Shown here in pieces: positions 1-64,000 of a stretch of 64,000 nucleotides of DNA. The stretch lies in IMG/VR virus record IMGVR_UViG_3300034272_001608, positions 1 through 64,000 of that record; one strand, 5' to 3'. Numbering within the stretch: the stretch's first letter is position 1; every line of letters begins with the position of its first letter. Source of the stretch: a virus. The notes below the pieces were generated by a model. That model saw only the letters and a list, made by a program, of their open reading frames with translations, did not search any database and had not been told where the DNA came from. The translations under genes were made by a program, and so were the position numbers.

Positions 1-684
1 ACTATTATTAAGTGTAAGTGTAGATGACCCACTATTATAAGTTCCTCCTGTTACAGTACCAGTAAATCCTGTTATTGTTATAGTTGAACCATTATTTTCA
101 TATAATTGTAAACTTGTTGTAGCCGAGTAATACGTACCTCCTGTTATAAAGGTATCGTTCATGTTTGCAATTTTCCATCTTGCAGTTGCGTGTGTCGCTC
201 CACTAATTCCTTCTATAGTTGACCCAGTCCAAGCATTAATAAAATTTTGTCCCGCAACAGTACTACCGTAACACTCCCAACCCAAACCAGTCGGACCTAA
301 AGACCCTGACGTTTCTGCCGCATCCCATAAAGTGACATAATCGTCAATAACATATTGATATGTTGTATCCGCAGATATAACATATACCATCATACCTAAA
401 CGTCTTCTACCTGTTGATATTTCATCACTATTAAGTGTTAAGACATCAGGAACTCCGTATGGCTCGTAATTGTAGGCAAATTCAATTGGAATAGTATTTG
501 CCGAATTGGATACCGAACCTCCTGACCATATTGGGTCATAGATTAAATCTTGATGTGAATAAACCTCCATATATCCACCAATGGAATATACCGAAAAGTT
601 TGTACCTTGCGAATTATCTGGAAGAACCGATGACGGTCCTTGGACAATCGTTGATGATAATGGATTTGTATAATTAAAACTCAT
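1..684 (-). CDS. Tail fibre-like protein with Gly-Thr repeats, partial
   Basis: The reading frame opens with ATG at 684 and stays open for 228 codons to the window edge, so the C-terminus is missing. The first ~150 residues look like a folded domain with several Trp and Tyr. Near the visible end there are two tandem copies of a unit of the form (I/V)TGGTYxS..TSLxLxxNxGSTITITGF. Such Gly-Thr-Asn repeats are common in tail-fibre or adhesin-like proteins of Bacteroidota phages; that is family knowledge, not a search result. It is the last visible gene of the minus-strand fibre region, 18 bases downstream of the stop of the Pro/Thr-repeat gene's neighbour boundary at 703. Probably a virion surface protein; the exact role is unknown. 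Confidence 0.6.
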   Translation of the reverse strand, partial: MSFNYTNPLSSTIVQGPSSVLPDNSQGTNFSVYSIGGYMEVYSHQDLIYDPIWSGGSVSNSANTIPIEFAYNYEPYGVPDVLTLNSDEISTGRRRLGMMVYVISADTTYQYVIDDYVTLWDAAETSGSLGPTGLGWECYGSTVAGQNFINAWTGSTIEGISGATHATARWKIANMNDTFITGGTYYSATTSLQLYENNGSTITITGFTGTVTGGTYNSGSSTLTLNNS

Positions 685-702
685 TTCTTTTATGTTTTTT
701 TG

Positions 703-2361
703 TTATGGGATTAGTGTGTTACCTCTGAAATAAATATTAGCACTTGAGCCGTTTATTCTAAAATCAAATCCAGCACCATTCGTACTATAAACACGATAAA
801 TGTCTGTTGGAATTGATGAACCACTATAATTTACTGTTAAATTATATAGGGCGGAGTTCATATTTTTTGGAGATAGGGCGGTTGGATTACCACTTGTGTT
901 TGTTGCAATCTGACTAAGTTTCTGACCGTTAGTTGACCCTGTTGATATAAACCACGTAAACCAAGCATTTGCAACTGTTCCTGCAATAACCTCAGTTGTT
1001 TGGAATTTATAAGCTTCAATCGGATTACCAAACGAGTCAGTACCTCCATTAATTGTTGATATTGTACCCGTAATAATTTGCGGTGCGGTACCATTCCATC
1101 CTGAATAAGATAGATAAGCATTCATTTGATTATTGAATGTTATTGGATTAGCCGTTGTTGGAGAATTAATCCAGAATCCACGGAATGATGAACCTTGCGA
1201 TGACATCCAACCATTAAATGTTGCTGACGCCGCTTGTGGTTCAATTAATAGATACGCAAATAAAGGTTGATTAGTTGGTGTCGGTGTAGGTGTCTGAGTT
1301 GGTGTTTCAGTCGTTGTTGGAGTGTTGGTTGGAGTTTCTGTTGGTGTCGATGTCGGAGTTTCTGTTGGTGTTGCCGTGTTAGTTGCAGTTACAGTCGGTG
1401 TTGGTGTTGCTGTTGGAGTTTCCGTTGGTGTTGCGGTTTCTGTTGCAGTTGGAGTTGCAGTTGCAGTTGCGGTCGGAGTTTCTGTTGGTGTTGGTGTTAA
1501 TGTTGCCGTCTCTGTTGGAGTAATGGTATTAGTTGGCGTAACCGTTGGTGTTGATGTCTCAGTATTTGTTGGTGTACTTGTAACCGTTGGAGTTTGAGTT
1601 GAGGTTTCAGTTGGTGTATTAGTTGGAGTTTCAGTTGGTGTTGTGGTACTTGTAGGCGTGTTGGTAGGAGTCTCCGTTGGTGTTTGCGTTGGAGTAGGTG
1701 TTGAAGTTTCAGTGTTAGTTGGAGTCTGAGTCGCAGTATTAGTTGGTGTATTTGTTGGTGTCTCCGTAGGTGTAGGTGTATTTGTTGTTGTATTTGTAGG
1801 CGTATTAGTTGGGGTTTCAGTTGGAGTAGGTGTTGAAGTTGTAGTATTGGTTGGAGTTTGAGTTGCAGTGTTTGTTGGAGTATTTGTAGGAGTTTCTGTT
1901 GGAGTAGGCGTGCTTGTTGTAGTCTCAGTTGGAGTTGGTGTTAGTGTTGCAGTCTCTGTTGGAGTAGGTGTGCTTGTTGTAGTTTCAGTTGGAGTAGGTG
2001 TACTTGTTGCACCAGGTGTTTGAGTTTGAGTATTTGTTGGGGTATTTGTAGGAGTTTCAGTTGGTGTTGGAGAAGTTCCAACTGTTGCTGATGGTGATGG
2101 TGTTATTGTTGGTGTTGGCGTTACTGTAGGTGTTGGTGTGACACATGCTAAGTTCACAACAATACCATTAAACATGTCATTTCTTGTTGCCGCAGAATAA
2201 TAAATTACGTCATCAACATAAATGTTAAATGGACCTAATGCGTTTGAGTTAGAAGCAAGTCTAACGATATATGAAGTACAACCAGTGACAGTAAGTTGTT
2301 GCTCAATCTCGGTCGAGCAACCAGGAGCATTGTTTGTAACTAAAATAGAATATATAGACAT
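703..2361 (-). CDS. Pro/Thr-repeat stalk protein, probable tail fibre or adhesin
   Basis: 552 residues in three parts. Residues 1-72 form a small N-terminal domain with two Cys. Residues 73-362 are almost entirely Thr and Pro with occasional Glu, Asn, Gln, Ala or Ser, in units such as [13 protein letters not shown]. Residues 363-552 form a C-terminal domain rich in aromatic residues, Gly and Asn. A low-complexity Thr/Pro tract of about 290 residues would be an extended stalk holding the C-terminal domain away from the particle. Position among adhesin-like genes suggests a surface-exposed virion protein. Thr density also makes it a candidate for O-glycosylation (inference). A TATTTAT element lies 17 bases before the ATG. 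No enzyme motif is visible. Tract length may vary between relatives. Confidence 0.7.
1275..2145. repeat. Thr/Pro codon repeat tract
   Basis: On the minus strand this stretch is a degenerate repeat of ACN-CCN codons with interspersed GAR, AAY and CAR codons; on the plus strand it reads as GTTGGTGTT-like units. It encodes residues 73-362 of the Pro/Thr protein. The period is short (6 to 12 bases) and imperfect, and no unique spacers occur, so it is a coding repeat rather than a CRISPR array. Confidence 0.9.
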
Positions 2362-2377
2362 CCGAGGTTTTTATTAA

Positions 2378-2384
2378 ATAAATA
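2378..2384 (-). promoter_or_regulatory. TATTTAT element before the Pro/Thr gene
   Basis: Coding-strand TATTTAT 17 bases upstream of the ATG at 2361. It matches a directional element seen before many genes here; see the finding on this motif. Confidence 0.35.
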
Positions 2385-2443
2385 CCACAACTATTCTATT
2401 TCATTTACTATATTCTAAAAATATAGAATGAATATTTTTTTGA

Positions 2444-2803
2444 TTAAACTAAAACGATGCCGCAGTTCGCTTCTGTACTAAAAATAGAAAAATTACAATT
2501 AGATTCTTGGATATCAATATTAACAATACAAGACGCCAATTCTATTGTAATTTCAAACGCACATCCGAAAGTACATTGAAGAATTTTGAACACTTCGCAG
2601 TTGTTACTGTCAACCAACTTCAACATAATTTCAGGTGCGGTTGTAAATATTGAAGGTATAACTGTATTATATTCAACAACAGGTGGGACTGGTCCTGTGG
2701 AAATGGTTCCTAAAAGTGTTTGGTTATTACCATATACATCTGAGATGTAAACACTAATAGGGTATGTGCCTCCCGATATGTCTGTAATTCTTACCTGTGT
2801 CAT
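2444..2803 (-). CDS. Small Cys-containing virion-associated protein, unknown
   Basis: 119 residues from the chosen ATG at 2803. This start makes an ATGA overlap with the stop of the upstream SprB-repeat gene, the usual translational coupling arrangement; an in-frame ATG at 2812 would add three residues and lengthen the overlap. The protein is beta-rich by composition, with an Ig-like alternation in the N-terminal half and six Cys in the C-terminal half. It resembles the C-terminal style of its adhesin-like neighbours but I do not recognise a family. Context suggests a small fibre or fibre-attachment component. Confidence 0.6.
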   Translation of the reverse strand: MTQVRITDISGGTYPISVYISDVYGNNQTLLGTISTGPVPPVVEYNTVIPSIFTTAPEIMLKLVDSNNCEVFKILQCTFGCAFEITIELASCIVNIDIQESNCNFSIFSTEANCGIVLV

Positions 2804-4935
2804 GATAAACAAATTATGTCATAATCAATAATCAAATCAATAACAATTTCTTGACCTTCTAATGAAGTATTATTACGACTTGTTTCTATTGTTATTTGAT
2901 TGTTAAGTTGGTCTATTGTAACATTACCAACACCTGGTATACCCAATAATAAAGTTCTAACCGTGTTATACCATTGATTATCGCTAGGTGCTTGTACTAA
3001 AGATGTTGATGTGAAAAAGTTTTGTGATGCAACAATACCCGATGGGTTTACTGAAACTTTTGCAGTGAATGTTGCACTTATTAAATCACAACTTGTATTT
3101 CCTGTTGTTAAATCATAGTACCCTTCATTTAACATTTGTAATAACCCAAATTTAGTTGGTGATTGAATGTTAAATATTTCTGCACCCATGGTGTATGTTT
3201 GATACGACGCATAGTTTTTGTTACAACTAATAGTTGTACTTCTTGTTAATGAACAACCGTTTGAATCAACAATAGTTAAAGAATATGTTCCAGCAGTTAA
3301 ACCGCTTATTTGAATTTGTTGTGGTTCGTTTGGAACGTTGTCTGACCAATTAAAACTAAATGGTGGCTCCCCTGATGTAATGAAAGCGGTTATTTTCCCG
3401 TTATTACCACTTCCGCAAGAAGTACTATATAAAGAATAGTTTAGTGGCTGACTACTTGGTACAAGTATATTTGTTGTTTGTGTACATCCATCAGCGTCTG
3501 TAACCGTTACAACGTGTGTACCTGAAGTTAAATTATTAAATGTAACCGCACTTAAGTTGGTGTCAAAAACATTTTGAACTCCGTCAACAGAATAATCCAA
3601 AGGTAAAGTACCCCCTGATGTTGAATATATTGTAACAGAACCATTGTTTTGATTACAACTTGTACCAACGACACTCGTTGAGATTGTAAATTTGTTTTGA
3701 GCAATTAAAGTAACCTCTTGAATTGCGGAACAACCTGTATTATCCGATATACCAACAGTATATGTACCTGACCCTAAATTTTCAAATATTTGTGTTGTTT
3801 GTGAATTGTTAACGTTTAACTGAGTACCATCAGGTGATATTAGTGTATAAGTATATGGTGTTGTACCACCAACAACATTAATTGTTATTGAACCGTTTGT
3901 ACTTGAACATGTTGAATTTTGTCCTTGAACTGTGATTGATGTTATTCCTCCTGGAGTTTCTAACGTTGTACCAGCAAACATTTGACACAGTCCCGCATCT
4001 GTAACTTGAAAATTGTATTGTCCCGCGGAAAGACCTGAAATACTAAAACTTCTGGCATATGATACTAATATATCTCCTGTTGAGGCCGAATAATAAAATG
4101 GTGATGTACCGCCAGTGATGGTCATATTTATCACACCATTTGATTGTAAACATGTTGGTTGTGTTGCGGTAAATATACCAAGACCAACTGGACTAACGTC
4201 AGTTATTTCAGCATCTTTAGAAACAGTACAACCAAAGGCATCGGTTACAGCAACAGAATAAAATCCTTTAGTAAGACCTGTAATTGTATCCCCTGTTTGT
4301 CCATTACTCCAAAGATAGGTATAAGGCGCAAGACCTGTTTGTCCTGTTACAATTATCTTACCAATTGGGGTTCCTCCGCAACTTGAGTTTGGTACCGAAT
4401 ATAACCCAAAATCTAAAGTATTAGATTCTTGTATTATAAAAGATGGTGTAAATGCGGTACATCCACCTAAATCAATAACCCCAATATAATAAGTTCCAGC
4501 GGTTAATTGTCCAAAGGTTATTGTCTCCGTGTTTGTAGAACCTGAAGTTATAAAAGTATTATTTATATCAAACAGTGAGAAATTGGTTGATGAATACAGA
4601 GACGTTGATGCTGCAATAACCCCCCCGTTATTTAATCCACATGTGGTATTTTGGGTGGCAACGATTGAGCCGCAAACTCCACTAGATATTGGTATGTTTA
4701 CATTAAATTCGTTGTTAACAGGTATAGTACTATCATTAACCCTTAATTGATAGACGTTACTTTCTAAATTAACTAATGTGGCAGGATTTGTTGTTACCGT
4801 CTGAGTCGGAAATGAAGGTGTAATAAATTCAACGGTATATGGTGGAGTACCTGAATTAATGAAAAGGTTAAGCGCACCAGAGCCGTTATTAAAACAATCT
4901 CCCGAAACTGATACATTATAATTTAATACCGCCAT
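2800..4935 (-). CDS. SprB-repeat tail protein (adhesin-like)
   Basis: 711 residues. At least six, probably seven, tandem repeats cover about residues 1-575. Each begins with Cys and an NNG or NG pair, continues as GGTxPYTYxWS or similar, then GLxxGxYxVxVTDxxGC. This is the pattern of SprB repeats (Pfam PF13573), named after the Flavobacterium johnsoniae gliding adhesin and abundant in secreted Bacteroidota proteins. Residues ~575-711 form a different C-terminal domain. The start overlaps the stop of the upstream gene as TAATG. In this setting it is probably an elongated tail fibre or baseplate-attached adhesin that contacts the host surface. Acquisition from a host adhesin is plausible but not shown by the sequence alone. 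Confidence 0.75.
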   Translation of the reverse strand: MAVLNYNVSVSGDCFNNGSGALNLFINSGTPPYTVEFITPSFPTQTVTTNPATLVNLESNVYQLRVNDSTIPVNNEFNVNIPISSGVCGSIVATQNTTCGLNNGGVIAASTSLYSSTNFSLFDINNTFITSGSTNTETITFGQLTAGTYYIGVIDLGGCTAFTPSFIIQESNTLDFGLYSVPNSSCGGTPIGKIIVTGQTGLAPYTYLWSNGQTGDTITGLTKGFYSVAVTDAFGCTVSKDAEITDVSPVGLGIFTATQPTCLQSNGVINMTITGGTSPFYYSASTGDILVSYARSFSISGLSAGQYNFQVTDAGLCQMFAGTTLETPGGITSITVQGQNSTCSSTNGSITINVVGGTTPYTYTLISPDGTQLNVNNSQTTQIFENLGSGTYTVGISDNTGCSAIQEVTLIAQNKFTISTSVVGTSCNQNNGSVTIYSTSGGTLPLDYSVDGVQNVFDTNLSAVTFNNLTSGTHVVTVTDADGCTQTTNILVPSSQPLNYSLYSTSCGSGNNGKITAFITSGEPPFSFNWSDNVPNEPQQIQISGLTAGTYSLTIVDSNGCSLTRSTTISCNKNYASYQTYTMGAEIFNIQSPTKFGLLQMLNEGYYDLTTGNTSCDLISATFTAKVSVNPSGIVASQNFFTSTSLVQAPSDNQWYNTVRTLLLGIPGVGNVTIDQLNNQITIETSRNNTSLEGQEIVIDLIIDYDIICLS

Positions 4936-7922
4936 TAGTTAGTTGGACAATTTATACTTATGTTTATCCCTGAATTTAAAGAAAGAAGTTCTTTGGCGTT
5001 TCTCTCTGTACAAGTCAGACTTGTTATTGTTAATACGTTTCCATTTAAGAAATAAGTAAAACCATAATCATAAAGTTGTGGTAAGTACTGAATCAAAGCA
5101 TTCCTCCATGCTCTGTTTGATGGGACATCGCTTAATCCATATCCTGTATAATACAACTCTTGAATAATTATATCCCCGCCTATTCTTAAATCAACATACC
5201 AATTGGTTTCTACCGAATTTTGAATACAATCATTTAGTGTTAATCCACTTGCCGCTAACATATTGTTAACCCTATTTGATAAAATACTACTAAAATTACT
5301 TACTGTAACATCTCCATTCAACCAAGGGTATATGTTGAAGTCAACATATTCTGTGGCACATGTGTAATCATAAATATTTGAGATAATATAACATGGGTCA
5401 ACCGCAACTGGTATGAATTGACAGCCTCTTTGTCTTCTATAGACATATTTTTGTCTTTGAAAGATTGAATTCTCCATTCTAACTCCCGTATTCCATATTG
5501 TTGTTGCGGGAATCATTTGTTCTGCCAACTTCATCCAATAAGGACCGATTCCATTTACGTAGTCAATTAATTTTTGATACGTATACTTGTTATTTGGTAG
5601 TCCGACTGTTTCTTCTGACTCAATGTATTTCCACCAAATAGATTGTAGTGTTGGGTATCCACCAGTCTTACCATCTGTGATGTATTGTCTGTTTCTAACG
5701 TTAATCATATTCTCCCAAAACGTTTGAGAAAATTCAAAGAATGTTTTTTTCTTTGGTTCGGGGTTTACAAATGTAGAATCAACACCACCAGGAACAGGAT
5801 AACCTATAGTTAATCCTGATTCAGGAATTGGATAGTCATATCTTCTTGATTGGTCCCAAACATCGTACACCATACCTTGGGATGGGTTTAAAAATAAATC
5901 AACATTTTTAACGTTTAGTACAAGCTTTTCATTATCAACAAAATAGTAAGCGTTATAGTCAGCGCTTGTGGATATTCTTATCTTTGTGTCTTCTTCCAAC
6001 CAAGATTTATTGTTATCAACAATTTTTCTTAATTTAAACCCTTCAGTCATATAAGGAAAATCTCTATATCTGTCCAAATAAAGTTGTCCGTATGTGAAAG
6101 GTGTCAACTGTGTTTGAATGTTATAATTTTGGCCTGTATAAACTTGTCCTGTTATTACAACTTCATCTGGGCTTCTATGTGACGGTGTTGATTCATACCA
6201 TCCCGCACCTAATTGGAAGAAATAATCTTCAGTATTTACAGGAGCGTTAGGAAATCCTTCCGCATCAATAGGATAGTCGTCTAATTTTGTAGACACATCT
6301 TGATAAATTGCCGTTGATGTGTAAGCGGTATAAATTTGTCCTTTAATTTTATACGTTGTTCCAGGAAGATACTGTGGTACATCTTGAACATATGTTCCTC
6401 CAGAAATTGCCGCCCATTGAACGTCAAATTGGTCCATGTTAATTTTTTGGTCCGCAAGGTAAATGTGTTCGTTATATTCAATTAACGAATCAGGTGCACC
6501 AATTAAACGTAACATAAATTCAACGGACCTTCTTGTTCCTTTTGATTTAAAAAGGTAAGATGCGTTCAATATTAAATTACGATAAAATGAATAATTCAAT
6601 TCAGTTGGTGTAAGAGCTCTCGCGTAACCAGGATATGTTGGCGTATTTGTGTTACCAAAAACAGAACTTAAAAAGTCTTCGTTTGTTATGGGTGAGAAGT
6701 TTGAACTCCAACCCAAGGTCTGAGCCAAATTCACTAACAATTGTGATGGTATATCATTAGATGGGTTATAACTAACCGAGTTCATGTATGCCAACGCATC
6801 AATAAATTGTTTGATTTGGTCAAAGCTTCTACCATATATTTGAAATATCTTTTCAACTTTTTGCCCTAAAGTATCAAACTCTTTAAGTGAGTCGGTAACC
6901 AAAAATCTTGAAATCAAGTTTGTTTTAAATGAATCTAAATTAACCGCAACATCATCTAGTTGAGCCAAATAGTTGTCAAATAAGAATGATTTAATGTCTA
7001 AATTCCATGGACCTTCTTTAGGCCAAGTTACTTGTTGATAATTCGTATAAAACTGTCCGTCTTGGTTTTGTTGTGGTACTTGGAATACCGCAGTATATTC
7101 TGGTCTTACTAGTCTGTTTAACAAAAATTTTTGTACTTCGTCAAAATCCTCCAAAAAGATTCTATCAACAACAAAGTCATTAGGTCTTATTTGATATTCT
7201 TCAAATATGGTCGTTGCACTAGTTCCAAATGGGTCACCAGAAACATAAAACTCAATGTAACCTGTTGTAAGTGTTTCGGACGGATTAAATGAAACAATTT
7301 TATAAATGTTGTCATTTATAGCAACACAATAATCCAAATACGTATTATATAAATTTCTATAAGGAGAAACAACAATTTCTCTAACAGATAAATTAGTTGA
7401 AGCGCTTATTGAATAATCAATGTCAAATGGATTATTAATTCTATCGACAGGTATTCTGAAGTAAGTTTCATCTAAATTTGAATCGTATGAAATATTTGTT
7501 GCAGTTGCCCCTGTTATAAATTGGTCGTTGTTAAACACAACGTCTAACGATGCGGGAAATCTATGTATTATTTCAGTAACAGATACTTGAAATCTTTTAC
7601 GTAATGAACCATACATTGAAAAATTAAGAACTTGTGACACGTCATAGTTTGGATAAACTCTGAACTGTGTTGCCATTATTCTTCTACTTTCTGTAAGGTC
7701 TTCGATGTCTAATCCCTCCAAACTTATTGGTTCGGAAAAAGCGCCAACATTAAATCTTCTATTAACTTTTTCAACTACGGACGTTGTAAATTCAAAATTA
7801 CCCTGCGTAAGTCCGCCACCCTCAACTGTTTGTAATCCTACAATGTTGTCAGAAAAGGTTGCCGCACCACTACCTGGTCGTGGAGGGTAAAAATATTTTG
7901 TTGTCCTTTGTGTAGTCGCCAT
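4935..7922 (-). CDS. Large baseplate protein with tail protein I-like segment
   Basis: 995 residues, no signal peptide. The segment around residues 345-490 contains LVNLAQTLGW, then an RNLILNASYLFKSKGT stretch followed by SVEFMLRLIG. This resembles P2 tail protein I (Tail_P2_I family), whose fold is also found in the T4 wedge protein gp7 (established for the family). Length is close to T4 gp7 (1032 residues) and gp6 and gp25 lie upstream in the same direction, so a gp7-like wedge role is reasonable, although gp7 would normally follow gp6 directly. The N-terminus and the Cys-containing C-terminal ~150 residues are unrecognised. It overlaps both neighbours by one base, indicating one operon. 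Confidence 0.6.
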   Translation of the reverse strand: MATTQRTTKYFYPPRPGSGAATFSDNIVGLQTVEGGGLTQGNFEFTTSVVEKVNRRFNVGAFSEPISLEGLDIEDLTESRRIMATQFRVYPNYDVSQVLNFSMYGSLRKRFQVSVTEIIHRFPASLDVVFNNDQFITGATATNISYDSNLDETYFRIPVDRINNPFDIDYSISASTNLSVREIVVSPYRNLYNTYLDYCVAINDNIYKIVSFNPSETLTTGYIEFYVSGDPFGTSATTIFEEYQIRPNDFVVDRIFLEDFDEVQKFLLNRLVRPEYTAVFQVPQQNQDGQFYTNYQQVTWPKEGPWNLDIKSFLFDNYLAQLDDVAVNLDSFKTNLISRFLVTDSLKEFDTLGQKVEKIFQIYGRSFDQIKQFIDALAYMNSVSYNPSNDIPSQLLVNLAQTLGWSSNFSPITNEDFLSSVFGNTNTPTYPGYARALTPTELNYSFYRNLILNASYLFKSKGTRRSVEFMLRLIGAPDSLIEYNEHIYLADQKINMDQFDVQWAAISGGTYVQDVPQYLPGTTYKIKGQIYTAYTSTAIYQDVSTKLDDYPIDAEGFPNAPVNTEDYFFQLGAGWYESTPSHRSPDEVVITGQVYTGQNYNIQTQLTPFTYGQLYLDRYRDFPYMTEGFKLRKIVDNNKSWLEEDTKIRISTSADYNAYYFVDNEKLVLNVKNVDLFLNPSQGMVYDVWDQSRRYDYPIPESGLTIGYPVPGGVDSTFVNPEPKKKTFFEFSQTFWENMINVRNRQYITDGKTGGYPTLQSIWWKYIESEETVGLPNNKYTYQKLIDYVNGIGPYWMKLAEQMIPATTIWNTGVRMENSIFQRQKYVYRRQRGCQFIPVAVDPCYIISNIYDYTCATEYVDFNIYPWLNGDVTVSNFSSILSNRVNNMLAASGLTLNDCIQNSVETNWYVDLRIGGDIIIQELYYTGYGLSDVPSNRAWRNALIQYLPQLYDYGFTYFLNGNVLTITSLTCTERNAKELLSLNSGINISINCPTN

Positions 7923-8830
7923 TAACTAGTTATGTTTGTGAAGTTTTTACTGAAATCAATGTTATTACCTCTACTTTGTCTAACCTCATAAAGAAGAGCA
8001 TTAAATTGGTCTCTAATTTCATATAAGTTATACTGTCTGTATATGTTATTATTAGAATCGTAGATAGTGTAGATACCATCATCAATAGATTTAGTTTGAT
8101 TACCGTAAAGAGCAATCGCAAGAGATGAGATATCGTATTCAACCATTTCAACTTCAACAGTCACAGGATTAAAGAATGTATTTGTGATAATAATATCTTG
8201 GTCGGGTTGTCCGATGTATGGTGTGGCATTAGGTTTATTAGTTGGTGAAGATGATGGTGATAGTGTTAAGAAAATAAGATTTGAATCTCCTTCAACATAT
8301 CTGTATCTAATCGCCTTTTGTGATGTATTAACTTCGTTTGAGACAACAGGTTCACAAAAGAAACTTGATGTAACAACTCTGAAAAAGTTTGGAATCTTTG
8401 AACCATCAGCATTAAGGTATTCAATTCTAAATCCAACCAATCCTTGTGGTACAAATTTATTTTGATATTGTGTTGGTACATCTGTTATATCAATAACAAT
8501 ACCTTTAACATTTGGTAACGCACTTAAAACTCCACAATCACTAATTATAGTTCTAATTTCAGCGGGTCTTAAATATAAGGTGTAAATACCCAACGCATTA
8601 AACTGATTTGCGGGTAAAGTTAGATTATATAAACCTCCTAATACCTCAACGCCAGGATTACCCCCTGTTTCTGTATTAGCAAAATAAGGTCTTAATATTG
8701 TTTGGGCGTCCAATTTTGTCAGAACAAATTGGTCTGTAACATCTCTTGTTGGAGTGTAGTTCATGATTATTTCAACATCTGATGGTGAAACATCACTTGG
8801 TCTTATTGTACCGTATGAGCCGATTGCCAT
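7922..8830 (-). CDS. Conserved virion protein, unknown (302 aa)
   Basis: 302 residues, soluble and beta-rich by composition, with no recognised motif. Residues ~190-205 are Ser/Pro/Asn-rich and look like a linker. Its stop overlaps the start of the 995-residue baseplate protein by one base, so the two are probably translated together. A TATTTATA element 18 bases before the ATG suggests a transcript start here. Context argues for a baseplate or fibre-connector component; no function can be given. Confidence 0.6.
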   Translation of the reverse strand: MAIGSYGTIRPSDVSPSDVEIIMNYTPTRDVTDQFVLTKLDAQTILRPYFANTETGGNPGVEVLGGLYNLTLPANQFNALGIYTLYLRPAEIRTIISDCGVLSALPNVKGIVIDITDVPTQYQNKFVPQGLVGFRIEYLNADGSKIPNFFRVVTSSFFCEPVVSNEVNTSQKAIRYRYVEGDSNLIFLTLSPSSSPTNKPNATPYIGQPDQDIIITNTFFNPVTVEVEMVEYDISSLAIALYGNQTKSIDDGIYTIYDSNNNIYRQYNLYEIRDQFNALLYEVRQSRGNNIDFSKNFTNITS

Positions 8831-8847
8831 GTCTTCTTATTTAATTT

Positions 8848-8854
8848 ATAAATA
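8848..8854 (-). promoter_or_regulatory. TATTTAT element before the 302-aa gene
   Basis: Coding strand reads AACTATTTATAAATTAA, nearly the same as the element before the 1678-residue gene (AACTATTTATAAACTAA). It is 18 bases from the ATG at 8830. Confidence 0.45.
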
Positions 8855-8873
8855 GTTTAGTTCCCTTTTTCAA

Positions 8874-9965
8874 TTAGTTTCTTTCTTTACTAACCACATT
8901 AAAAAATCCATATCCGTAATTTATCATATCCCCAAGATTATCCACCTCTCCCAACCTCATCACTCTTTCATATGCACTGTTCTTTCCTCTCTCAACAAAT
9001 ACATTAGTTTGTACCTGTGCTTGGTCAATAACTTTAAGTAATACCTCATCTTTTGTGATTGGCACTGCGGTCAAATTATTTGAGGTTAGTCCTGAAGATT
9101 CTTGGAAGAATATTGTTGTACCGTCACTATAATCATAGTAATAAACACCAGTAATTGTATAGGCAGTAAAAACTGAGTTTATGTCACTTATTGCCCCCCA
9201 TATTTGTCCATTACTGATAACAGGTACCCCCACTTGAAATTTTGGACTACCGTATAATGCCAATTCATTTATTCTAGATTTTGTTAATCCTGACACAGTA
9301 AATGGAACCGTAACATAATTGTTAGATGTTTGAGCCGAAACCTCGTTTACCGCGTCACCTGAAAATATATAATTGTAAGATACAGGCGTTCCAATCCAAT
9401 TACCTGTCGAAGTTGCAAAATAACATTCTCCCGTCGGATTATATACAGTCACATTAGAATAAGGAACGGTTATTGTTTTTGACACTTTAGTTACCCCCCA
9501 AGGATTAGTTTGTTCCAATGTAATAGTATAATCTTTTGTTGCATTAGGATATGTGTGACTTATAGAGTTTGGCGTATATGCGCTAATAATTTGTTTTGGA
9601 CTTCCGTCACCCCAATCAACTTTATAGGCGGATAAATCTAAGAATTTTTGAAATTCGTCCGAAGTATTATAAACATTCCACACATATGGTTGAGCAGTTG
9701 TTGATGAAAATAAAAAGTTTGTAACTACGTCTTTTTGTAATACAGCACCGTCAAATGGACTATAATATCCAGCGTCTACCGCGGTTTGTCTTAGTAAAAT
9801 TGGTATGGATAAATTAGTTAATAACGAAGTACCTCTAGGTCCTGAACTTACCACTTTTGTCATGGCAGAATAAACCCCAACAGGTGTATTGTTATAATCT
9901 ACAACGGACAAATCCCTTGCGACATTCTCAGGTGAAACAATAAACTTATAATAATCTTGTGTCAT
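8874..9965 (-). CDS. PKD-domain virion protein
   Basis: 363 residues. Around residues 105-170 is a PKD-like beta-sandwich signature: VDWGDGS, later HTYPNA and YTITLEQTNPWG. PKD domains are Ig-like modules common in Bacteroidota surface proteins and in tail proteins. The flanking parts are unrecognised. Start overlaps the stop of the upstream 275-residue gene as TAATG. The stop is followed by a 43-base gap holding a TATTTATA element for the next gene. Probably a baseplate or fibre structural component. Confidence 0.6.
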   Translation of the reverse strand: MTQDYYKFIVSPENVARDLSVVDYNNTPVGVYSAMTKVVSSGPRGTSLLTNLSIPILLRQTAVDAGYYSPFDGAVLQKDVVTNFLFSSTTAQPYVWNVYNTSDEFQKFLDLSAYKVDWGDGSPKQIISAYTPNSISHTYPNATKDYTITLEQTNPWGVTKVSKTITVPYSNVTVYNPTGECYFATSTGNWIGTPVSYNYIFSGDAVNEVSAQTSNNYVTVPFTVSGLTKSRINELALYGSPKFQVGVPVISNGQIWGAISDINSVFTAYTITGVYYYDYSDGTTIFFQESSGLTSNNLTAVPITKDEVLLKVIDQAQVQTNVFVERGKNSAYERVMRLGEVDNLGDMINYGYGFFNVVSKERN

Positions 9966-10792
9966 TATTGCGGTGGATTTACATATTCATACCATTTTAT
10001 GGGTATATTGGTACCCAACCTCTGACCGTACGTATTAAAAACTTGGTAAGTTTGTTTTTCATAATCTAATTTAACGGTGTAGTAAAAATACTGTGTATTA
10101 TCAAAAGCATACTTATTACCCAAGTAAACCTGTGGACCATTTGTTAAATCTATTGGGTTACTTCCTCTACCTGTCATCATTTTTGTAAACTGACCTGTTT
10201 TAGCGTTGTAAAATTTGGCGGTCATGTAAAATGTACTGACATCCAAAAAGTTTCTTTTCTTCAACCAATAAATAAAAAACCCTTCTTTATCACCAACATA
10301 ATCCAAAACAAATTGTGGTTTTCTTATATTCACCAAAGTTCTTTGCATTTGAGCTTGCATCATTAAACCTTGTTGAGTTGGTAATATAATTGTAAGATAG
10401 TTTGTTTGTTGTTTTTCGTCAGGAGTATCATAAAAGTCTAACTTAAAAAATGAGTTTGAAAAATTATTTTCATAGTAATAAACTTCTTGTGGTGTGAATC
10501 CCTCACTAAGGTAATTAACTCTCCAATTTCCAATATTATCTAACGAGCCGCCAGAATAAAAATAAAACTCATAGTTAATTAAAGTATCGTTTGTTGTCCC
10601 TGTTGCAGGAGCATGGGCAAATCTTGAGATTTCAAAATCTCTACCTCTACCAATTACTTCATCAATAATTCTGGTTTCATATTCGTCAATAGACATGTCT
10701 AACCCCAAGTAATCCCACTTAAGTTCAACAGGTATATTGATTTGTTTATCAACAATGCCGTCTTGTCTAATCGTAAATTTATTCACACTCAT
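9965..10792 (-). CDS. Baseplate-region protein, unknown (275 aa)
   Basis: 275 residues, rich in Tyr and Phe, with no recognised motif, signal peptide or membrane segment. It overlaps the upstream gene by 14 bases and the downstream PKD gene by one base, so it belongs to the same tightly packed late operon running from gp6 toward the fibres. By position it could correspond to one of the small T4 baseplate proteins (gp8 to gp11), but no similarity can be claimed by eye. Confidence 0.55.
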   Translation of the reverse strand: MSVNKFTIRQDGIVDKQINIPVELKWDYLGLDMSIDEYETRIIDEVIGRGRDFEISRFAHAPATGTTNDTLINYEFYFYSGGSLDNIGNWRVNYLSEGFTPQEVYYYENNFSNSFFKLDFYDTPDEKQQTNYLTIILPTQQGLMMQAQMQRTLVNIRKPQFVLDYVGDKEGFFIYWLKKRNFLDVSTFYMTAKFYNAKTGQFTKMMTGRGSNPIDLTNGPQVYLGNKYAFDNTQYFYYTVKLDYEKQTYQVFNTYGQRLGTNIPIKWYEYVNPPQ

Positions 10793-12476
10793 CTATCAAA
10801 GGTTTTAATGAGAAATCAAATCCATCTAAATTCTCGTTATAGTTTATTCCTTCAGGTATTAATCTAAAAATGACTTGAGTGTATGGATATTGAGCAGTAT
10901 TTAAAAACGGGTAATCAACACCTCTACCAAGGTTATCTAGAAAACCATAAGTATACAAATCTCTCCATCTAAACTGTTGGTCTGTTCTTGAATAAAACGC
11001 CCAACTTGGTATTCCATCAATATTTTCAACGTCACCAGTTTCAATATAATCTGAAAAAACTCTAAGAGTCATTGGATTATGTGGTCTATAATAAAAACCT
11101 GGTGCGTTGTTTGAAAAATCATTTGTAGTTTGAAACACCGTTTGGTTATATTTCAATTTTTGATAATAATGTGACACAACTCTTTCGATTTGTTCATAAT
11201 CATTCCATTCACAAAAATCACCGTCAATCACATCTCCAGGTTTAAGGTCTAAATTATAGTAGAATGTTTTTGTCGCACCGTTGGTGAGAGTATATGCGGA
11301 TACGGGGATGTTGGTATTTGATTTTTGATTGTTCAAATCCCACCATGGATTTATATTTTTTGATAAATTAAATTCCCACCCTTGTTTTAATCCAACTCCA
11401 TTTAATGGTTGATTAAAATAACCTGAATATCCTTTATTAATAATTGTTAAACTTATTTCATTAAGTGGTCTCTTTTGGTTGTCGTAATAACCAGCAAAGT
11501 TTAAGTCATAATTTGATGTAACATCATAAGAATTACTACTACTTTTTTGAGAAATTCTGGTAAGGTTGTTTGGAGTAATTGAACTGTACTCTAATTTTTT
11601 TTCTTCCCCAAAAACGTTTTTTTCAAATCCAGCCTTTGTTATCGCAACGTCAGATATGTTTGTAATAACCTTATATTTTTTTATATAATATTTTGATTTG
11701 GTTTCTTCTAAATTGTCAGGATTAATAACCCTTTTAAATGTACCAATTGTTCCATTATTAAATGTACTACCCGTAAATCCAATATTAAAAAGATTGAATA
11801 CGTAAATATTACTTCCAAACGCCCCATTTCCAATTGAGTTTACTTGAAATATTTTTTCATTTCTATACGTTAATGATAGTTCAACATATTCTCCTGGAGT
11901 TAATCCGTGAGGTGCAATACAAGTAAACGATACTAATCCGTTTCCGTTTTGTGTCGTATTTGTAATAGTAAAAGGTATTCCTTCTGAAGCAACCCAATTG
12001 ACATCGTTATTATTTGTTGAATAATATGTTAATTGTTTTGTATAATCATTTTCATGTGGATACGTTAGGTAAAACATCCAGTTATATGTGTAAGCGCTTT
12101 TTGATTTATATTGAAAATGATTGTCTCCAACATTAGGTCTATAAATGTCAAACTCATAATATTGTGGATATCCGTTCCATTTACCACTTTGTTTAGATGA
12201 CTCAGGTGCGGTATAATATAAATTATATTGGAATGGTAAATATGTTGTAGACCCCGTATATGTGTTGTCATATAAATACGTTACCTTGAAAGTTGGTCTA
12301 AATATAGTACAAGATTGTCTTTCGTCATCATAAACTTGAGCCAAGTTAATAGTTGAACTCCTATCGTACTCGGTCAATTGTTGACTTTGCTCTTCTAATG
12401 TAACCGAAATTTCTTGGTCTAAAGAAGGTGCTCCTTTATACCTCAAACCACTCGGAACTATTGTATACTTATTCAT
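10779..12476 (-). CDS. Baseplate-region protein, unknown (565 aa)
   Basis: 565 residues, very rich in Tyr, Asn and Thr, consistent with an extended beta structural protein. No catalytic motif or membrane segment. It overlaps its upstream neighbour by 8 bases and its downstream neighbour by 14 bases. Size is close to T4 gp10 (602 residues) and it sits in the baseplate operon, but this is only positional. Function is unknown beyond probable virion structure. Confidence 0.55.
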   Translation of the reverse strand: MNKYTIVPSGLRYKGAPSLDQEISVTLEEQSQQLTEYDRSSTINLAQVYDDERQSCTIFRPTFKVTYLYDNTYTGSTTYLPFQYNLYYTAPESSKQSGKWNGYPQYYEFDIYRPNVGDNHFQYKSKSAYTYNWMFYLTYPHENDYTKQLTYYSTNNNDVNWVASEGIPFTITNTTQNGNGLVSFTCIAPHGLTPGEYVELSLTYRNEKIFQVNSIGNGAFGSNIYVFNLFNIGFTGSTFNNGTIGTFKRVINPDNLEETKSKYYIKKYKVITNISDVAITKAGFEKNVFGEEKKLEYSSITPNNLTRISQKSSSNSYDVTSNYDLNFAGYYDNQKRPLNEISLTIINKGYSGYFNQPLNGVGLKQGWEFNLSKNINPWWDLNNQKSNTNIPVSAYTLTNGATKTFYYNLDLKPGDVIDGDFCEWNDYEQIERVVSHYYQKLKYNQTVFQTTNDFSNNAPGFYYRPHNPMTLRVFSDYIETGDVENIDGIPSWAFYSRTDQQFRWRDLYTYGFLDNLGRGVDYPFLNTAQYPYTQVIFRLIPEGINYNENLDGFDFSLKPLIDECE

Positions 12477-15400
12477 CTAACGAATACTTTGTTTTAAATT
12501 TATCTAACGCGGTCTCTCCTTTTATTGTTCCAAAATAAAATTGGAATGGGGCCCCTACCACAAATTTTTTATTAATTGCACCTGTTGTACTATATTGACC
12601 ATTCCCAACGGTACCATTTACGTTGAATATATATCCTCTAGCGTTAAGGTCATTTGACATTGAATTAGAACCAAGAAAATACGGCGTACTTGTATTAAAC
12701 CTGTCCATTGATTGATATCTAGTGTTTTGGACAAGGTCAGATTTCGCTGTTGCCCACGTATTATATTGATTACCAAATATTGTTGAGGTATTGTTTAATT
12801 GCCACTGATAGAATGGAACTACTTGTGATTTAATACCATATGGGTATGGATAATACCCGACATTATTAGAACCTCTAAAATTAATTCTACCTGGTGTTAA
12901 ATAATCTTTTGTCTGTAAATCTTGAGTTGTTGACGAAAACCAAACCGCAATTGCTGGATTGCTAGGACTACCAAGAATTGTTGTTGGTTGATTTGTTTGG
13001 CCTGGAATAATATCATAATATTCTGGTGAAAAATTAATATTACCTATTTCACAGTTAATTGACATCATTTGTGCTAAATCGCCATCAATTCTCCTCTGAC
13101 TACCATCTCTACTAAACAACTGATTAAGTGAATTATCCCCAATAGCAAGAATTTGTTTTAGGAAGGTTTCATCTGTAATTCTAGAAATAACAAATAAATT
13201 AACTAAATCAGAAGTGTCACCATAACTTGTTGGGTTAATGTTTGGAAGTACATATCCGTTAGTAGATGGGTCAAAGGTTATTTCAGAGTAAAAAGAATCT
13301 TTCATACCCAAGTTTAAAATTGTTGTTGGATATAATAAATTTACGTTATTCACGGTACCAGCGTTATTAGTTTCCATACCAATAAATTTATTTGAAGAGT
13401 CATTATATGGACTACTTCTATAATAGAAGTTATTACTATCAGCATTGAAATACACGACATCCCTACAAAATGATTGTTTACTAACTTTGTTTTTACTATT
13501 GTAATAAGTGTCAACTTGTATTGGAAAAGAATATAAGGTACCATTAATCCAATTGTTCATAAACGATTGAGATAATACACCTCTGCATAATCCATAGAAA
13601 AATCTAAACCTGTAAGCCCATTGTCCAAAATTTCTATAGTCCTTGGGTAAATCGGTTAAAGGTACTCTCATAAACATGTAACACCCTTTTTCTACTGCGT
13701 CCGCGGTTGTACAATTCTGATTTATTTCAAATTGACTTCCAAATCCTTGATAACACTCCAATCCAACCATGTTTTCACAATCAAACGAAGAAAGAACTGT
13801 TATGGCATTAGGAAGCCCTTCTATATCCACAGTTACAATATCAGCGCCTGTATCACCTCCTTGAGATGAAATCGTTACGTCTTCCGCATTTATATTATAA
13901 ATGTTAAAATTTAGATTTTGTTGTAAAAGAGCTGGGTTAGTCGCAAAAGAACCTCCGTCAAGCCCGTCGGATGATGGTAATCTGTCGGTTCTCAATACGT
14001 TATTAACACTATTGGAGATTGTAATTGCGGAATTAGATAACGAAAAGAATGTTGAAGTTCCGTAATTAAACTTCAAATAGTAGTTGTAATCATCAGTATA
14101 AGGAAAAATATCGTTTACAATTGAGCTCATTACTCCCATTCCCGATAAATCTTCACTAGCATCGTATTTTTGGGTTGCGGGGATTCCTGAATAAAACCCA
14201 TTATCTGTTCTTGATACAACGGTAGGTAATGAAGATGAGGTGGTACAAGAATTAAAACTCAAAACATACCCAGTTGGACTAACTTGAACGGAGTAAAATG
14301 AACCATTCCAATTCATCTTAAACCACTTATTTTGACCATTAAGCGGGCTTGAATACCCTATACCCCAGTTTGGGTCATAGTTTTGATACAGTTTAATACC
14401 TACCAAAGGTATTGAGGTTTGTGGTACATTTGGAACAAATAAACTATCACTAGGTCCTGTAATATTACAAACCCCGTTACTTGTTGTTAATGAACTAGTA
14501 AAATAAGTTATTCTTCTAGCATTTCCTAATGTTCCAGGATTTGAAGCGTTTGTACCAGTTGTTGATGAACCAATTGGTAGTGGATTAGTTGTAGCGTCTA
14601 AAGAACCATAATACGCGGTTGCGGTTGTAGTGAAACCTGTAAAGGATTGTCCTGGTGTTAGATTAGGTGTTGTTCCAGGTTTGAAAAAATAAGAAGGATA
14701 GTACATTCCATCTTGACTATATGGTTGTACAGACATATTTGATACATTTATTTTTTGTATAGGTATGTTAACTCTAGTCTCAGCAGTAAAAGTCCAATTT
14801 GGGTCGGAATCATTACTACCGAATAAAGTTCCTAAACTATATTCATTTCTATACTTTGGAGAATATGGGTCCACACCTCTTTGTAGAACTAATATATATT
14901 GACTTTGTGCCTCTTCAAAGTACTCAAAAGGATTCAATGTTAACGTATTAGTAAAAACCCAAGCGGCATATTGCCTAGTATATCCACGTAATCTTGTTGG
15001 TGAATTTATTATATTACCGAAAGATTGTGTAGCCCCTGTATTCCAAATTTGGGAAGCTTGTGATACAGTTAAAGCGGTGACTACCTGATAATACTCAATG
15101 TCTGCAGGAAACTTATAATTAGTATTACCTGAACCATAAGGTAAATTATATACAACAGGTGTTGAAATATTTTCAGTTTGACTTACGGCATATGCAATAC
15201 TCACTTGTGTTGCACCCGTTCCATTGTAAGTTTCTCCTGAAATTCCTCTTAAAATCGTACCATTTGAACTTACACCTGAATATAAAAAATTTGGGTCGGT
15301 TGAGCCCGTAACATTAACAAAAGTTAGAAGTTCACCAGCCTCATATTGTTCAGTAGAAAGAACAGTTATTGTGTTATCATAGTGATGTTTACCAACATTA

Positions 15401-17505
15401 AGGTCTTTAGCAAAAGTTACCTTTATTTTATTTTGGTTTGCAAAATATGAACTTCTTTGATTGAATATATTAATCCTCTCTCCAATTGGTAAATCGTATG
15501 ACGCAACAAAAGAAAACCCTTTAGCTTGTGAAAGAGGTAATTTATATCTTTTACTATCAGGTTTAAAGTTAAGTAAACTAAATCCAGCCATACCTTCACT
15601 ATATAGGATAGACTTATCCTGTCCTGTTTCAGTATCAGCAGAAAATACAATGGTATTCAATAGCGTGTCATAATATTCAGGAGAAGACACAGGAGATAAT
15701 ACCCCTTCAACTCCACCGTTTTCTTGTCTATCTTGAGTTTCCTGAGTGTCTTGTTTACAATCACAAGCCTGACAATCAGGATATGTAATCATAGGAAGTC
15801 TTATTGTATTATCTCTTCTACCACAATATTTTCTCCATCTTTTGAATGGTCTCCATCCCGCAATTTTAATTTTAGAAATGGCACATAGAAAACTTCTAAA
15901 TAGGTTGTTCAACCAAAGTAATATATGGGCAAGTGTTAATACAATTAAACCAATTGGTTGAATGATAACCATAAGAATTGAAAACACGAAGAATAATAAA
16001 TCAAAGTTTCTGAATCCGTCATTTACAGGAAATTTATTTACCGTACTTTCGCATTCATCATCGTCTATTTCTTTAATACCAATAAATCTACCTTTAGCAC
16101 CTTTTTTATATTGGTCAATCAAAGATGAAACTGTATAAACTCTATTATATTGAAATTCATAAAATGTGTCCTCACAATCTATAATTTCGTTTAATCTATC
16201 TGTTTTTTTAGTACCTGTAAAACCATTCGTATATCCGCTCCAAGCGAGTCCAAAATAATACGAACTTTGTTGTTGTTTTAGTGTGTTTTGGTTTGTTGAA
16301 TATGTTGGGTCCACGTCAGACTCTTGCCAGCCATATTCTTTAACATTTGGAACTAAATAGTATGCACGTCTTGTTTGTAATGTTAATTCATTTGGCTGCG
16401 ACCACTTTACTTTAAATCTATATTTTGCCTTTGTTGGTATTCCGACTGTAGGGTCATTAGATAACACTTTTTCTCCAAATTCATTTGTAATAAAATAATC
16501 TAAATTCATTGGAAGTTCTGTTAACCATGCTCCTGTTCCGTCAATAACATTTCCCGCTTGTTCTAATTCAAAAACCTCCAAAACAGGATTTCCGTCTTCG
16601 TCTTGTTGTATTGTTTGTCTAATAGATAAAATTTGCCCAGGTGTGGCAATTAACCCACACAAATTACCCATATTATCCCTTGGGCTACAATTTTTTCTAA
16701 CCCTCATACCATCGGGAGATGAGAACATAGACCCCATAAATACAGATGTTGGTTGAATATCCACATTTGCATCATCTCTTAAATCAAAATCTAATCTATT
16801 AATTGATATTTGGCAAATTTCAGGGTCTCCCCATAATGGAGATATTTCAGCATTTTTTGATAAATTAATAATTTGAGGTAATGAATTTAAATCATTAGAT
16901 GTTCTAAACTTATTTCCCGCAACTTGGGCTTCGGTTGCAAGTCCTATTCTAATTAAATCTTGGGGCGTTAATGAGAACTCCCCAATATCAGAAAGGTCAA
17001 CATCCATAACCACGGTTTGGTCCCCAAGAGGAACTCCCATAATCATATAATCACCACTCTCGTTGGTTTTGGATGTAAATCTATAATACTTGTCGTAAAT
17101 TTCTACTGCAGTGTCTCCTGTTAATACATCGGCTCTTGATGGAAACGTTCCTGTTGATGCATGTTTGGAATAAGATTTAACGTATGGTAAAAGATTATAC
17201 CTAAAACCGTCTTCATTTTTATCAGTTGGTGATTTGTATGGGTATATACTTGTGATAAGAGGGTTTGATTGGTCGACTTGTTCAATTGGAATAAAAATTG
17301 AAACTCTAGCGTTTGGGAGACCGAACCCATTGTTCGCAGTAATTCTACCAACTAAAACACCATAGTCCGCACAACTTCTTGTGTAGATGTCAGTTTGTTG
17401 TATTTTAAGAGATAAAATTTCTAAGAACTCAAACTCTTGGTCTAATTGTATATTAATTGACTTATTAATACCAAGCTCGGTCTTAATTCTATATGAGTCA
17501 CCCAT
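12469..17505 (-). CDS. Giant baseplate-region protein with membrane-helix-like segments
   Basis: 1678 residues, first gene after gp6 in the operon. Residues ~45-165 resemble a carboxypeptidase-regulatory-like or Ig-like fold: LVGRITANNGFGLPNARVSI, then NESGDYMIMGVPLGDQTVV. Residues ~497-545 contain two long hydrophobic runs (LLFFVFSILMVIIQPIGLIV, then LTLAHILLWL), followed by a basic Arg/Lys stretch and a Cys cluster (CQACDC near residue 578). The rest is Tyr/Asn/Ser-rich structural-type sequence. Membrane-like helices are unusual in a virion protein and suggest a part that inserts into the host envelope or is buried in the particle. T4 gp7 is the positional equivalent but the length is 60% greater. 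A TATTTATA element lies 17 bases upstream of the ATG. Confidence 0.6.
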   Translation of the reverse strand: MGDSYRIKTELGINKSINIQLDQEFEFLEILSLKIQQTDIYTRSCADYGVLVGRITANNGFGLPNARVSIFIPIEQVDQSNPLITSIYPYKSPTDKNEDGFRYNLLPYVKSYSKHASTGTFPSRADVLTGDTAVEIYDKYYRFTSKTNESGDYMIMGVPLGDQTVVMDVDLSDIGEFSLTPQDLIRIGLATEAQVAGNKFRTSNDLNSLPQIINLSKNAEISPLWGDPEICQISINRLDFDLRDDANVDIQPTSVFMGSMFSSPDGMRVRKNCSPRDNMGNLCGLIATPGQILSIRQTIQQDEDGNPVLEVFELEQAGNVIDGTGAWLTELPMNLDYFITNEFGEKVLSNDPTVGIPTKAKYRFKVKWSQPNELTLQTRRAYYLVPNVKEYGWQESDVDPTYSTNQNTLKQQQSSYYFGLAWSGYTNGFTGTKKTDRLNEIIDCEDTFYEFQYNRVYTVSSLIDQYKKGAKGRFIGIKEIDDDECESTVNKFPVNDGFRNFDLLFFVFSILMVIIQPIGLIVLTLAHILLWLNNLFRSFLCAISKIKIAGWRPFKRWRKYCGRRDNTIRLPMITYPDCQACDCKQDTQETQDRQENGGVEGVLSPVSSPEYYDTLLNTIVFSADTETGQDKSILYSEGMAGFSLLNFKPDSKRYKLPLSQAKGFSFVASYDLPIGERINIFNQRSSYFANQNKIKVTFAKDLNVGKHHYDNTITVLSTEQYEAGELLTFVNVTGSTDPNFLYSGVSSNGTILRGISGETYNGTGATQVSIAYAVSQTENISTPVVYNLPYGSGNTNYKFPADIEYYQVVTALTVSQASQIWNTGATQSFGNIINSPTRLRGYTRQYAAWVFTNTLTLNPFEYFEEAQSQYILVLQRGVDPYSPKYRNEYSLGTLFGSNDSDPNWTFTAETRVNIPIQKINVSNMSVQPYSQDGMYYPSYFFKPGTTPNLTPGQSFTGFTTTATAYYGSLDATTNPLPIGSSTTGTNASNPGTLGNARRITYFTSSLTTSNGVCNITGPSDSLFVPNVPQTSIPLVGIKLYQNYDPNWGIGYSSPLNGQNKWFKMNWNGSFYSVQVSPTGYVLSFNSCTTSSSLPTVVSRTDNGFYSGIPATQKYDASEDLSGMGVMSSIVNDIFPYTDDYNYYLKFNYGTSTFFSLSNSAITISNSVNNVLRTDRLPSSDGLDGGSFATNPALLQQNLNFNIYNINAEDVTISSQGGDTGADIVTVDIEGLPNAITVLSSFDCENMVGLECYQGFGSQFEINQNCTTADAVEKGCYMFMRVPLTDLPKDYRNFGQWAYRFRFFYGLCRGVLSQSFMNNWINGTLYSFPIQVDTYYNSKNKVSKQSFCRDVVYFNADSNNFYYRSSPYNDSSNKFIGMETNNAGTVNNVNLLYPTTILNLGMKDSFYSEITFDPSTNGYVLPNINPTSYGDTSDLVNLFVISRITDETFLKQILAIGDNSLNQLFSRDGSQRRIDGDLAQMMSINCEIGNINFSPEYYDIIPGQTNQPTTILGSPSNPAIAVWFSSTTQDLQTKDYLTPGRINFRGSNNVGYYPYPYGIKSQVVPFYQWQLNNTSTIFGNQYNTWATAKSDLVQNTRYQSMDRFNTSTPYFLGSNSMSNDLNARGYIFNVNGTVGNGQYSTTGAINKKFVVGAPFQFYFGTIKGETALDKFKTKYSLDE

Positions 17506-17521
17506 GTAATGTCTTTAGTTT

Positions 17522-17528
17522 ATAAATA
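17522..17528 (-). promoter_or_regulatory. TATTTAT element before the 1678-aa gene
   Basis: Coding strand AACTATTTATAAACTAA, 17 bases before the ATG at 17505. Just upstream (about 17531-17560) is an imperfect inverted repeat with TGTGTA/TACACA arms and an inner CTTT/AAAG pairing, possibly the terminator of gp6 transcription. The gap between the two genes is 96 bases, long for this operon. Confidence 0.45.
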
Positions 17529-17601
17529 GTTTATGTGTACTTTTTAAAGTATGGATACACACATTATAAATTATAAACCAAACCCTCAGAGAATAAACCT
17601 A

Positions 17602-19440
17602 TTAAGAGAATGTAATAGATTGGAAGTTTTTAACGGAAACTTTAATATCCTTATTTGGATATCTAATTTGATAAACTTGTGATGGTTGAGCAAAAATTGT
17701 GTCGTCAACTGGTGCAATCTCTTTAGTTTCAGGGTCTGAATATACCATAGAAGTTTCTGCTGAAGAATATTGTCCACCAACATTGTTAAACACTTTAATT
17801 CCAGCAACTGTTAATACACCACTTTGATTTTGAACAATACTTTGTAATTCAGAAAGATAAACATTTTGTCCCAACTCTCTGATTTGTGGGTCAAAGTAAC
17901 CTGATATTCTATCTACAACGTCTGCAATAATTTGTCCTGAGTTTTGTGCGGAGTCTAAAACAATTGAAACTTCAACACTTAGGTCAATAACCTCAGCGGT
18001 TAAAATAGATATGTAGTCGTTCATCATTCTATAGTTAGAAAGATATGTTGCAACATTTTGTCTTAAAGTATTTGATACAATGTTTGTTAATTTACCAGAG
18101 GTATCATATGACAACAGTTGAATAAGTATTTTGTTATTGTCTTCAGTGATTGATACTTTTGCAGGTGCCCCAAATTCCGCTGGCATATTTCTGACTATTG
18201 ATTCATAATCTTGAACTGTTACCGCTCTTTTTTGTGCCGAGAAATTAAATGAAACATAGTTTCTTATTTCTTCTAAAGATGGTAGTCCCGCACCTCCAAT
18301 AGCCGCAGTTACGTTATTACATCTTAATGAATTCACAACTGAAGAGTTTGTAAGTTCTGATGGACCATTAACAAAAAACGAAACTGTACCAATTTGGTTG
18401 ATTACGTTTGTTCCTAAGTTAGTCCCTAATCCTCCTCCAACTCTATATTGAATAAACAAGGTTGAGTTTGGTATTAGTGCCGAACCTAAAGATAAGTTGT
18501 TTGAATATCTTTGTAGGTCTAATGTTGTACCTAATGTTGTAAATTGATTTAAAGCATCTTGAGCCGTGTTGGTTCCTCCACCAAAGGTCATTTTTTTGAA
18601 TCCTTCAGGGGTGTATTCACTTATAAATCTATTAGATGTTTGAATATACTTACCAACTTTAATACCTGGTTGGTCTGATACTTTAGTTGGGTCTTCAATG
18701 AAAACTCTGTCTTCAGCTAAAGCGTCAACCTCATACCATTTATTTGAAGGGCTTAAAAATTCTGCCGTTGTTGGTACATTTGTATATTCGGTACCACTTT
18801 TTAATAATACACTAGTAATACCTAATACGTTTTTCTCAGGTAAGAATAACTCAAAGAATGGCTTAACGTCATTTGGAGTAATAACTCTTTTAAAAACTTT
18901 TGTAATACCATTAACAACCAATTCTCTTTTAGTAATTGTGTAGTTAATTAAAACATTATTAGCGTTAAAGTTTGGTATTTTTAACCTATTTGGAAAACCT
19001 TGAGCGTTGTATGGTGATGTAAAATCAACATCATATATATTTTCAAATATGATTCCAGCCCCTGAAACTTGAGACCCTCTTGCAAGAATTCCTAAGTATC
19101 TCTCATCTTCTTTATCCCCGAACGCAGGAACAGTTATTGAGAAATCAACTAAAGACACCGAAGGTCTTTGACCAGGAATTTTTAATCCATAGGTTCTAGC
19201 TATATTATAGATAGATGACCTTTGTTGTGCATATTGAAGAACAGTTTCCTGAATACTTCTATCAATATGATAATGTAGGTTATCTGCAACCGCAGCATTC
19301 AAATCAATAAACACGGAGAATACTGAGGCATCATTAAAGTCCTGAATTAATTCAGGATAGTATGTTTTACAATAATTGAGTAACTCAGTTCTTATTCCCT
19401 GATAATCTCTGGTTGTATATGAAATTTTACGATTTGCCAT
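17602..19440 (-). CDS. gp6: Baseplate wedge protein gp6 (baseplate J-like)
   Basis: 612 residues, close to T4 gp6 (660). The N-terminus (residues 1-100) has the wedge pattern: YTTRDYQGIR, then a Tyr-Pro-rich stretch, FIDLNAAVADNLHYHID and the QETVLQYAQQRSSIYNIA segment typical of gp6 and baseplate J-like proteins. The central half is beta-rich, and residues ~400-600 contain the RAVTVQDYESIVRNMP motif common to J-like proteins, where successive domains ring the hub. In T4, gp6 dimers form the inner baseplate ring joining six wedges. It follows gp25 by five bases in the same direction, the conserved gp25-gp6 pairing. Confidence 0.85.
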   Translation of the reverse strand: MANRKISYTTRDYQGIRTELLNYCKTYYPELIQDFNDASVFSVFIDLNAAVADNLHYHIDRSIQETVLQYAQQRSSIYNIARTYGLKIPGQRPSVSLVDFSITVPAFGDKEDERYLGILARGSQVSGAGIIFENIYDVDFTSPYNAQGFPNRLKIPNFNANNVLINYTITKRELVVNGITKVFKRVITPNDVKPFFELFLPEKNVLGITSVLLKSGTEYTNVPTTAEFLSPSNKWYEVDALAEDRVFIEDPTKVSDQPGIKVGKYIQTSNRFISEYTPEGFKKMTFGGGTNTAQDALNQFTTLGTTLDLQRYSNNLSLGSALIPNSTLFIQYRVGGGLGTNLGTNVINQIGTVSFFVNGPSELTNSSVVNSLRCNNVTAAIGGAGLPSLEEIRNYVSFNFSAQKRAVTVQDYESIVRNMPAEFGAPAKVSITEDNNKILIQLLSYDTSGKLTNIVSNTLRQNVATYLSNYRMMNDYISILTAEVIDLSVEVSIVLDSAQNSGQIIADVVDRISGYFDPQIRELGQNVYLSELQSIVQNQSGVLTVAGIKVFNNVGGQYSSAETSMVYSDPETKEIAPVDDTIFAQPSQVYQIRYPNKDIKVSVKNFQSITFS

Positions 19441-19445
19441 CTATA

Positions 19446-19916
19446 TTAAATATTAATTATAACAAAATCACTTTGAGCAAAAGTTGTTCTGTTGTTAGAA
19501 TAGTCTATTCTAATTTTAGCGGTATATTCTGATGTCCCTTTACCAGGAAGTCTATATATTGGTGATTCACTTGTTCCTACCGTGTTTTCTCCTAACATAG
19601 TGTCAACTTCTTCCATTGGGTCTGCTGGGGTAATTGTTATTTGATTCAATAATAAATTTGGCATATAAGCTTGAACGGCATCTCTTATGTCTGACTGAAT
19701 GGCGTCAAAAGTTAATCCGTCAAAAGGTTCAAATAAAAACTCATACAATCTTGTTCCAAAATCAGGTAAAAAATATCTACTACCTTTTCTAGTTAATAAA
19801 AGATGTATTAAGTCCGCCTTGATTTCTTGAGACTCTAATTGAGTAAGTTCTAAGTAGTCACCCCTTCTAGAATCTCTAAAAGGGAAATTAAGACCATATG
19901 TAATTCCATCTGCCAT
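19446..19916 (-). CDS. gp25: Baseplate wedge protein gp25
   Basis: 156 residues (T4 gp25 is 132). The gp25-like fold is marked by the central stretch LLTRKGSRYFLPDFGTRLYE followed by FEPFD, matching the RxGER/PxFG core of the GPW_gp25 family (PF04965). gp25 sits at the junction of sheath and baseplate, where its sheath-like handshake nucleates sheath assembly. The C-terminal ~35 residues extend past the T4 protein. gp6 begins five bases downstream. A TATTTAT element lies only 6 bases before the ATG. Confidence 0.88.
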   Translation of the reverse strand: MADGITYGLNFPFRDSRRGDYLELTQLESQEIKADLIHLLLTRKGSRYFLPDFGTRLYEFLFEPFDGLTFDAIQSDIRDAVQAYMPNLLLNQITITPADPMEEVDTMLGENTVGTSESPIYRLPGKGTSEYTAKIRIDYSNNRTTFAQSDFVIINI

Positions 19917-19936
19917 ATACCATAAATATACTTGGA

Positions 19937-20131
19937 TTATTTTTTTACTAAAGAAGTATTACCTTTTTGATACTTTGGTTCATAAGGGCAATTTAAACAT
20001 CCTTTACCACAACAAAAACCTCTATTAGTGTGGTATGATTCTGTAAAAACAATTAATCCTTTATCATTATAGTAAAAATCAGAAGGGAGAAGTTTTTTAG
20101 GCTTCTCCCTTCCGTTATTTTGTTCGTTCAT
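19937..20131 (-). CDS. DUF5522-like small Cys protein
   Basis: 64 residues with a compact Cys motif near the middle: RGFCCGKGCLNCPY (CC-x3-C-x2-C), after the DFYYNDKGLIVFTESYH stretch. This matches the pattern I know for DUF5522, short proteins encoded mainly by Bacteroidota; the Cys set probably binds a metal. It starts one base after the stop of the ribonucleotide reductase gene, so the two are co-transcribed. A link to the Cys-dependent, radical-based reductase is possible but unproven. The basic Lys-rich tails could contact nucleic acid. Confidence 0.75.
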   Translation of the reverse strand: MNEQNNGREKPKKLLPSDFYYNDKGLIVFTESYHTNRGFCCGKGCLNCPYEPKYQKGNTSLVKK

Positions 20132-20132
20132 A

Positions 20133-21995
20133 TTATACGAATTTTACTTCACAAGCCCCTCCAGCACAAGCCGCTTCACCACTCAAGTCTGTATCATCAT
20201 CTAATTCAACAATTTTAGATAAATCAACATCATGTAATGTTTTCATAAGCTCTTCGTACTTTTCTTTAGTACAATCTTCAAACGGTGCTTGGATATAACT
20301 TCCTCCGTCGTATGGTAGAACTGATAATCCATTGTATGCATCTTTGTTTTCCCACATCCACTCACCAACCGCAGGCCATTCGTGTTCACGAACTGAAATG
20401 GTTGCAGATACATTGTGAGCATTTGAACCACTTCTGTGACCTGGTTTAATCCATTCTTGTTGAACTTTCTTCACTCTCTCCAATAATTGGATTGGTGATT
20501 CATTTCTTAAGATTGAACCTTCAGGTGATTTTTGTGGTATTCCAATAACCGCTGTGTCGTGTGGTCTGAAGTATTCATCTTCCACCAACTCAGGGTGATT
20601 TTCTTTTAAATGAGAATAGATTGCTTCGTTTTTACCAACTCTTACTCTTCTAATATAATAGTCGTTGTGCCATGCGTGGATACCACTTGATGTACCTAAT
20701 GTTAAAGAAGTTGTTCCCGCAGGTTTAACTGTTGTTGTTCTTGCCGCTGGGTTAATACCAAGTAAGTCAGCAACTCTTTTGTTTTCGTCTTTTACAACTT
20801 TAGCAGCGGCTTTCATGTTTAATCCAAGAACCGCACCTGAACCAATACCTGTCATTGAAATTCCAATTAAAGCGTCTTTTTCAGTTGTTCTTTGCCATAT
20901 AGGTCTTAAGTAGTGGAAATCAGTATATCCCGCCTGTAGTGTTCCGATGAACGTAGCCGCTCTAACTCTATCTTCATAATCTTCTTGAGATACAACGTTT
21001 GATACGTTAACCTCTGTAAGGTTACAGAATTGGAATGGTCTAAGAGCAATTTCACAACAAGGGTTTGTTCCCCAATCTTTATCGTTACTCAAGTAGATAC
21101 CAGGTTCTCCTGCTCCACTTGCCTCAATTCTTTTCCACAAGTCCATAAAGTAATCTTTATCAATCTTGTGTCTCATCAATACTGCAGAGTTATTAGCTCT
21201 ACCTCTTTGTGGATTTGTTTCCCACCATGCACCACTCTTACATCCAATCATCTCATCGTCTGTTGCTGAGAATAATGAAATAAGTGCCGCTCTTCTAATA
21301 CCACCAGCAAGTACTGCATCAGCGATATGACAAACCATATCATGAACTTCAATAGCCTTTAACTTCTCACCATCTTGTTTTGAATCTAAAATTCCTTCAA
21401 GTTTGATAAGACATTCTTTAAGTGGTTGTGGGCCAGGTGCTTTACCGCCAGATGTAACTAATCTCGCACCTTTAGGTCTAATGTCACTGAAATCAAATTG
21501 GATGTGTGAACCACCAAAGAAGTATGATTTAACCAACACTTTAACAGCGTCAGCCCATCCTTCAATTGAGTCAGCCACTAACCATCTTCTACCTCTTTCT
21601 TTGTTTGGTTTTCTGATTTCAGGTAATGCATCTACGTGATGTTTTTGTACTGAGTATCCAACTCCTGTTCCACCCAAAAGTAAGAACATGATTTCTGAGA
21701 ACACTCTCCAATCATCGATTGGTGCAAAGGCACAGTTGTAAATTCTATTTGGTGAAATTTCAATAGGTTTTCCTGCAAACTGCATCGACCTCATTGATGG
21801 TAGTACTTGTTTTCTGAAAACATACATGTAGTTTTCGCGAATCTCTTTTTCTAGTTTAGGGTACTGCTTGATATGCATCTCCATGTTTCTAGTAACAAGT
21901 TCCTGCCATGTTTCTCTTCTTTTTAGTTCTGGGATATACTTGGCGTACTTCATGTACACGGTAATGTCCGATAAAATTCTGTTTGAAATGTCCAT
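20133..21995 (-). CDS. nrdJ: Adenosylcobalamin-dependent ribonucleoside-triphosphate reductase (class II)
   Basis: 620 residues, shorter than the monomeric Lactobacillus leichmannii enzyme (739). It converts ribonucleotides to deoxyribonucleotides using a cobalamin-generated thiyl radical, and so needs no separate R2 subunit; none is seen nearby. Key residues are present: the active-site set NPCCEI at 311-316 (Asn311, Cys313, Glu315), the redox Cys pair at 88 (in YNCAFAP) and 324 (in CNLTEVN), and the C-terminal shuttle pair Cys610/Cys615 in CAGGACEVKFV. LLLGGTGVGYSVQ near 105-117 is also typical. Its role is dNTP supply for phage replication. The gene follows gp41 after a 134-base gap containing a hairpin and a TATTTAT element. 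Too little leader is present for a B12 riboswitch and no B12 box was recognised. Confidence 0.9.
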   Translation of the reverse strand: MDISNRILSDITVYMKYAKYIPELKRRETWQELVTRNMEMHIKQYPKLEKEIRENYMYVFRKQVLPSMRSMQFAGKPIEISPNRIYNCAFAPIDDWRVFSEIMFLLLGGTGVGYSVQKHHVDALPEIRKPNKERGRRWLVADSIEGWADAVKVLVKSYFFGGSHIQFDFSDIRPKGARLVTSGGKAPGPQPLKECLIKLEGILDSKQDGEKLKAIEVHDMVCHIADAVLAGGIRRAALISLFSATDDEMIGCKSGAWWETNPQRGRANNSAVLMRHKIDKDYFMDLWKRIEASGAGEPGIYLSNDKDWGTNPCCEIALRPFQFCNLTEVNVSNVVSQEDYEDRVRAATFIGTLQAGYTDFHYLRPIWQRTTEKDALIGISMTGIGSGAVLGLNMKAAAKVVKDENKRVADLLGINPAARTTTVKPAGTTSLTLGTSSGIHAWHNDYYIRRVRVGKNEAIYSHLKENHPELVEDEYFRPHDTAVIGIPQKSPEGSILRNESPIQLLERVKKVQQEWIKPGHRSGSNAHNVSATISVREHEWPAVGEWMWENKDAYNGLSVLPYDGGSYIQAPFEDCTKEKYEELMKTLHDVDLSKIVELDDDTDLSGEAACAGGACEVKFV

Positions 21996-22023
21996 TTGTT
22001 TAAATTTAAGTAATTGTTTTTTT

Positions 22024-22051
22024 TATCAAAAAATCAACGATTTTTATGATA
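22024..22051 (-). other. Hairpin between gp41 and nrdJ
   Basis: Inverted repeat with arms TATCAAAAAATC and GATTTTTATGATA around a 3-base loop, AT-rich, 29 to 56 bases before the nrdJ start. It could be a weak terminator or an mRNA leader structure. A TATTTAT element (22049-22055) overlaps its upstream edge. Confidence 0.4.
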
Positions 22052-22129
22052 AATATGCGGTTGTCTACTTAACGACCACAATTTTTTATAAAAAAAAATA
22101 AGTTTTTTTTGAAAAAAGTAGATATTTAA

Positions 22130-23521
22130 TTAGGTGTTATTTTGAGCTTTTGTTGAGGCTTCTTTTGCCTTTCTTTTCTCCATAAGTTCTTTAACCCTAT
22201 CTCTCTTCCTTTCTTCTTGTTGTTCCTCGAAACCTAAGAATGTCACCGAGCTTTCAGTGTCGATTTCAAGTAATTCGTTGTTGAATTTGCAGTTTTCAAA
22301 TACGACCCCGTCTTTACCAAGACGTGATTTAGTAATGGCTATTGTCGCAAGATTCATTTCTTTTTGTTGGAGTGTTTTTGCTACCGTGATAATAACGTGT
22401 CCTACTTGTGCCTTTTTGATTGAACCTCCCATTTGGTCTGTAGTTACAACTTCTGAAGATATAGAACTTCTATTTCCTTGAGTTGCGGTCCATCCTACCA
22501 AATTTAGTTCGTGACACATTGCTTCAAAACCTCTCATTACTGAACCCTCAGCCTTCCACTCATCCTTTGCAGATGTCTCAGGTAATACACAATCGATGTA
22601 ATCTAACATAATCATGTCAATTTTTGTTCCGTCAGCAATGATTTTTCTAACTTGACTCTTTAATTGATTCATAGTCATAGTATCAGATGCCAACTTCTTC
22701 AAAATTAACTTGTTTTTCATAGTTTCTTGGATGTCAGTTATTTTACCCATAACCTCATCTCTATGATTAGCTAATTCATCAGGTGCAATGCCCGTCCAAA
22801 TGGTGAAGTGTTTTCTTTGGACAATCTTTGGGTTGTCTTCAAAAAATACTTGGAGAACATTGTATCCCATATTAAATGCGGTGTTTGCTATCTTGGTTAA
22901 TATAGTTGTTTTACCAACCCCTGTTGGAGCTAAAATAACACCTATCTCTCCTTTTGCTAACCCACCTTTTAATAATCTGTCAATACCTGGTATTCCCATT
23001 GGAATTGGGTGTCTATAATCCTCGTCCAATACGGTTTCCAATTCTGAAAAGATATCTGTTTGTCCTTTTTCAATTTCACCTACTTGTAAAGCCTCTCTCA
23101 CTAATCCTTCAACTTTATCGTAGGATTCAAAATCACCTTGTGTGATAATTTTTTGTGCTTTGTCCATAGCCTTTTGAAGTTCCTGTTGTTTACAGAACTT
23201 TAAAGCCTTTTCTTGGACAAATTGAGTTCCTTCAAATGGAGCCTCTTTAACTTGCTTCAATGTGTCTAACACAATTTTAGCAACCATTTCTTGAGTGACC
23301 TCGGATTTAATAATTTGTTCAAGGGTTTCGAAGTTAGGCGTAGACTCATACTTAACATAGTATTCCTTAATCATTTGTAAGATGATTTTGAAGTACTTGT
23401 TGTCGAAATAAGATGCTTCGATAACGTCGATAATAGACGATGAAAAATCTTTGTCTACTACAATCTGGTTAAGTAATTGAATCTGAAAAGTGTTCCCTAA
23501 ATAATCGAAATTTTTGTTCAT
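22130..23521 (-). CDS. gp41: Replicative DNA helicase, gp41/DnaB-like
   Basis: 463 residues (T4 gp41 is 475). The RecA-type ATPase core starts with MGIPGIDRLLKGGLAKGEIG and a Walker A loop APTGVGKT at residues 198-205. A Walker B strand (IDMIMLDYID) follows near 306-315, and WTATQGNRSS is a DnaB-family motif near 345. The N-terminal ~150 residues are the helical collar-type domain. The C-terminal tail is Lys/Glu-rich. The protein unwinds the phage fork as a hexamer ahead of the polymerase and, in T4, carries the primase. It lies downstream of a small conserved gene and the FEN nuclease in the replication operon. Confidence 0.88.
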   Translation of the reverse strand: MNKNFDYLGNTFQIQLLNQIVVDKDFSSSIIDVIEASYFDNKYFKIILQMIKEYYVKYESTPNFETLEQIIKSEVTQEMVAKIVLDTLKQVKEAPFEGTQFVQEKALKFCKQQELQKAMDKAQKIITQGDFESYDKVEGLVREALQVGEIEKGQTDIFSELETVLDEDYRHPIPMGIPGIDRLLKGGLAKGEIGVILAPTGVGKTTILTKIANTAFNMGYNVLQVFFEDNPKIVQRKHFTIWTGIAPDELANHRDEVMGKITDIQETMKNKLILKKLASDTMTMNQLKSQVRKIIADGTKIDMIMLDYIDCVLPETSAKDEWKAEGSVMRGFEAMCHELNLVGWTATQGNRSSISSEVVTTDQMGGSIKKAQVGHVIITVAKTLQQKEMNLATIAITKSRLGKDGVVFENCKFNNELLEIDTESSVTFLGFEEQQEERKRDRVKELMEKRKAKEASTKAQNNT

Positions 23522-23557
23522 AATTTGTTATAATGTATCCCCTGTATTATTAAATAG

Positions 23558-24010
23558 TTACTTACTAAGGTCAAATTCCAAATATTTGTAAGTTAATTTC
23601 TGAGTTGAAAAAATGTCAGTCAACTCTCTTAGAATCTCTTTTAAAAATGGTCGTACGTCAACCGTATAACGAACTTTTGGTGGGAAAAATTTTCCATCAA
23701 AAACTCTGTGACAAATTGTCGTGTCCCCAACCTTAATAAAAAGGTTAAAAACTTCAGGTCCTTCGGTATACGAAGTGTTCATAATTGACGGGTCGTGAGT
23801 AATGGCATCTCTGTTGTCCATCATGTAAATAACCGTTTTCATTTTCAGGTGATACTGAAGTTGGTCTTTAATTTGACTAACGGTTTCGTACAACTCTACA
23901 GAGTTTTTTGCCTTTTGGTTGAACCCTCTCACATTGAAAAATCTTTGGACCACGATATTATCGTTAAGGGTCAAAAGGAATTCCATCTTTGTGCTGTCTT
24001 GCTCTTTCAT
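23558..24010 (-). CDS. Conserved replication-operon protein, unknown (150 aa)
   Basis: 150 residues, no recognised catalytic motif. An N-terminal segment MEFLLTLNDNIVVQRFFNVR is followed by a helical region and a beta-rich second half. It sits between the FEN nuclease (6 bases upstream) and the gp41 helicase (36 bases downstream). In T4-like genomes, small accessory factors such as the helicase loader gp59 or late co-activator gp33 occur among these genes, but I see no residue pattern tying it to either. Small soluble accessory protein of DNA metabolism is an inference from position. Confidence 0.6.
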   Translation of the reverse strand: MKEQDSTKMEFLLTLNDNIVVQRFFNVRGFNQKAKNSVELYETVSQIKDQLQYHLKMKTVIYMMDNRDAITHDPSIMNTSYTEGPEVFNLFIKVGDTTICHRVFDGKFFPPKVRYTVDVRPFLKEILRELTDIFSTQKLTYKYLEFDLSK

Positions 24011-24016
24011 GTTTGT

Positions 24017-25018
24017 TTAATTTTTGTTTGTGTTTCGTTTTTCTTTTCTTGTTAATTTCATAAATGGTCGGAGGAAGTTTACCCAAGCTTCGTCGTTTTT
24101 GGGTAGATACTTGAAGAGACCGTCCTCCATCATCATTCTCATCAAGTTCTTATATCCTCTGTCGGTGGGGTCAATGGTATCGGTGTGGATTTGTTCTACA
24201 AGTTCTTTACCGTCATCGGTAATTAACGGATTGTGGAGGTCTACAATCTTTTTATTTGTCTCATAGAACTGTTCACCAAGTATACCACATTTTGTACGTC
24301 CAGTCAAAATATTTTCTAACGCTTTTGGTTTTTTCTTTTGTTGGTTATTTCGTGCCTTATCCAAGATTTCTTCGATAGTACAGGATTTCTCCAACAATTC
24401 AGGAAACAATTTGACCAAAGTCTTTTCTCCCAACATTTCTATACCATCTATGTTATCAGACTTATCCCCTGTCATAATCTTGGTTAATAAGACGTTAGTA
24501 TGTGGTATATCAACCTTATTGATTGTAATCTTATCTCCATTCTTAAAGTATTGTTTTGATGTTGGAGAATAGATGGTAACCCTTTTGGATATAAGTTGTG
24601 TTAAGTCTTTGTCCGCCGAGAATATAATAATTTGTTCGTCAGTTGCGATGTTTGCATAATATGCAATTAGGTCATCAGCCTCATTATTGACCATCTCAAC
24701 TTGGCGTACGAATATTTCCTCAAGGTATTGTTTAACCCGAGCTTTCTGTTGAAGATATGATTCGTACTTATACTCATTCATATCTTGTCTACGATTCGCC
24801 TTGTATTGTGGATATATGGATTTCCTGATAGATGAATTGGAGTCTCCGTCCCAAAAGACAACAACCTTATCGTGGTTGTGTTCCTCTAAGAACTTTCTTA
24901 AGATGTTGATAAAATGGTAGATTCCTCCTAAGTGGTCTCCACCATTATACAACTCTTTTACTCCGTGAAATCCTATTTTAAACAGATTGTCTCCGTCTAC
25001 TAATAATGTCTTAATCAC
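24017..25018 (-). CDS. rnh: RNase H / FEN-family 5'-3' nuclease
   Basis: 333 residues (T4 RNase H is 305). Acidic metal-binding positions of the FEN family are visible: VDGDN with Asp8 and Asp10, FWDGD with Asp57 and Asp59, the basic helix KSIYPQYKANRR after them, and NNEADDLIAYYA near 125-136. IMTGDKSDNIDG near 187-198 is the classic helix-hairpin-helix entry motif. The enzyme removes RNA primers and flaps during lagging-strand synthesis. The start codon chosen is GTG at 25018; it lies inside a short inverted repeat, which may limit initiation. The next gene starts 6 bases after its stop. Confidence 0.87.
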   Translation of the reverse strand: MIKTLLVDGDNLFKIGFHGVKELYNGGDHLGGIYHFINILRKFLEEHNHDKVVVFWDGDSNSSIRKSIYPQYKANRRQDMNEYKYESYLQQKARVKQYLEEIFVRQVEMVNNEADDLIAYYANIATDEQIIIFSADKDLTQLISKRVTIYSPTSKQYFKNGDKITINKVDIPHTNVLLTKIMTGDKSDNIDGIEMLGEKTLVKLFPELLEKSCTIEEILDKARNNQQKKKPKALENILTGRTKCGILGEQFYETNKKIVDLHNPLITDDGKELVEQIHTDTIDPTDRGYKNLMRMMMEDGLFKYLPKNDEAWVNFLRPFMKLTRKEKRNTNKN

Positions 25019-25028
25019 AATCTGTGAT
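25014..25028 (-). promoter_or_regulatory. Inverted repeat over the FEN nuclease start codon
   Basis: Perfect arms ATCACA and TGTGAT around a 3-base centre. The GTG start codon lies in one arm. It could sequester the initiation site or be an operator. The arms are short. Confidence 0.35.
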
Positions 25029-25047
25029 TTAAATGTGAAACAATATA

Positions 25048-26049
25048 CTAATCTTCTTTTTCTTCTTTCAAAGTGAACTCACCATCAGAACCGATAATAT
25101 CTTTCCAATAGTCAGCGTATTCTTTTTTGTAGGCCTCAATAGAGACCTTTTCTTCTGCCGCTTCTTTACCCGCCAAGAATCCGTGTGGTGTCACAATTAT
25201 CTTACCATCCTCATAACCCAAACCATTAATGTGGTTTTTCATTACAGAGATTTTAGTTCTAATTGCAAACTTAATGCTTCTTTTGTCTTTTGTTGCCGTA
25301 ATCTTATTAGTTCCCGCGCCTTTTTGGTTACCAAATAAAAACACCAAAGATGAGTTTAACCAAATCGCCTCACCACCCTTAGCCTTAATTTTTGGTTGAC
25401 CAAACGGATTGTCTGGTAGTTCAACCCAAGGTTGGTTAACAATAACCAAAGTGTTTTCGTATTTTGAATCAGCTTTACGTGAACCTGAAATACGTTGGTT
25501 GATACCCATACCAATTTTGTCTGCAAGTGTTGATGCGTTGTGTTGTTTACCACCTTTACCTTCAAAAGTCATCTTACAAGGAACAGAACCAACTGAGTCC
25601 CATAGGAACAATAAACTATAATCTAACTCACCTTTTTCTTGAGCATCCAACAAACTATTGATGTAATCTGTAATTTGTTCGATGTAGTCAAAGTTATTAT
25701 TGAAGATGTAAAATCCATCCCAATCTAATTCCCCTGTCTCTTCATCAACAACCTCTTCACATTGGAATCCCATCAACTTAGCGTGTTCAAAACTCCATTT
25801 TTGTTCTGTGATGATGAATACAGGAAGAATTCCTTTTTTCTGAGCATCTACCGCTGTTTTTACCAAGGCAGTTGTTTTACCTGTGTCTGAGTGACCAAGT
25901 AACATATTTAAATGTCCAATGGCTGGACCTGGAAGTCCAACGGCATCCAAGAAGTCAGGACCCAAATCAAAAAATCTTTGTGGTTTATATTTTGCTGAAG
26001 TGGAAAACTTCTTTTTTAAACTTTCGAAATCGTTTTTCTTAATCGCCAT
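25048..26049 (-). CDS. uvsX: UvsX-like RecA recombinase
   Basis: 333 residues (T4 UvsX is 391). A RecA-type core opens with HLNMLLGHSDTGKTTALVKT, with Walker A at residues 52-59. SLLFLWDSVGSVP near 143-155 supplies the Walker B strand, and NQPWVELPDNPFG with the KAKGGEAIWLNSS segment matches the L2-region organisation of RecA/UvsX. It forms filaments on single-stranded DNA for strand exchange and recombination-dependent replication. The 96-residue gene upstream overlaps its start by 11 bases. The C-terminus is acidic (KEEKED), as in many RecA proteins. Confidence 0.88.
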   Translation of the reverse strand: MAIKKNDFESLKKKFSTSAKYKPQRFFDLGPDFLDAVGLPGPAIGHLNMLLGHSDTGKTTALVKTAVDAQKKGILPVFIITEQKWSFEHAKLMGFQCEEVVDEETGELDWDGFYIFNNNFDYIEQITDYINSLLDAQEKGELDYSLLFLWDSVGSVPCKMTFEGKGGKQHNASTLADKIGMGINQRISGSRKADSKYENTLVIVNQPWVELPDNPFGQPKIKAKGGEAIWLNSSLVFLFGNQKGAGTNKITATKDKRSIKFAIRTKISVMKNHINGLGYEDGKIIVTPHGFLAGKEAAEEKVSIEAYKKEYADYWKDIIGSDGEFTLKEEKED

Positions 26050-26329
26050 TTTGTATTTTTTTTATGTTTGGTAGTTTGTTTGCCTTTGGTCCTTTATAGA
26101 AGATAGGGTCTTCCTCATATAAGGAACCTACTTCTTCTTCGTGAAAGGTTACTAATCTATGATTAAGTTCTCCCTCTTCACCTTCTCTCAACATACCAAA
26201 CAAAACTGTATCACCAATTTGTTTACCTCTTCCTGAGAAGTAACTTTTATCTTTTAACTGACTTAAAATTTCATAGGATAATATTTTATTATCTCTTAAT
26301 TGTAAATCAATTTCTTCTTTAAACGTCAT
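26039..26329 (-). CDS. Small protein between gp32 and uvsX, unknown
   Basis: 96 residues, charged, no membrane or metal motif. It starts three bases after the T-run of the gp32 terminator and its end overlaps the uvsX start by 11 bases, so it leads the uvsX transcript. Co-translation with UvsX suggests a recombination or replication accessory role, but no family is recognised. Confidence 0.6.
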   Translation of the reverse strand: MTFKEEIDLQLRDNKILSYEILSQLKDKSYFSGRGKQIGDTVLFGMLREGEEGELNHRLVTFHEEEVGSLYEEDPIFYKGPKANKLPNIKKIQNGD

Positions 26330-26331
26330 GT

Positions 26332-26366
26332 AAAAAAAATTAAAGGGTGGGGGATTCCCACCCTTG
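26332..26366 (-). terminator. Rho-independent terminator after gp32
   Basis: On the minus strand a 9-bp GC-rich stem (AAGGGTGGG / CCCACCCTT) with a 5-base loop is followed by TAATTTTTTTT. It lies 8 bases past the gp32 stop and is the best terminator in the window. Confidence 0.9.
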
Positions 26367-26373
26367 TTATAAA

Positions 26374-27228
26374 TTAGAACGGTAAATCACCGTCTGGTTC
26401 GTCATTAACTTGTGGGTCAACTGACTTAGCGGATGACTTTGGTTTTCCACCACCAATAGAAGTTTCTTCTACTGAGCTATCACCATATACATAACCACCT
26501 TTTTCAGAATCCCATTTTGGTGTTTCCCCTCTTGCGATTGCCTCAAGATATTCAACAGGTTTTTTTGAATATACATCCAACCATGTTAACTCATCAGTAA
26601 TCCACTCTTTTGCTGTATCAGCATCTTGGTGAACTGTAGTTGGGTCGTCATACATAATAGTCGAAACTGTAGTGTATTCTTTACCCTTTGGAGTTTTGGC
26701 TTTTGCCAACTCGATGATTAAATCACGACCTGTTTCAGCATCAGTGATGTCACCTTTGTTTCTCCAAATAGGAATAATTTTATCAAGAATACCATCATTC
26801 TTGTAGTTGTGTTTAAATCTCCAGAATTTTGGACCGTCTTCTTCGTGGTCTCTGTCGATAACTTTAACAATGTAGAATTTACGAGATTTGTACTGTTTAG
26901 CCAATTCTTTGTCAGATTCTTTACCAGTTGACATCAACTCTTCGTAAACCTCATTTAAAGGTGAACGTTCGTTGTCGTTTTTTCCTGGGTCGTAGAACTT
27001 CTGCCATTGACCTCCCACTTGGATTTCGTGATACCAAGCTTCTTTAAATGGTGATGAACCATCTGGAGTAGGAAGAATTCTTACTCTTCTTTGTCCTGAT
27101 TTTTCTTTATCTCCAAGGATTAAAGCGAAATACTTTTTCATTCTTTCGTCTTGCGACATTTTTGATTGGGCCCCGCCCCCGATTTGATTTTTTTCGTACT
27201 GTGCCAATACGGCGTCTAATGAACTCAT
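26374..27228 (-). CDS. gp32: Single-stranded DNA-binding protein gp32
   Basis: 284 residues (T4 gp32 is 301). The N-terminal LAST-like basic region includes MSQDERMKKYFALI, and a core OB-fold region contains RRVRILPTPDGSSPF and KFYIVKVIDRDHEEDGPKFW near residues 47-135. The C-terminal tail is acidic and ends PDGDLPF, the kind of tail through which gp32 recruits other replication proteins. It coats single-stranded DNA at the phage fork and in recombination. The gene is a stand-alone unit: a strong promoter upstream, a hairpin terminator on either side. This is consistent with the high copy number gp32 needs. The T4 zinc-binding Cys/His set is not evident. Confidence 0.85.
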   Translation of the reverse strand: MSSLDAVLAQYEKNQIGGGAQSKMSQDERMKKYFALILGDKEKSGQRRVRILPTPDGSSPFKEAWYHEIQVGGQWQKFYDPGKNDNERSPLNEVYEELMSTGKESDKELAKQYKSRKFYIVKVIDRDHEEDGPKFWRFKHNYKNDGILDKIIPIWRNKGDITDAETGRDLIIELAKAKTPKGKEYTTVSTIMYDDPTTVHQDADTAKEWITDELTWLDVYSKKPVEYLEAIARGETPKWDSEKGGYVYGDSSVEETSIGGGKPKSSAKSVDPQVNDEPDGDLPF

Positions 27229-27262
27229 GTTTTTTAATTTTTAATTTGAGAATTTGTTTATA

Positions 27263-27294
27263 CAAGTATAGTTTAAAGTGTGACTATAGTCAAA
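27263..27294 (-). promoter_or_regulatory. Promoter for gp32
   Basis: Minus strand reads TTGACT (27293-27288), 17 bases, then TATACT (27270-27265). The same stretch fits the Bacteroidota form: TTTG, 20 bases, TATACTTG (consensus TAnnTTTG). It lies just downstream of a hairpin terminator and 35 bases before the gp32 ATG. Confidence 0.75.
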
Positions 27295-27296
27295 TG

Positions 27297-27322
27297 AAAA
27301 AAGGTACCGTTGGGTACCTTTT
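27297..27322 (-). terminator. Hairpin terminator upstream of the gp32 promoter
   Basis: Perfect 10-bp stem AAAAGGTACC / GGTACCTTTT with a 4-base loop, followed on the minus strand by further T residues. It ends transcription from the tail operon before the gp32 promoter. Confidence 0.85.
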
Positions 27323-27331
27323 ATATATTTT

Positions 27332-27348
27332 GTTCAGATTATCTGAAC
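27332..27348. other. 17-bp perfect palindrome over a stop codon
   Basis: GTTCAGAT, one central base, ATCTGAAC. It spans the stop codon of the 223-residue gene, just before the hairpin terminator. Operator-like in form; possibly an extra terminator stem. Confidence 0.4.
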
Positions 27349-28010
27349 GATGTTTTATAAGCTTCTTTTTCCATTCCTCCTCCTGGTTGAAATGAATTTT
27401 TGATGTCATTAACATTAATATCGGTAACCTCGTCTGAAGTTAAAACATAATCATTTTTTCCTGTCTTTTCCATTTCTTCTGATTTATCATCAAAGAATTG
27501 TGAAAGTTTTTGGTTAAACGGATATGAATCATATGTTCTTAATTCTAACTTTTCTTGAGGGGTTTTCTCTCTATATTTCTCAATCTTATTTTCAAGTGAG
27601 TTAAGTTTATTCATAATATTATCCATTTCACCTAATTTAGATTGTAAATCATTAAGTTGGTTGAATAAGTTGTTGAAATAATCTTCTTGTTTCTTTTCAA
27701 TATTTTTTTGAGAGTCAACTAATTCTGTAACATCTAATTCTTCAGAACCTTCTCCTTCGTCTCCTTCTTCGGATTTACCTTCGTCGTCAAGTTTCTCAAC
27801 GTCAGGGTCATTCTCAACATCAATAATTTGAGGTGCCGCTGGTGGTACCGCCTCAGCAGGTGCTGGTGGAGGTGTTGCTCCAGCCTCAGGTGCCAATGCC
27901 CCTAATGCATCTTCAGCAGGTGGGGGTGGTACTGCGGCTTGTTCCATGATGTACTGATTGATACTTCTATATCTTTCAATCTCACTAATAATTTTTTTAT
28001 CTAAACTCAT
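27339..28010 (-). CDS. Pro/Ala-linker coiled-coil protein, probable virion component
   Basis: 223 residues with a clear layout. Residues 1-25 are a helical N-terminus (MSLDKKIISEIERY). Residues 26-62 are Pro/Ala-rich (runs such as PPPPAED). Residues 63-95 are strongly acidic. Residues 95-150 look like a coiled coil (NNLFNQLNDLQSKLGEMDNI). The C-terminal ~70 residues are charged, then Gly-rich. It follows the small 74-residue gene and ends at the terminator before gp32, so it closes the tail operon. No family recognised; a flexible structural or scaffolding-type protein is a reasonable guess. Confidence 0.6.
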   Translation of the reverse strand: MSLDKKIISEIERYRSINQYIMEQAAVPPPPAEDALGALAPEAGATPPPAPAEAVPPAAPQIIDVENDPDVEKLDDEGKSEEGDEGEGSEELDVTELVDSQKNIEKKQEDYFNNLFNQLNDLQSKLGEMDNIMNKLNSLENKIEKYREKTPQEKLELRTYDSYPFNQKLSQFFDDKSEEMEKTGKNDYVLTSDEVTDINVNDIKNSFQPGGGMEKEAYKTSFR

Positions 28011-28013
28011 TTT

Positions 28014-28238
28014 TTATCCGTTTAATAATGTTTTTATTCCGTTACCAGTTTCAACCATTACTTGTTTATTAACATAAGTATTGTTTTGAACTCTTTCTAT
28101 TAGACCGTCTCTTTCTCTGACGATGTAACAAACACCAGTATCTAAATCACAAACTTCTTTAGTACCATCTCCCAGGTCTCTATCAGAAAAGTTTGTTCTT
28201 TTTCCTAAATAGTTGTCTATTGCTTCTTTAATGTTCAT
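28014..28238 (-). CDS. Small conserved protein (74 aa)
   Basis: 74 residues from the ATG at 28238. A longer in-frame start at 28322 would run 53 bases into the upstream hub gene, and a TATTTAT element sits 15 bases before 28238, so the short form is preferred. Sequence contains CDLDTGVCYIVRERDGLIER, a small Cys-paired turn, and a C-terminal ETGNGIKTLLNG. No function recognised. It is followed three bases later by the 223-residue gene. Confidence 0.6.
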   Translation of the reverse strand: MNIKEAIDNYLGKRTNFSDRDLGDGTKEVCDLDTGVCYIVRERDGLIERVQNNTYVNKQVMVETGNGIKTLLNG

Positions 28239-28252
28239 ATGAATCTTTCTAT

Positions 28253-28259
28253 ATAAATA
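28253..28259 (-). promoter_or_regulatory. TATTTAT element before the 74-aa gene
   Basis: Coding strand AATATATTTATATAG, 15 bases upstream of the ATG at 28238, in the 31-base gap after the 2594-residue gene. Confidence 0.4.
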
Positions 28260-28269
28260 TATTGTTATG

Positions 28270-31200
28270 CTATAAAGTGAAGGGCTCACTCTTTGCTGTA
28301 AATGTTCCTGGCACGTCCGCATTATTATAAGTTACAGATAAAACAAATCTCCCTGAATTTTTCACATCGATAACGTTTGTATATTTGGTGTCAGGAGTAT
28401 TGGTTATTGTTATGTTTTGTACCGATGTTTGTTCGTTTGACTTAACAACCTCAACTTTAGTTATTACACAACGAGAACAACTGAATCTATAAGTAATGTA
28501 CCCACCATCAGGTCTTTTTATATTGTAATATTCTTTACCATTATAATTAGGTAAATCAACGTCTTCACTTCTTTGTATAGAAACTAAAGAACCTTCGGGT
28601 TGAACCGTGTTTCCTGTTGATGGAACAACGATTCTGAAATTATAATCTCTAGTGAAATCTTGAGGGTATTTTACTTTGTCCGCAGGTCTAGCATACAATT
28701 CAATTGTTGTACTAATTTCAAGTCTATTTCCATCCTCCATTTCAATATCCTGTTCAAACGCTTTATCAATAAACGCTTCTCTTGTTATTGAGAATGTTTG
28801 ACCATCAGGTGACACGAATCCTTCAAGCGCTTGATATGTACCTTCGCTTGGCGTGTATCGTTTAACCGTGTTGTTCGGTCCAATTTCTATCGCATCAATC
28901 CTATAATTGTACCTTGGCTGGTCATCTATTTTCCAAACACCGACCCCTTCAACAGGATTTACTTTTACTGTCAAAATTCCGTTACCAAGTTCACTTGATG
29001 TTTTATCAGTTAATATTAATGGGCTTTGTGCAGTATTTTGTAAATTTGGGTTTGTAGTAGTAACTGTCGTTCCTGTTGTACCCGTTGTTGCTGAAGATGG
29101 TGGAACTGCGTTGGCATTAGTAGGGTTTTGGAACGCGCCTGGTGATGATGCGGTAGATGCGGAAATTGCTGGGTCATAGGTGAATAATCCAGTAGGACTA
29201 TATAAACCATATTCACCTACCGCCGCAACCTTGGTCTGAACTTTAAATGTTCCTGTTCCAAATTTTGGTATTGATAATCTTAAGGTATTTTCATTCAAGA
29301 ACGTGATATCTTTAGCTAATACTTTTTCAAAAATTTGTTGTGGTTGTTGTGGTGTAACTTGGCTTGAGAAAGTAACCGCACTTACACTCGCCAAGTTTCT
29401 ACCGTTGATTTGAATTATTGTACCAGTATTACCAGACAATGGTGTGAATGTATTAATAATCGGTGGAGGGCACGTTAATCCTGAAAGTACAGGAAGTGGT
29501 GTTGGGGTTGGTGTAACTCCTGGTGTTCTTCCTTTTGCCTCAGCATTCTTTATTGCTGTCTTGAAGTCAATTACTTTATCGGCATTAGTTAATCCGACCT
29601 CAGTCGCTGATTTTAACGCTTTATAGAACGTATCTTTTGTTTGTTTAAATTCACCAATATGAGAATCATAATACTCAGGTGTAATATTAGACTTAGGCCA
29701 AAAACAAACATAATACTTTGCAAGACCAATATCTAAAATTCTATTAACATTTGCCGTTAATCTACCAGACATAAAATTAATATACGCGTCTAAAGATGCG
29801 AAGTGTGCAACTGGTTTAGATGAACTTGTTGACGGGTTTGATGTTATATTTATACAACTATACGTTCTTTGAAGTTGTGATATTTGTCCACCATAACTCA
29901 TTTCTAAATCAAGTATGGCTAAGTTGTTATTCCACGCGTTAAACGTACCTACAGATGTGTTAGAATCTTTTTGATATGTTTTCATGTATGAAATACAATA
30001 TATTATTGACTGTAAATCAGGGTTACTTGGTATTAATCTCTTAAGAGCATTTGCAAGTTCTTGAGGTGTAACCTTTGTAGACGTACCGTTAACAGCCGTA
30101 TAGGCAGGATTAGCGTTTGTATATTCAGGAAGAATAACTTTTGCACTACACGAGTTTGTGGTGTCTAATGTATTGTTGGCCTGTTGAGGTAATTCTTTAG
30201 CTTTGATTGTATTTGTAATTCCACTAACCGCAACTTGTTCTTTATTAATTTTTTTCAACTCTTCAAGTTTTGTTAGAAGGTTTTGATTAATACTTTGTAA
30301 GAAACTGTCAATCGCAGGTAAATCATAGATACCCTGTCTAACACCATTAAATACAGTTTGGAAACTTCCAGGTTGTATTGAGTGATTTACATCTGTAATC
30401 ATATAAGGACCGTTAAACATAGGTACGTGCCTTACATTGAAGTACATTGTAGGTTGGATTAACGCATTCCCTAAAGCAGTAACAGTACACTTATAACTTC
30501 TTTGTTTGTATAGGTTATATAAACTAACATTTTGAGTTGCCACCGCTCTTCCTGACGCTTGGTCAACCATGTTAAGTTGGGTGTTAATTGATTCTGAAGT
30601 TGCAACACCATTGTCTTGGGAAACAGTGAATGAATAGAATATGTTTTGATTTCTAATTCCAAGGTCAACATTAAATCCAACACATTTGTTTGATACCGCC
30701 CAATCTTTTTTACCTTGTTGATTTTCTAACAGTGGGTTTTCAGATGCTCTTCTCATTTCAAATGCGTCATCTCTAAATCTTGAGTTACCTTTTGGTAATG
30801 CAAGATATTGTGACGGTTTGCCCACATAGAAACACACCATTTTTGGACCTGAATTTCTATAATCAACATTTAAAAAAGTTCCCCAAAAATTATTTGCAAA
30901 CTCTAAAGAGCCTTCAGGTTTTGGTTCTGTAGTTCCGTCAACATCTTGAATGTTATAAAAGTTTACGTAGGCTGGTAAATTCATAACTGTAAAGTTATTC
31001 TTAATAAGAATACCACTAATGAATGTGAATACGCTCATAGCTTGATTCAAAGAATACTCTCCTGGTTTGTCCCCACCAACACCAAACATAGTTTTTAAAT
31101 CAAATATATCTAAAAGTATTGTGTCTCCAATATTTCTTGACGCTCTATCCAAGAACAAGATATCCTCAAATAAAGTTTTTGTTTTGTAGTCTCCACCCGC

Positions 31201-34200
31201 AATCCACTTATCATTTAAAGCTTTAAAAACTTCATAATTTTCCACCTTACTTTGTTCTCCTGTTATTACACTACTAATTTTTCTTTCGGGTAATTGTTGT
31301 TGGTCAGGTAAACTTGCCCTTAATTTAGACAACACACCATTCAAAAAGTTATTTTGTAAACTTGTTTCTCTTTGCAGATACTGACTAAGTTGAGTTTGAA
31401 ACTGAACGCGATTTAAAGATGGATTTATTAACTTCTGTGTCGCATACATTTTAATTATTGGCGATAACAAAATCACATTTTGTGCCGTAAATTCTATGTT
31501 ATTATCAACAAAGAAATCAGTAATGTAAGACCCTGTTGCACTATATCGAACATTTGGTATAGTTGAAAATCCAACCTCTGTTTCAAGGGCAATCCAAGCC
31601 GCCCTGTTATTAATTTGAGATTGACTCAAACTAAGAGTTCCTCCTCTTGTTGGAAGTGTGTTTGGGACATATGGATTGAATGTGATTGGGTCAATAACAA
31701 CTGGCGTGTTGTTGTAAGATAAATAAGAATCAAACATTCTTCTTTGATAGTTTGATGGATTACCATACTTGAATATTACATCAAACTCCATAAAAGATTT
31801 AACTCCGTTTTGGAAAACAGCAAATTGGTTTTCAATTGTATTATTAAAATATTGTTCTTCTGTTTGTCCGCTTGTTTTAATCGGAACACTCATTAAACTC
31901 TTGAAAAACGATTGGAAATTTCTGAAGTTTGCGTTTACGTTTACTGGCGAAACTCCAAAGGTTGCGGTTTCTTCTCCCACAGACGCGTTTGTTATTGGCT
32001 TACAAAAATTCAAAAACTCTTGTTCAAATCTATCCAATATTTTTTTATCAAAAACAGAAAACACTTCTTCTATTTTAGTGTACTCATCTTGAGTTAAAAA
32101 GGTAACAGGTGATTGGCTATTTCCTGTTGTAATAAAATTAAGATATGAATCAGGTTGTGGGTATGTTATTTGGTTATTATCATAATATCCAAAATTAGGT
32201 GCTGACCATAAACATCTAACTGAGCCGTTGAACACACTTGTGTTGTTGGTTAAATTTACTTTGGTGCCTGGTGTTGTTGTTTGTCCAGTAAGACACGCAT
32301 TAATTGTTTGGTTTAATGGTGTACCAAATGATGGTATAACATAATACTCGTCTCCACTTGTATTATCTTTAGGATTACAATCTATTGGGGAATCTGGACT
32401 TATGTTTGGTAATAAAACAGACCAAGTTGACAACCTAAGGTTTTTAGTTCCTTGTGTTGCACTATTAATATTAGAACTACTAAAGTTATATAACTTCAAC
32501 CCTCCATTAACACTATTTTGTATTTCTTGATTTGTATAATCTTTGTATAAATCATAACCATTAAAAAACACGTTAAAGTCATTAATAACTTTAGGGTAGA
32601 ATCCAACCTGCATATTTACACTTGTTGTATCTTCAGTTTGTAAAGTTATATTAATATTGTTATCACCATATTTTAATGAATACGTTTGTGTTGTGGCACT
32701 TGTTATTGGATAATAATTTCCCGCATAGTTAAAGTTATTCCAAGCACTTTGTAAGATATCCACATTAGATTCTTTATATCTTTTGTATCTGTGCCAAATA
32801 GAACCATACTTTAATACCCATGCGTATGGTAATTTATGAATTGCACCAAACTTTTTAAGTGCCGATGAAATATAATCTAAATCTGTAGTAACTCCATTGG
32901 TTTGTGGTGGTTCGGGTTTAGTATATGTCTTATATTTTTCTCTTAACGTTGCTAAAGGTAATGAATTTAAAAACAAAAATGCCGCTTGAACATACGGATA
33001 TGTGTTTCCTGAAATTCTTGAATTATATACCCCGTTTTGGATTGCGTTGATAAAATAAGGAGTGTTCAACATAGATGTTGTACTTCTTGGACCAAAGGCT
33101 CCTGTTGGTGTTGTTCCGTTAACGTATCCCTCGGTTGCGATAAAATTGTCAGGGGTTCTTGTTCCGTAAAAAGCATTCAATCCAACAACACCCAAAGATG
33201 GAATACCTATGGTTAAAGCAACCACGGTTGGGTTAGGGTTTACTATATATCCAAAATTAGTTACAGGTCTATTAAAGACGTAATTATATACATCCGTAAA
33301 ATTGGAAATAATCTTTCTTTGTTCAAATATAGTTAAAGATTTATTTGTATTATAAACTTGATTTGAAATCGCGGTATTACTTTGACTCATGTTGTTTAAA
33401 CACCATGTAGAATCTGTGTAGGGTAAAGTGTCAACAATCAATGGTTCGTTGGATGCATTAGTTATTAAAGACCTTAGGGCTTCTGATTTTGCAGATGTCT
33501 GTGGAATTTTTCCAAGTTCTAACGTGCCTAAAATAGCAAAAGAATTTTCAGTTATGTTTTTTATATATGGTGTAACAAAGAAATCTCTAATGTAATCTTG
33601 GTACGCTCTACCTGTACCTAAGTTTGATATTGTATTTAAAAACTGAGGGTAGTTAGACGCGTTCAAATTAAAATTCTTAAGTTTGAGTGTTAAGTATGGC
33701 GAACTACCTCCAAGTTTAGTTTGGATATTATTAACTTCGGTTTCAACATTCAATCTTAATAACTCGTCTGTCTGGCTTGAGTTTGCTCTAACTAAACCAG
33801 AATAATGAGATGTAAGAAATTGTCTCTCCCAAATCTCATAGAAAAATTTAATCTCTTCTTTATTAGAATATGCAAGTCCTGTTGAGGGGTACTCTATTGC
33901 ATTTATGTTAATTATGTTTGTATCGTTTTGGTTGTCAAGTGGTGGTGGTGCTGCAGGATTTTGAAACTTTTGTGTTAATCCTTTCATGTACTCTTCAACA
34001 AATTCAACCTCTGGCCACTTATCAAAAAGGTATCCTTGGGTTAAATCCACAACAGTTGGGTCCGCAATATACTTTAATTGGAATCTCCCTTTTTTATCAT
34101 CGGGTGATTCAACAAAGAATTGAGGCCACGGATAAACGGGTATCTGTGAATTATTGTCCGCAGTATTTAACGGATTTCTTTTTACGTTGTCTATTGTTTC

Positions 34201-36054
34201 ACTACTTGGTGCCGATGTTGGGTTGTCTAAAATCGCTCTTTTTCTTACAGGGTCGTATTTTACACTCCAAGCATTAGTATGACAATCGTCCATAAGACGA
34301 ATAAAACCTTCCGCCGATGCCATAATAACAGCAATAATATTTCTAACAGTAGGTTTAAACCCAATACCCGCATCTTTATCTTCTATTTTTCTAAGTAATT
34401 TTGCAGAAATATCACTTTCGTATTCTGATAATTTTTTATTTGCTTGAGTTTCTAAAAGAGTAATTTCTTTATCAAATCTACCGTCCCCCTCAAAAATAAA
34501 ACATTTTTGTGGCACAACTGTGTCGGGTACAAGAAGTTCAGGTTTTGATTTTTCAAATGTTGGTTTTAACTTGTTTAGTAAAATAATATCTTTTTGTTTT
34601 TTAATATCTTCAGTTGTAGGTAAAACAATTCCTGTTCGTATTCTTGTCGTTTCAGTCCAATCAATGTCCGCTTCCCCTGGAACAGGACACTCAAATATAT
34701 CGTATTTAATTGGGTTAACTATTGGAGACGGTCCTTTTGCCCCCAATGTTGGGTTTTCAGCAAGTGACTTATTAAATCTTGTTACATTATCTTTTAATAA
34801 TGTTACCGCAGAATCTTTAACCGATTGTTCTAATGGTTTAAATAAATAAACGTTTTTACCAGTCTTTCCCGCATTCAAAACAACAGGTTGTGGGTCCAAA
34901 TAAGTATTAAACCATGAATTGTCCGCACCTCTTACGCTGTTGAAGTATTGTGTTAGTATTCCTTTATAGTTTCTTATATTAGTTAAAGATTCAACCTCTG
35001 TTTTATCAAACGAGTTCATAATGTTTTGTTCAAACATTTCTAACTTGTTCATAAGTTGTACAAGAGTTAATTCAGGAAAATCAGGTGGAATTAATCCTTT
35101 GGCCTTATATTCACTATAAACCTCAACAATTTTTTGATATCCCTTTTCAGCAACCAGCTGGGTAACAACCGCTTCTTTAGAACCTACATTATTAGCTCCT
35201 TTTTCCGCTTGAGTACTTGCTTGTGATTCTGCGGACTTATTTGATTGTTGTGGACCTACAGGGGTTTGAGCAACATCAAATCTTTGACTATACATGTGTG
35301 GTGCCGCTAATAAGTGACCCATTGCAATTTCATTTAGGATATTAAATTTATATCCTTTGAATTGAAGTCTAACTTGATAGTTACCGCTAAATGTGTTAAA
35401 TGTGGCATTAAACTTTTCTAAATTAAGTTGGTATCTAATAGCCTGTCCATAATATCCTTTCAATGTTAGATAGAATGGTGGATATGGTAAATTAAAAAAG
35501 GCGGAGTAGGGTGAGTTATTACCTAATTGAAACAATCCTCTTCCTTGTACATCTTCCAACATTATTTCTACTGTAGGTATGTAACTTGAGTTAGTTTGTA
35601 TGTTAATTGACGTTATACCCAAAAGTCCATTATCCATAATGTCTTTCTCATTGGCAACAGTATTTTGAATATAAGCCTTACCGTTGTTGTTGTCAGGTTG
35701 ACCTATCTCTAGTTGTTGGTTTGCACCTTTAAACTCTGTTGAGTTTTGTCCCGTTATCTCATCGTAATATCCAGTTCCAAGGTATGTGTTTTTTGTTGGT
35801 TTCAAAAAATTCATCTTAGCAACCGAAATGGTTCTAAGTCTGTCTTCAGGGCTACCTCCAACGGCAAGTTTTGTTCTTGGAACAACTTCAGCTTCCAAGT
35901 TTGCATACATAACTAAATTCTCGTGGTCAACAAGACGCTCCGCAACGTTACCAAAAACATCAATTGTCTTATTTGGGTCAACAACAATAATGTTGTTGTA
36001 ATCGAATTCTACAAGAATATTTCCGCTGTTATCTGCTTGAATGTTACCTGCCAT
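28270..36054 (-). CDS. Giant baseplate hub-like protein with TIG domain
   Basis: 2594 residues, the longest gene in the window. Residues ~150-260 look like a tail-protein core (PTVEIMLEDVQG, YPPFYLTLKGYYG, VRLQFKGYKFNIL). Around residues 1780-1930 is a hub-like segment ending SYKCTVTALGNALIQPTMYF and PYMITDVNHSI, reminiscent of gp27/gpD-type hub domains. Residues ~1975-2185 contain a compact globular part (FNAWNNNLAI, FASLDAYINFMSGRL) that resembles phage lysozyme- or glucosaminidase-like folds, though I cannot place a catalytic Glu. Residues ~2190-2285 form an IPT/TIG Ig-like domain (PLSGNTGTIIQINGRNL). It is flanked by gp53 upstream (11-base overlap). Probably central baseplate hub; the T4 hub functions may be fused here. 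Confidence 0.6.
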   Translation of the reverse strand: MAGNIQADNSGNILVEFDYNNIIVVDPNKTIDVFGNVAERLVDHENLVMYANLEAEVVPRTKLAVGGSPEDRLRTISVAKMNFLKPTKNTYLGTGYYDEITGQNSTEFKGANQQLEIGQPDNNNGKAYIQNTVANEKDIMDNGLLGITSINIQTNSSYIPTVEIMLEDVQGRGLFQLGNNSPYSAFFNLPYPPFYLTLKGYYGQAIRYQLNLEKFNATFNTFSGNYQVRLQFKGYKFNILNEIAMGHLLAAPHMYSQRFDVAQTPVGPQQSNKSAESQASTQAEKGANNVGSKEAVVTQLVAEKGYQKIVEVYSEYKAKGLIPPDFPELTLVQLMNKLEMFEQNIMNSFDKTEVESLTNIRNYKGILTQYFNSVRGADNSWFNTYLDPQPVVLNAGKTGKNVYLFKPLEQSVKDSAVTLLKDNVTRFNKSLAENPTLGAKGPSPIVNPIKYDIFECPVPGEADIDWTETTRIRTGIVLPTTEDIKKQKDIILLNKLKPTFEKSKPELLVPDTVVPQKCFIFEGDGRFDKEITLLETQANKKLSEYESDISAKLLRKIEDKDAGIGFKPTVRNIIAVIMASAEGFIRLMDDCHTNAWSVKYDPVRKRAILDNPTSAPSSETIDNVKRNPLNTADNNSQIPVYPWPQFFVESPDDKKGRFQLKYIADPTVVDLTQGYLFDKWPEVEFVEEYMKGLTQKFQNPAAPPPLDNQNDTNIININAIEYPSTGLAYSNKEEIKFFYEIWERQFLTSHYSGLVRANSSQTDELLRLNVETEVNNIQTKLGGSSPYLTLKLKNFNLNASNYPQFLNTISNLGTGRAYQDYIRDFFVTPYIKNITENSFAILGTLELGKIPQTSAKSEALRSLITNASNEPLIVDTLPYTDSTWCLNNMSQSNTAISNQVYNTNKSLTIFEQRKIISNFTDVYNYVFNRPVTNFGYIVNPNPTVVALTIGIPSLGVVGLNAFYGTRTPDNFIATEGYVNGTTPTGAFGPRSTTSMLNTPYFINAIQNGVYNSRISGNTYPYVQAAFLFLNSLPLATLREKYKTYTKPEPPQTNGVTTDLDYISSALKKFGAIHKLPYAWVLKYGSIWHRYKRYKESNVDILQSAWNNFNYAGNYYPITSATTQTYSLKYGDNNINITLQTEDTTSVNMQVGFYPKVINDFNVFFNGYDLYKDYTNQEIQNSVNGGLKLYNFSSSNINSATQGTKNLRLSTWSVLLPNISPDSPIDCNPKDNTSGDEYYVIPSFGTPLNQTINACLTGQTTTPGTKVNLTNNTSVFNGSVRCLWSAPNFGYYDNNQITYPQPDSYLNFITTGNSQSPVTFLTQDEYTKIEEVFSVFDKKILDRFEQEFLNFCKPITNASVGEETATFGVSPVNVNANFRNFQSFFKSLMSVPIKTSGQTEEQYFNNTIENQFAVFQNGVKSFMEFDVIFKYGNPSNYQRRMFDSYLSYNNTPVVIDPITFNPYVPNTLPTRGGTLSLSQSQINNRAAWIALETEVGFSTIPNVRYSATGSYITDFFVDNNIEFTAQNVILLSPIIKMYATQKLINPSLNRVQFQTQLSQYLQRETSLQNNFLNGVLSKLRASLPDQQQLPERKISSVITGEQSKVENYEVFKALNDKWIAGGDYKTKTLFEDILFLDRASRNIGDTILLDIFDLKTMFGVGGDKPGEYSLNQAMSVFTFISGILIKNNFTVMNLPAYVNFYNIQDVDGTTEPKPEGSLEFANNFWGTFLNVDYRNSGPKMVCFYVGKPSQYLALPKGNSRFRDDAFEMRRASENPLLENQQGKKDWAVSNKCVGFNVDLGIRNQNIFYSFTVSQDNGVATSESINTQLNMVDQASGRAVATQNVSLYNLYKQRSYKCTVTALGNALIQPTMYFNVRHVPMFNGPYMITDVNHSIQPGSFQTVFNGVRQGIYDLPAIDSFLQSINQNLLTKLEELKKINKEQVAVSGITNTIKAKELPQQANNTLDTTNSCSAKVILPEYTNANPAYTAVNGTSTKVTPQELANALKRLIPSNPDLQSIIYCISYMKTYQKDSNTSVGTFNAWNNNLAILDLEMSYGGQISQLQRTYSCINITSNPSTSSSKPVAHFASLDAYINFMSGRLTANVNRILDIGLAKYYVCFWPKSNITPEYYDSHIGEFKQTKDTFYKALKSATEVGLTNADKVIDFKTAIKNAEAKGRTPGVTPTPTPLPVLSGLTCPPPIINTFTPLSGNTGTIIQINGRNLASVSAVTFSSQVTPQQPQQIFEKVLAKDITFLNENTLRLSIPKFGTGTFKVQTKVAAVGEYGLYSPTGLFTYDPAISASTASSPGAFQNPTNANAVPPSSATTGTTGTTVTTTNPNLQNTAQSPLILTDKTSSELGNGILTVKVNPVEGVGVWKIDDQPRYNYRIDAIEIGPNNTVKRYTPSEGTYQALEGFVSPDGQTFSITREAFIDKAFEQDIEMEDGNRLEISTTIELYARPADKVKYPQDFTRDYNFRIVVPSTGNTVQPEGSLVSIQRSEDVDLPNYNGKEYYNIKRPDGGYITYRFSCSRCVITKVEVVKSNEQTSVQNITITNTPDTKYTNVIDVKNSGRFVLSVTYNNADVPGTFTAKSEPFTL

Positions 36055-36367
36055 AATAATAAAAATGATTTTCTAACGCGGCTTTATAATCCTGTAAAGA
36101 TGGTAATAACGGAAAAGGAATAATCAATACCGCACCATCATATATGTTGTTCTCAAGTCCTCCAAATTGCGGATTAGCTTGAAGGATTAACCACCCAAAA
36201 TATGGTGAGTTATAATACTCTTGAGAAACTTTGTCTAACCTACTTTTAGCAACTTTATATATGTAAGCTTTGTCAGTTGGCTTTTGAGCAAGTGGAACCC
36301 ATGGTACCACAGTTTGTTCACCATTTATAAGAAAATCACTATATCTATTCCAATACTGAAATGCCAT
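36044..36367 (-). CDS. gp53: Baseplate wedge protein gp53-like (LysM-like)
   Basis: 107 residues. The stretch YKVAKSRLDKVSQEYYNSPY followed by FGWLILQANPQF is the LysM-like signature of gp53-type wedge proteins: Asp/Gln-x-tail helix, Trp-x-Ile-Leu, Ala-Asn. The end IYDGAVLIIPFP matches the LysM closing strand. T4 gp53 is 196 residues, so this is a short form. In T4 it clamps neighbouring wedges together. It overlaps the upstream 1691-residue gene by one base and the downstream hub gene by 11 bases. Confidence 0.7.
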   Translation of the reverse strand: MAFQYWNRYSDFLINGEQTVVPWVPLAQKPTDKAYIYKVAKSRLDKVSQEYYNSPYFGWLILQANPQFGGLENNIYDGAVLIIPFPLLPSLQDYKAALENHFYYYGR

Positions 36368-39300
36368 TAGTTAAGTTTTGCTTTTGATATGAATGCACCT
36401 GTCGCGTTACCGTTGGTGTCATTCCAAGTTAATACATTAGTGTTTTGATTTGTGGTATTGGCTAATCCTTTAATCATATTCTCTTGTGATTTTTTCTTAT
36501 CTGTGGTAGATGGGTTTTCAGTTGTAAAAGTAAACTCTCTATCTTTTTTACTAAATGGTGTATATACTAAATAATTTTTCAAACCATTTTTTTCTAAATT
36601 ATCCACAAAAGATTTAGATATATTGTTTTCTTCCAAGAACGCAGGTTTGGCCGTTTTTTCCCAATAAAGATTAAACGCAGCTTCAATGTCTGCGGAACCA
36701 TTTCCAATCACAGTTTGGTTTCCTATAACGTTACCAATAATTTGTTGTTTGAATGTTTGGTATTTTTTATCATCAACAACATCATCAGAAACAATCATAT
36801 ATACTCTTCTAAAAACATTGTTTTCAAAATTTGCATTTCTACTAAAAGGTAAGAAAACTTGTTGAGTTGTAACCGCTTTAGACTTACCATTATCAACTTG
36901 ATATACAAGTATTCCCTCGTATTCGGTACTATTAAAAGAAAACTTACTGTTTGAAAAAATAACTTGATTGAATCCCGCAATATCTTGTTGGATTTTTTTA
37001 ACGTCATCAACTAACTCAATCAGTGTGTTTGCGGCGGTAGAACCTTTAGTAACTCTAGATGTTCCTAAAGTTACGTATGTTGTTACGGGTCCGTTGTTAG
37101 TTTGAAATCCGTCAGTTCCAGAATCAAAAGTTGTTCCTTTATAAGTAACAATGTTAACTCTACTTAAAGTTTGTAGATAAGATTGTTCTTGATTTACTAA
37201 ATCTTGTGTAATTTTTGAAATCGCATTTTGGAATGAACTTCTCTTTTTTGAAACATAATTTGAATAATTCTCTTTTACGGTTCTAATCAATTTCTCTGAA
37301 AAGTTTTTTGAGTTATCCGAAATGAATTGGATAAACCCTTCACTGCCGTTTTTGATATTATTATCTAATTCCACAAATATTTCATCAAATCTTTTTTCAA
37401 CGTTATTAGGTTTACCAAATAGAACAACGTTTGGTGAATCAACATTAAAATTACCTTGGGTGTAGTTTCTCTCCAATAACCACTGTTGTCTTACCGCATT
37501 ATTATATTGGTTAATAGTTTCCTTAGTTTTGTTTACAACATTGGTAAAGTATGTTTGAGTATCGGTTTTAACTTTTTCCATGAAGTCACTATAACTTATT
37601 ACTCCAGTAGTACCACTTGTTGTTGCAGAACTACTAATAACAATTCCAATTGGGTTATTATTACTTTGTCCGTTATTTGGTTGAGCACTATTGGCTCCTG
37701 GTATTGGTGGAGGTGTCTGTCCTGCCAAGAATATTTGGTCAAGTATTTTGGAAGATTCTTTATCGGTAGCGTCGGCTCTGTCGTCGTAAATTTCGGTATT
37801 CGCATAATAGTTGAATGTTAGAGCGTTTTGTAACTTATCAATAGATTCTTTTAACCCACTACCACCGACAAAGTTAAACGACAAAGTCACATTGGCAATC
37901 ATTGGTTGAACACCAATACCTTCAGGGTTAATATCCAAACCTTCATATTGTATTGATAGGTTATTCGGAATTATCTTTGTATTATAAAAATCTCCAACTC
38001 TTAAAACTAACACGGGTGGTGCACCAAAAGCGGTATTTACCGCATTATTATATTCTGCCTCAGGTTTAGCATTTGGCGTTTTTTGTTTGATTGTAGGGAT
38101 AGTATCCCCTGGTCTCATACATTGTTGTAAGAATGTTAACCTTGAGTTAAGACCTTCGGGTGTTATAGAGTGGAATGATGGTTGGAAAAACTTAAGTTTA
38201 TCTTTTAGGTTATCATACACCATCGGTGTTTCCGCCTTTATTGTTTCAAAATAATCACACTCAGATAATAAAGCTCTTACAACTTTCTTAGTTATGTTGT
38301 CTTTTGGTTTCCACTCTTGAGTCACTTCTTCAACTTTTACTGTTTCAGTCACAACATTTCCAACTAACACATCAGTCTTGTTTGGTACTGGGTCTGACTT
38401 TGGGGTTTGTATTGTTGTTGAAACGTTTTTAATAAATGCTCTTCTACACGCCATTGCATTAACTGTGAATATTTCTTTAGAATCTGCATTGGTGTCTCCT
38501 CCTGACGCACTTGGGTCGTTATCAGTACAATTAAACGTGTTTCCAAGTGGTGTCAAATCAGTGACTGTATATGTACCACCACTTTTAACCGCCGCCTTTT
38601 GTACTTGTGAAGAATTAGTTGTACCACTTCCAATTGTAGTTTCCTCACCAAGAGCAGTTCCACCTAATATTATCAATCTTTTTGGTGAAGATGTTGTATA
38701 TTTTTTTAGTGCTTGATTGTTTGTAAAAAATTCAACCATAGAACGTATCCTTCTTCTTGATAGTTCTACGTTATATGCTTTTGTTGCAGGTGCGGAACAA
38801 CTTGAATCAACATTAATTGTTACACTACCTTCGGTATTTGTTTCAAATATTTTTGCTAAATCTAAACAAAACTGTTCTGCAACTTTATAGTTTGGAGTTA
38901 CGACTGTATCAAAAAAGGTATTTGTGGCACCTGCGTTTTCTTTAGAGTTATAATATTTTCTATTAGAAGTCGATGTATATCTATTATACTCAGTAATATA
39001 ATCTGTAGTACCATTTGGTTTTGGGTAATCATTTCCAAAATATAATCCCAAATTAAGGTACTTTTTTAATAATGACTCAACTTCACTATTGATTGACGAT
39101 GAAGATATAGGTTGGTCGGCTCCGTTTGGAGAATTAACACCACTCTCAATTGTTTTTCTTGTATACTCAATCTGCTCCCTAGTCATTTCTTTAGTTGTAA
39201 TGGCCTGTTGTAATTGGAACAAGTCATTAGGGTTTACGGTTTGGTATTTTTTAGCAAGTTCATATATGTCGTATTTTCTACATCCTGCAAAAAATGATTC

Positions 39301-41442
39301 AAGTATACTATCAATACGAACTCTATTTGTTTCGTTATTTAATACTTTATTAACAATAACGTTCAACACAGATGGATGGTCAACAACTATCTTCCAAGTT
39401 AACGACCCACCTCTATTTGTACTCTTATAGGTGTAAATTGGTTCAGGTCTTCCCAAAAATTCACTAGCATTCCAGTTTGCGGTAACAGTCTCACTGAATG
39501 TTAATCCGTATGGTGGGAACCACATAACACGTCCTCCGTTTGGACCTCTCTCACAAACAGGTAAGTCTGATGTTGAAAACCCTGGTGTATTTGATGTTCT
39601 CCACGCTAAGTTCTCGATTGAGAACATGTATTTCTTGGCAACAGCATTATTAATGGTACCAATAATATTTGAAGAGTCTTGTCCACCCTCTTGTTTGTTT
39701 GGTACAATATTAAGATTATATGTTTTGTCTAATACCGAATATGCAAATCTTCTACCTTCAGTTGTGATACCATCAACTTTTTGAAGGTCATTGTATTGTA
39801 AGTATGGTACATCTTTAGCAAATACACGACAATACTCAGTACCAACTTCTTGTCCAATTGCACCAACATATCTATAAACTCTTGAGCCTTTAGTTAACTC
39901 TTTATACCCATCATGGAATACTTTACTAACTTGGTCAATCGCATTACCAACGTGTTGTAATCTTTTACCACCTTGTGGTTGGCTATCAATAATTCTTTGG
40001 GTATCGTCTAAAATAGAACCCTCTCTAAATGTTCTTTCAGTAGACTCAGTTGTGTTATATGATGACGGTTTGAAGTCTTCGTCTTCATTTGTAACCTCAC
40101 CACCAAGACCAACTTTCTTACCAGCGTTACCTTTATACTTAGGAGACACCCACGTAAATCCACCTTCAATACCTCCTCCATTAGAGTATGTAGGACCATT
40201 GGCACCTAATCTAACATCTTTACTTGGTCCTTCATATAACTGAGCAAGTTCTTGTGGACCATATACAGGTGACTGTTGTTCTATACCATACGCATTAACA
40301 GGTACTTCACCTACAGGTGAGAATACTTGTGAAGGGTTTGATGTAATATTTCCTATATAGAAATTACTATTGTCAGATTGTGTACCTGTTAAAGCCCCCG
40401 CAGCTCTGTCAATAAATGTTCTTGGGAAGTTTGGTTTATACTTGTTATAATCAATATTCTTGAACAGTCTTGACCTCTGACCCGCCCCCATGTTGTTAAA
40501 CATGATTTGAGAACCAGTGTCTCCACCACCCATTAATCTATTAAAGAACTTACCAACACCACTACTTCTAAACGCATTAGACATTTGTTGTATTGTAGTC
40601 TGTGGACCTGGGTTGATGTTAGGGTCAAAGTATGAACCAGGAATTGTGGATGCGGGTAAAATACTACCACCCAATCTCAACGCAAAGTTGGCTGCAGCAA
40701 ATATTGGATTTGCGTTTACAGTAATTCTGTAGTTTGGTTCAATAATTGGAACTACCCCTGATAATATATTAACAATGTCACTACCACTATTGATGTTAAG
40801 AATATTGGCTCTGTCAATCGTTTCTTGTCTAATTTGAGCAGCAATTCTATCTTCAAACTCTTTTCTCAAAGTTTGTGCTCCAAGACGAGCAATGAATGAA
40901 TCTTGACTCAATAATCCATTACTACCACCAGGGTCTGGTGATAATAAAATTGAAACAGGAGTATAACTTGACGGAACAAAAGTTGTTGGGTAAGGTTGGT
41001 TATTTGATAGATTGGTTGTTTGTGGTCTATCTAATGAATTAAAAAATGGAGCACTGTCAAGTTGAAGTTGACTTCCGTTTGAATATACGTTGAGTGGTTT
41101 CCATTTCTGAGATTCTGGAACGGCTTGGTCAACAATATTTGCATCCTGGTACCCATATTCACCTTCATTGGATTTTGTATTATTTAATCCATTTGGGTCA
41201 GGTACTTGTTCGTATCCACCTTCGTTACCATATTGATTTAAAGGGTATAGTTGGTTGGCGAATGAAGGTTCGTCAATAAGTTGGTCAGGACTATCTTGAA
41301 CTGATGTGTCCGATTGAACGTATTCAGTATTAAATGGGGGCGTAGGTCTATTGGGAGCCTTGGCATAAGGTGTCAAGTTCCTAACTATAAGTTTCTTTCT
41401 GAAACCTTCCGAATTTATAAAATCTAAAGGACTATTTCCCAT
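36367..41442 (-). CDS. Large baseplate/tail-tube-cap protein with OmpA-like domain
   Basis: 1691 residues. Residues ~1-450 are Asn/Gly/Pro-rich. Around 640-720 is a conserved tail-type domain: VMWFPPYGLTFSETVTANWN, then FLGRPEPIYTY and LTWKIVVDHPSVLN. Residues ~855-935 look like an OmpA-like peptidoglycan-associated fold (VTINVDSSCSAPAT, then ELSRRRIRSMVEFF and RLIILGGTALGEE). Residues ~1165-1220 hold another tail domain (VTLSFNFVGGSGLKESIDKL, ALTFNYYANTEIY). The last ~400 residues are helical and Lys/Asn-rich. It lies between tape measure and gp53, where T4 has gp48/gp54 cap proteins, so it may join tube, hub and peptidoglycan contact. No catalytic residues identified. Confidence 0.6.
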   Translation of the reverse strand: MGNSPLDFINSEGFRKKLIVRNLTPYAKAPNRPTPPFNTEYVQSDTSVQDSPDQLIDEPSFANQLYPLNQYGNEGGYEQVPDPNGLNNTKSNEGEYGYQDANIVDQAVPESQKWKPLNVYSNGSQLQLDSAPFFNSLDRPQTTNLSNNQPYPTTFVPSSYTPVSILLSPDPGGSNGLLSQDSFIARLGAQTLRKEFEDRIAAQIRQETIDRANILNINSGSDIVNILSGVVPIIEPNYRITVNANPIFAAANFALRLGGSILPASTIPGSYFDPNINPGPQTTIQQMSNAFRSSGVGKFFNRLMGGGDTGSQIMFNNMGAGQRSRLFKNIDYNKYKPNFPRTFIDRAAGALTGTQSDNSNFYIGNITSNPSQVFSPVGEVPVNAYGIEQQSPVYGPQELAQLYEGPSKDVRLGANGPTYSNGGGIEGGFTWVSPKYKGNAGKKVGLGGEVTNEDEDFKPSSYNTTESTERTFREGSILDDTQRIIDSQPQGGKRLQHVGNAIDQVSKVFHDGYKELTKGSRVYRYVGAIGQEVGTEYCRVFAKDVPYLQYNDLQKVDGITTEGRRFAYSVLDKTYNLNIVPNKQEGGQDSSNIIGTINNAVAKKYMFSIENLAWRTSNTPGFSTSDLPVCERGPNGGRVMWFPPYGLTFSETVTANWNASEFLGRPEPIYTYKSTNRGGSLTWKIVVDHPSVLNVIVNKVLNNETNRVRIDSILESFFAGCRKYDIYELAKKYQTVNPNDLFQLQQAITTKEMTREQIEYTRKTIESGVNSPNGADQPISSSSINSEVESLLKKYLNLGLYFGNDYPKPNGTTDYITEYNRYTSTSNRKYYNSKENAGATNTFFDTVVTPNYKVAEQFCLDLAKIFETNTEGSVTINVDSSCSAPATKAYNVELSRRRIRSMVEFFTNNQALKKYTTSSPKRLIILGGTALGEETTIGSGTTNSSQVQKAAVKSGGTYTVTDLTPLGNTFNCTDNDPSASGGDTNADSKEIFTVNAMACRRAFIKNVSTTIQTPKSDPVPNKTDVLVGNVVTETVKVEEVTQEWKPKDNITKKVVRALLSECDYFETIKAETPMVYDNLKDKLKFFQPSFHSITPEGLNSRLTFLQQCMRPGDTIPTIKQKTPNAKPEAEYNNAVNTAFGAPPVLVLRVGDFYNTKIIPNNLSIQYEGLDINPEGIGVQPMIANVTLSFNFVGGSGLKESIDKLQNALTFNYYANTEIYDDRADATDKESSKILDQIFLAGQTPPPIPGANSAQPNNGQSNNNPIGIVISSSATTSGTTGVISYSDFMEKVKTDTQTYFTNVVNKTKETINQYNNAVRQQWLLERNYTQGNFNVDSPNVVLFGKPNNVEKRFDEIFVELDNNIKNGSEGFIQFISDNSKNFSEKLIRTVKENYSNYVSKKRSSFQNAISKITQDLVNQEQSYLQTLSRVNIVTYKGTTFDSGTDGFQTNNGPVTTYVTLGTSRVTKGSTAANTLIELVDDVKKIQQDIAGFNQVIFSNSKFSFNSTEYEGILVYQVDNGKSKAVTTQQVFLPFSRNANFENNVFRRVYMIVSDDVVDDKKYQTFKQQIIGNVIGNQTVIGNGSADIEAAFNLYWEKTAKPAFLEENNISKSFVDNLEKNGLKNYLVYTPFSKKDREFTFTTENPSTTDKKKSQENMIKGLANTTNQNTNVLTWNDTNGNATGAFISKAKLN

Positions 41443-41456
41443 TTATATCTTTCCTA

Positions 41457-41463
41457 ATAAATA
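41457..41463 (-). promoter_or_regulatory. TATTTAT element before the 1691-aa gene
   Basis: Coding strand CCTATTTATTAGG, 15 bases before the ATG at 41442, in a 40-base gap after the tape-measure gene. Confidence 0.4.
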
Positions 41464-41482
41464 GGTCGTGAGTTATTTTTTA

Positions 41483-43321
41483 TTATCGAGCGTAATTGTT
41501 TGCAACAGGTGCTTTAGTAGGATTTGAAGCTGTGGTAACATTTACAATATAATCTTTGAATCCTTGCTCATTTAGTTTATCATAAATAAGTTTTTGAATT
41601 TTTTCATCGCTAAATCCTGGAGGTGCCGTAATATCTATTTTAATTGCTCCCGCAATTTCAACTTTTGAGTTCTGTCCTCCCGTTTGTGCGGCACTTCCTG
41701 TTGTGGCATAAGCATCTCTAACTTGTGTTTCTCGTCCTTCAATAAGAGATGAAATTGGCTTACCTCCAGCAGTCTTTTGTTCTTCAGCTTTTGGAGCAAC
41801 CTTTCCAAGTACATAATCATAACCTTGTTGCATCGCCCTTTCAATTGCGGTTTTGTCTGTGGTGTTTGCCCTAGCTTCCTCAATTGCCTTTTTCATAGTA
41901 TCTTTGAACTTTTCGTTGACTTGTCCTGCTTGATTTCCTGCTCGTTCAAAATACTTTGAGAGTGCGTCTGTCGTAGACATGTTATTTTTGAATATATCAT
42001 CTTTCAGTTGTCCAACATCACTTAAAGCTCTCTCACTTTCTCTTCTTATATCTTTTGTGGAGCCAGCGTTTGAAACCGCACCAGTAAGTGCCGAAGCACC
42101 TCTACGAATACCTTCTCTTGTGTCTAATACCTGTCCCGCACTTACCGCCCCACCAACAACTTTAGCTCTAATTGCTGCAACATCGTTCTTAGTTATTTCA
42201 GAAAGATTCATTTGTGACCTTGCAAGTTCTTCTAATGTTTTGGGTCCTTCCTTTTGTTCTTTAATTAACTTATCAAACTCATCCTGAGTAAGTTCACTTA
42301 ACTTTCTTGTTTGTTCGATACCTGAATCATCTTTTATTTTAACTTCATATTCACCACCTTCACCCATCTTAGCAATGTTTGCTAAGTATTGTTTGTCATC
42401 CTCTTTTATATTTAAACCAGCCGCACCTATCGCAGAAATTCTTTTATCAGCCTCAGCCGCAGCTAAACCTAATTTTGACATTTCTTTTGCAGAAACACCT
42501 GTCTGTTGTTCCATTTCCCTAAGAGTAAGAACACCTTGAGGATTAATTTTAAATGTTTTTGTTTTTTCGTCGAAGTATGTAAATTGTTTTGCTACGTCAA
42601 CTAAACTATCTTGTAACGCGCCTGGGTCATTAATTGATGCGTTCATTAATGCAAATGGGTCGGCTAAATTTCCTGCCGCAACTCCCAGTCTTTGGAATGC
42701 CGCAGCTGTTTCAATCGCTCCTTCAGGACTTAATACTCTATCAGCCAATCTGAATGTCTCGCTCATGTCAAATCTTAACATAGAAGCTTGTGCCGCCATC
42801 TTAGTTAAACCAAGAACTCCACCCTCAAATTGGTAACGGTTCATTTGTTCCATGTTTTGGGTAACATCTCCCATAACCGCCTTGGCGTTACCACCAATAC
42901 TTTGAATATATTGTACAGATTCTTCTAAAGCCTCGGGTATTGTTTCGATACCCGCCCCAATGTCTGAAAAAGCTTTAGTAAGAGTTTGTGCATCTAGACC
43001 TAAAACTTTGTTAGCAGCAAATAATTTTTCAACATCTTCAGTATTGGCAATTACATTCCTTCTTGATTCAGCCGCAACTTTTCCAATAATATCTGCAACA
43101 TCTTTAATGTCACCACCTAACCTTGTTACATTGGGTGTTGCATCCGCAAGTGCAGTAGATATTTCACTAATACGTTGTCTACCTTGAGTAAAAGTTTCGT
43201 TTACTTGGTTGGAGTATTCTGATAATGCGTCTGATGCGGCGGTGAATGCCTTAAGGTCAAGGGTTAGTTGTCGTTGGACATCTTCACCAAATTTTTCCGC
43301 GGTACTTTTTTCGTCTGCCAT
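41483..43321 (-). CDS. Tail tape-measure protein
   Basis: 612 residues, almost entirely helical by composition, with Ala/Glu/Lys-rich heptad-like stretches (DLKAFTAASDALSEYSNQVN at the start; repeated AAEADKRI, EEARANTTD segments). The tape measure sets tail length and occupies the tube lumen. Its position directly after the chaperone pair and before large baseplate genes is the standard order for long-tailed phages. T4 uses gp29 (590 residues) for this, a good length match. No membrane helix is evident, unlike many tape measures. The C-terminal ~60 residues (IKIDITAPPGFSDEKIQ) form a small folded domain. Confidence 0.75.
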   Translation of the reverse strand: MADEKSTAEKFGEDVQRQLTLDLKAFTAASDALSEYSNQVNETFTQGRQRISEISTALADATPNVTRLGGDIKDVADIIGKVAAESRRNVIANTEDVEKLFAANKVLGLDAQTLTKAFSDIGAGIETIPEALEESVQYIQSIGGNAKAVMGDVTQNMEQMNRYQFEGGVLGLTKMAAQASMLRFDMSETFRLADRVLSPEGAIETAAAFQRLGVAAGNLADPFALMNASINDPGALQDSLVDVAKQFTYFDEKTKTFKINPQGVLTLREMEQQTGVSAKEMSKLGLAAAEADKRISAIGAAGLNIKEDDKQYLANIAKMGEGGEYEVKIKDDSGIEQTRKLSELTQDEFDKLIKEQKEGPKTLEELARSQMNLSEITKNDVAAIRAKVVGGAVSAGQVLDTREGIRRGASALTGAVSNAGSTKDIRRESERALSDVGQLKDDIFKNNMSTTDALSKYFERAGNQAGQVNEKFKDTMKKAIEEARANTTDKTAIERAMQQGYDYVLGKVAPKAEEQKTAGGKPISSLIEGRETQVRDAYATTGSAAQTGGQNSKVEIAGAIKIDITAPPGFSDEKIQKLIYDKLNEQGFKDYIVNVTTASNPTKAPVANNYAR

Positions 43322-43345
43322 AATAATTTTAATAACCTATATTAT

Positions 43346-43352
43346 ATAAATA
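43346..43352 (-). promoter_or_regulatory. TATTTAT element before the tape-measure gene
   Basis: Coding strand GTATTTATATAATATAGG, 25 bases from the ATG at 43321 and immediately after the hairpin terminator of the chaperone pair. Confidence 0.4.
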
Positions 43353-43353
43353 C

Positions 43354-43379
43354 AAAAGGACTGATTTTTCAGTCCTTTT
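43354..43379 (-). terminator. Hairpin terminator after the chaperone pair
   Basis: Perfect 11-bp stem AAAAGGACTGA / TCAGTCCTTTT with a 4-base loop. The stop codon of the 59-codon extension lies inside one arm. The hairpin is near-symmetric and could act on either strand. Confidence 0.8.
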
Positions 43380-43548
43380 TATTATCTTCTAACCATTTAT
43401 CTAAAAGATATTTCCTAACAAACAATGGCATAATTAAGAAATCTTGATAAGAGATGTTTAATAATTTGTTTAAATAATAGAATTCGTCTATTTGTCCTTT
43501 TCTATAATCAGAAGAAAGGACGAAAAAAGTCGACCCCAAAGCCAACAT
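43369..43548 (-). CDS. Out-of-frame extension of the tail-assembly chaperone (gp51-like)
   Basis: 59-codon frame lying +1 relative to the 247-residue chaperone and overlapping its last 41 bases. It begins with ATG at 43548 directly after a stop codon, or is reached by frameshifting at the T6 run (43523-43528), where Phe tRNA on TTT TTT C can slip to TTC. The protein part past the overlap (SSDYRKGQIDEFYYLNKLL, then ISYQDFLIMPLFVRKYLLDK) has the helix-Trp/Leu-rich look of the C-terminal parts of tail-assembly chaperones such as the T domain of lambda gpGT and T4 gp51. A fusion would be about 293 residues. Its stop is in the terminator stem. Separate translation from the ATG is the alternative. 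Confidence 0.7.
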   Translation of the reverse strand: MLALGSTFFVLSSDYRKGQIDEFYYLNKLLNISYQDFLIMPLFVRKYLLDKWLEDNKKD

Positions 43549-44251
43549 TCACTGTAAGCTTTTCTCCTGACGGGGCCAATATTGTTCTATTTAAATCTAA
43601 TCGTGGTTCATTGTCATCCATAAATTGTCTGATATACTTTGAATCTGCAATTGGCATCTGCTCGATGAACTTTGCAATCTCCGCCTTATCAGTTACCCCA
43701 TTAATCTCGATTATTTGTTTGTTTAATCTCCAAGTAACTTTTGGAACCGTTCTACCTTGTGGGTAAGAGTCGGCCATTTTTTGAACGTCCATAATTTCAC
43801 CATAAGTCATTGGTTTAAGTTTAACACTCGTTTGTGACTTTGGTAAAGTTGTTATGAATGTACCGTCTTCTTGTGGTTCTTGACCTTTAATAATTTCCAA
43901 AGAGTCTAATCTAACCGTTCCCTTGAATGGTTTTTTAGTGGAGGGGTCAATTAAATTTAAATCAATTTCAGGACCAAAAGCAGTATTTCTTAAAAAGATT
44001 AATATTGCTTCAATGTCACCTTCCATTAAATCCTCAATACGAACATCTGGTTCGTATATCTTTGCTCTCAATAATGACTGTGTCATATCTGTACCACCAC
44101 CCATTAAGATATTCTCGTCACTTGCCGTAAGATAACCTACTTTAATAGATTTCTTTTTGTTTTTGTAGAATACACCTTGTGTTGGTAAAGGAACTACATC
44201 ATGTGGTAATGAAAAGTTTGCTTGACCGTATTCTTTTGCTTGATTGTCCAT
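43508..44251 (-). CDS. Tail-assembly chaperone / gp26-like protein
   Basis: 247 residues. It resembles the T4 gp26 / T4_baseplate family: early PLPTQGVFYKNKKKSIKVGY, LTASDENILMG, a central VKLKPMTYGEIMDVQKMADS, and an end rich in hydrophobics (VNVGFGVDFFRPFF). It lies between tube and tape measure, where long-tailed phages encode a chaperone whose product is extended by frameshifting. An overlapping frame at 43369-43548 fits that pattern. The 5' leader contains an 11-bp stem hairpin (44261-44290) after a TATTTAT element at 44314-44320. Role: keeps tape measure soluble and helps nucleate tube assembly (family knowledge). Confidence 0.7.
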   Translation of the reverse strand: MDNQAKEYGQANFSLPHDVVPLPTQGVFYKNKKKSIKVGYLTASDENILMGGGTDMTQSLLRAKIYEPDVRIEDLMEGDIEAILIFLRNTAFGPEIDLNLIDPSTKKPFKGTVRLDSLEIIKGQEPQEDGTFITTLPKSQTSVKLKPMTYGEIMDVQKMADSYPQGRTVPKVTWRLNKQIIEINGVTDKAEIAKFIEQMPIADSKYIRQFMDDNEPRLDLNRTILAPSGEKLTVNVGFGVDFFRPFF

Positions 44252-44255
44252 ATAA

Positions 44256-44290
44256 AAAATTAACCGTAAAGTTTATGTGCTTTACGGTTA
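44256..44290 (-). terminator. Hairpin after tail tube gene (terminator or leader structure)
   Basis: Perfect 11-bp stem TAACCGTAAAG / CTTTACGGTTA with an 8-base loop, then ATTTTTTAT on the minus strand. It follows the tube stop by ~34 bases and precedes the chaperone ATG by 10. A TATTTAT element lies upstream of it at 44314-44320, so it could also be in the chaperone mRNA leader. Confidence 0.75.
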
Positions 44291-44323
44291 AATATAATTG
44301 TAATTAGTTTTTTATAAATAGTA

Positions 44324-44812
44324 TTAGTATACTAACACACATCTATCCATTCTCAAAGTTGCCGCGATTGTTGCTAAACCGTCTTGGTTATAAGCCAAGG
44401 TGTTAAAGTTAACATCTGTTAGGAATGTACCATATAGAATCCACTTTTCAACAACAACACCCGTTGGGTCCAACATCTCAAGGTCCACATCTTTTTTGTA
44501 ACCCGCTGCATATCCCATACGACCTGTTACTGACTCGGCGTGTAAACGCACCCACTCCATAAGAGCTTGTGCCGCAGAAGGTCCAATTGGGTCTCTGAAT
44601 GTTACGTTAATTGTTTGCCAGTTAAATCTACCTGCAACATATGTTGAGGTGTTCAAAAATGGAATCTCTGTCGCCCCAATTGTAATGTGTGGTCTAGCCG
44701 CAGATTCTACGAACCACTCATTAATACCTAAACTTGATGGAAACCTTAGAATGAATCGGTTTTGACGTTTCGGTTCGTAAGGAATCGGCATTTTCATCAG
44801 TAAATCAGCCAT
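44324..44812 (-). CDS. gp19: Tail tube protein gp19
   Basis: 162 residues, identical in length range to T4 gp19 (163). Contains PYEPKRQNRFILRFPSSLGI at the start, FNWQTINVTFRDPIGPSAAQ in the middle and VVEKWILYGTFLTDVNF toward the end, all typical of the T4-like gp19 tube family. Hexamers stack to form the inner tube through which DNA passes. The gene lies downstream of sheath and a HAD-like gene, and is followed by a hairpin. A TATTTAT element is 33 bases before the ATG. Confidence 0.88.
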   Translation of the reverse strand: MADLLMKMPIPYEPKRQNRFILRFPSSLGINEWFVESAARPHITIGATEIPFLNTSTYVAGRFNWQTINVTFRDPIGPSAAQALMEWVRLHAESVTGRMGYAAGYKKDVDLEMLDPTGVVVEKWILYGTFLTDVNFNTLAYNQDGLATIAATLRMDRCVLVY

Positions 44813-44844
44813 ATTATTTAAATTTTGTTTCTATGTTTATAACG

Positions 44845-44851
44845 ATAAATA
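44845..44851 (-). promoter_or_regulatory. TATTTAT element before the tail tube gene
   Basis: Coding strand GATATATTTATCG, 33 bases upstream of the gp19 ATG. Confidence 0.4.
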
Positions 44852-44902
44852 TATCCGTTTGAAAAATTTTTCTCTTTACTTATTTTTTTAAAAACGGTAT
44901 TC

Positions 44903-45733
44903 TTATTTTACTTCCTTTTTAGTGCCTCCAGCAGTAGAATAAGTCTTAACTATATTATCTGGTTTATTTTTAAAATGCTTTTGCATTACTTCTATATTTC
45001 TAGGGTCATCGTCACTAAAACCTATTGTTGGTTCTGCTGGAATAAATTTATTACCTATATCATTTTTTAAGTAAGCTCTTTTATTTAGAACTGCTGCCAT
45101 CCCTTTAATATAACTCACAAAATCTTCCATTGCACGGACCTTCGCCTCTTCAGGATTTTGAGCCCCCTTATCGTCCCCAAAAGAAACGGGGTGGTATTTG
45201 TTAAGTTCTAAATATGACTTGATTAATTCATCGTCGCTCATTTCGTCTTCACCAACAAACGACCTATATTTTTTTAAATTTTTAATCAACTCTTCTTTGT
45301 CAATACCATTAAACCCTTCTATAATATAATTGTAGACAGCTTCTTTTAAAGTGCTTGGGTTATGACCTCTCGCAGTAATGATTGAAAAAATTGACCCGTT
45401 ATTAATCGCCTCTCTAAAATCATCAAAAGCTGGACCAGTTTTGGCTCTCATTGCATCCACTAAAAAATCTTTATCTCCCTCGGTTCTAAAATTTCTAAAA
45501 GGATTTTCTCCAAACCCTACAATCATTTTACCCTTATATTCAAAAGGTTCTTTTCCAATATGATGTCTATGTTCCGCAAAATCATCAGTAGACATTCCAA
45601 CTTCATCTCCGTCCTCATCTTTTACAATAATTTTTGTAGGCATGTGGACAATATTGTCGTCCCAATCGAACGCATAATATTTTAAATCTGGTGAACCCTC
45701 ACCCTTAAACCCTTCTGTAAACTCTTTTCTCAT
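44903..45733 (-). CDS. HAD-superfamily phosphatase-like protein
   Basis: 276 residues. HAD motif I is FDWDDN with Asp23 and Asp25. A motif II-like Thr follows in FSIITARGHN near residues 117-126, and a motif IV-like acidic set ends GFSDDDPRN near 245. HAD enzymes transfer phosphate through the first Asp; likely substrates include nucleotides, sugars, DNA or RNA ends. The N-terminal ~17 residues (MRKEFTEGFKGEG) precede the core and could be a targeting tail. Its place between sheath and tube is unusual for a metabolic enzyme. The middle (residues ~135-215) is a helical cap-type insertion. Substrate unknown. Confidence 0.7.
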   Translation of the reverse strand: MRKEFTEGFKGEGSPDLKYYAFDWDDNIVHMPTKIIVKDEDGDEVGMSTDDFAEHRHHIGKEPFEYKGKMIVGFGENPFRNFRTEGDKDFLVDAMRAKTGPAFDDFREAINNGSIFSIITARGHNPSTLKEAVYNYIIEGFNGIDKEELIKNLKKYRSFVGEDEMSDDELIKSYLELNKYHPVSFGDDKGAQNPEEAKVRAMEDFVSYIKGMAAVLNKRAYLKNDIGNKFIPAEPTIGFSDDDPRNIEVMQKHFKNKPDNIVKTYSTAGGTKKEVK

Positions 45734-45737
45734 TTGG

Positions 45738-45763
45738 CTAAAGGGGGGAATTAATCCCCCCGT
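45738..45763 (-). terminator. Hairpin terminator after tail sheath
   Basis: G6/C6 arms around an ATTAATT centre, followed on the minus strand by TTTAG. It lies ten bases beyond the sheath stop, so it would cap the abundant sheath transcript. Confidence 0.7.
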
Positions 45764-45772
45764 TAATTATTA

Positions 45773-48700
45773 TTAGATATTTTCAAACGAAGCTCCTGTT
45801 GGAGTGATGAAGAATTCGATGTCGATGAATTCTAACGCCTTCGTTGGTTTTAAGTATATCTTACCTGTTAATGTGTTTCTATCTAAGTCTTCAGGTGTTG
45901 AAGAAACTGTTACACGGAAATCGTATAAACCTCTGTCTCTTCTGATTGAGTCTAAGATAGGGTTAACACTATCCAAGAATTGTTGTCTAACGATTTGGTC
46001 GTTTTGTTCGAACAATAATCTTACCGCTACCGCTGAAATCAACTTACGAGCTTGAAGTAATAATCTTCTTACGTTCAATCTGTTAAGTGCTGTGTCAGCA
46101 ACTTGTAACGTTTTGTTACCCCAAATTACAGTTCCTACATCAGAGAAGGTTGCGATAGGGTTAATTCTACCTTGGTATAATGTGTCTCTATCTTCTTGAG
46201 TCAACTTAGTTCTCGCCTTAATTGAGTTCACAAGACCTCTTGTGTAACCCGCTGATGCGAACCATGGGAATGCAATGTTATCTGTTAACGCTAAGTTTCT
46301 ACAAACTTCACCTGTTGGAGGTAAGTAGATTTGTGTATTGTTTACAGTATCTCTTACTAAAATCCATGGGTAGTAAGTCGCCGTATAGTTAGAATCAATT
46401 CCTGTGTTATCTAAGTTATCAACCGCCTCTTGTGGGTAGATGATATCTAATGAGTTTGTTCCATCAGGAGTAAACATTAGGTAATCAGGAGTTGTTGCGA
46501 TATACACAGAATCAGCTCTTGAGTATTGTACCATGTCGATAGCCTCCTCAACAAGGTTTGAGTTATTTACATAATCAATTGCTGAAGTTGCGAATACGTT
46601 AATGTTAGTTGACTCGGGGTTAGCAAATGTTAAGATACCAAGTAAGTAAGCGTAATAGTCAGTGTTTGCAAAATCTTGAGTATTGTTTTGAACAACGATT
46701 CTCTTGAATAAACCTTGACCTGTCGCTGTTGGGTATCTTGCTGATACAGAAGCTCCCGCTAAATAACCTGTAGAACCTAATTGGAATCTATCTAAGTTTG
46801 TTCTTGATTCTCTATAAATGTCCCAACCATCAAATCCACCCGCAAAACATACTGTGTATTTTCTTGAGTAAATAAAGTAGTAAGGGTTTTCTTGTGTTTC
46901 TGGGTCTCTTGTAAAGTTAGCAACGCCACATTCAAAAGCAGTTTCACCACTTGTTAAGAATGAGTTTGATATTGTACAAACAGTTGCACCTGAGTCCATG
47001 TGGAAACCTTTACTTAAGTAATTCCAAGGTGTTCCGTCTACAGGTAAAGCTGATGCCACCCAGTTAGATGGATTTTGTGTTCCTTTATATTGTAAGAATG
47101 AATCATCAATCCCAAATTGACTTGAGAAACCTAAGTAACTTCTTCTTATGATGTCTCCAGCTGATTCGGTTGCATTTGCCGCTGAACCAAATGGAGGGTT
47201 GTATATTGTTTCTCCAGGGTAGTAATATTTTGTTTTAAATTGAGGTACTGGTGATGGGTTCAATACTGAAGCATATTCTCTTTGAGTATATCCATAGAAT
47301 CCACAAGGAATTGCATCAATTGGTGCTTCATCCGCCATCTCAACCATTATATATCTTGATACTAAAGCGTACTCTCCATTAGATGAACCAATTTTCTTAG
47401 CCACAAAGTTGTTAGAACCTGGGTCCATATTACAGTTTGTGAATTTCTCAATAACCACAGGGTTAGCGTCAGTGTCAAAGAAATTTCTTACTAAGACATC
47501 AAATGTCATGTTATTAAATGAAAGGTTTGCGATAGACACTTTAACTTCAGTGTTTGCTGCGTCTCCATCAGATATTGAGATGAATTTGAATAAGTTATAA
47601 ACCTTATTACCTCTTAATTCTGAAACTAAGAATGGTGTACTTGGTGATTTATATTGTGTTACGTTATAAGCAATAGACTGTGGGTCTTGACTTCTAGCAC
47701 CTTCAAGTGCAATTAAATCACAACTTAGACCACGAATGTAACCTTGGTTGTAAGCGTAATTTAAAGAACCAGGATAAATTTCTTCAACATATACTGGTAC
47801 CTCATTTCTTGATTTACCAAAGTTATCAATTCCTAAAACTTTAGTAATATATTTAGATGAAGCTGCAGACATAGAAGTTTCAAAAGAGAAATTATCTCCG
47901 TCTTTAGTTACACCTGATAGTAAGAATGTTTCAAATGGTAATTGAGTAACTCCTGAATATTGTTCAGTACAAACCATTTGTAAGTCAGTTAATCCACTAA
48001 CTTCATAAACAGGACCGTGTAAATCAGTTTCTGTACTATTACTATAAAGAGAGATACCTCTTGAACGTAAAGTCGCAATAACCATATTATTATAATCTGT
48101 GTAAGCAGTACCAGAATAAACATATGAGTTACCTGTAATTGTTCCTGTGTAATTACCGTTACCTAAAGACACCAAGTTAGATACTACATAATAAAACGAG
48201 TATCCTGAATACGCATTACCTGAAGTAATATCAAAGTTTGCGTAATACCAAGGGTCGTTATTATCAGAACTTAAATCGTTTGATGTTAAATTAACAGATT
48301 CAACTCCATACTCATTTACAATATTAGAATATGATAAAGATAAATTATCATAATCGGTTTCAGGGATTGAACCGTACACTACAGCAGTTGTTGCGGATAA
48401 TGACGGGTCATCCATTACAGAATCCAAATTAGTAGTAAAATCTAAACTTAAAGAAGATGTACTTCCATCAGATAATCTATATTGATTATTTAAATTAACT
48501 GTTACAGGTCCAGGTAATGAACCAGACGTGAATATAAATGTATTACCACTTGACGTTCCTGAAAATTCAGCGATAAACGGAGAACCAGTAGATGGATTAG
48601 TTCCGATAGTTAGTGGGTCTACGTTTGCCGTTACCTTGATGCTCCAAGACGGACCAGCGTCGTATCCTGACAATCCTAAAATTCTCGTTACGAAAAGTTG

Positions 48701-48973
48701 ATTAGATTGTTGTAGATAAGATTTGGCGATGTACGCCGCTTCGTATTTAGGGATTTGTGTATTAACAAATTTTGTAGGTTCTGTTCCCCCAAAATATGCT
48801 TGAAACTCATCGTAATTTGTGATAAATATAGGTTCGAAAGCGGGACCTTTAATTGTTTCCCCTACCAATCCTAATGTAGTTACACCCACACTCTGAGCAA
48901 CAAATGATAAGTCGGTTTCAGACGTGTATACTCCAGGTGATACATATACCTTTTGATTTACTTGTGTTGCCAT
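45773..48973 (-). CDS. gp18: Tail sheath protein gp18
   Basis: 1066 residues, against 659 for T4 gp18. The N-terminus VYVSPGVYTSETDLSF is the standard sheath start. The C-terminus has the conserved helix and strand region (LNVRRLLLQARKLISAVAVRLLFEQNDQ, split here as LNVRRLLLQARKLIS and VRLLFEQND) and ends with a GKIYLKPTKALEFIDIEFF strand used in the sheath handshake. Extra length lies mainly in the middle (residues ~100-450), likely surface-exposed inserted domains. It forms the contractile outer tail. A hairpin terminator follows. A TATTTAT element lies 36 bases before the ATG. Confidence 0.88.
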   Translation of the reverse strand: MATQVNQKVYVSPGVYTSETDLSFVAQSVGVTTLGLVGETIKGPAFEPIFITNYDEFQAYFGGTEPTKFVNTQIPKYEAAYIAKSYLQQSNQLFVTRILGLSGYDAGPSWSIKVTANVDPLTIGTNPSTGSPFIAEFSGTSSGNTFIFTSGSLPGPVTVNLNNQYRLSDGSTSSLSLDFTTNLDSVMDDPSLSATTAVVYGSIPETDYDNLSLSYSNIVNEYGVESVNLTSNDLSSDNNDPWYYANFDITSGNAYSGYSFYYVVSNLVSLGNGNYTGTITGNSYVYSGTAYTDYNNMVIATLRSRGISLYSNSTETDLHGPVYEVSGLTDLQMVCTEQYSGVTQLPFETFLLSGVTKDGDNFSFETSMSAASSKYITKVLGIDNFGKSRNEVPVYVEEIYPGSLNYAYNQGYIRGLSCDLIALEGARSQDPQSIAYNVTQYKSPSTPFLVSELRGNKVYNLFKFISISDGDAANTEVKVSIANLSFNNMTFDVLVRNFFDTDANPVVIEKFTNCNMDPGSNNFVAKKIGSSNGEYALVSRYIMVEMADEAPIDAIPCGFYGYTQREYASVLNPSPVPQFKTKYYYPGETIYNPPFGSAANATESAGDIIRRSYLGFSSQFGIDDSFLQYKGTQNPSNWVASALPVDGTPWNYLSKGFHMDSGATVCTISNSFLTSGETAFECGVANFTRDPETQENPYYFIYSRKYTVCFAGGFDGWDIYRESRTNLDRFQLGSTGYLAGASVSARYPTATGQGLFKRIVVQNNTQDFANTDYYAYLLGILTFANPESTNINVFATSAIDYVNNSNLVEEAIDMVQYSRADSVYIATTPDYLMFTPDGTNSLDIIYPQEAVDNLDNTGIDSNYTATYYPWILVRDTVNNTQIYLPPTGEVCRNLALTDNIAFPWFASAGYTRGLVNSIKARTKLTQEDRDTLYQGRINPIATFSDVGTVIWGNKTLQVADTALNRLNVRRLLLQARKLISAVAVRLLFEQNDQIVRQQFLDSVNPILDSIRRDRGLYDFRVTVSSTPEDLDRNTLTGKIYLKPTKALEFIDIEFFITPTGASFENI

Positions 48974-49008
48974 TCTTTAAATTATTCTATTGCAGATTTA
49001 TTTTATTG

Positions 49009-49015
49009 ATAAATA
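49009..49015 (-). promoter_or_regulatory. TATTTAT element before the tail sheath gene
   Basis: Coding strand TAATATTTATCAATAA, 36 bases upstream of the sheath ATG. Confidence 0.4.
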
Positions 49016-49052
49016 TTAGTATCTGAATGAAAAAACTTGACTTTTGAATATC

Positions 49053-49059
49053 TATTTAT
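49053..49059 (+). promoter_or_regulatory. TATTTAT element before the small RHH gene
   Basis: Plus strand ATCTATTTATAAACAG, 36 bases before the ATG at 49095. The orientation flips with the gene, as expected for a directional element. A TTGACT lies a little upstream (about 49037). Confidence 0.45.
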
Positions 49060-49094
49060 AAACAGTATGAATTAATTCTGCCTTTTTTCTACCT

Positions 49095-49256
49095 ATGAAA
49101 ACAACTAAAGAAATAAAGAACATTAAAATATCCCCTGAAGTACACGAGGTACTAAAAAAGTACTGTGATAAACGTGGGATAAAGATTTATAAATTTTTGG
49201 AAAATCTGATACTGGAAAAGTGTAAAGAAAAAAAAGATATATACGGAGAGAATTAA
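49095..49256 (+). CDS. Small ribbon-helix-helix-like protein
   Basis: 53 residues on the plus strand between minus-strand sheath and tail-completion genes. After an N-terminal MKTTKEIKN comes a beta strand IKISPEVHEVLKKYCDKRGI and helix KIYKFLENLILEKC, the typical sequence of RHH/CopG-like DNA-binding domains. It overlaps the opposing neighbour's end by 4 bases (convergent). RHH proteins usually repress transcription as dimers; here it could control the divergent sheath side or its own promoter. The gene is short but the codons read cleanly and an upstream TATTTAT element is oriented with it. Confidence 0.7.
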   Translation: MKTTKEIKNIKISPEVHEVLKKYCDKRGIKIYKFLENLILEKCKEKKDIYGEN

Positions 49257-50293
49257 ACTAATTGGGAATCAAACTGAATTGAAGCCTCTTGGGTATTGTC
49301 CGTTTTAATAATATCAATTCTTAATACGTCGTTTGTCGTTATTTGTATTTCTTGAACATCACTACCAAAATAATCGTCGTTAATATAAACATCATAACTT
49401 TCAACATTTGTTGAATTAGTAAATGTCATATTAGCAGTGAAATCAATTACATCGTTTAAACTAGTGTTTCCAACAACGTATAAAAAGTTTGATAAAAATT
49501 CATCTGGATTTTTTGGATACTTGTTTTTTCTATTCTTTAAAAGAGTTGTATCTAATTCCATAATCTGTGATACTCTGGCAATTGCAGGTTTTACTTGAAA
49601 TTCTTCTTCGTCAATCAAATAACCCAACATTGTAAAGTCATAGTTTTGAACAAAATATTTTCTTGAATCCATATTCATTTGAGATTCATCAGAAATGTTA
49701 TTCAATACAATTGGAACGTATTGTCCTTTTATAAATGTATAGGCTTGTCTTGATGAAAACTTCTGCATAATCACTTTGTTTAGTTGATTAAGCTCTCTCA
49801 TTCTATTACAAATGATTTTAACACTGTAATTTATATCTACAGGTACGGGTTGGGGTATTGTATAAATGTCCATACCTTGTTCGTTTCCATTCCAAGTTGG
49901 AACTGAGGCATAATAGAATTGTTTTCTATTTGGTATTGTGTACTGTAATGATGGATTTGTTCCAAACTTAACTTCAGGTTGTCTCACCACAGTAATGAAT
50001 GGAGGTTCGGGGTTGTAATCCAAATTAGTAAACAATGCGGTCTCAACATACTGAGTCCAGTTTTGAGTTGTTATAATAATATCAACCATAGGTACAATCT
50101 TACCTGATGTTATAACCTGTAAATCTTCCTTAACAAAATCCAACATACCTCTATCCAAATCAGCATGTAATACCGACTTAGGAAGATAAGTTCCGTCTTC
50201 ATTAATGTACTCAAGTAATTGTTCTCTACGAGCAGACAATGTCTTTTTTGGTACTAAAGGTAATGTAGGTTTAACCTGTTTTGGTAACGGCAT
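49253..50293 (-). CDS. Putative tail completion / sheath terminator protein
   Basis: 346 residues. Residues ~150-195 (VDINYSVKIICNRMRELNQL, then IMQKFSSRQAYTF) resemble the region of T4 gp15-type or neck proteins that contacts the tail top. The N-terminal part has LDRGMLDFVKEDLQVI and MVDIIITTQNWTQYVE. C-terminal ~100 residues look Ig-like (FTANMTFTNSTNVESYDVYI). By order it sits just before the sheath gene, as gp15 does in T4 (272 residues). This is a positional and pattern-based call. The stop overlaps the end of the opposing RHH gene. Confidence 0.5.
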   Translation of the reverse strand: MPLPKQVKPTLPLVPKKTLSARREQLLEYINEDGTYLPKSVLHADLDRGMLDFVKEDLQVITSGKIVPMVDIIITTQNWTQYVETALFTNLDYNPEPPFITVVRQPEVKFGTNPSLQYTIPNRKQFYYASVPTWNGNEQGMDIYTIPQPVPVDINYSVKIICNRMRELNQLNKVIMQKFSSRQAYTFIKGQYVPIVLNNISDESQMNMDSRKYFVQNYDFTMLGYLIDEEEFQVKPAIARVSQIMELDTTLLKNRKNKYPKNPDEFLSNFLYVVGNTSLNDVIDFTANMTFTNSTNVESYDVYINDDYFGSDVQEIQITTNDVLRIDIIKTDNTQEASIQFDSQLV

Positions 50294-50294
50294 A

Positions 50295-50831
50295 TTATTT
50301 TTTAACTACAAATAATTTATTAGTTGAATTTATCATATCAACCTCTTTGGCTGAGTATATTGGTTCTCCACCTTTTTTATATACAAATGAATCGTTTTTA
50401 TATGGGTTATATGTTATGATATTATCTGATGTTTGAGAAGGAATCTCTTTACAAGGGTGTTCACAATAATCTAATAAATCCCCAATCACAAACGCGTGAA
50501 CGTTTTTGGATTTCTCAGCACGCACTCTATCTTTACCTCCTGGTCTAACTCTAAACTCAACATCACCTAACTTAACAAAATCTGCGTGTAGTATTACTTT
50601 AGATTTATAAGTAACTGAGAATGTGTGTTTATGTAAGTTATAATAAACCATAACTCTTTTTCCTATATATTCTTTTTCAGAGTTATCATGTCCGCACTTG
50701 TGACAGATGTAAGGGTCATCTCCTCCATCCGAAAGTTCCCAAGACCAACCACAACTATCGCAGATAACTTTACCATCGGTAATAGTCTCTACAATTTTTC
50801 TTAATTGTGATTCTGTAACAATAACTTTCAT
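50295..50831 (-). CDS. Zinc-ribbon protein with ITESQL-type N-terminus
   Basis: 178 residues. It begins MKVIVTESQLRKIVET, a short tag-like helix I know from various phage virion proteins of similar environments. Residues ~24-50 form a zinc ribbon: CDSCGW and, 18 residues later, CHKCGHD. A globular domain follows with VILHADFVKLGDVEFRVRPG. It overlaps the upstream 170-residue gene's end by one base and precedes the tail-completion gene by one base. A head-associated or neck role is plausible from context; DNA or RNA binding through the ribbon is possible. Function is not established. Confidence 0.6.
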   Translation of the reverse strand: MKVIVTESQLRKIVETITDGKVICDSCGWSWELSDGGDDPYICHKCGHDNSEKEYIGKRVMVYYNLHKHTFSVTYKSKVILHADFVKLGDVEFRVRPGGKDRVRAEKSKNVHAFVIGDLLDYCEHPCKEIPSQTSDNIITYNPYKNDSFVYKKGGEPIYSAKEVDMINSTNKLFVVKK

Positions 50832-51343
50832 TATATACCTCTAAATTCGTTTTCACTAACATAATTTGCGGTAATAGACCTATAGAAAGGTTTGTAACCA
50901 CCATACGTGTGTTTATTATCAGATTTTACAAATCCATCATCTGAAACAACATAATACCTAACTCGGTCTTCTGTTTCGTAGTATCCTATATAATCCCCTT
51001 GGAAAATTTCAACTCCCATATCATCCAAAGTTTTTTGATATATAGAAAACTTCATGTTACCAGGTTCTTGAATTTCAACCTTAGAACTACCGTAAGTTTT
51101 TTGTGTTGGAGCCATGACTTGAACCAAACCTTTTAATTCAACAGGGGCCAAGAATTGTATTCCATCTTCCAAAACCTCACCATACACATCATCAGTTTTT
51201 GTCTTTCTTCTATCAATACGATAAAGAACTATGGTAAAGTTCATGTCACCAAGTAACCACTCTTCACCCATACCGATGTCAAGGTCATAATCCTCCGCCC
51301 CGAAGAACTTACCTAATCTTGTTATTGGAACTAATTTTTGCAT
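50831..51343 (-). CDS. Neck/tail-completion region protein, unknown (170 aa)
   Basis: 170 residues, acidic, beta-rich, no recognised catalytic motif. The sequence LVPITRLGKFFGAEDYDLDI begins it, and WLLGDMNFTIVLYRIDR and FQGDYIGYYETEDRVRYYVV follow. Neck and tail-completion proteins of this size occur at the same place in T4-like genomes (gp14 is 256, gp3 is 176 residues), but there is no decisive similarity. A TATTTAT element lies 7 bases before its ATG. It is divergent from the SNF2 helicase gene. Confidence 0.5.
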   Translation of the reverse strand: MQKLVPITRLGKFFGAEDYDLDIGMGEEWLLGDMNFTIVLYRIDRRKTKTDDVYGEVLEDGIQFLAPVELKGLVQVMAPTQKTYGSSKVEIQEPGNMKFSIYQKTLDDMGVEIFQGDYIGYYETEDRVRYYVVSDDGFVKSDNKHTYGGYKPFYRSITANYVSENEFRGI

Positions 51344-51346
51344 ATA

Positions 51347-51375
51347 TTGATAAATACTCTGCTTATAACTATATT
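51347..51375 (+). promoter_or_regulatory. Promoter for the SNF2 helicase
   Basis: TTGATA, 17 bases, TATATT on the plus strand, 24 bases before the ATG at 51399. It also fits TTG, 20 bases, TATATTTA (near TAnnTTTG). The -35 overlaps the start of the divergent minus-strand gene. Confidence 0.6.
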
Positions 51376-51398
51376 TAAGTCAAATATTTTTCTTATAG

Positions 51399-53150
51399 AT
51401 GGATGTAAGTTTAGAATCTAAAGCATTGTCTCTGTTGGAATCTTATGAAGGTGGAAACAACTACATACTTGAACTTAAAAGAAAGTCACAAATAAATAAG
51501 AAGTTTTACCCAACAAGAAGTCAATCAGAGTACATTATAAATAACCATGACAAACAACCTAAGGTTGCCAAGAAGTGGGTTATTTTAGATGCGTATTTTG
51601 CCAAAAAATTGGCAGACGATAAACTAATGACCGAAATACCAGAAAAGGTTTGGGTTGAAAAGTTACTTGCTGATAAAGAAAAGGCATATCACATTTGGGG
51701 TAAAATTACAGAAACACAAGAACTCCACGACTTTTGGTTACCAAAGGCGGCAATTATAAAAGACAACACGGTAAAAGATGTTGTTATTAGTTATGACAAA
51801 TACTCTCACCGCCCCCCGTTAGAGCACCAAAAAGAAGCAATTCAAAAACTTGTTGAAAATAAAAAGTTTATCTTGGCCGACGACATGGGTCTTGGTAAAA
51901 CCACCTCAACAATTATTGCCGCTTTAGAAACAGGTGCTAAAAAAGTTTTGATAATTTGTCCAGCAACTTTGAAGATTAACTGGAAACGTGAAATTGAAAA
52001 TTACTCTGATAAATCAATATTCATTTCAGAAGGAAAAAGTTTTAGTACAGAACACGATTTTGTTATCATAAACTATGACATTATAAAAAACTTCCATGAT
52101 AGTAAGAAAAAAGATGAATCTCAAATTTTTATTGCCAATTTTGATTTGGTGGTTGTTGATGAAGCACACTATATCAAAAATCCTACGGCGCAAAGAACAA
52201 AACTAATTAACGATATTGCAAAAAAGGTTGACAGATTGTGGTTACTAACTGGTACCCCAATGACATCAAGACCCATGGACTATTTCAACTTGTTGAGCCT
52301 TATTGAATCACCCGTTGCAAAAAATTGGATGGCTTACGCCATTAGATATTGTAATGGATATCAATTTAATGTTGGGGGTAGAAAAGTATGGAATGTAACA
52401 GGTTCATCCAACTTGGAGGAATTAAGAGACAGAACATCTCCTCTTGTATTAAGACGATTAAAAGAAAATGTTTTGGACCTTCCAGATAAAATTATTACAC
52501 CAGTTTACCTTAGATTAAAATCAAAGGCTTATGAAGAGGTTATGGGTGAGTATTATGATTGGTATGATAAAAACCCTGAAGAATCTAAATCGTTGACGGT
52601 ACAATTTACAAAGCTTACAAAAATTAGACAAATAATTGCTGATGAAAAAATTAATCAGACAATTGAAATTGCTGAAAACATTATCGAACAAGATAAGAAG
52701 GTTATTATATTCTGTAACTTTACTGACTCATTAAATAAAATTTGTCAACATTTTGGTAAAACCGCAGTAAAGGTTGATGGGTCCATGACAAAACCAGAAA
52801 GACAACACAGTGTTGACTCTTTTCAAGAAAATGAAAAAGTTAAAGTTTTTGTTGGTAATATTAAAGCGGCTGGAGTTGGGCTAACACTGACCGCGGGGGA
52901 GGCTGTTATTATGAACGACCTATCTTTTTTACCGTCAGACCACGCTCAAGCAGAAGACAGAGCGTATAGATATGGACAGAAAAATAATGTTTTGGTTTAT
53001 TATCCAATATTCGAAAACACCATTGAAGGTATTATCTACGATATCCTAAACAACAAGAAACAAGTCATCGCAACTGTAATGGGTGACAATCAAAATACAT
53101 CAGATGCCGCTGAAGAAATTTTGAAGAGAATCAATGAAAGTAGAAAATAA
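51399..53150 (+). CDS. SNF2-family DNA helicase/ATPase
   Basis: 583 residues. SF2 motifs of the SNF2 type are present: motif I LADDMGLGKTTS near 158-169, motif II VVVDEAHYIKN near 249-259, motif III LLTGTP near 282, motif V GVGLTLTAGE and motif VI QAEDRAYRYGQ near 520. The first ~130 residues form an accessory domain. SNF2 proteins translocate on double-stranded DNA; in phage they may remodel forks, displace proteins or help repair, the niche T4 fills with UvsW (503 residues). It leads the plus-strand operon, with its own promoter, and is followed by the SOD fusion gene. Confidence 0.85.
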   Translation: MDVSLESKALSLLESYEGGNNYILELKRKSQINKKFYPTRSQSEYIINNHDKQPKVAKKWVILDAYFAKKLADDKLMTEIPEKVWVEKLLADKEKAYHIWGKITETQELHDFWLPKAAIIKDNTVKDVVISYDKYSHRPPLEHQKEAIQKLVENKKFILADDMGLGKTTSTIIAALETGAKKVLIICPATLKINWKREIENYSDKSIFISEGKSFSTEHDFVIINYDIIKNFHDSKKKDESQIFIANFDLVVVDEAHYIKNPTAQRTKLINDIAKKVDRLWLLTGTPMTSRPMDYFNLLSLIESPVAKNWMAYAIRYCNGYQFNVGGRKVWNVTGSSNLEELRDRTSPLVLRRLKENVLDLPDKIITPVYLRLKSKAYEEVMGEYYDWYDKNPEESKSLTVQFTKLTKIRQIIADEKINQTIEIAENIIEQDKKVIIFCNFTDSLNKICQHFGKTAVKVDGSMTKPERQHSVDSFQENEKVKVFVGNIKAAGVGLTLTAGEAVIMNDLSFLPSDHAQAEDRAYRYGQKNNVLVYYPIFENTIEGIIYDILNNKKQVIATVMGDNQNTSDAAEEILKRINESRK

Positions 53151-53176
53151 ACAACTTACGGATTATTTATAATCAA

Positions 53177-54730
53177 ATGAATAATCCAAAGATGAATAAA
53201 ATAGAAGAAAAGATTCAACAACTCGAGACACAAATTGTAGAACAAAAAGTGACAAGAGAAAAAGAGTTGTTAATCACAGAAATGAAAAAAATCGGAATAG
53301 AGAAATTACCCTATTCTTACTCAGCCCTGAAACAGTTCATTGACCAAGAGACGATGGACTTCCACTACAACAAACATTACAAGGGGTATGTAGACAAGTT
53401 AAACGCCGCTTTAGCCAAGAAAAAATACGGAGACTTAGAGTTAGAACAGATAATCAAAACAATCAGTCGTTTTGATAAAACAATTAGAAATAATGCTGGT
53501 GGTGCATTTAACCACGCGTTATTTTGGAACATGTTAACCCCACAACCAAAAAAACTTCAAGGGGAATTATATAAGAAAATCACAAAAGAGTTTGGAAGTT
53601 TTCCAGCATTTAAGAAAAAGTTTGAGACAATTGCCAAAGACAGATTTGGGTCAGGTTGGGTTTGGTTGGTATTAACCGCAAAGAACGGTCTTAAAATTAT
53701 GTCTACACCAAACCAAGACAATCCATTGATGAATGTTATTGAAGGTGGTGGGTTTCCTCTTTTAGGTTTGGACCTTTGGGAACACGCATACTATTTGAAG
53801 TATAGAAACAAAAGGGACGAATACATTACAAACTTTTGGAAAGTTGTTAACTGGGATTTTGTTTCTAAATTATATGAAATGAAAACCGAAACAAAACTTT
53901 TAGAGTCGGTTGAAATGGCAAAAATAATAACCGAATCAAAGGAGGCTGAATTTTGTGATAACAAAGAAGTTCAGTTCTACAGAGAATTAATTAACAATCC
54001 AAAAATTAAAAGAGTATACCAAGACGGGGTTACCAGTGTATTAAAACAAGTGTTTCACCAATTTTGGGTTGAAAGTACCAACGAAGAAATGTCAGGTTTC
54101 TATGGTGTTGAATCTAAAGAAGGAAGGTCAATATTAAATAACCTAAACACAAACTTCAACGCATTCTGTTTGTTAACCAAAGCGGTGAACAATCAAATTG
54201 AGAACATAGGAAAACCTGAAAAGAAATTTGATTTTAGTAAAAAAGAAAAAAGAAACATAAGTGAGGTTGCCAGATTAATTAAAGCTTTAGACCATTTCAA
54301 GAAAGATATTTTTACAAAAAACAATCAAGATTTTATAAACATAATTAAAGTTTTAAAAAAACTTTGGGATAGAGGACAAAAGTCAGAAGACGATGTGTCG
54401 TCAAAAATTACAAAATATTTTGGTTCAGAATCTTCTGTTGAAAAGATTAGTGGTCACGGAGAAAAAAACGATGCGTTTAAAGGAATTGATTTAATTGTGA
54501 ATATTGGTGAAAGAAAATACACCGCACAAGTTAAACCGTTTTCTAATATGAAAAACGAAGATGGTAAAATAACTGTATATGATACGGGTAACGTAAAACC
54601 ATACAACGTAAATTGGTTGATATTTATTAACACGAAATCTAATAAGATTTTAATTTTTGAAAATAATCCAGTGAAGGACCACCATCAATATGTGTTTGAT
54701 GAATCGTCTTTAATACACGAAATAGAATAA
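53177..54730 (+). CDS. Fe/Mn superoxide dismutase fused to a probable PD-(D/E)XK nuclease domain
   Basis: 517 residues. Residues ~40-232 are a complete Fe/Mn superoxide dismutase: PYSYSALKQFI, FHYNKHYKGYV (His63), FNHALFW (His113) and LDLWEHAYYLKY (Asp199, His203), so all four metal ligands are present. The first ~40 residues form a short coiled coil. Residues ~240-420 are helical and unrecognised. Residues ~425-517 look like a PD-(D/E)XK-type nuclease fold: GIDLIV with Asp438, then YTAQVK with Gln451 and Lys453, a Q-x-K variant of the active site. Fusing a superoxide-removing domain with a DNA-cleavage-like fold is not something I recognise. A TATTTAT element lies 7 bases before the ATG. The gene may belong to the early plus-strand operon with the SNF2 helicase, or to a late unit with the neck gene. 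Confidence 0.7.
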   Translation: MNNPKMNKIEEKIQQLETQIVEQKVTREKELLITEMKKIGIEKLPYSYSALKQFIDQETMDFHYNKHYKGYVDKLNAALAKKKYGDLELEQIIKTISRFDKTIRNNAGGAFNHALFWNMLTPQPKKLQGELYKKITKEFGSFPAFKKKFETIAKDRFGSGWVWLVLTAKNGLKIMSTPNQDNPLMNVIEGGGFPLLGLDLWEHAYYLKYRNKRDEYITNFWKVVNWDFVSKLYEMKTETKLLESVEMAKIITESKEAEFCDNKEVQFYRELINNPKIKRVYQDGVTSVLKQVFHQFWVESTNEEMSGFYGVESKEGRSILNNLNTNFNAFCLLTKAVNNQIENIGKPEKKFDFSKKEKRNISEVARLIKALDHFKKDIFTKNNQDFINIIKVLKKLWDRGQKSEDDVSSKITKYFGSESSVEKISGHGEKNDAFKGIDLIVNIGERKYTAQVKPFSNMKNEDGKITVYDTGNVKPYNVNWLIFINTKSNKILIFENNPVKDHHQYVFDESSLIHEIE

Positions 54731-54748
54731 TAAAGATATTTATTAGAT

Positions 54749-55876
54749 ATGGCAGTATTACCAGAACCAGAAAGAAGTAGAATATATACGAGAATCAAAC
54801 ATCAATTGGGTGCTCCACTTAGAAGTGTTGAACTTGAGGATGAAATGATGGACTCGTTGATGGAATTAGCGATTGGGGATTATGAAGAATATATCCTTCA
54901 ATGGTTAATTGATTCTCAATGGGTTAACCTTGTGAATTTAAACATGAACGAAAGGTCTGTAGCAAGAGCTTTGGTTACAAGAACTATGGATTTTGAACAA
55001 CAGTTCAGTTATTCGTATTCTAAAATTGTCGGACTTCAAACCGAAGGACCATGGGTTTTAAAGAAAGATTACTTTATATTAAGTGCCAACACTCAAACTT
55101 ACGAAATACCTGCGGGCAGAGAAGTTAACGAATTACTATGGTTTTCTAACCAAGCTTGGACCGCATTTGGTTTAGGTGGAATGGGTGGATTCGGTATGGG
55201 TGGTGTTGGATTAGGGGCTAATGAAGCGGGATTTGCCCAAATGGGATATCAAGGCTCTTATTTTATGATGTCAGGTTTTGATTACCTGATTAGAATGCAA
55301 GAAGCAAACATTTTAAATAGAATTTTAGGTGGTTCATTAACTTATAGAATTACAGGATTACCTGATGGTAAAAAGTTAATACACTTATATAACACACCTG
55401 GTGGTAAGTTTAATTGGGCTAACTATAACCTATACGTTGGTAAAGCTGTTTGGTATTGGTATTACGATGTGGAACCTGATAGTAGAGGAGATTGTCTTAA
55501 AAATAATCCTGATATTATTAAATTACCTACGGATGTTCCAATTGAAGAATTGACTTGGACCGACTTAAACGTACCAGGGCAACAATGGGTGAGAAGATGG
55601 TTTACCGCATACTGTAAAGAAACACTAGCAAGGGTTAGAGGTAAGTACAGTGGTAACTTGAAAACACCTGACACAGAAATTACAATGGACTATCAAAGTT
55701 TATTGACCGAGGCAAAAGACGAAAAAACCAAATTGATTGAAGAATTAATTGGTGCTGAAGGTTGGTTAACAAGAATGAGACCTGATAAAGTAATGGAGAG
55801 AGAAGCCTTAATTGCTGAAAACTTAAATAAGCAAATGAAATTTAGGGCTATGCCTCGTCAAATATACGTAATATAA
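54749..55876 (+). CDS. Neck protein, gp13-like
   Basis: 375 residues (T4 gp13 is 309). The opening SRIYTRIKHQLGAPLRSVEL and ELEDEMMDSLMELAIGDYEE follow the neck-protein pattern of T4-like phages (RxLGxP followed by an acidic D/E-rich dimer helix). A Gly/Met/Phe-rich loop (GMGGFGMGGVG) occurs near residues 145-157, and WVRRWFTAYCKETLARVRGK near 285-304 is a conserved helix. gp13 and gp14 form the collar that closes the filled head and accepts the tail. It is on the plus strand, apart from the rest of the tail genes. A TATTTAT element lies 6 bases before the ATG. Confidence 0.65.
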   Translation: MAVLPEPERSRIYTRIKHQLGAPLRSVELEDEMMDSLMELAIGDYEEYILQWLIDSQWVNLVNLNMNERSVARALVTRTMDFEQQFSYSYSKIVGLQTEGPWVLKKDYFILSANTQTYEIPAGREVNELLWFSNQAWTAFGLGGMGGFGMGGVGLGANEAGFAQMGYQGSYFMMSGFDYLIRMQEANILNRILGGSLTYRITGLPDGKKLIHLYNTPGGKFNWANYNLYVGKAVWYWYYDVEPDSRGDCLKNNPDIIKLPTDVPIEELTWTDLNVPGQQWVRRWFTAYCKETLARVRGKYSGNLKTPDTEITMDYQSLLTEAKDEKTKLIEELIGAEGWLTRMRPDKVMEREALIAENLNKQMKFRAMPRQIYVI

Positions 55877-55880
55877 ATTT

Positions 55881-56216
55881 ATGGCAATAGTAAAATCGAT
55901 ACCTTCAAGAAGAATTATCAACGGGGTGTCAATCAATACATCAGAAATATCTGTAGTTTCAGAATTAGATTATAGAACACAAGGTGAAAGTTGTGTAATT
56001 ATTAGAGGTGTTACACAATCTTTTGTAACATTAGATTCATCAACTACTGACCACATTGTTGTTAAATCAATGACAAACCTCACCATAAGACCTGATGTCG
56101 GTAAAATCGACGAGGAATATGATGAGGTTGTTGTAGATAAGTTTGCTTGTATTGAATTTAGATTTGTTGGTGGAAACTGGTATATCCTTTCATCCGACGG
56201 ACTTAAACAGTCATAA
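55881..56216 (+). CDS. Small conserved virion-type protein (111 aa)
   Basis: 111 residues starting four bases after the neck gene, so in the same operon. Its pattern, a run of beta strands ending with FRFVGGNWYILSSDGLK, recalls small head- or fibre-associated proteins of Bacteroidota phages in which a WYILSSDG end is common. No enzyme motif or membrane segment. Its stop codon overlaps the end of the opposing polymerase gene by 14 bases. Probably a structural or decoration protein. Confidence 0.55.
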   Translation: MAIVKSIPSRRIINGVSINTSEISVVSELDYRTQGESCVIIRGVTQSFVTLDSSTTDHIVVKSMTNLTIRPDVGKIDEEYDEVVVDKFACIEFRFVGGNWYILSSDGLKQS

Positions 56217-58926
56217 GTTTTTGTTCCCAACCTTCTTCAGCTAACTCATACATATAATGAGGGTCAAGTCCTCTTTTCTCCCAATATTTAAGTTCTTGCT
56301 CTGTAATATCTAATACGTCTTTTTGTAAATCGTCTTGGTCTCCTTGTCCTAATGGATGTCCATTTATTAATTCACATTGAGCCGCAGTAAATATACCACG
56401 TTTTTCAGGGTCGGCAACAATAAGTCCATTTCTAACATCGTCTTTAAATACAACCATAAGAGGTTCAATTCTTTTATTGAAGGTAACAACCGCTCTTGGT
56501 ACATTATAATCACCAGTCAAATTAGGGTCATTGTCTAATATATCTTTATCTAACATATAACAGTTAAGTTGTACACCATCCCCTTTCTTTTGTACATCCC
56601 CATGAGATGCCTTAAGTCCATTGTTAACATACATTATAACGTCACCCAAATTAACATTTAAATTGTTTTCTATTGCAAGTTCCATGTGTGCCATTCTTGA
56701 CATACTATTACCTGATTTAGTTTTTGTATTCAAACGTTTCTTGTAGTCATCAAGAGATAATTTAACTTTAGCTCGCTGTGCAATCTTGGATAGCGGTATT
56801 TGTTTATCAAAAATCTTTTGTAGGTATTCATAATAATATTCGACAAATTCTTTACCCTCACCCTTTAACAACATCTTAATACCCTTATCAAGGAACTCCT
56901 CAATATAGATTGGAAGTTTCTTAGATTTAATACTATTACCTGTTAGTTTAATTTTACCCTTGGCATCCATAACCGCATAGTTCTTACGAGCCAAGTTAAT
57001 ACATGAAGGCCAAACACCGTCGGTGTCCAAAGCCATTTCACCCCTCATGAATATATCGTTGTACTCTGCAACATCTGCCTCAGGGCCATAATATTCTTTA
57101 CCTAATTTAACTTTCCAATTCAATCCACGACCAACATACACTCTGTCTTTAGCTTCAGGTGGTGTCGAGAAGTTCACACCGTCCGTATCCATAACCAATG
57201 GAACATATCCTTTGGTCATAAAGAATCTAATCATTTGTCTAAGGTATTGTCTACCTGTACAAGTAATCTGTTCACCCATATACATGTCACCCCAAGCATA
57301 AACCTGTGGGGCGGATAATGCACCGAACATAGAGTTGATAAAGATTTTGATAGGTAATTGTTTATTACCGTATGATTCTGATTTCTTCTTATCAATCGTA
57401 TAGAATTCTTCCGCAAGGTTCTTGTATTTGATACGAGTATCACGGAACCATTTTAACATTCCCTTCATCGCACCCGTAACATCACAGTCAGGGAAAACGT
57501 CGTGTACTAATTGAATAGAGGGGTATAGAGACGAAAAGTCGAGCTTAAGTACGTCTTTACTATATCCAACCTTAAGTAGTCTAGAAAGACCTCCTACGAA
57601 GTCTGTTTTTGATTCTTTCGCAGGTATTGCAAGGCTATGTTTATAAGACCACGCCAACATCAACATTTTCCATAATGTTGCGGTACCCATTGTTGAAACC
57701 CTTTCATATGTTGTTGGAATCATCGCAGCCAACAAGAATGAACCTTGGTTGAATTCTGAGTCAACCTTAAGGGTTTCATCTAAGTCATCATCAAGATATC
57801 TCTCAACAAGATTGTCTCCTGTGGTTTTAAGATATACGTCGGTTCTATTCTCACAGATTGCATCAATCTTTGGGTCCTGTCCAACCTTACGGTAGTTACC
57901 GTTTTGAGTATTTAACCAAAACTCTTCTTTCTTAGTATAGAACGGACCAATGTCTAAGTGGTCAATGTAAACTCGGTCAGGTGCTTCGGCATTAATAAAT
58001 TGTGTAATGTATTTCAAACCCGCAGATTTAATACTTGAATTAATTGCTTGAGCTCTACGAACCGCGTGAATAATATCAATAACGTTATAACCCCAAATAG
58101 AAGTTTGAGTATATGGCTCAACTTCGTTTGCAAGTTTCAACATACTCTCTTTTCTTGTAAACGAATGTTGTGGATGTAATGATTTACAAATCTTTTTAGG
58201 GTCAATATTCAAAATAGAACATCTTTCAAATATCCAATGCCAGTCAAAGTTTGCCGAGTTATAACCACCAATAATACTTGGTTTTAGTTGGTCTATAATA
58301 TCAAAAAATTCTATGATAGCGCCACGTTCCTGTGACTCATCAATACATTCAATAACTTTATGATACCCTTTATTTGTTTTGATTCCAATCATGAATATAC
58401 GACCGTCTTTTGGTTCCAACGAGGTCGTCTCCAAGTCAAACACCAATCGGGTAACTTGATTATAATCTTCAAATCCTTTGAATAATCTTTTTTCTTTTGA
58501 AATAAGGTATTGTTCTACGGGAGGTAGAATCATAACTTTATCTTTAGTCCTTTCCCCCCAAGGGTCACAACCACCTTCTCTAAAAAACTGTACTAATTCA
58601 CGATAACCTTTTAAAGACTTAACCATAAATGTTAAACCTTTTTCTAATCTTTCGTTGTCGTAAGTTTGTAGTTTTTCAATCATGATACCATGTTTGGTCA
58701 TGGCTTCTTTCTGAGCGGCTTTGGAACCACCATAGAAATTAATATCTCGTAAATCACCAACCCAAGCAAATGGAGTAAATGTGTCTTTACGGATTTCTTT
58801 TCCCTTACCTGGGATTTCCTTAACTTTAAAAATGGAGTTTGATGCATAGTCGAACTCAATGGCGACTATAAATTCTTCAGGGTCGTTTCCGTGTAGGAAC
58901 GATTCAATTTCTTGTTCTGTAAACAT
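56203..58926 (-). CDS. gp43: Family B DNA polymerase gp43
   Basis: 907 residues (T4 gp43 is 898). The 3'-5' exonuclease part is marked by LVFDLETTSLEPKDG near residue 165 (Asp and Glu of exo I) and GGYNSANFDWHWI near 220-232. The polymerase palm has motif A LDFSSLYPSI near 462-471, motif B IKIFINSMFGALSAP near 525-540, and motif C MDTDGVNFS near 580. It replicates the phage genome with gp41, gp32 and the FEN nuclease encoded elsewhere in the window. The 97-base leader holds a TATTTAT element (58990-58996) and a 6-bp hairpin (58953-58970), reminiscent of the T4 gene 43 translational operator. It ends convergently with the 111-residue gene. Confidence 0.92.
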   Translation of the reverse strand: MFTEQEIESFLHGNDPEEFIVAIEFDYASNSIFKVKEIPGKGKEIRKDTFTPFAWVGDLRDINFYGGSKAAQKEAMTKHGIMIEKLQTYDNERLEKGLTFMVKSLKGYRELVQFFREGGCDPWGERTKDKVMILPPVEQYLISKEKRLFKGFEDYNQVTRLVFDLETTSLEPKDGRIFMIGIKTNKGYHKVIECIDESQERGAIIEFFDIIDQLKPSIIGGYNSANFDWHWIFERCSILNIDPKKICKSLHPQHSFTRKESMLKLANEVEPYTQTSIWGYNVIDIIHAVRRAQAINSSIKSAGLKYITQFINAEAPDRVYIDHLDIGPFYTKKEEFWLNTQNGNYRKVGQDPKIDAICENRTDVYLKTTGDNLVERYLDDDLDETLKVDSEFNQGSFLLAAMIPTTYERVSTMGTATLWKMLMLAWSYKHSLAIPAKESKTDFVGGLSRLLKVGYSKDVLKLDFSSLYPSIQLVHDVFPDCDVTGAMKGMLKWFRDTRIKYKNLAEEFYTIDKKKSESYGNKQLPIKIFINSMFGALSAPQVYAWGDMYMGEQITCTGRQYLRQMIRFFMTKGYVPLVMDTDGVNFSTPPEAKDRVYVGRGLNWKVKLGKEYYGPEADVAEYNDIFMRGEMALDTDGVWPSCINLARKNYAVMDAKGKIKLTGNSIKSKKLPIYIEEFLDKGIKMLLKGEGKEFVEYYYEYLQKIFDKQIPLSKIAQRAKVKLSLDDYKKRLNTKTKSGNSMSRMAHMELAIENNLNVNLGDVIMYVNNGLKASHGDVQKKGDGVQLNCYMLDKDILDNDPNLTGDYNVPRAVVTFNKRIEPLMVVFKDDVRNGLIVADPEKRGIFTAAQCELINGHPLGQGDQDDLQKDVLDITEQELKYWEKRGLDPHYMYELAEEGWEQKLMTV

Positions 58927-58952
58927 ATTTCGTATACGAGTGGTTTATTGGC

Positions 58953-58970
58953 TTTCACACTGTCGTGAAA
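58953..58970 (-). promoter_or_regulatory. Hairpin in the gp43 leader
   Basis: Perfect 6-bp stem TTTCAC / GTGAAA with a 6-base loop, 27 bases before the polymerase ATG and downstream of a TATTTAT element. In T4 and RB69, gp43 represses its own translation through such a hairpin (established for those phages). Confidence 0.45.
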
Positions 58971-59022
58971 TTTACCTTCCTCATCGTATATAAATATTAA
59001 ACAAAATTTTTGAGTAATCAAA

Positions 59023-59400
59023 TTAGCAACAAGCAGTTTCTGAAATAAAACTATCTTGGATGTTGATATAAAGTTCTTCTCTAATTGGTAAAATTAAATT
59101 TCCTTCGTCGTTCTTAATTAAGAATTGTCCTTGGTATCTACCAGGGGTGTTTGTATCTCTTGCAGTAAACTTGAAATAAATGTAATACTCAGGAGCCGCA
59201 CCCAATGGTAGGATTAAATTCACGATTTCACATGGGGCAGAGACAATTTTAGGAATTCCTGTTTCCACGTCAATCATAGTAAAAAATATTGTGGAAACTT
59301 CCAGGTCCTCCATAAGTTGTTGGTACCCAGCTCTTCCATCTTTTACAACCTGCATTTTTAACACAGGAAGAGTTGCATTCTTCTTAATATAAAATTCCAT
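59023..59400 (-). CDS. Small Ig-like virion protein, BppU-like
   Basis: 125 residues. The layout, a short start (MEFYIKKNATLPVLKMQVV), a region ending FTARDTNTPGRYQGQF and a strand ILPIREELYINI, resembles the N-terminal Ig-like module of phage baseplate upper proteins (BppU family). It ends with a Cys pair. It lies alone between the glycosyltransferase cluster and the polymerase. A TATTTAT element lies 5 bases before the ATG. Virion structure is likely; the BppU link is tentative. Confidence 0.5.
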   Translation of the reverse strand: MEFYIKKNATLPVLKMQVVKDGRAGYQQLMEDLEVSTIFFTMIDVETGIPKIVSAPCEIVNLILPLGAAPEYYIYFKFTARDTNTPGRYQGQFLIKNDEGNLILPIREELYINIQDSFISETACC

Positions 59401-59416
59401 AACAATAAATATACTG

Positions 59417-61093
59417 TTATGACTCTTTACGAAGGTCTCTACTATAATGTTCGAATCTATCGTGTTCTGTTGGCGTTAGAAGTAATAAACCAGGATACAA
59501 TTCGTCTTTCTTTACAAGTTGATACATATGACTCATCCATGTCTGTTCAAACGGATGTGCCCATGTTGTATCTAAAAACATTTTTTGATTTCCTATTCTA
59601 CTAACAATCTGAGGCCAGTTACAGTAATAAACTTCACCAATAGCATATGGTAATCCTTTGTGAGATAAAACTGCGTGGAATTCTGTTTTTGGAGCATTAG
59701 GGTCTAACCCCATTTCAGGTAATCTATTTTTACCTGGCCAAAACTCTTCTCTCACATGTTGAGGTACGTTATACCAAGACCATTGTGTTCCGTTGTCACC
59801 ATAAAACTCACTATAGTTTAACTTTAAAAAATCAAAGTTTTCTTTTTTAATAATATCTAACGATTTAGTATATAAGTTTGGAACATATCTATTAAATCCG
59901 TTTCTACAAACAGACCCTTCGTTAGGATAAAAGAACATGTCGTCTTCAAAGAAAAGGTAATAATCTAAATCGGTTTCTTTTTGAAAATGTTCTGCAATCC
60001 ATTGTCTACCACCACAAATACCTAAGTTATCTTTTTTGATGTGTTCAAAATCAAACTCTTCACAGATTTGCTTATACTCTTCGGTTGTCGATAAATCACT
60101 TGAGTTATCCAATAAAAACTTTTTTGTTTTATAAACATAGTCCTTGTCGTAGGCAATCATTGAATCAATTAAAGTTCTAAACTGTTTTGGACTATTAAAT
60201 GTTATAACATACAACCCAACCTTATTTGTGTCTAAAGAGTTATCAACTTTAATAGTGTTTTCATTTTTAACTTTAAGGGAATCGTTTTTTAAATCTTCAA
60301 AAAACCTTCCAACCAATCCATTAGACTCTATTTCAAAATAATTAATTAAGTCAGAATGTTTGTAACACATAATACTGAATATAGATTCTTCAGTTCCCAT
60401 ATATCCATCATCTAAAGTACTTTTAAGTAATCCATAATAGATTCCGTTCATATCCCCAATAGTATGTTTAGGTCCTCCAAAAAATCCACCTCGGGCAACT
60501 TTATTAACCTTAGCTCCCGCCAAAGAATTTAATTTGTTATATTCAAAACCATGAATTTCTTTTTCAGCACCATAAGGAAAACATATGAATGAGAATTTAG
60601 AAATATATTTTGATAGGTTATCTAAAACTTTATCGTGAGTAAAATAACCAGGGTGAACAGTATTGGTTAATCCTCCGTCAATCCAAAACATATATTCGGA
60701 GTTGAACTGGTCCATGATTTTTGCATCGTGTAACAAAAACATTTTTGACATTACAAGGGGATTATAATTTTCTAATCTTGCTTGTGTGGATTCTTTTAAC
60801 CAACCAACTTGGTCATACCAATTAGAATTAGTCCTAATCTTTTGTATCATTGGAAAAAACTCAGAATTAGTAAACCAACTTAATGGTCTTGTAATAAACT
60901 GCGTGTTTTCTGAAGTTCTATGTTTGAATACAAATTCTTTTAATTCTTCATCTCCAAATACAATAAGGTTCTCTTCAACCTTTAACAGTTGTTCAAACTT
61001 ATCCAAATAATGTTGAAAAGACCTACTCCATCCTTCAGTCAATTCTCCTCTACCAATATCCCAAATACCTGTTACTAAAGTTATGTTACTCAT
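59417..61093 (-). CDS. Two-domain glycosyltransferase (HtrL/YibB-like + GT-A-like)
   Basis: 558 residues. The first half (residues ~1-270) follows the HtrL/YibB family: VTGIWDIGRGE at the start, FTNSEFFPMIQKIR, YNPLVMSKMFLL and YMFWIDGGL near 131-139. From ~290 a second GT-like domain begins (GLYVITFNSPKQFRTLIDSM), with a DxD-type motif FFEDDMFFYP near 380 and a C-terminal substrate-type region (TWAHPFEQTWMSHMY). It could transfer sugars to host or phage glycans or to virion proteins. It overlaps the next gene by 8 bases. The donor and acceptor are unknown. Confidence 0.65.
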   Translation of the reverse strand: MSNITLVTGIWDIGRGELTEGWSRSFQHYLDKFEQLLKVEENLIVFGDEELKEFVFKHRTSENTQFITRPLSWFTNSEFFPMIQKIRTNSNWYDQVGWLKESTQARLENYNPLVMSKMFLLHDAKIMDQFNSEYMFWIDGGLTNTVHPGYFTHDKVLDNLSKYISKFSFICFPYGAEKEIHGFEYNKLNSLAGAKVNKVARGGFFGGPKHTIGDMNGIYYGLLKSTLDDGYMGTEESIFSIMCYKHSDLINYFEIESNGLVGRFFEDLKNDSLKVKNENTIKVDNSLDTNKVGLYVITFNSPKQFRTLIDSMIAYDKDYVYKTKKFLLDNSSDLSTTEEYKQICEEFDFEHIKKDNLGICGGRQWIAEHFQKETDLDYYLFFEDDMFFYPNEGSVCRNGFNRYVPNLYTKSLDIIKKENFDFLKLNYSEFYGDNGTQWSWYNVPQHVREEFWPGKNRLPEMGLDPNAPKTEFHAVLSHKGLPYAIGEVYYCNWPQIVSRIGNQKMFLDTTWAHPFEQTWMSHMYQLVKKDELYPGLLLLTPTEHDRFEHYSRDLRKES

Positions 61094-61967
61094 ATATTCT
61101 ATTAAATTCTTCTAATATTTTATAAAAACTTTTATTTTGTTGAAACAACTCTTCGGATGTTCCTCTTGGCGCATTATCTCTGCACCACCATATATCAAAA
61201 TGCTTTCTTTCAAAAAGTTCTTTATGGTTATAAAACATGAGGGTCATAATGTGTTCTTCATGTGGTATACCTTTATCTTCATTTATAATTTTCTCTACAT
61301 AATCTTCAAATAAAGAAACAACTTCGTCCCACTTACTTTTGTGACCTCCAAAAAGACCACCAATTATATGAAGTCCTCTATCGTATTCTTTATACCATTT
61401 TCTATCCACAGTACCAGACCAATAATTTCTATCGTTTTCTTTACCAAGAATTAAAAATTTGTCACCAGTATCTTCAATTACATTATTTAAAAAATTGTTG
61501 TTGAATAATGAACTTTCATAATACCTTTTAACCAAACCATTATCAGTAAGATATTTTAATGGTATTAATCCACAATGTGATAAACCAGCATCAATCCAAT
61601 AATAATAGTCATAAGATTTATCCTCATTCCACCACCAGTGAAATTTGGAATATTGAATCTCGATACATCTATCAGATTTTTTAGTTTCATCAATATTTTT
61701 ATACTGATTAATCAAATCTTTAAACTTAGTTTGAGATATATCAAATACCTGAAACTTAAGTTTTTCAGGTGAAATATTATTTTCATTATAGAAAAACTCA
61801 ATCAAAGAATCTAATTCTCTGTCTGAGGTATAACACAGAAAATCTGCGTCCGTCATTTTTAACAACGATAATAAACTGTATCTGTAGTGGCCTCCTCTAT
61901 TAACTCTACCCCCATATTCGGTACCATAAAGGTCACTATAGATTGATGTGATGAATTTAATTGACAT
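61086..61967 (-). CDS. HtrL/YibB-like glycosyltransferase
   Basis: 293 residues, same family as the first half of its neighbour: FITSIYSDLYGTEYGGRVNR, YSKFHWWWNED, YYYWIDAGLSHCG near 125-137, and a GGLFGGHKSKWD region near 205. Both proteins share the WID-(A/G)-GL motif, suggesting a duplication. HtrL/YibB-like genes are associated with surface polysaccharide or LPS biosynthesis (family knowledge, function only partly understood). Overlaps its neighbours by 8 and 11 bases, so the four sugar-transfer genes are one operon. Confidence 0.65.
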   Translation of the reverse strand: MSIKFITSIYSDLYGTEYGGRVNRGGHYRYSLLSLLKMTDADFLCYTSDRELDSLIEFFYNENNISPEKLKFQVFDISQTKFKDLINQYKNIDETKKSDRCIEIQYSKFHWWWNEDKSYDYYYWIDAGLSHCGLIPLKYLTDNGLVKRYYESSLFNNNFLNNVIEDTGDKFLILGKENDRNYWSGTVDRKWYKEYDRGLHIIGGLFGGHKSKWDEVVSLFEDYVEKIINEDKGIPHEEHIMTLMFYNHKELFERKHFDIWWCRDNAPRGTSEELFQQNKSFYKILEEFNRIYE

Positions 61968-62703
61968 AGTAAAATTTATGATGTTCGTTTTTGTCTTTCA
62001 TTTCTTGAACTTTATATTGGTCCATAAACTCATTTGGTATTTTTCGTGGACACCACCTGTTCCAGTTATAAGTTTGCATGTACCAATTATTATATACTCC
62101 TTCAGATATGTTTGAGTAGTTTGTTTTTTGTGGTGCGATAGGCAAAACAGGACAATAACTTTGATGTTTTTGTACTATGAACCTATACGTATAATCATCT
62201 AAAGCAAAATAATATTCTCCACTTGTTGTGAACGCGGTTAGTGAAATATCAAATATTGTATCATAGATTGACTCATCATAGATTACCATATTAGCACCAT
62301 AAATTCCTCTACTTTCTTCGGGTGCTTCAGGAGTATTTGTCATATCAAATAACAAGTCATGTTTATCGCTAACATTGATTGGTCTATTTTGAGTTGGGCC
62401 CAAATTAAACATTGCAAATTTTAAGTCAGGACAATCATTTTCTATTTGTTCTAATAAATCTTTAGAATACGGCATAAACCCGCAGTCATCTTCAATAATC
62501 ATAACTCTTGGGTACCCTCTTTCTTTTGCAATTTTAATAACTTCAAAAGTTGATTTAGTAATACCCATGTAAGAATTTGTATCTATTGCCGAAAACCTTT
62601 CAAAGTCCCAACCAATATATTCCATTTCTTTTGTTATGGATTCCAGTCTGTCGGGTCTTCTATCAAGATTTATAACAAATTTTGGTATTTCTGAAAACTT
62701 CAT
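61957..62703 (-). CDS. Glycosyltransferase family 25-like
   Basis: 248 residues. The N-terminus VINLDRRPDRLESI is the standard opening of GT25 (LPS/LOS galactosyltransferase-type) proteins, and VMIIEDDCGF near residues 67-76 is the matching acidic motif (Glu71-Asp72-Asp73). GT25 enzymes transfer hexoses to lipooligosaccharide or to hydroxylysine in collagen-like proteins. It could modify host LPS or the phage's own proteins. Overlaps its neighbours by 11 bases and by one base. Confidence 0.75.
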   Translation of the reverse strand: MKFSEIPKFVINLDRRPDRLESITKEMEYIGWDFERFSAIDTNSYMGITKSTFEVIKIAKERGYPRVMIIEDDCGFMPYSKDLLEQIENDCPDLKFAMFNLGPTQNRPINVSDKHDLLFDMTNTPEAPEESRGIYGANMVIYDESIYDTIFDISLTAFTTSGEYYFALDDYTYRFIVQKHQSYCPVLPIAPQKTNYSNISEGVYNNWYMQTYNWNRWCPRKIPNEFMDQYKVQEMKDKNEHHKFYYVN

Positions 62704-63965
62704 TAACTAACGTGATTGTGATTTAGTTGACCAGTTAATCTGTCACACCATCCTTTAGATTCTGAGTGTGGCCAAACAACCCAATATGACGGTAACATTG
62801 TTGTTGGAAACTCTCTCCAAACTTTACAATACTTATCAGGGTCTCTCATAAATCCAGCAATCTCATTCTTGTCGGCATCTTTTCTATATAAAGTTTCATC
62901 ATTTGGACCATGGAATGCAACTACCCAAAAATCATAATCTGTTTCAGGAACACTTGAATAACCAACATCAATACAATGTTTGTAGATAGTAGAGAAACTG
63001 TTTTTCCATTCTGTCTCGTCTTCAATAACGGGACTTGGTGGATATTTCTTATCCAAACAATGTTGGTCTACCGCTCTTTTTTCAAATAACAAACCTGAAT
63101 ATCTTTCATATTCTTGAAGAGTACGAACAGTTCCGAAACCAAATGGACCTTCATGACCCTCTTGAGTTTCTCCATCCATTCCAAATAATTTTCTATTTGT
63201 TAAATGAGAATGTTTGTTTTTATCTCCCCATGTTTTGTCGTCATCCCACTGTTTGGTTCTACCCTTACGAGTGTACTCATGGTAAACCACAGGCATATGT
63301 GGATGGAATAAATCATAACCCCATGTGTAAGCTCTTGCCGCAATTGAAATCTCTTCTCCGTGGAAATAATATTCAGGGTTATGTTGAACTTCGGTTGAGA
63401 ACTCACCTAATGTAAAACAAAAGTGGGCAGAATAGAATCTTGACGGAACAGGTTTTGTCATTTCTCTCCAACCTGGAATTGTTTCAGGTAAAAAGAATAC
63501 CGCACCTTCAGGAATAAACCTATCAAACGCCATTCTCCAAGCATCTGTTGCTCTTCCCGCTGGGTCATTTTCGGGGTCAAAAGATGGGACATAACCCGTA
63601 AGTAGAGGTTTCTTATGCCCATCTTTTTGAAGCCCCTTAATCATTTTAATTAACACATCATCCCAATCCTTAATGAACCTCATGTGAGAATCAATTTGAA
63701 GTGTGTATGTTTCTCCGTCATAAAGTTGTTGTGTTAGGTTTCTTGCCCAACAAACTCCTTTGGCTTCTTCATATGGGATATTTAAAATTTTAAAACGTTT
63801 GTCGTTTCTAAACTCGTCTAAATTATCGAATCCATCGGATTCACTGAATTGTCTTGCAATTGCAAAAACCAAGTTCTTAGGTTTCTTTGCATTTGCAATC
63901 ATGTCTTTTATGGTTGGAACTAACTGAGGGTCCCTGTAAGATGCGATTTGAATAAAAATTTTCAT
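62703..63965 (-). CDS. GT60-like GlcNAc-transferase family protein
   Basis: 420 residues. It opens MKIFIQIASYRDPQLVPTIK, the signature of the GlcNAc transferase family (PF11397, GT60; includes Skp1 hydroxyproline GlcNAc-transferase). A DSH metal-binding motif (Asp92-Ser-His94, in LQIDSHMRF) and an HEYTR segment near 235 fit. The family adds GlcNAc to hydroxyproline in eukaryotes; in phage the substrate is unknown. Interestingly, a Pro/Thr-rich virion stalk protein is encoded at the other end of the window. The ATG is 35 bases from the window edge, so its upstream context is unseen. Confidence 0.75.
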   Translation of the reverse strand: MKIFIQIASYRDPQLVPTIKDMIANAKKPKNLVFAIARQFSESDGFDNLDEFRNDKRFKILNIPYEEAKGVCWARNLTQQLYDGETYTLQIDSHMRFIKDWDDVLIKMIKGLQKDGHKKPLLTGYVPSFDPENDPAGRATDAWRMAFDRFIPEGAVFFLPETIPGWREMTKPVPSRFYSAHFCFTLGEFSTEVQHNPEYYFHGEEISIAARAYTWGYDLFHPHMPVVYHEYTRKGRTKQWDDDKTWGDKNKHSHLTNRKLFGMDGETQEGHEGPFGFGTVRTLQEYERYSGLLFEKRAVDQHCLDKKYPPSPVIEDETEWKNSFSTIYKHCIDVGYSSVPETDYDFWVVAFHGPNDETLYRKDADKNEIAGFMRDPDKYCKVWREFPTTMLPSYWVVWPHSESKGWCDRLTGQLNHNHVS

Positions 63966-64000
63966 TTAAAATATATTTTGTTATAAAAATAAAAAACCCT

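Follow-up and report, generated by a model that had tools for sequence, protein, structure and literature searches.

The window analyzed here is a stretch of 64,000 nucleotides (positions 1 to 64,000 of the IMG/VR virus record IMGVR_UViG_3300034272_001608). Its minus strand contains an ORF at 44251-43508 for a 247 aa tail assembly chaperone (TAC), designated TAC-N, that ends with GTC GAC TTT TTT CGT CCT TTC TTC TGA. A second ORF of 59 aa (43548-43369, minus strand) lies in the +1 frame relative to TAC-N (offset 703 = 3 x 234 + 1) and overlaps its 3' end by 41 bases. An earlier note, made from the DNA alone, had reported this 59-codon frame, its +1 relation and 41-base overlap, the T6 run at 43523-43528, and the end of the frame in a terminator stem, and both coordinates and frame were confirmed. 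With TTTC read as one +1 step, a fusion protein of 293 aa is predicted, in line with the approximately 293 residues that had been proposed. The features of the locus are as follows.

43508..44251, minus strand: TAC-N, tail assembly chaperone, 0 frame (PF12322, 34.2 bits; phrog_150)
43369..43521, minus strand: C-terminal domain (C domain), +1 frame, 50 residues after the slip Phe (from homologues and dN/dS)
43520..43528, minus strand: shift site TTT TTT CGT, with the second TTT (43525-43523) as P-site codon and CGT (43522-43520) as A-site codon
43510-43508, minus strand: TAC-N stop codon TGA, end of the 0 frame
43369..43400, minus strand: terminator-like hairpin containing the +1-frame stop TGA, AAAAAGGACTGAAAAATCAGTCCTTTTTG
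43532..43573 (approximate to 2 bases), minus strand: predicted 5' hairpin with CCCC/GGGG closure and inner hairpin
44324..44812, minus strand: tail tube gene, upstream of TAC-N (phrog_4542, 84.8 bits)
41483..43321, minus strand: gene in tape-measure position, downstream, 612 aa, without significant family match

The sheath gene is located further upstream of the tail tube gene, and the downstream 612 aa gene occupies the position of the annotated tape measure gene in phages SP-15, LIS04, and immuto. TAC-N therefore lies where a tail assembly chaperone is expected, between the tube gene and the tape measure as assigned by position. A 276 aa protein with an FDWDDN motif is encoded between the sheath and tube genes (44903-45733, minus strand) and had no Pfam or PHROG match. 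Another terminator-like hairpin is found directly upstream of the chaperone start (44262-44298, minus strand, AACCGTAAAG...CTTTACGGTTAATTTTTT). No tRNA genes were found within the window.

TAC-N belongs to the Pfam family PF12322 (T4_baseplate), with a score of 34.2 bits at a gathering threshold of 24.5. An AlphaFold2 model, built from an alignment of 47 relatives from which rows of annotated phage records had been left out, reached a pLDDT of 87. Its best structural matches were the HK97 TAC (2ob9, Z 5.9, 79 aligned residues, 3.2 Å) and YqbN (3klu, Z 5.4); the next match had a Z of 3.1, and no other exceeded this value. A Foldseek search of the model against the PDB gave nothing under an E-value of 0.001, with the HK97 TAC by far at the top in probability. 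The model also matched viral structure models labeled gp26 or baseplate hub. With Z scores below 8, these results provide moderate evidence for a TAC fold of the modeled protein. Both T4 gp26 and T4 gp51 match PF12322, and gp51 extends 48 residues beyond the domain. From the PF12322 match, the gene order, the TAC fold, and the presence of both T4 proteins in PF12322, the window gene was assigned to the T4 gp26/gp51 chaperone family. The extension alone retrieved nothing useful from Pfam and PHROGs, and neither the fusion HMM nor the C-domain HMM significantly matched T4 gp26/gp51; an alignment of the C-domain model to the final 31 residues of gp51 scored less than zero bits. The link to T4 consequently rests on PF12322 and on phage KVP40 (see below). 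In bacterial or archaeal genome contigs, no relatives were found.

All close relatives (n = 80, 73-100% identity) contained TTT TTT or a near variant followed by CGY CCT TTC TTC TRA, and the +1 frame of 59-61 residues was kept in 80/80. An HMM of the C domain, seeded from the +1 extensions and run over all three forward frames, located the domain near 234 of 235 distinct loci; it was in the +1 frame in 231 and in the -1/+2 frame in three. The programmed frameshift that the earlier note had proposed for a T4-like gp26/gp51 chaperone is supported by these relatives (+1 C domain in 231/234). The +1 arrangement was also present in the distant cultured phages SP-15, LIS04, Mel-JY01, and GXN1, and a +1-frame extension in a 484-kb metagenomic phage. 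The cultured Flavobacterium phage immuto has a CUU_UGG site with CTT_T, which is the slip codon of the RF2 gene prfB. What the family conserves is an overlapping-frame C domain without an obligatory start codon of its own. The window does not have the lambda-type arrangement, a C domain in the -1 frame with an X_XXY_YYZ heptamer, and 231 loci are +1. The database records of immuto, Mel-JY01, and SP-15 list the +1 C domain as a hypothetical protein of its own, whereas that of LIS04 leaves it unannotated (the domains of these four phages are at L267 4351-4461, L083 4770-5006, L085 4755-4874, and L084 4742-4971).

At the position of the two Phe codons and the following codon, the 229 classified loci had TTT TTT TGG (112), TTT TTT CGT (55), TTT TTT CGC (32), or TTC TTT TGG (12); rarer were TTT CTT TGG (8), CTT TTT TGG (3), TTT TTT TAC/TAT (3), and TTC TTT CGT (2), with TTT TTT AGT and TTT TTT CAC found once each. 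Outside the 229, locus L082 has AAC TTT CTA. Of the 229 classified sites, 228 had TTT or CTT as the P-site codon and a T or C as the next base. This YTT_Y pattern fits a single forward step of the P-site tRNA, because UUU can re-pair to UUU or UUC, and CUU to UUU. The exception is LIS04 (UUU_UUU_A), in which +1 re-pairing is impossible at the second UUU and possible at the first. In 23 loci (TTC TTT, TTT CTT, AAC TTT) the T run is only T3-T4 and the +1 frame relation is kept.

These natural variants bear on the direction of the slip, which the earlier note had left as +1 or -2. A -2 shift at T6, as in phage Mu, would enter the same frame with one extra Phe (...DFFFVLSSDYR rather than ...DFFVLSSDYR; the tryptic junction peptides predicted for the window are LTVNVGFGVDFFVLSSDYR for the +1 fusion and LTVNVGFGVDFFFVLSSDYR for the -2 fusion). 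The window itself permits it, as the -2 codon of the second tRNA is also TTT. However, since the run is only T3-T4, the 23 short-run loci would need mismatched -2 re-pairing, and yet they keep the +1-frame C domain; re-pairing two bases back is not possible family-wide. Moreover, T or C 3' of the P-site codon (228/229) is required by a +1 but not by a -2 step. The earlier alternative can thus be narrowed toward +1 by 23 variants that break -2 but preserve +1 re-pairing, and we consider a -2 shift very unlikely.

Internal initiation or coupled re-initiation could instead yield the C domain as a small protein of its own; separate translation from an internal ATG had been allowed for in the earlier note, and the +1 frame of the window has an ATG at 43548. 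In favor of this reading, the C domain starts with its own ATG in loci L174 and L180, an ATG lies 5-14 nt downstream of where the TAC-N stop codon begins in most cyanophages, and the domain is annotated as a separate gene in KVP40. However, 70/229 loci lack any ATG, GTG, or TTG ahead of the site in the +1 frame, and for 45 of the 70 such a codon first occurs at least 25 codons inside the C domain; a +1-frame stop is located within three codons of the site in 32/229. The window ATG is a by-product of 0-frame Asn-Val (AAT GTN), and the equivalent ATG in L107, L153, L132, and L108 meets an in-frame stop ahead of the C domain. Constraint at the nucleotide level also acts on the slip codon. Separate translation from the internal ATG is hence disfavored, and for the family as a whole we assign it a very low probability.

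Relatives in which the two parts are clearly separate genes, named beforehand as a refuting observation, do exist (L174, L180, and L290), but they number only three among 235 loci, and the slip motif is missing as well from two of the three. In L174 and L180, an ATG-started C-domain ORF follows just after the TAC-N stop in the +2 frame, an arrangement that, judged from the sequences, would represent a switch from frameshifting to separate translation. In L290 (about 2691-3723) the slip site is mutated to TTC TTC TGG. A GIY-YIG homing endonuclease ORF is situated there between TAC-N and the separate C-domain ORF, the start of the latter looks like part of the TAC-N end that was duplicated and fused in frame, and an Rfam search of L290 gave no match. 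In L269 (LR756511, 595 kb; 4180-4430) the C domain lies in the -1 frame, to which either U_UUU_UUC or a TAATG overlap could give access. The +1 motif is lost in L174, L290, and L269, which would follow if it had no role besides the shift; CTT_T is still present in L180. The fusion is accordingly not obligatory in every relative (L174, L180, L290).

Transcriptional slippage on the T6/T7 run, with one U lost or two gained, would also join the frames, and runs of T6-T7 are present in about 90% of the loci. This process would need a long homopolymer in all members, but the run is only T3-T4 in 23 loci with an unchanged frame relation; it also leaves unexplained why the run is followed by a fixed rare CGY and why CTT_T variants occur. 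We rate slippage as extremely unlikely. The weakest alternative, a +1 frame open by chance, could appeal to its short length but is refuted, with negligible remaining probability, by the homologues in 231/234 loci and by a dN/dS of the extension (80 distinct sequences of the window clade) of 0.065 in the +1 frame versus 0.79 and 1.93 in the other two. Across 40 codons of the extension, third positions varied in 38, first positions in 22, and second positions in 16.

Constraint on the site itself was also evident. All 85 distinct rows of the window clade (87/87 sequences) encode the slip Phe as TTT, and the next codon is CGY in 87/87. Arg244 is always CGT or CGC, whereas elsewhere in the gene CGY accounts for 44 of 761 Arg codons (6%); usage in the window is 3.2 per 1000 codons for CGT and 0.2 for CGC. 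The synonymous entropy of conserved columns in the last eight codons of TAC-N was 0.175 on average, compared with 0.97 for columns elsewhere, which come from the same rows and so carry the same relatedness. Entropy as low was obtained in 0/20,000 random draws, which take columns as independent and ignore kinship. The low synonymous variation near the site derives partly from double coding (CCT TTC TTC is also CTT TCT TCT), which is in itself evidence for the reading of both frames.

Upstream of the site, CCCC (about 43573-43570) is predicted to pair with GGGG (43537-43534), which immediately precedes GTC GAC, and to enclose an inner hairpin (CTTACAG/...GTTGG); the 3' arm of the predicted structure stops 8 nt before the P-site codon. 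CCCC, TCAGGAGA, and GGGG are invariant in the window clade. The wobble C of the Ala/Thr codon among these bases was found in 87/87 sequences and in about 10% of such codons elsewhere. In five sequences, one pair of the inner stem carried a compensatory replacement of A-U by G-C, other support coming mostly from invariant pairs. Compared with synonymous-codon shuffles, the hairpin was far more stable (mean z of -2.7 in 16 sequences); the mean z was -0.16 for an upstream control region and -0.69 for the TGG group. A competing stem of TCAGGAGA with TCTTCTGA across the slip site was also predicted and is indistinguishable from the 5' hairpin. The possibility that TCAGGAGA is a Shine-Dalgarno sequence for the internal ATG was rejected: it is 15 nt away and conserved even where the ATG leads nowhere. 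A refolding upstream hairpin reportedly stimulates +1 frameshifting in yeast and, mimicking a Shine-Dalgarno duplex, in a 70S system (PMC6321510). For the window clade, the data are suggestive of a 5' hairpin that stimulates the +1 shift.

T4-like relatives pointed in the opposite direction. In PBECO4, PA5oct, K64-1, Atu_ph07, Bellamy, KVP40, XacN1, and Vibrio phage 2.275 (L353-L360), TAC-N ends with NNT TTT TTY, so that a U_UUU_UUY heptamer covers the two Phe codons, and the frame reading on is -1. The C-domain HMM matched this -1 frame in KVP40 (E 2e-8), Vibrio phage 2.275 (5e-6), and Bellamy (1e-5), and more weakly in the others; the KVP40 match is ORF.0327, annotated as similar to the gp51 C-terminus. 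All 79 distinct cyanophage-type loci (L361-L440) had TTTTTTC and a C domain in the -1 frame; because most also have an ATG at a distance of 5-14 nt from the first base of the TAC-N stop codon, separate translation may occur there. The -1 C domain of T4-like and jumbo phages is deposited as a separate small gene. From these sequences, cyanophages, KVP40, and the jumbo relatives appear to use a -1 slip at the same two Phe codons. In a tree of 44 TAC-N proteins, two direction changes were needed (bootstrap 2-3, long branches), and well-supported branches forced at least one. Given this tree and the -1 versus +1 C domains at the same codons, the predicted shift direction has switched one or more times within a single homologous family. 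The combined reading, that the family reversed direction between -1 at U_UUU_UUY and +1 at UUU_UUU_Y and that the +1 shift of the window clade is driven by a refolding 5' hairpin, is tentative; we regard it as plausible, though just short of probable.

Among the closest known systems is lambda gpG/gpGT, which likewise has a gene between tube and tape measure, a short and a long form, a C domain in another frame, and a TAC fold. Unlike the window family, in which the shift is +1, no X_XXY_YYZ heptamer is used, and TAC-N is of PF12322, lambda shifts by -1. T4 gp26/gp51 share PF12322 with the window gene, but T4 has two paralogous genes whereas the window group has one gene with a +1 shift. Vladimirov, Gautam, and Davidson, writing on these T4-like TACs in 2022, reportedly argue in their title for another mechanism in T4. 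PMC12846349 refers to Vladimirov 2022 for -1 signals made of poly-T in TAC-N genes of the T4-like type. For tailed phages as a whole, -1, -2, or +1 shifts are used for this purpose, with T4 named as the exception (PMC5009743).

The predicted shift site of the window, with UUU_C in the P site, CGN next, and a +1 product frame, belongs to the UUU_CGN class. This class of +1 sites includes influenza A PA-X, where UUU_CGU has been proven to direct the shift, and amalgaviruses (Firth 2012, PMC3498833). The UUU_CGU core, the P-site Phe slip to UUC, and the rare A-site Arg codon are alike in both; however, those are eukaryotic viruses, whereas the window family concerns a phage tail chaperone and also has UUU_UGG, CUU_UGG, and a 5' hairpin. 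A +1 shift at TTT-CGC was proposed in the tail chaperone of HF1-group haloviruses, also between tube and tape measure (Dyall-Smith 2020, PMC7230728), and a +1 shift was likewise proposed for that of halovirus HSTV-2 (Atkins 2016, PMC5009743). Halovirus HF2 TAC-N (L352 36263-36810) ends with AAG TTT CGC AGA TAG, followed by a +1 open frame; unlike the window gene it has an archaeal host, no PF12322 match, and no match to the family HMM, and UUU_CGY is probably convergent in the two. Eight relatives and immuto share the CUU_U slip with Escherichia coli prfB (CUU_UGA), but there a stop codon occupies the A site, in the relatives sense UGG. UUU_CGN +1 sites are thus already known, and what appears to be new is a variant in a phage gp26/gp51-type chaperone, not a new kind of site.

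Altogether, a programmed shift into the +1 frame of this gp26/gp51-family chaperone is strongly supported by the comparison of relatives, and a frameshifting tail assembly chaperone, with TAC-N of 247 aa plus a minority +1 fusion TAC-NC of 293 aa, is in our view the very probable explanation. In the proposed mechanism, the majority of ribosomes would terminate at the TGA at 43510-43508 and release TAC-N. In a minority, the peptidyl-tRNA-Phe on the second UUU (43525-43523), with the rare CGU in the A site, would slip by +1, re-pair from UUU to the better-matching UUC, and reading would continue to TAC-NC. The hairpin refolding just behind the ribosome would probably assist this forward push in the window clade. 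In Salmonella, tRNA-Phe on UUU-CAA slips +1 under A-site starvation, as established by product sequencing (PMC3617221). By analogy with lambda gpG/gpGT, TAC-N may form a coat on the tape measure protein, and the C domain may serve to recruit tube subunits.

On this explanation, +1 frameshifting, usually thought rare in phages, would be fixed, with the same core sequence as in PA-X, across a very large contractile-tailed group with hosts that include at least Flavobacterium, Microcystis, Bacillus, Listeria, and Streptococcus. The more than 230 natural variants set the rules of the site, YTT_Y before a slow codon, and correct the annotation of cultured relatives, in which the C domain was missed or named a separate hypothetical protein. 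The family would further represent a natural experiment on slip direction, in which nearly the same T run gives -1 or +1 depending on the lineage.

Follow-up and report, generated by a model that had tools for sequence, protein, structure and literature searches.

The window analyzed here, i.e. positions 1 to 64,000 of the IMG/VR virus record IMGVR_UViG_3300034272_001608, contains a gene coding for a Fe/Mn superoxide dismutase (SOD) joined to a nuclease-like domain, and the reading that we favor from the sequence is that its product is a late SOD-nuclease associated with the virion and possibly split into two enzymes inside the particle. The gene is a single uninterrupted reading frame with many stops on the opposite (-) strand; its parts and neighbors are listed in Table 1.

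Table 1 Features of the fusion locus, given as positions in the window
Feature	Position	Strand	Supporting observations
SNF2-type helicase, upstream neighbor	51399..53150	+	PF00176, E 1e-29
TATTTAT box of the fusion gene, probable late promoter element	53164..53170	+	kept in relatives
SOD - PD-(D/E)XK fusion gene, 517 aa	53177..54730	+	open frame; architecture shared by 108 distinct complete relatives
N-terminal helix, residues 1-40	53177..53296	+	L/I-x-E at E22 (91% of relatives) and E35 (100%)
Fe/Mn superoxide dismutase domain, residues 41-236	53297..53884	+	Pfam PF00081, PF02777; ligands invariant (108/108)
Linker, about 20 aa, residues 237-257	53885..53947	+	L-x-E 241-243, I-x-E 251-253; possible prohead protease sites
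Helical middle region, residues 258-383	53948..54325	+	AF2 model of residues 246-517
PD-(D/E)XK nuclease-like domain, residues 384-517	54326..54727	+	AF2 and Foldseek; key residues invariant (108/108)
TATTTAT box of the neck gene	54737-54743		
Neck protein (head-tail adaptor Ad2), downstream neighbor	54749..55876	+	phrog_211, E 1.5e-10

The initial annotation had proposed a complete SOD fused to a PD-(D/E)XK-like nuclease domain and suggested a search for other SOD proteins with the same C-terminal domain. This search of IMG/VR yielded the 108 distinct complete relatives, in which the SOD and the C-terminal half (residues 246-517, hereafter the C-half) share a gene, so the fusion is real. The 236 IMG/VR loci retrieved with C-half queries, many of which overlap, encode both parts in one gene with the sole exception of locus L141 (816-2275), where a frameshift, representing either a sequencing error or a broken copy, separates the middle region from the nuclease domain. 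The scan with the SOD domain only produced at least 597 relatives, the best 80 of which were inspected, with 79 being fused and one lying on a contig cut off within the gene. A chance or assembly fusion is ruled out by these two sets of matches, and sequence comparison shows the fusion to be old and stable as well as common to a large group of T4-like phages.

The four metal ligands named in the initial annotation, namely His63, His113, Asp199 and His203, are all present at these positions, and both Pfam domains of the SOD score above their cut-offs: Sod_Fe_N at residues 41-120 (E 1e-22, 80.8 bits against a cut-off of 27) and Sod_Fe_C at residues 128-231 (E 4e-40, 136.4 bits against a cut-off of 20.9). 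Among solved structures, the nearest relatives are SODs and for the most part manganese enzymes, the best being 6gsc (MnSOD, E 2.6e-60). Gln180 in the C-terminal SOD domain is invariant in the 108 proteins and occupies what we take to be the place typical of Mn-type enzymes, which suggests Mn or cambialistic metal use. The nearest cellular SODs, with about 53% identity, are mostly from Bacteroidota, which agrees with, without proving, the probable Bacteroidota hosts of these phages. Mean column identity among the 108 proteins is 0.91 in the SOD, 0.64 in the linker, 0.66 in the middle region and 0.63 in the nuclease region, while 33 representatives share 85-100% identity with the window protein in the SOD and down to 35% in the C-half. 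A recent, unstable capture of the SOD is ruled out by its being more conserved than the rest of the protein and only about half identical to the nearest cellular enzymes. The full-length AF2 model, made with ten close sequences, was poor in the SOD part because of the shallow alignment and was left out.

The AF2 model of the C-half, built on 33 diverse sequences, has a mean pLDDT of 89.4 and a pTM of 0.80 and shows an endonuclease-like alpha/beta fold with a core of helix and mixed sheet. In this structural check, set beforehand, the best PDB matches found with Foldseek were I-Ssp6803I, Hjc, the SPARDA complex and NhoI, all of which are known as, or taken by us to be, PD-(D/E)XK enzymes; the best match has an E-value of 2.4e-3 (prob 1.00), so that this is a fold-class assignment and not a sign of close kinship. 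Residue E404 lies in the long preceding helix, and D438 and Q451-x-K453 are placed on neighboring strands; Asp438, Gln451 and Lys453 are found exactly where the initial annotation had put them, and these three together with E404 are unchanged in all 108 relatives as well as in a distant stand-alone homologue from phage LR756501 described below. By its modeled fold and residue pattern, the C-terminal domain is thus predicted to belong to the PD-(D/E)XK superfamily. It shares the core fold and the E ... D ... QxK pattern with I-Ssp6803I, the Hjc resolvase and NhoI, but sequence profile searches revealed no sequence-level relationship to them. Searches for a sequence family of the C-half in Pfam, PHROGs, PADLOC and PDB profiles were empty except for phrog_5018 (E 0.007), a family of unknown function, and the helical N-terminal half of the C-terminal module had no match.

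The invariance of the SOD ligands and the nuclease residues despite C-half identities as low as 35% points to kept catalysis, and both domains look catalytically intact from their sequences. The same invariance of four ligands and four nuclease residues argues against the protein being a purely structural component of the virion, in which the two enzyme folds would serve as assembly or DNA-binding modules with no need for catalysis; virions do at times re-use catalytic folds and the neck gene adjoins the fusion, but we regard this explanation as quite improbable.

Outside the fusion, the C-half was found in the 735-kb phage LR756501, where a 290-aa gene without SOD is homologous to the entire C-half and has the same catalytic residues (E 2e-4, whole-collection tblastn). 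At 29% identity, a divergent fused relative, L103, links the C-half to the LR756501 protein. The C-half profile detects the latter at E 1.5e-94, which does not count as independent proof because the profile contained the LR756501 sequence. On these comparisons the C-half is a separate module. No stand-alone C-halves were found in IMG/VR with a search whose pattern step favors close relatives, and no C-half homologues were found in bacterial genomes. The BFVD entry A0A8D9CCA0, a 1113-aa protein of an uncultured marine phage, matches the C-half structure over 291 columns (E 6.6e-15, TM 0.77, 19% identity), and the modeled module may be joined there to another partner. A 423-aa protein of the 317-kb record G002 (L456:1695-2966, minus strand) gave a weak C-half profile match (E 2.8e-6) spanning the helical middle; its N terminus is tag-like, a D...QVK stretch lies close to its C terminus, and it is possibly a second nuclease of the same kind.

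The SODs of Pseudomonas phage PA5oct-like and Vibrio jumbo phages belong, like the fusion, to the Fe/Mn SOD family (PF00081/PF02777), but they match the SOD part of the query only, the fusion having an extra 280-aa nuclease-like module after the SOD and a 40-aa helix before it. In UniProt, the 501-aa protein A0A6J5L953 from an uncultured Caudovirales phage is annotated as “superoxide dismutase” only, and its structure matches the C-half with a TM of 0.82, so it is most likely the same fusion, which is therefore very probably already present in that database. Deposited relatives carry the bare name “superoxide dismutase”, with no description of the second half found, and no description of the fusion was found in the literature searched, many subscription papers being outside its reach.

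The window contains T4-like replication genes coding for gp32, a family B polymerase and a DnaB-like helicase, as well as sheath, tube and baseplate genes. The record to which the window belongs is a fragment of 66 kb. Among ten long contigs with the fusion, nine code for both an S77 prohead protease (PF03420) and a capsid protein of the T4 gp23 type; in the tenth, which may be incomplete, neither was matched. By gene content, the fusion-bearing phages are a widespread T4-like group.

The fusion gene starts 26 bases after the SNF2 helicase gene and ends 18 bases before the neck gene, and this order is kept in 75 of the 79 distinct cases. The SNF2 gene is located directly 5′ of the fusion in 76 of them and slightly farther away in three, and the neck gene follows in 78, the remaining contig ending before it. 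Upstream of the fusion gene there is a TATTTAT box, which was found in all 78 relatives compared. When counted within 45 bases 5′ of genes, the box precedes 12 of 43 genes in the window (0.42 expected), 72 of 343 in record G001 (4.45 expected) and 37 of 146 in record G005 (2.13 expected), with no enrichment of the inverted box among the window genes. The marked genes in the window include the sheath, tube, baseplate wedge and neck genes, and those in G001 and G005 the scaffold, protease and portal-like genes, while the box is absent upstream of the replication genes of the window. It resembles the inverse of T4 late TATAAATA and probably serves these phages as a late promoter element. As it marks virion genes, the fusion is probably a late gene, and the timing of expression, which the initial annotation had left open, is narrowed accordingly to the late period.

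The probable late expression also suits the main rival explanation, less likely in our estimate than the one preferred below, that the protein stays whole and processes DNA in the cell late in infection. Its C-half would then be a resolvase-like, branch- or end-processing nuclease acting, as T4 gp49 does, before packaging and together with the adjacent SNF2 helicase, and the SOD would shield DNA from superoxide during replication or packaging. The late box, the fixed SNF2 neighbor, the occurrence of Hjc resolvases among the best fold matches and the lack of RuvC matches in five records, while control genomes gave matches, speak for such an enzyme; however, the match to this fold is a weak one of a generic PD-(D/E)XK kind (E 5e-3), the search for endonuclease VII matched nowhere and is hence uninformative on its absence, and the conserved L/I-x-E sites described below would be left unexplained. 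A role as an anti-defense or host-takeover effector, which would cut host or competing DNA in the cell while the SOD blunts a superoxide-based host response, is improbable, since the late box and the neck-gene synteny agree poorly with early takeover unless the protein is injected. A nuclease fold and a SOD within one chain would suit such an effector, as would the faster evolution of the C-half compared to the SOD, which arms-race factors can show, but the known defense families in PADLOC gave no match.

L/I-x-E motifs are kept in at least 80% of the relatives at five sites, namely 22, 35, 202, 243 and 253. The one at 202 falls inside the SOD active-site motif, and the other four bracket the SOD domain. 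In the linker, L/I241-x-E243 is present in 108 of the 108 relatives and L/I251-x-E253 in 93%, the other positions being variable and E243 being the sole invariant linker residue. T4 gp21 cleaves after L/I-X-E, and T4 internal proteins are loaded into the head via a short capsid-targeting sequence (PMC9026906). Near their N termini, the capsid protein of the fusion-bearing phages contains LINE-A and LLE-S, and the S77 protease contains ILE-A, at all of which we infer cuts. The flanking pattern around the SOD thus has the look of a domain excised by a protease, with the reservation that L/I-x-E is short and common, which counts against packaging and cutting, as do the lack of such a tag in the stand-alone LR756501 homologue and the closeness of the E35 site to the SOD fold. 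The association of N-terminal LxE tags with the late box was significant in G001 (P 4e-5) but was not reproduced in G005 (P 0.61), and the reversed control in G001 gave 0.005.

Shared amphipathic N-terminal tags such as MKKIIRLTESDLTRLVKRVIREQ or MKVIVTESQLRKIVE were observed in the window gene 50295-50831 (minus strand) and in many genes of G001, for example 223371-223910, 235352-235834 and 258970-259332, and are possible capsid-targeting sequences. In the window gene, the tag and a zinc-ribbon-like stretch precede a match to the Mycobacterium phage L5 gene 82 protein family (PF25735, E 1.3e-29).

In the explanation we prefer, to which we assign a probability of roughly 0.4, the fusion protein would be made late and enter the prohead, where a gp21-like protease would cut it at the L/I-x-E sites to either side of the SOD. 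Cutting would release the SOD and the nuclease module as separate internal virion proteins that would be ejected along with the DNA, the former removing superoxide around the DNA of the phage, whether inside the head or on entry, and the latter acting on host or competing DNA or on phage DNA ends. This reading is favored because the catalytic residues of both domains are invariant and the C-half has a nuclease fold, because the late box is universal among the relatives compared and marks virion but not replication genes, because the neck gene adjoins and nearly all long contigs encode gp23 and the S77 protease, because L/I-x-E is conserved around the SOD and also occurs in the capsid protein and protease, and because T4 provides a precedent for both L/I-X-E cutting and packaged internal proteins (PMC9026906). 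The T4 internal head proteins IPI-III and Alt enter the head by means of an N-terminal capsid-targeting sequence of about 10 residues, to which the N-terminal helix of the fusion with I-x-E22 may correspond, and are processed by gp21. The fusion resembles them in the gp21-type protease of the phage, the conserved L/I-x-E motifs as candidate cut sites and the late box, and would likewise be packaged; it differs from them in that the proposed cut sites also lie between two enzymes instead of only at the N terminus. We know of no direct T4 precedent for packaging a 517-aa two-enzyme protein and then cutting it mid-chain. The fold, the residue conservation and the fusion put forward in the initial annotation all held, while the virion role it had listed among several is favored by the late box, the neck-gene neighbor and the L/I-x-E sites.

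SOD genes of phages are commonly classed with stress genes or auxiliary metabolic genes. In the many viral contigs described here, fusion ties a SOD permanently to the fold of a DNA enzyme, and the position of this fusion at a fixed neck-gene site behind a virion-gene box would tie superoxide defense to the virion or to DNA packaging. It is conceivable, though doubtful, that the SOD and the nuclease are packed as one polyprotein, split by the protease and injected, with superoxide at the entry site being cleared ahead of, or during, the attack on DNA or its processing. The fusion offers a direct and simple way of testing whether antioxidant enzymes travel inside phage particles.
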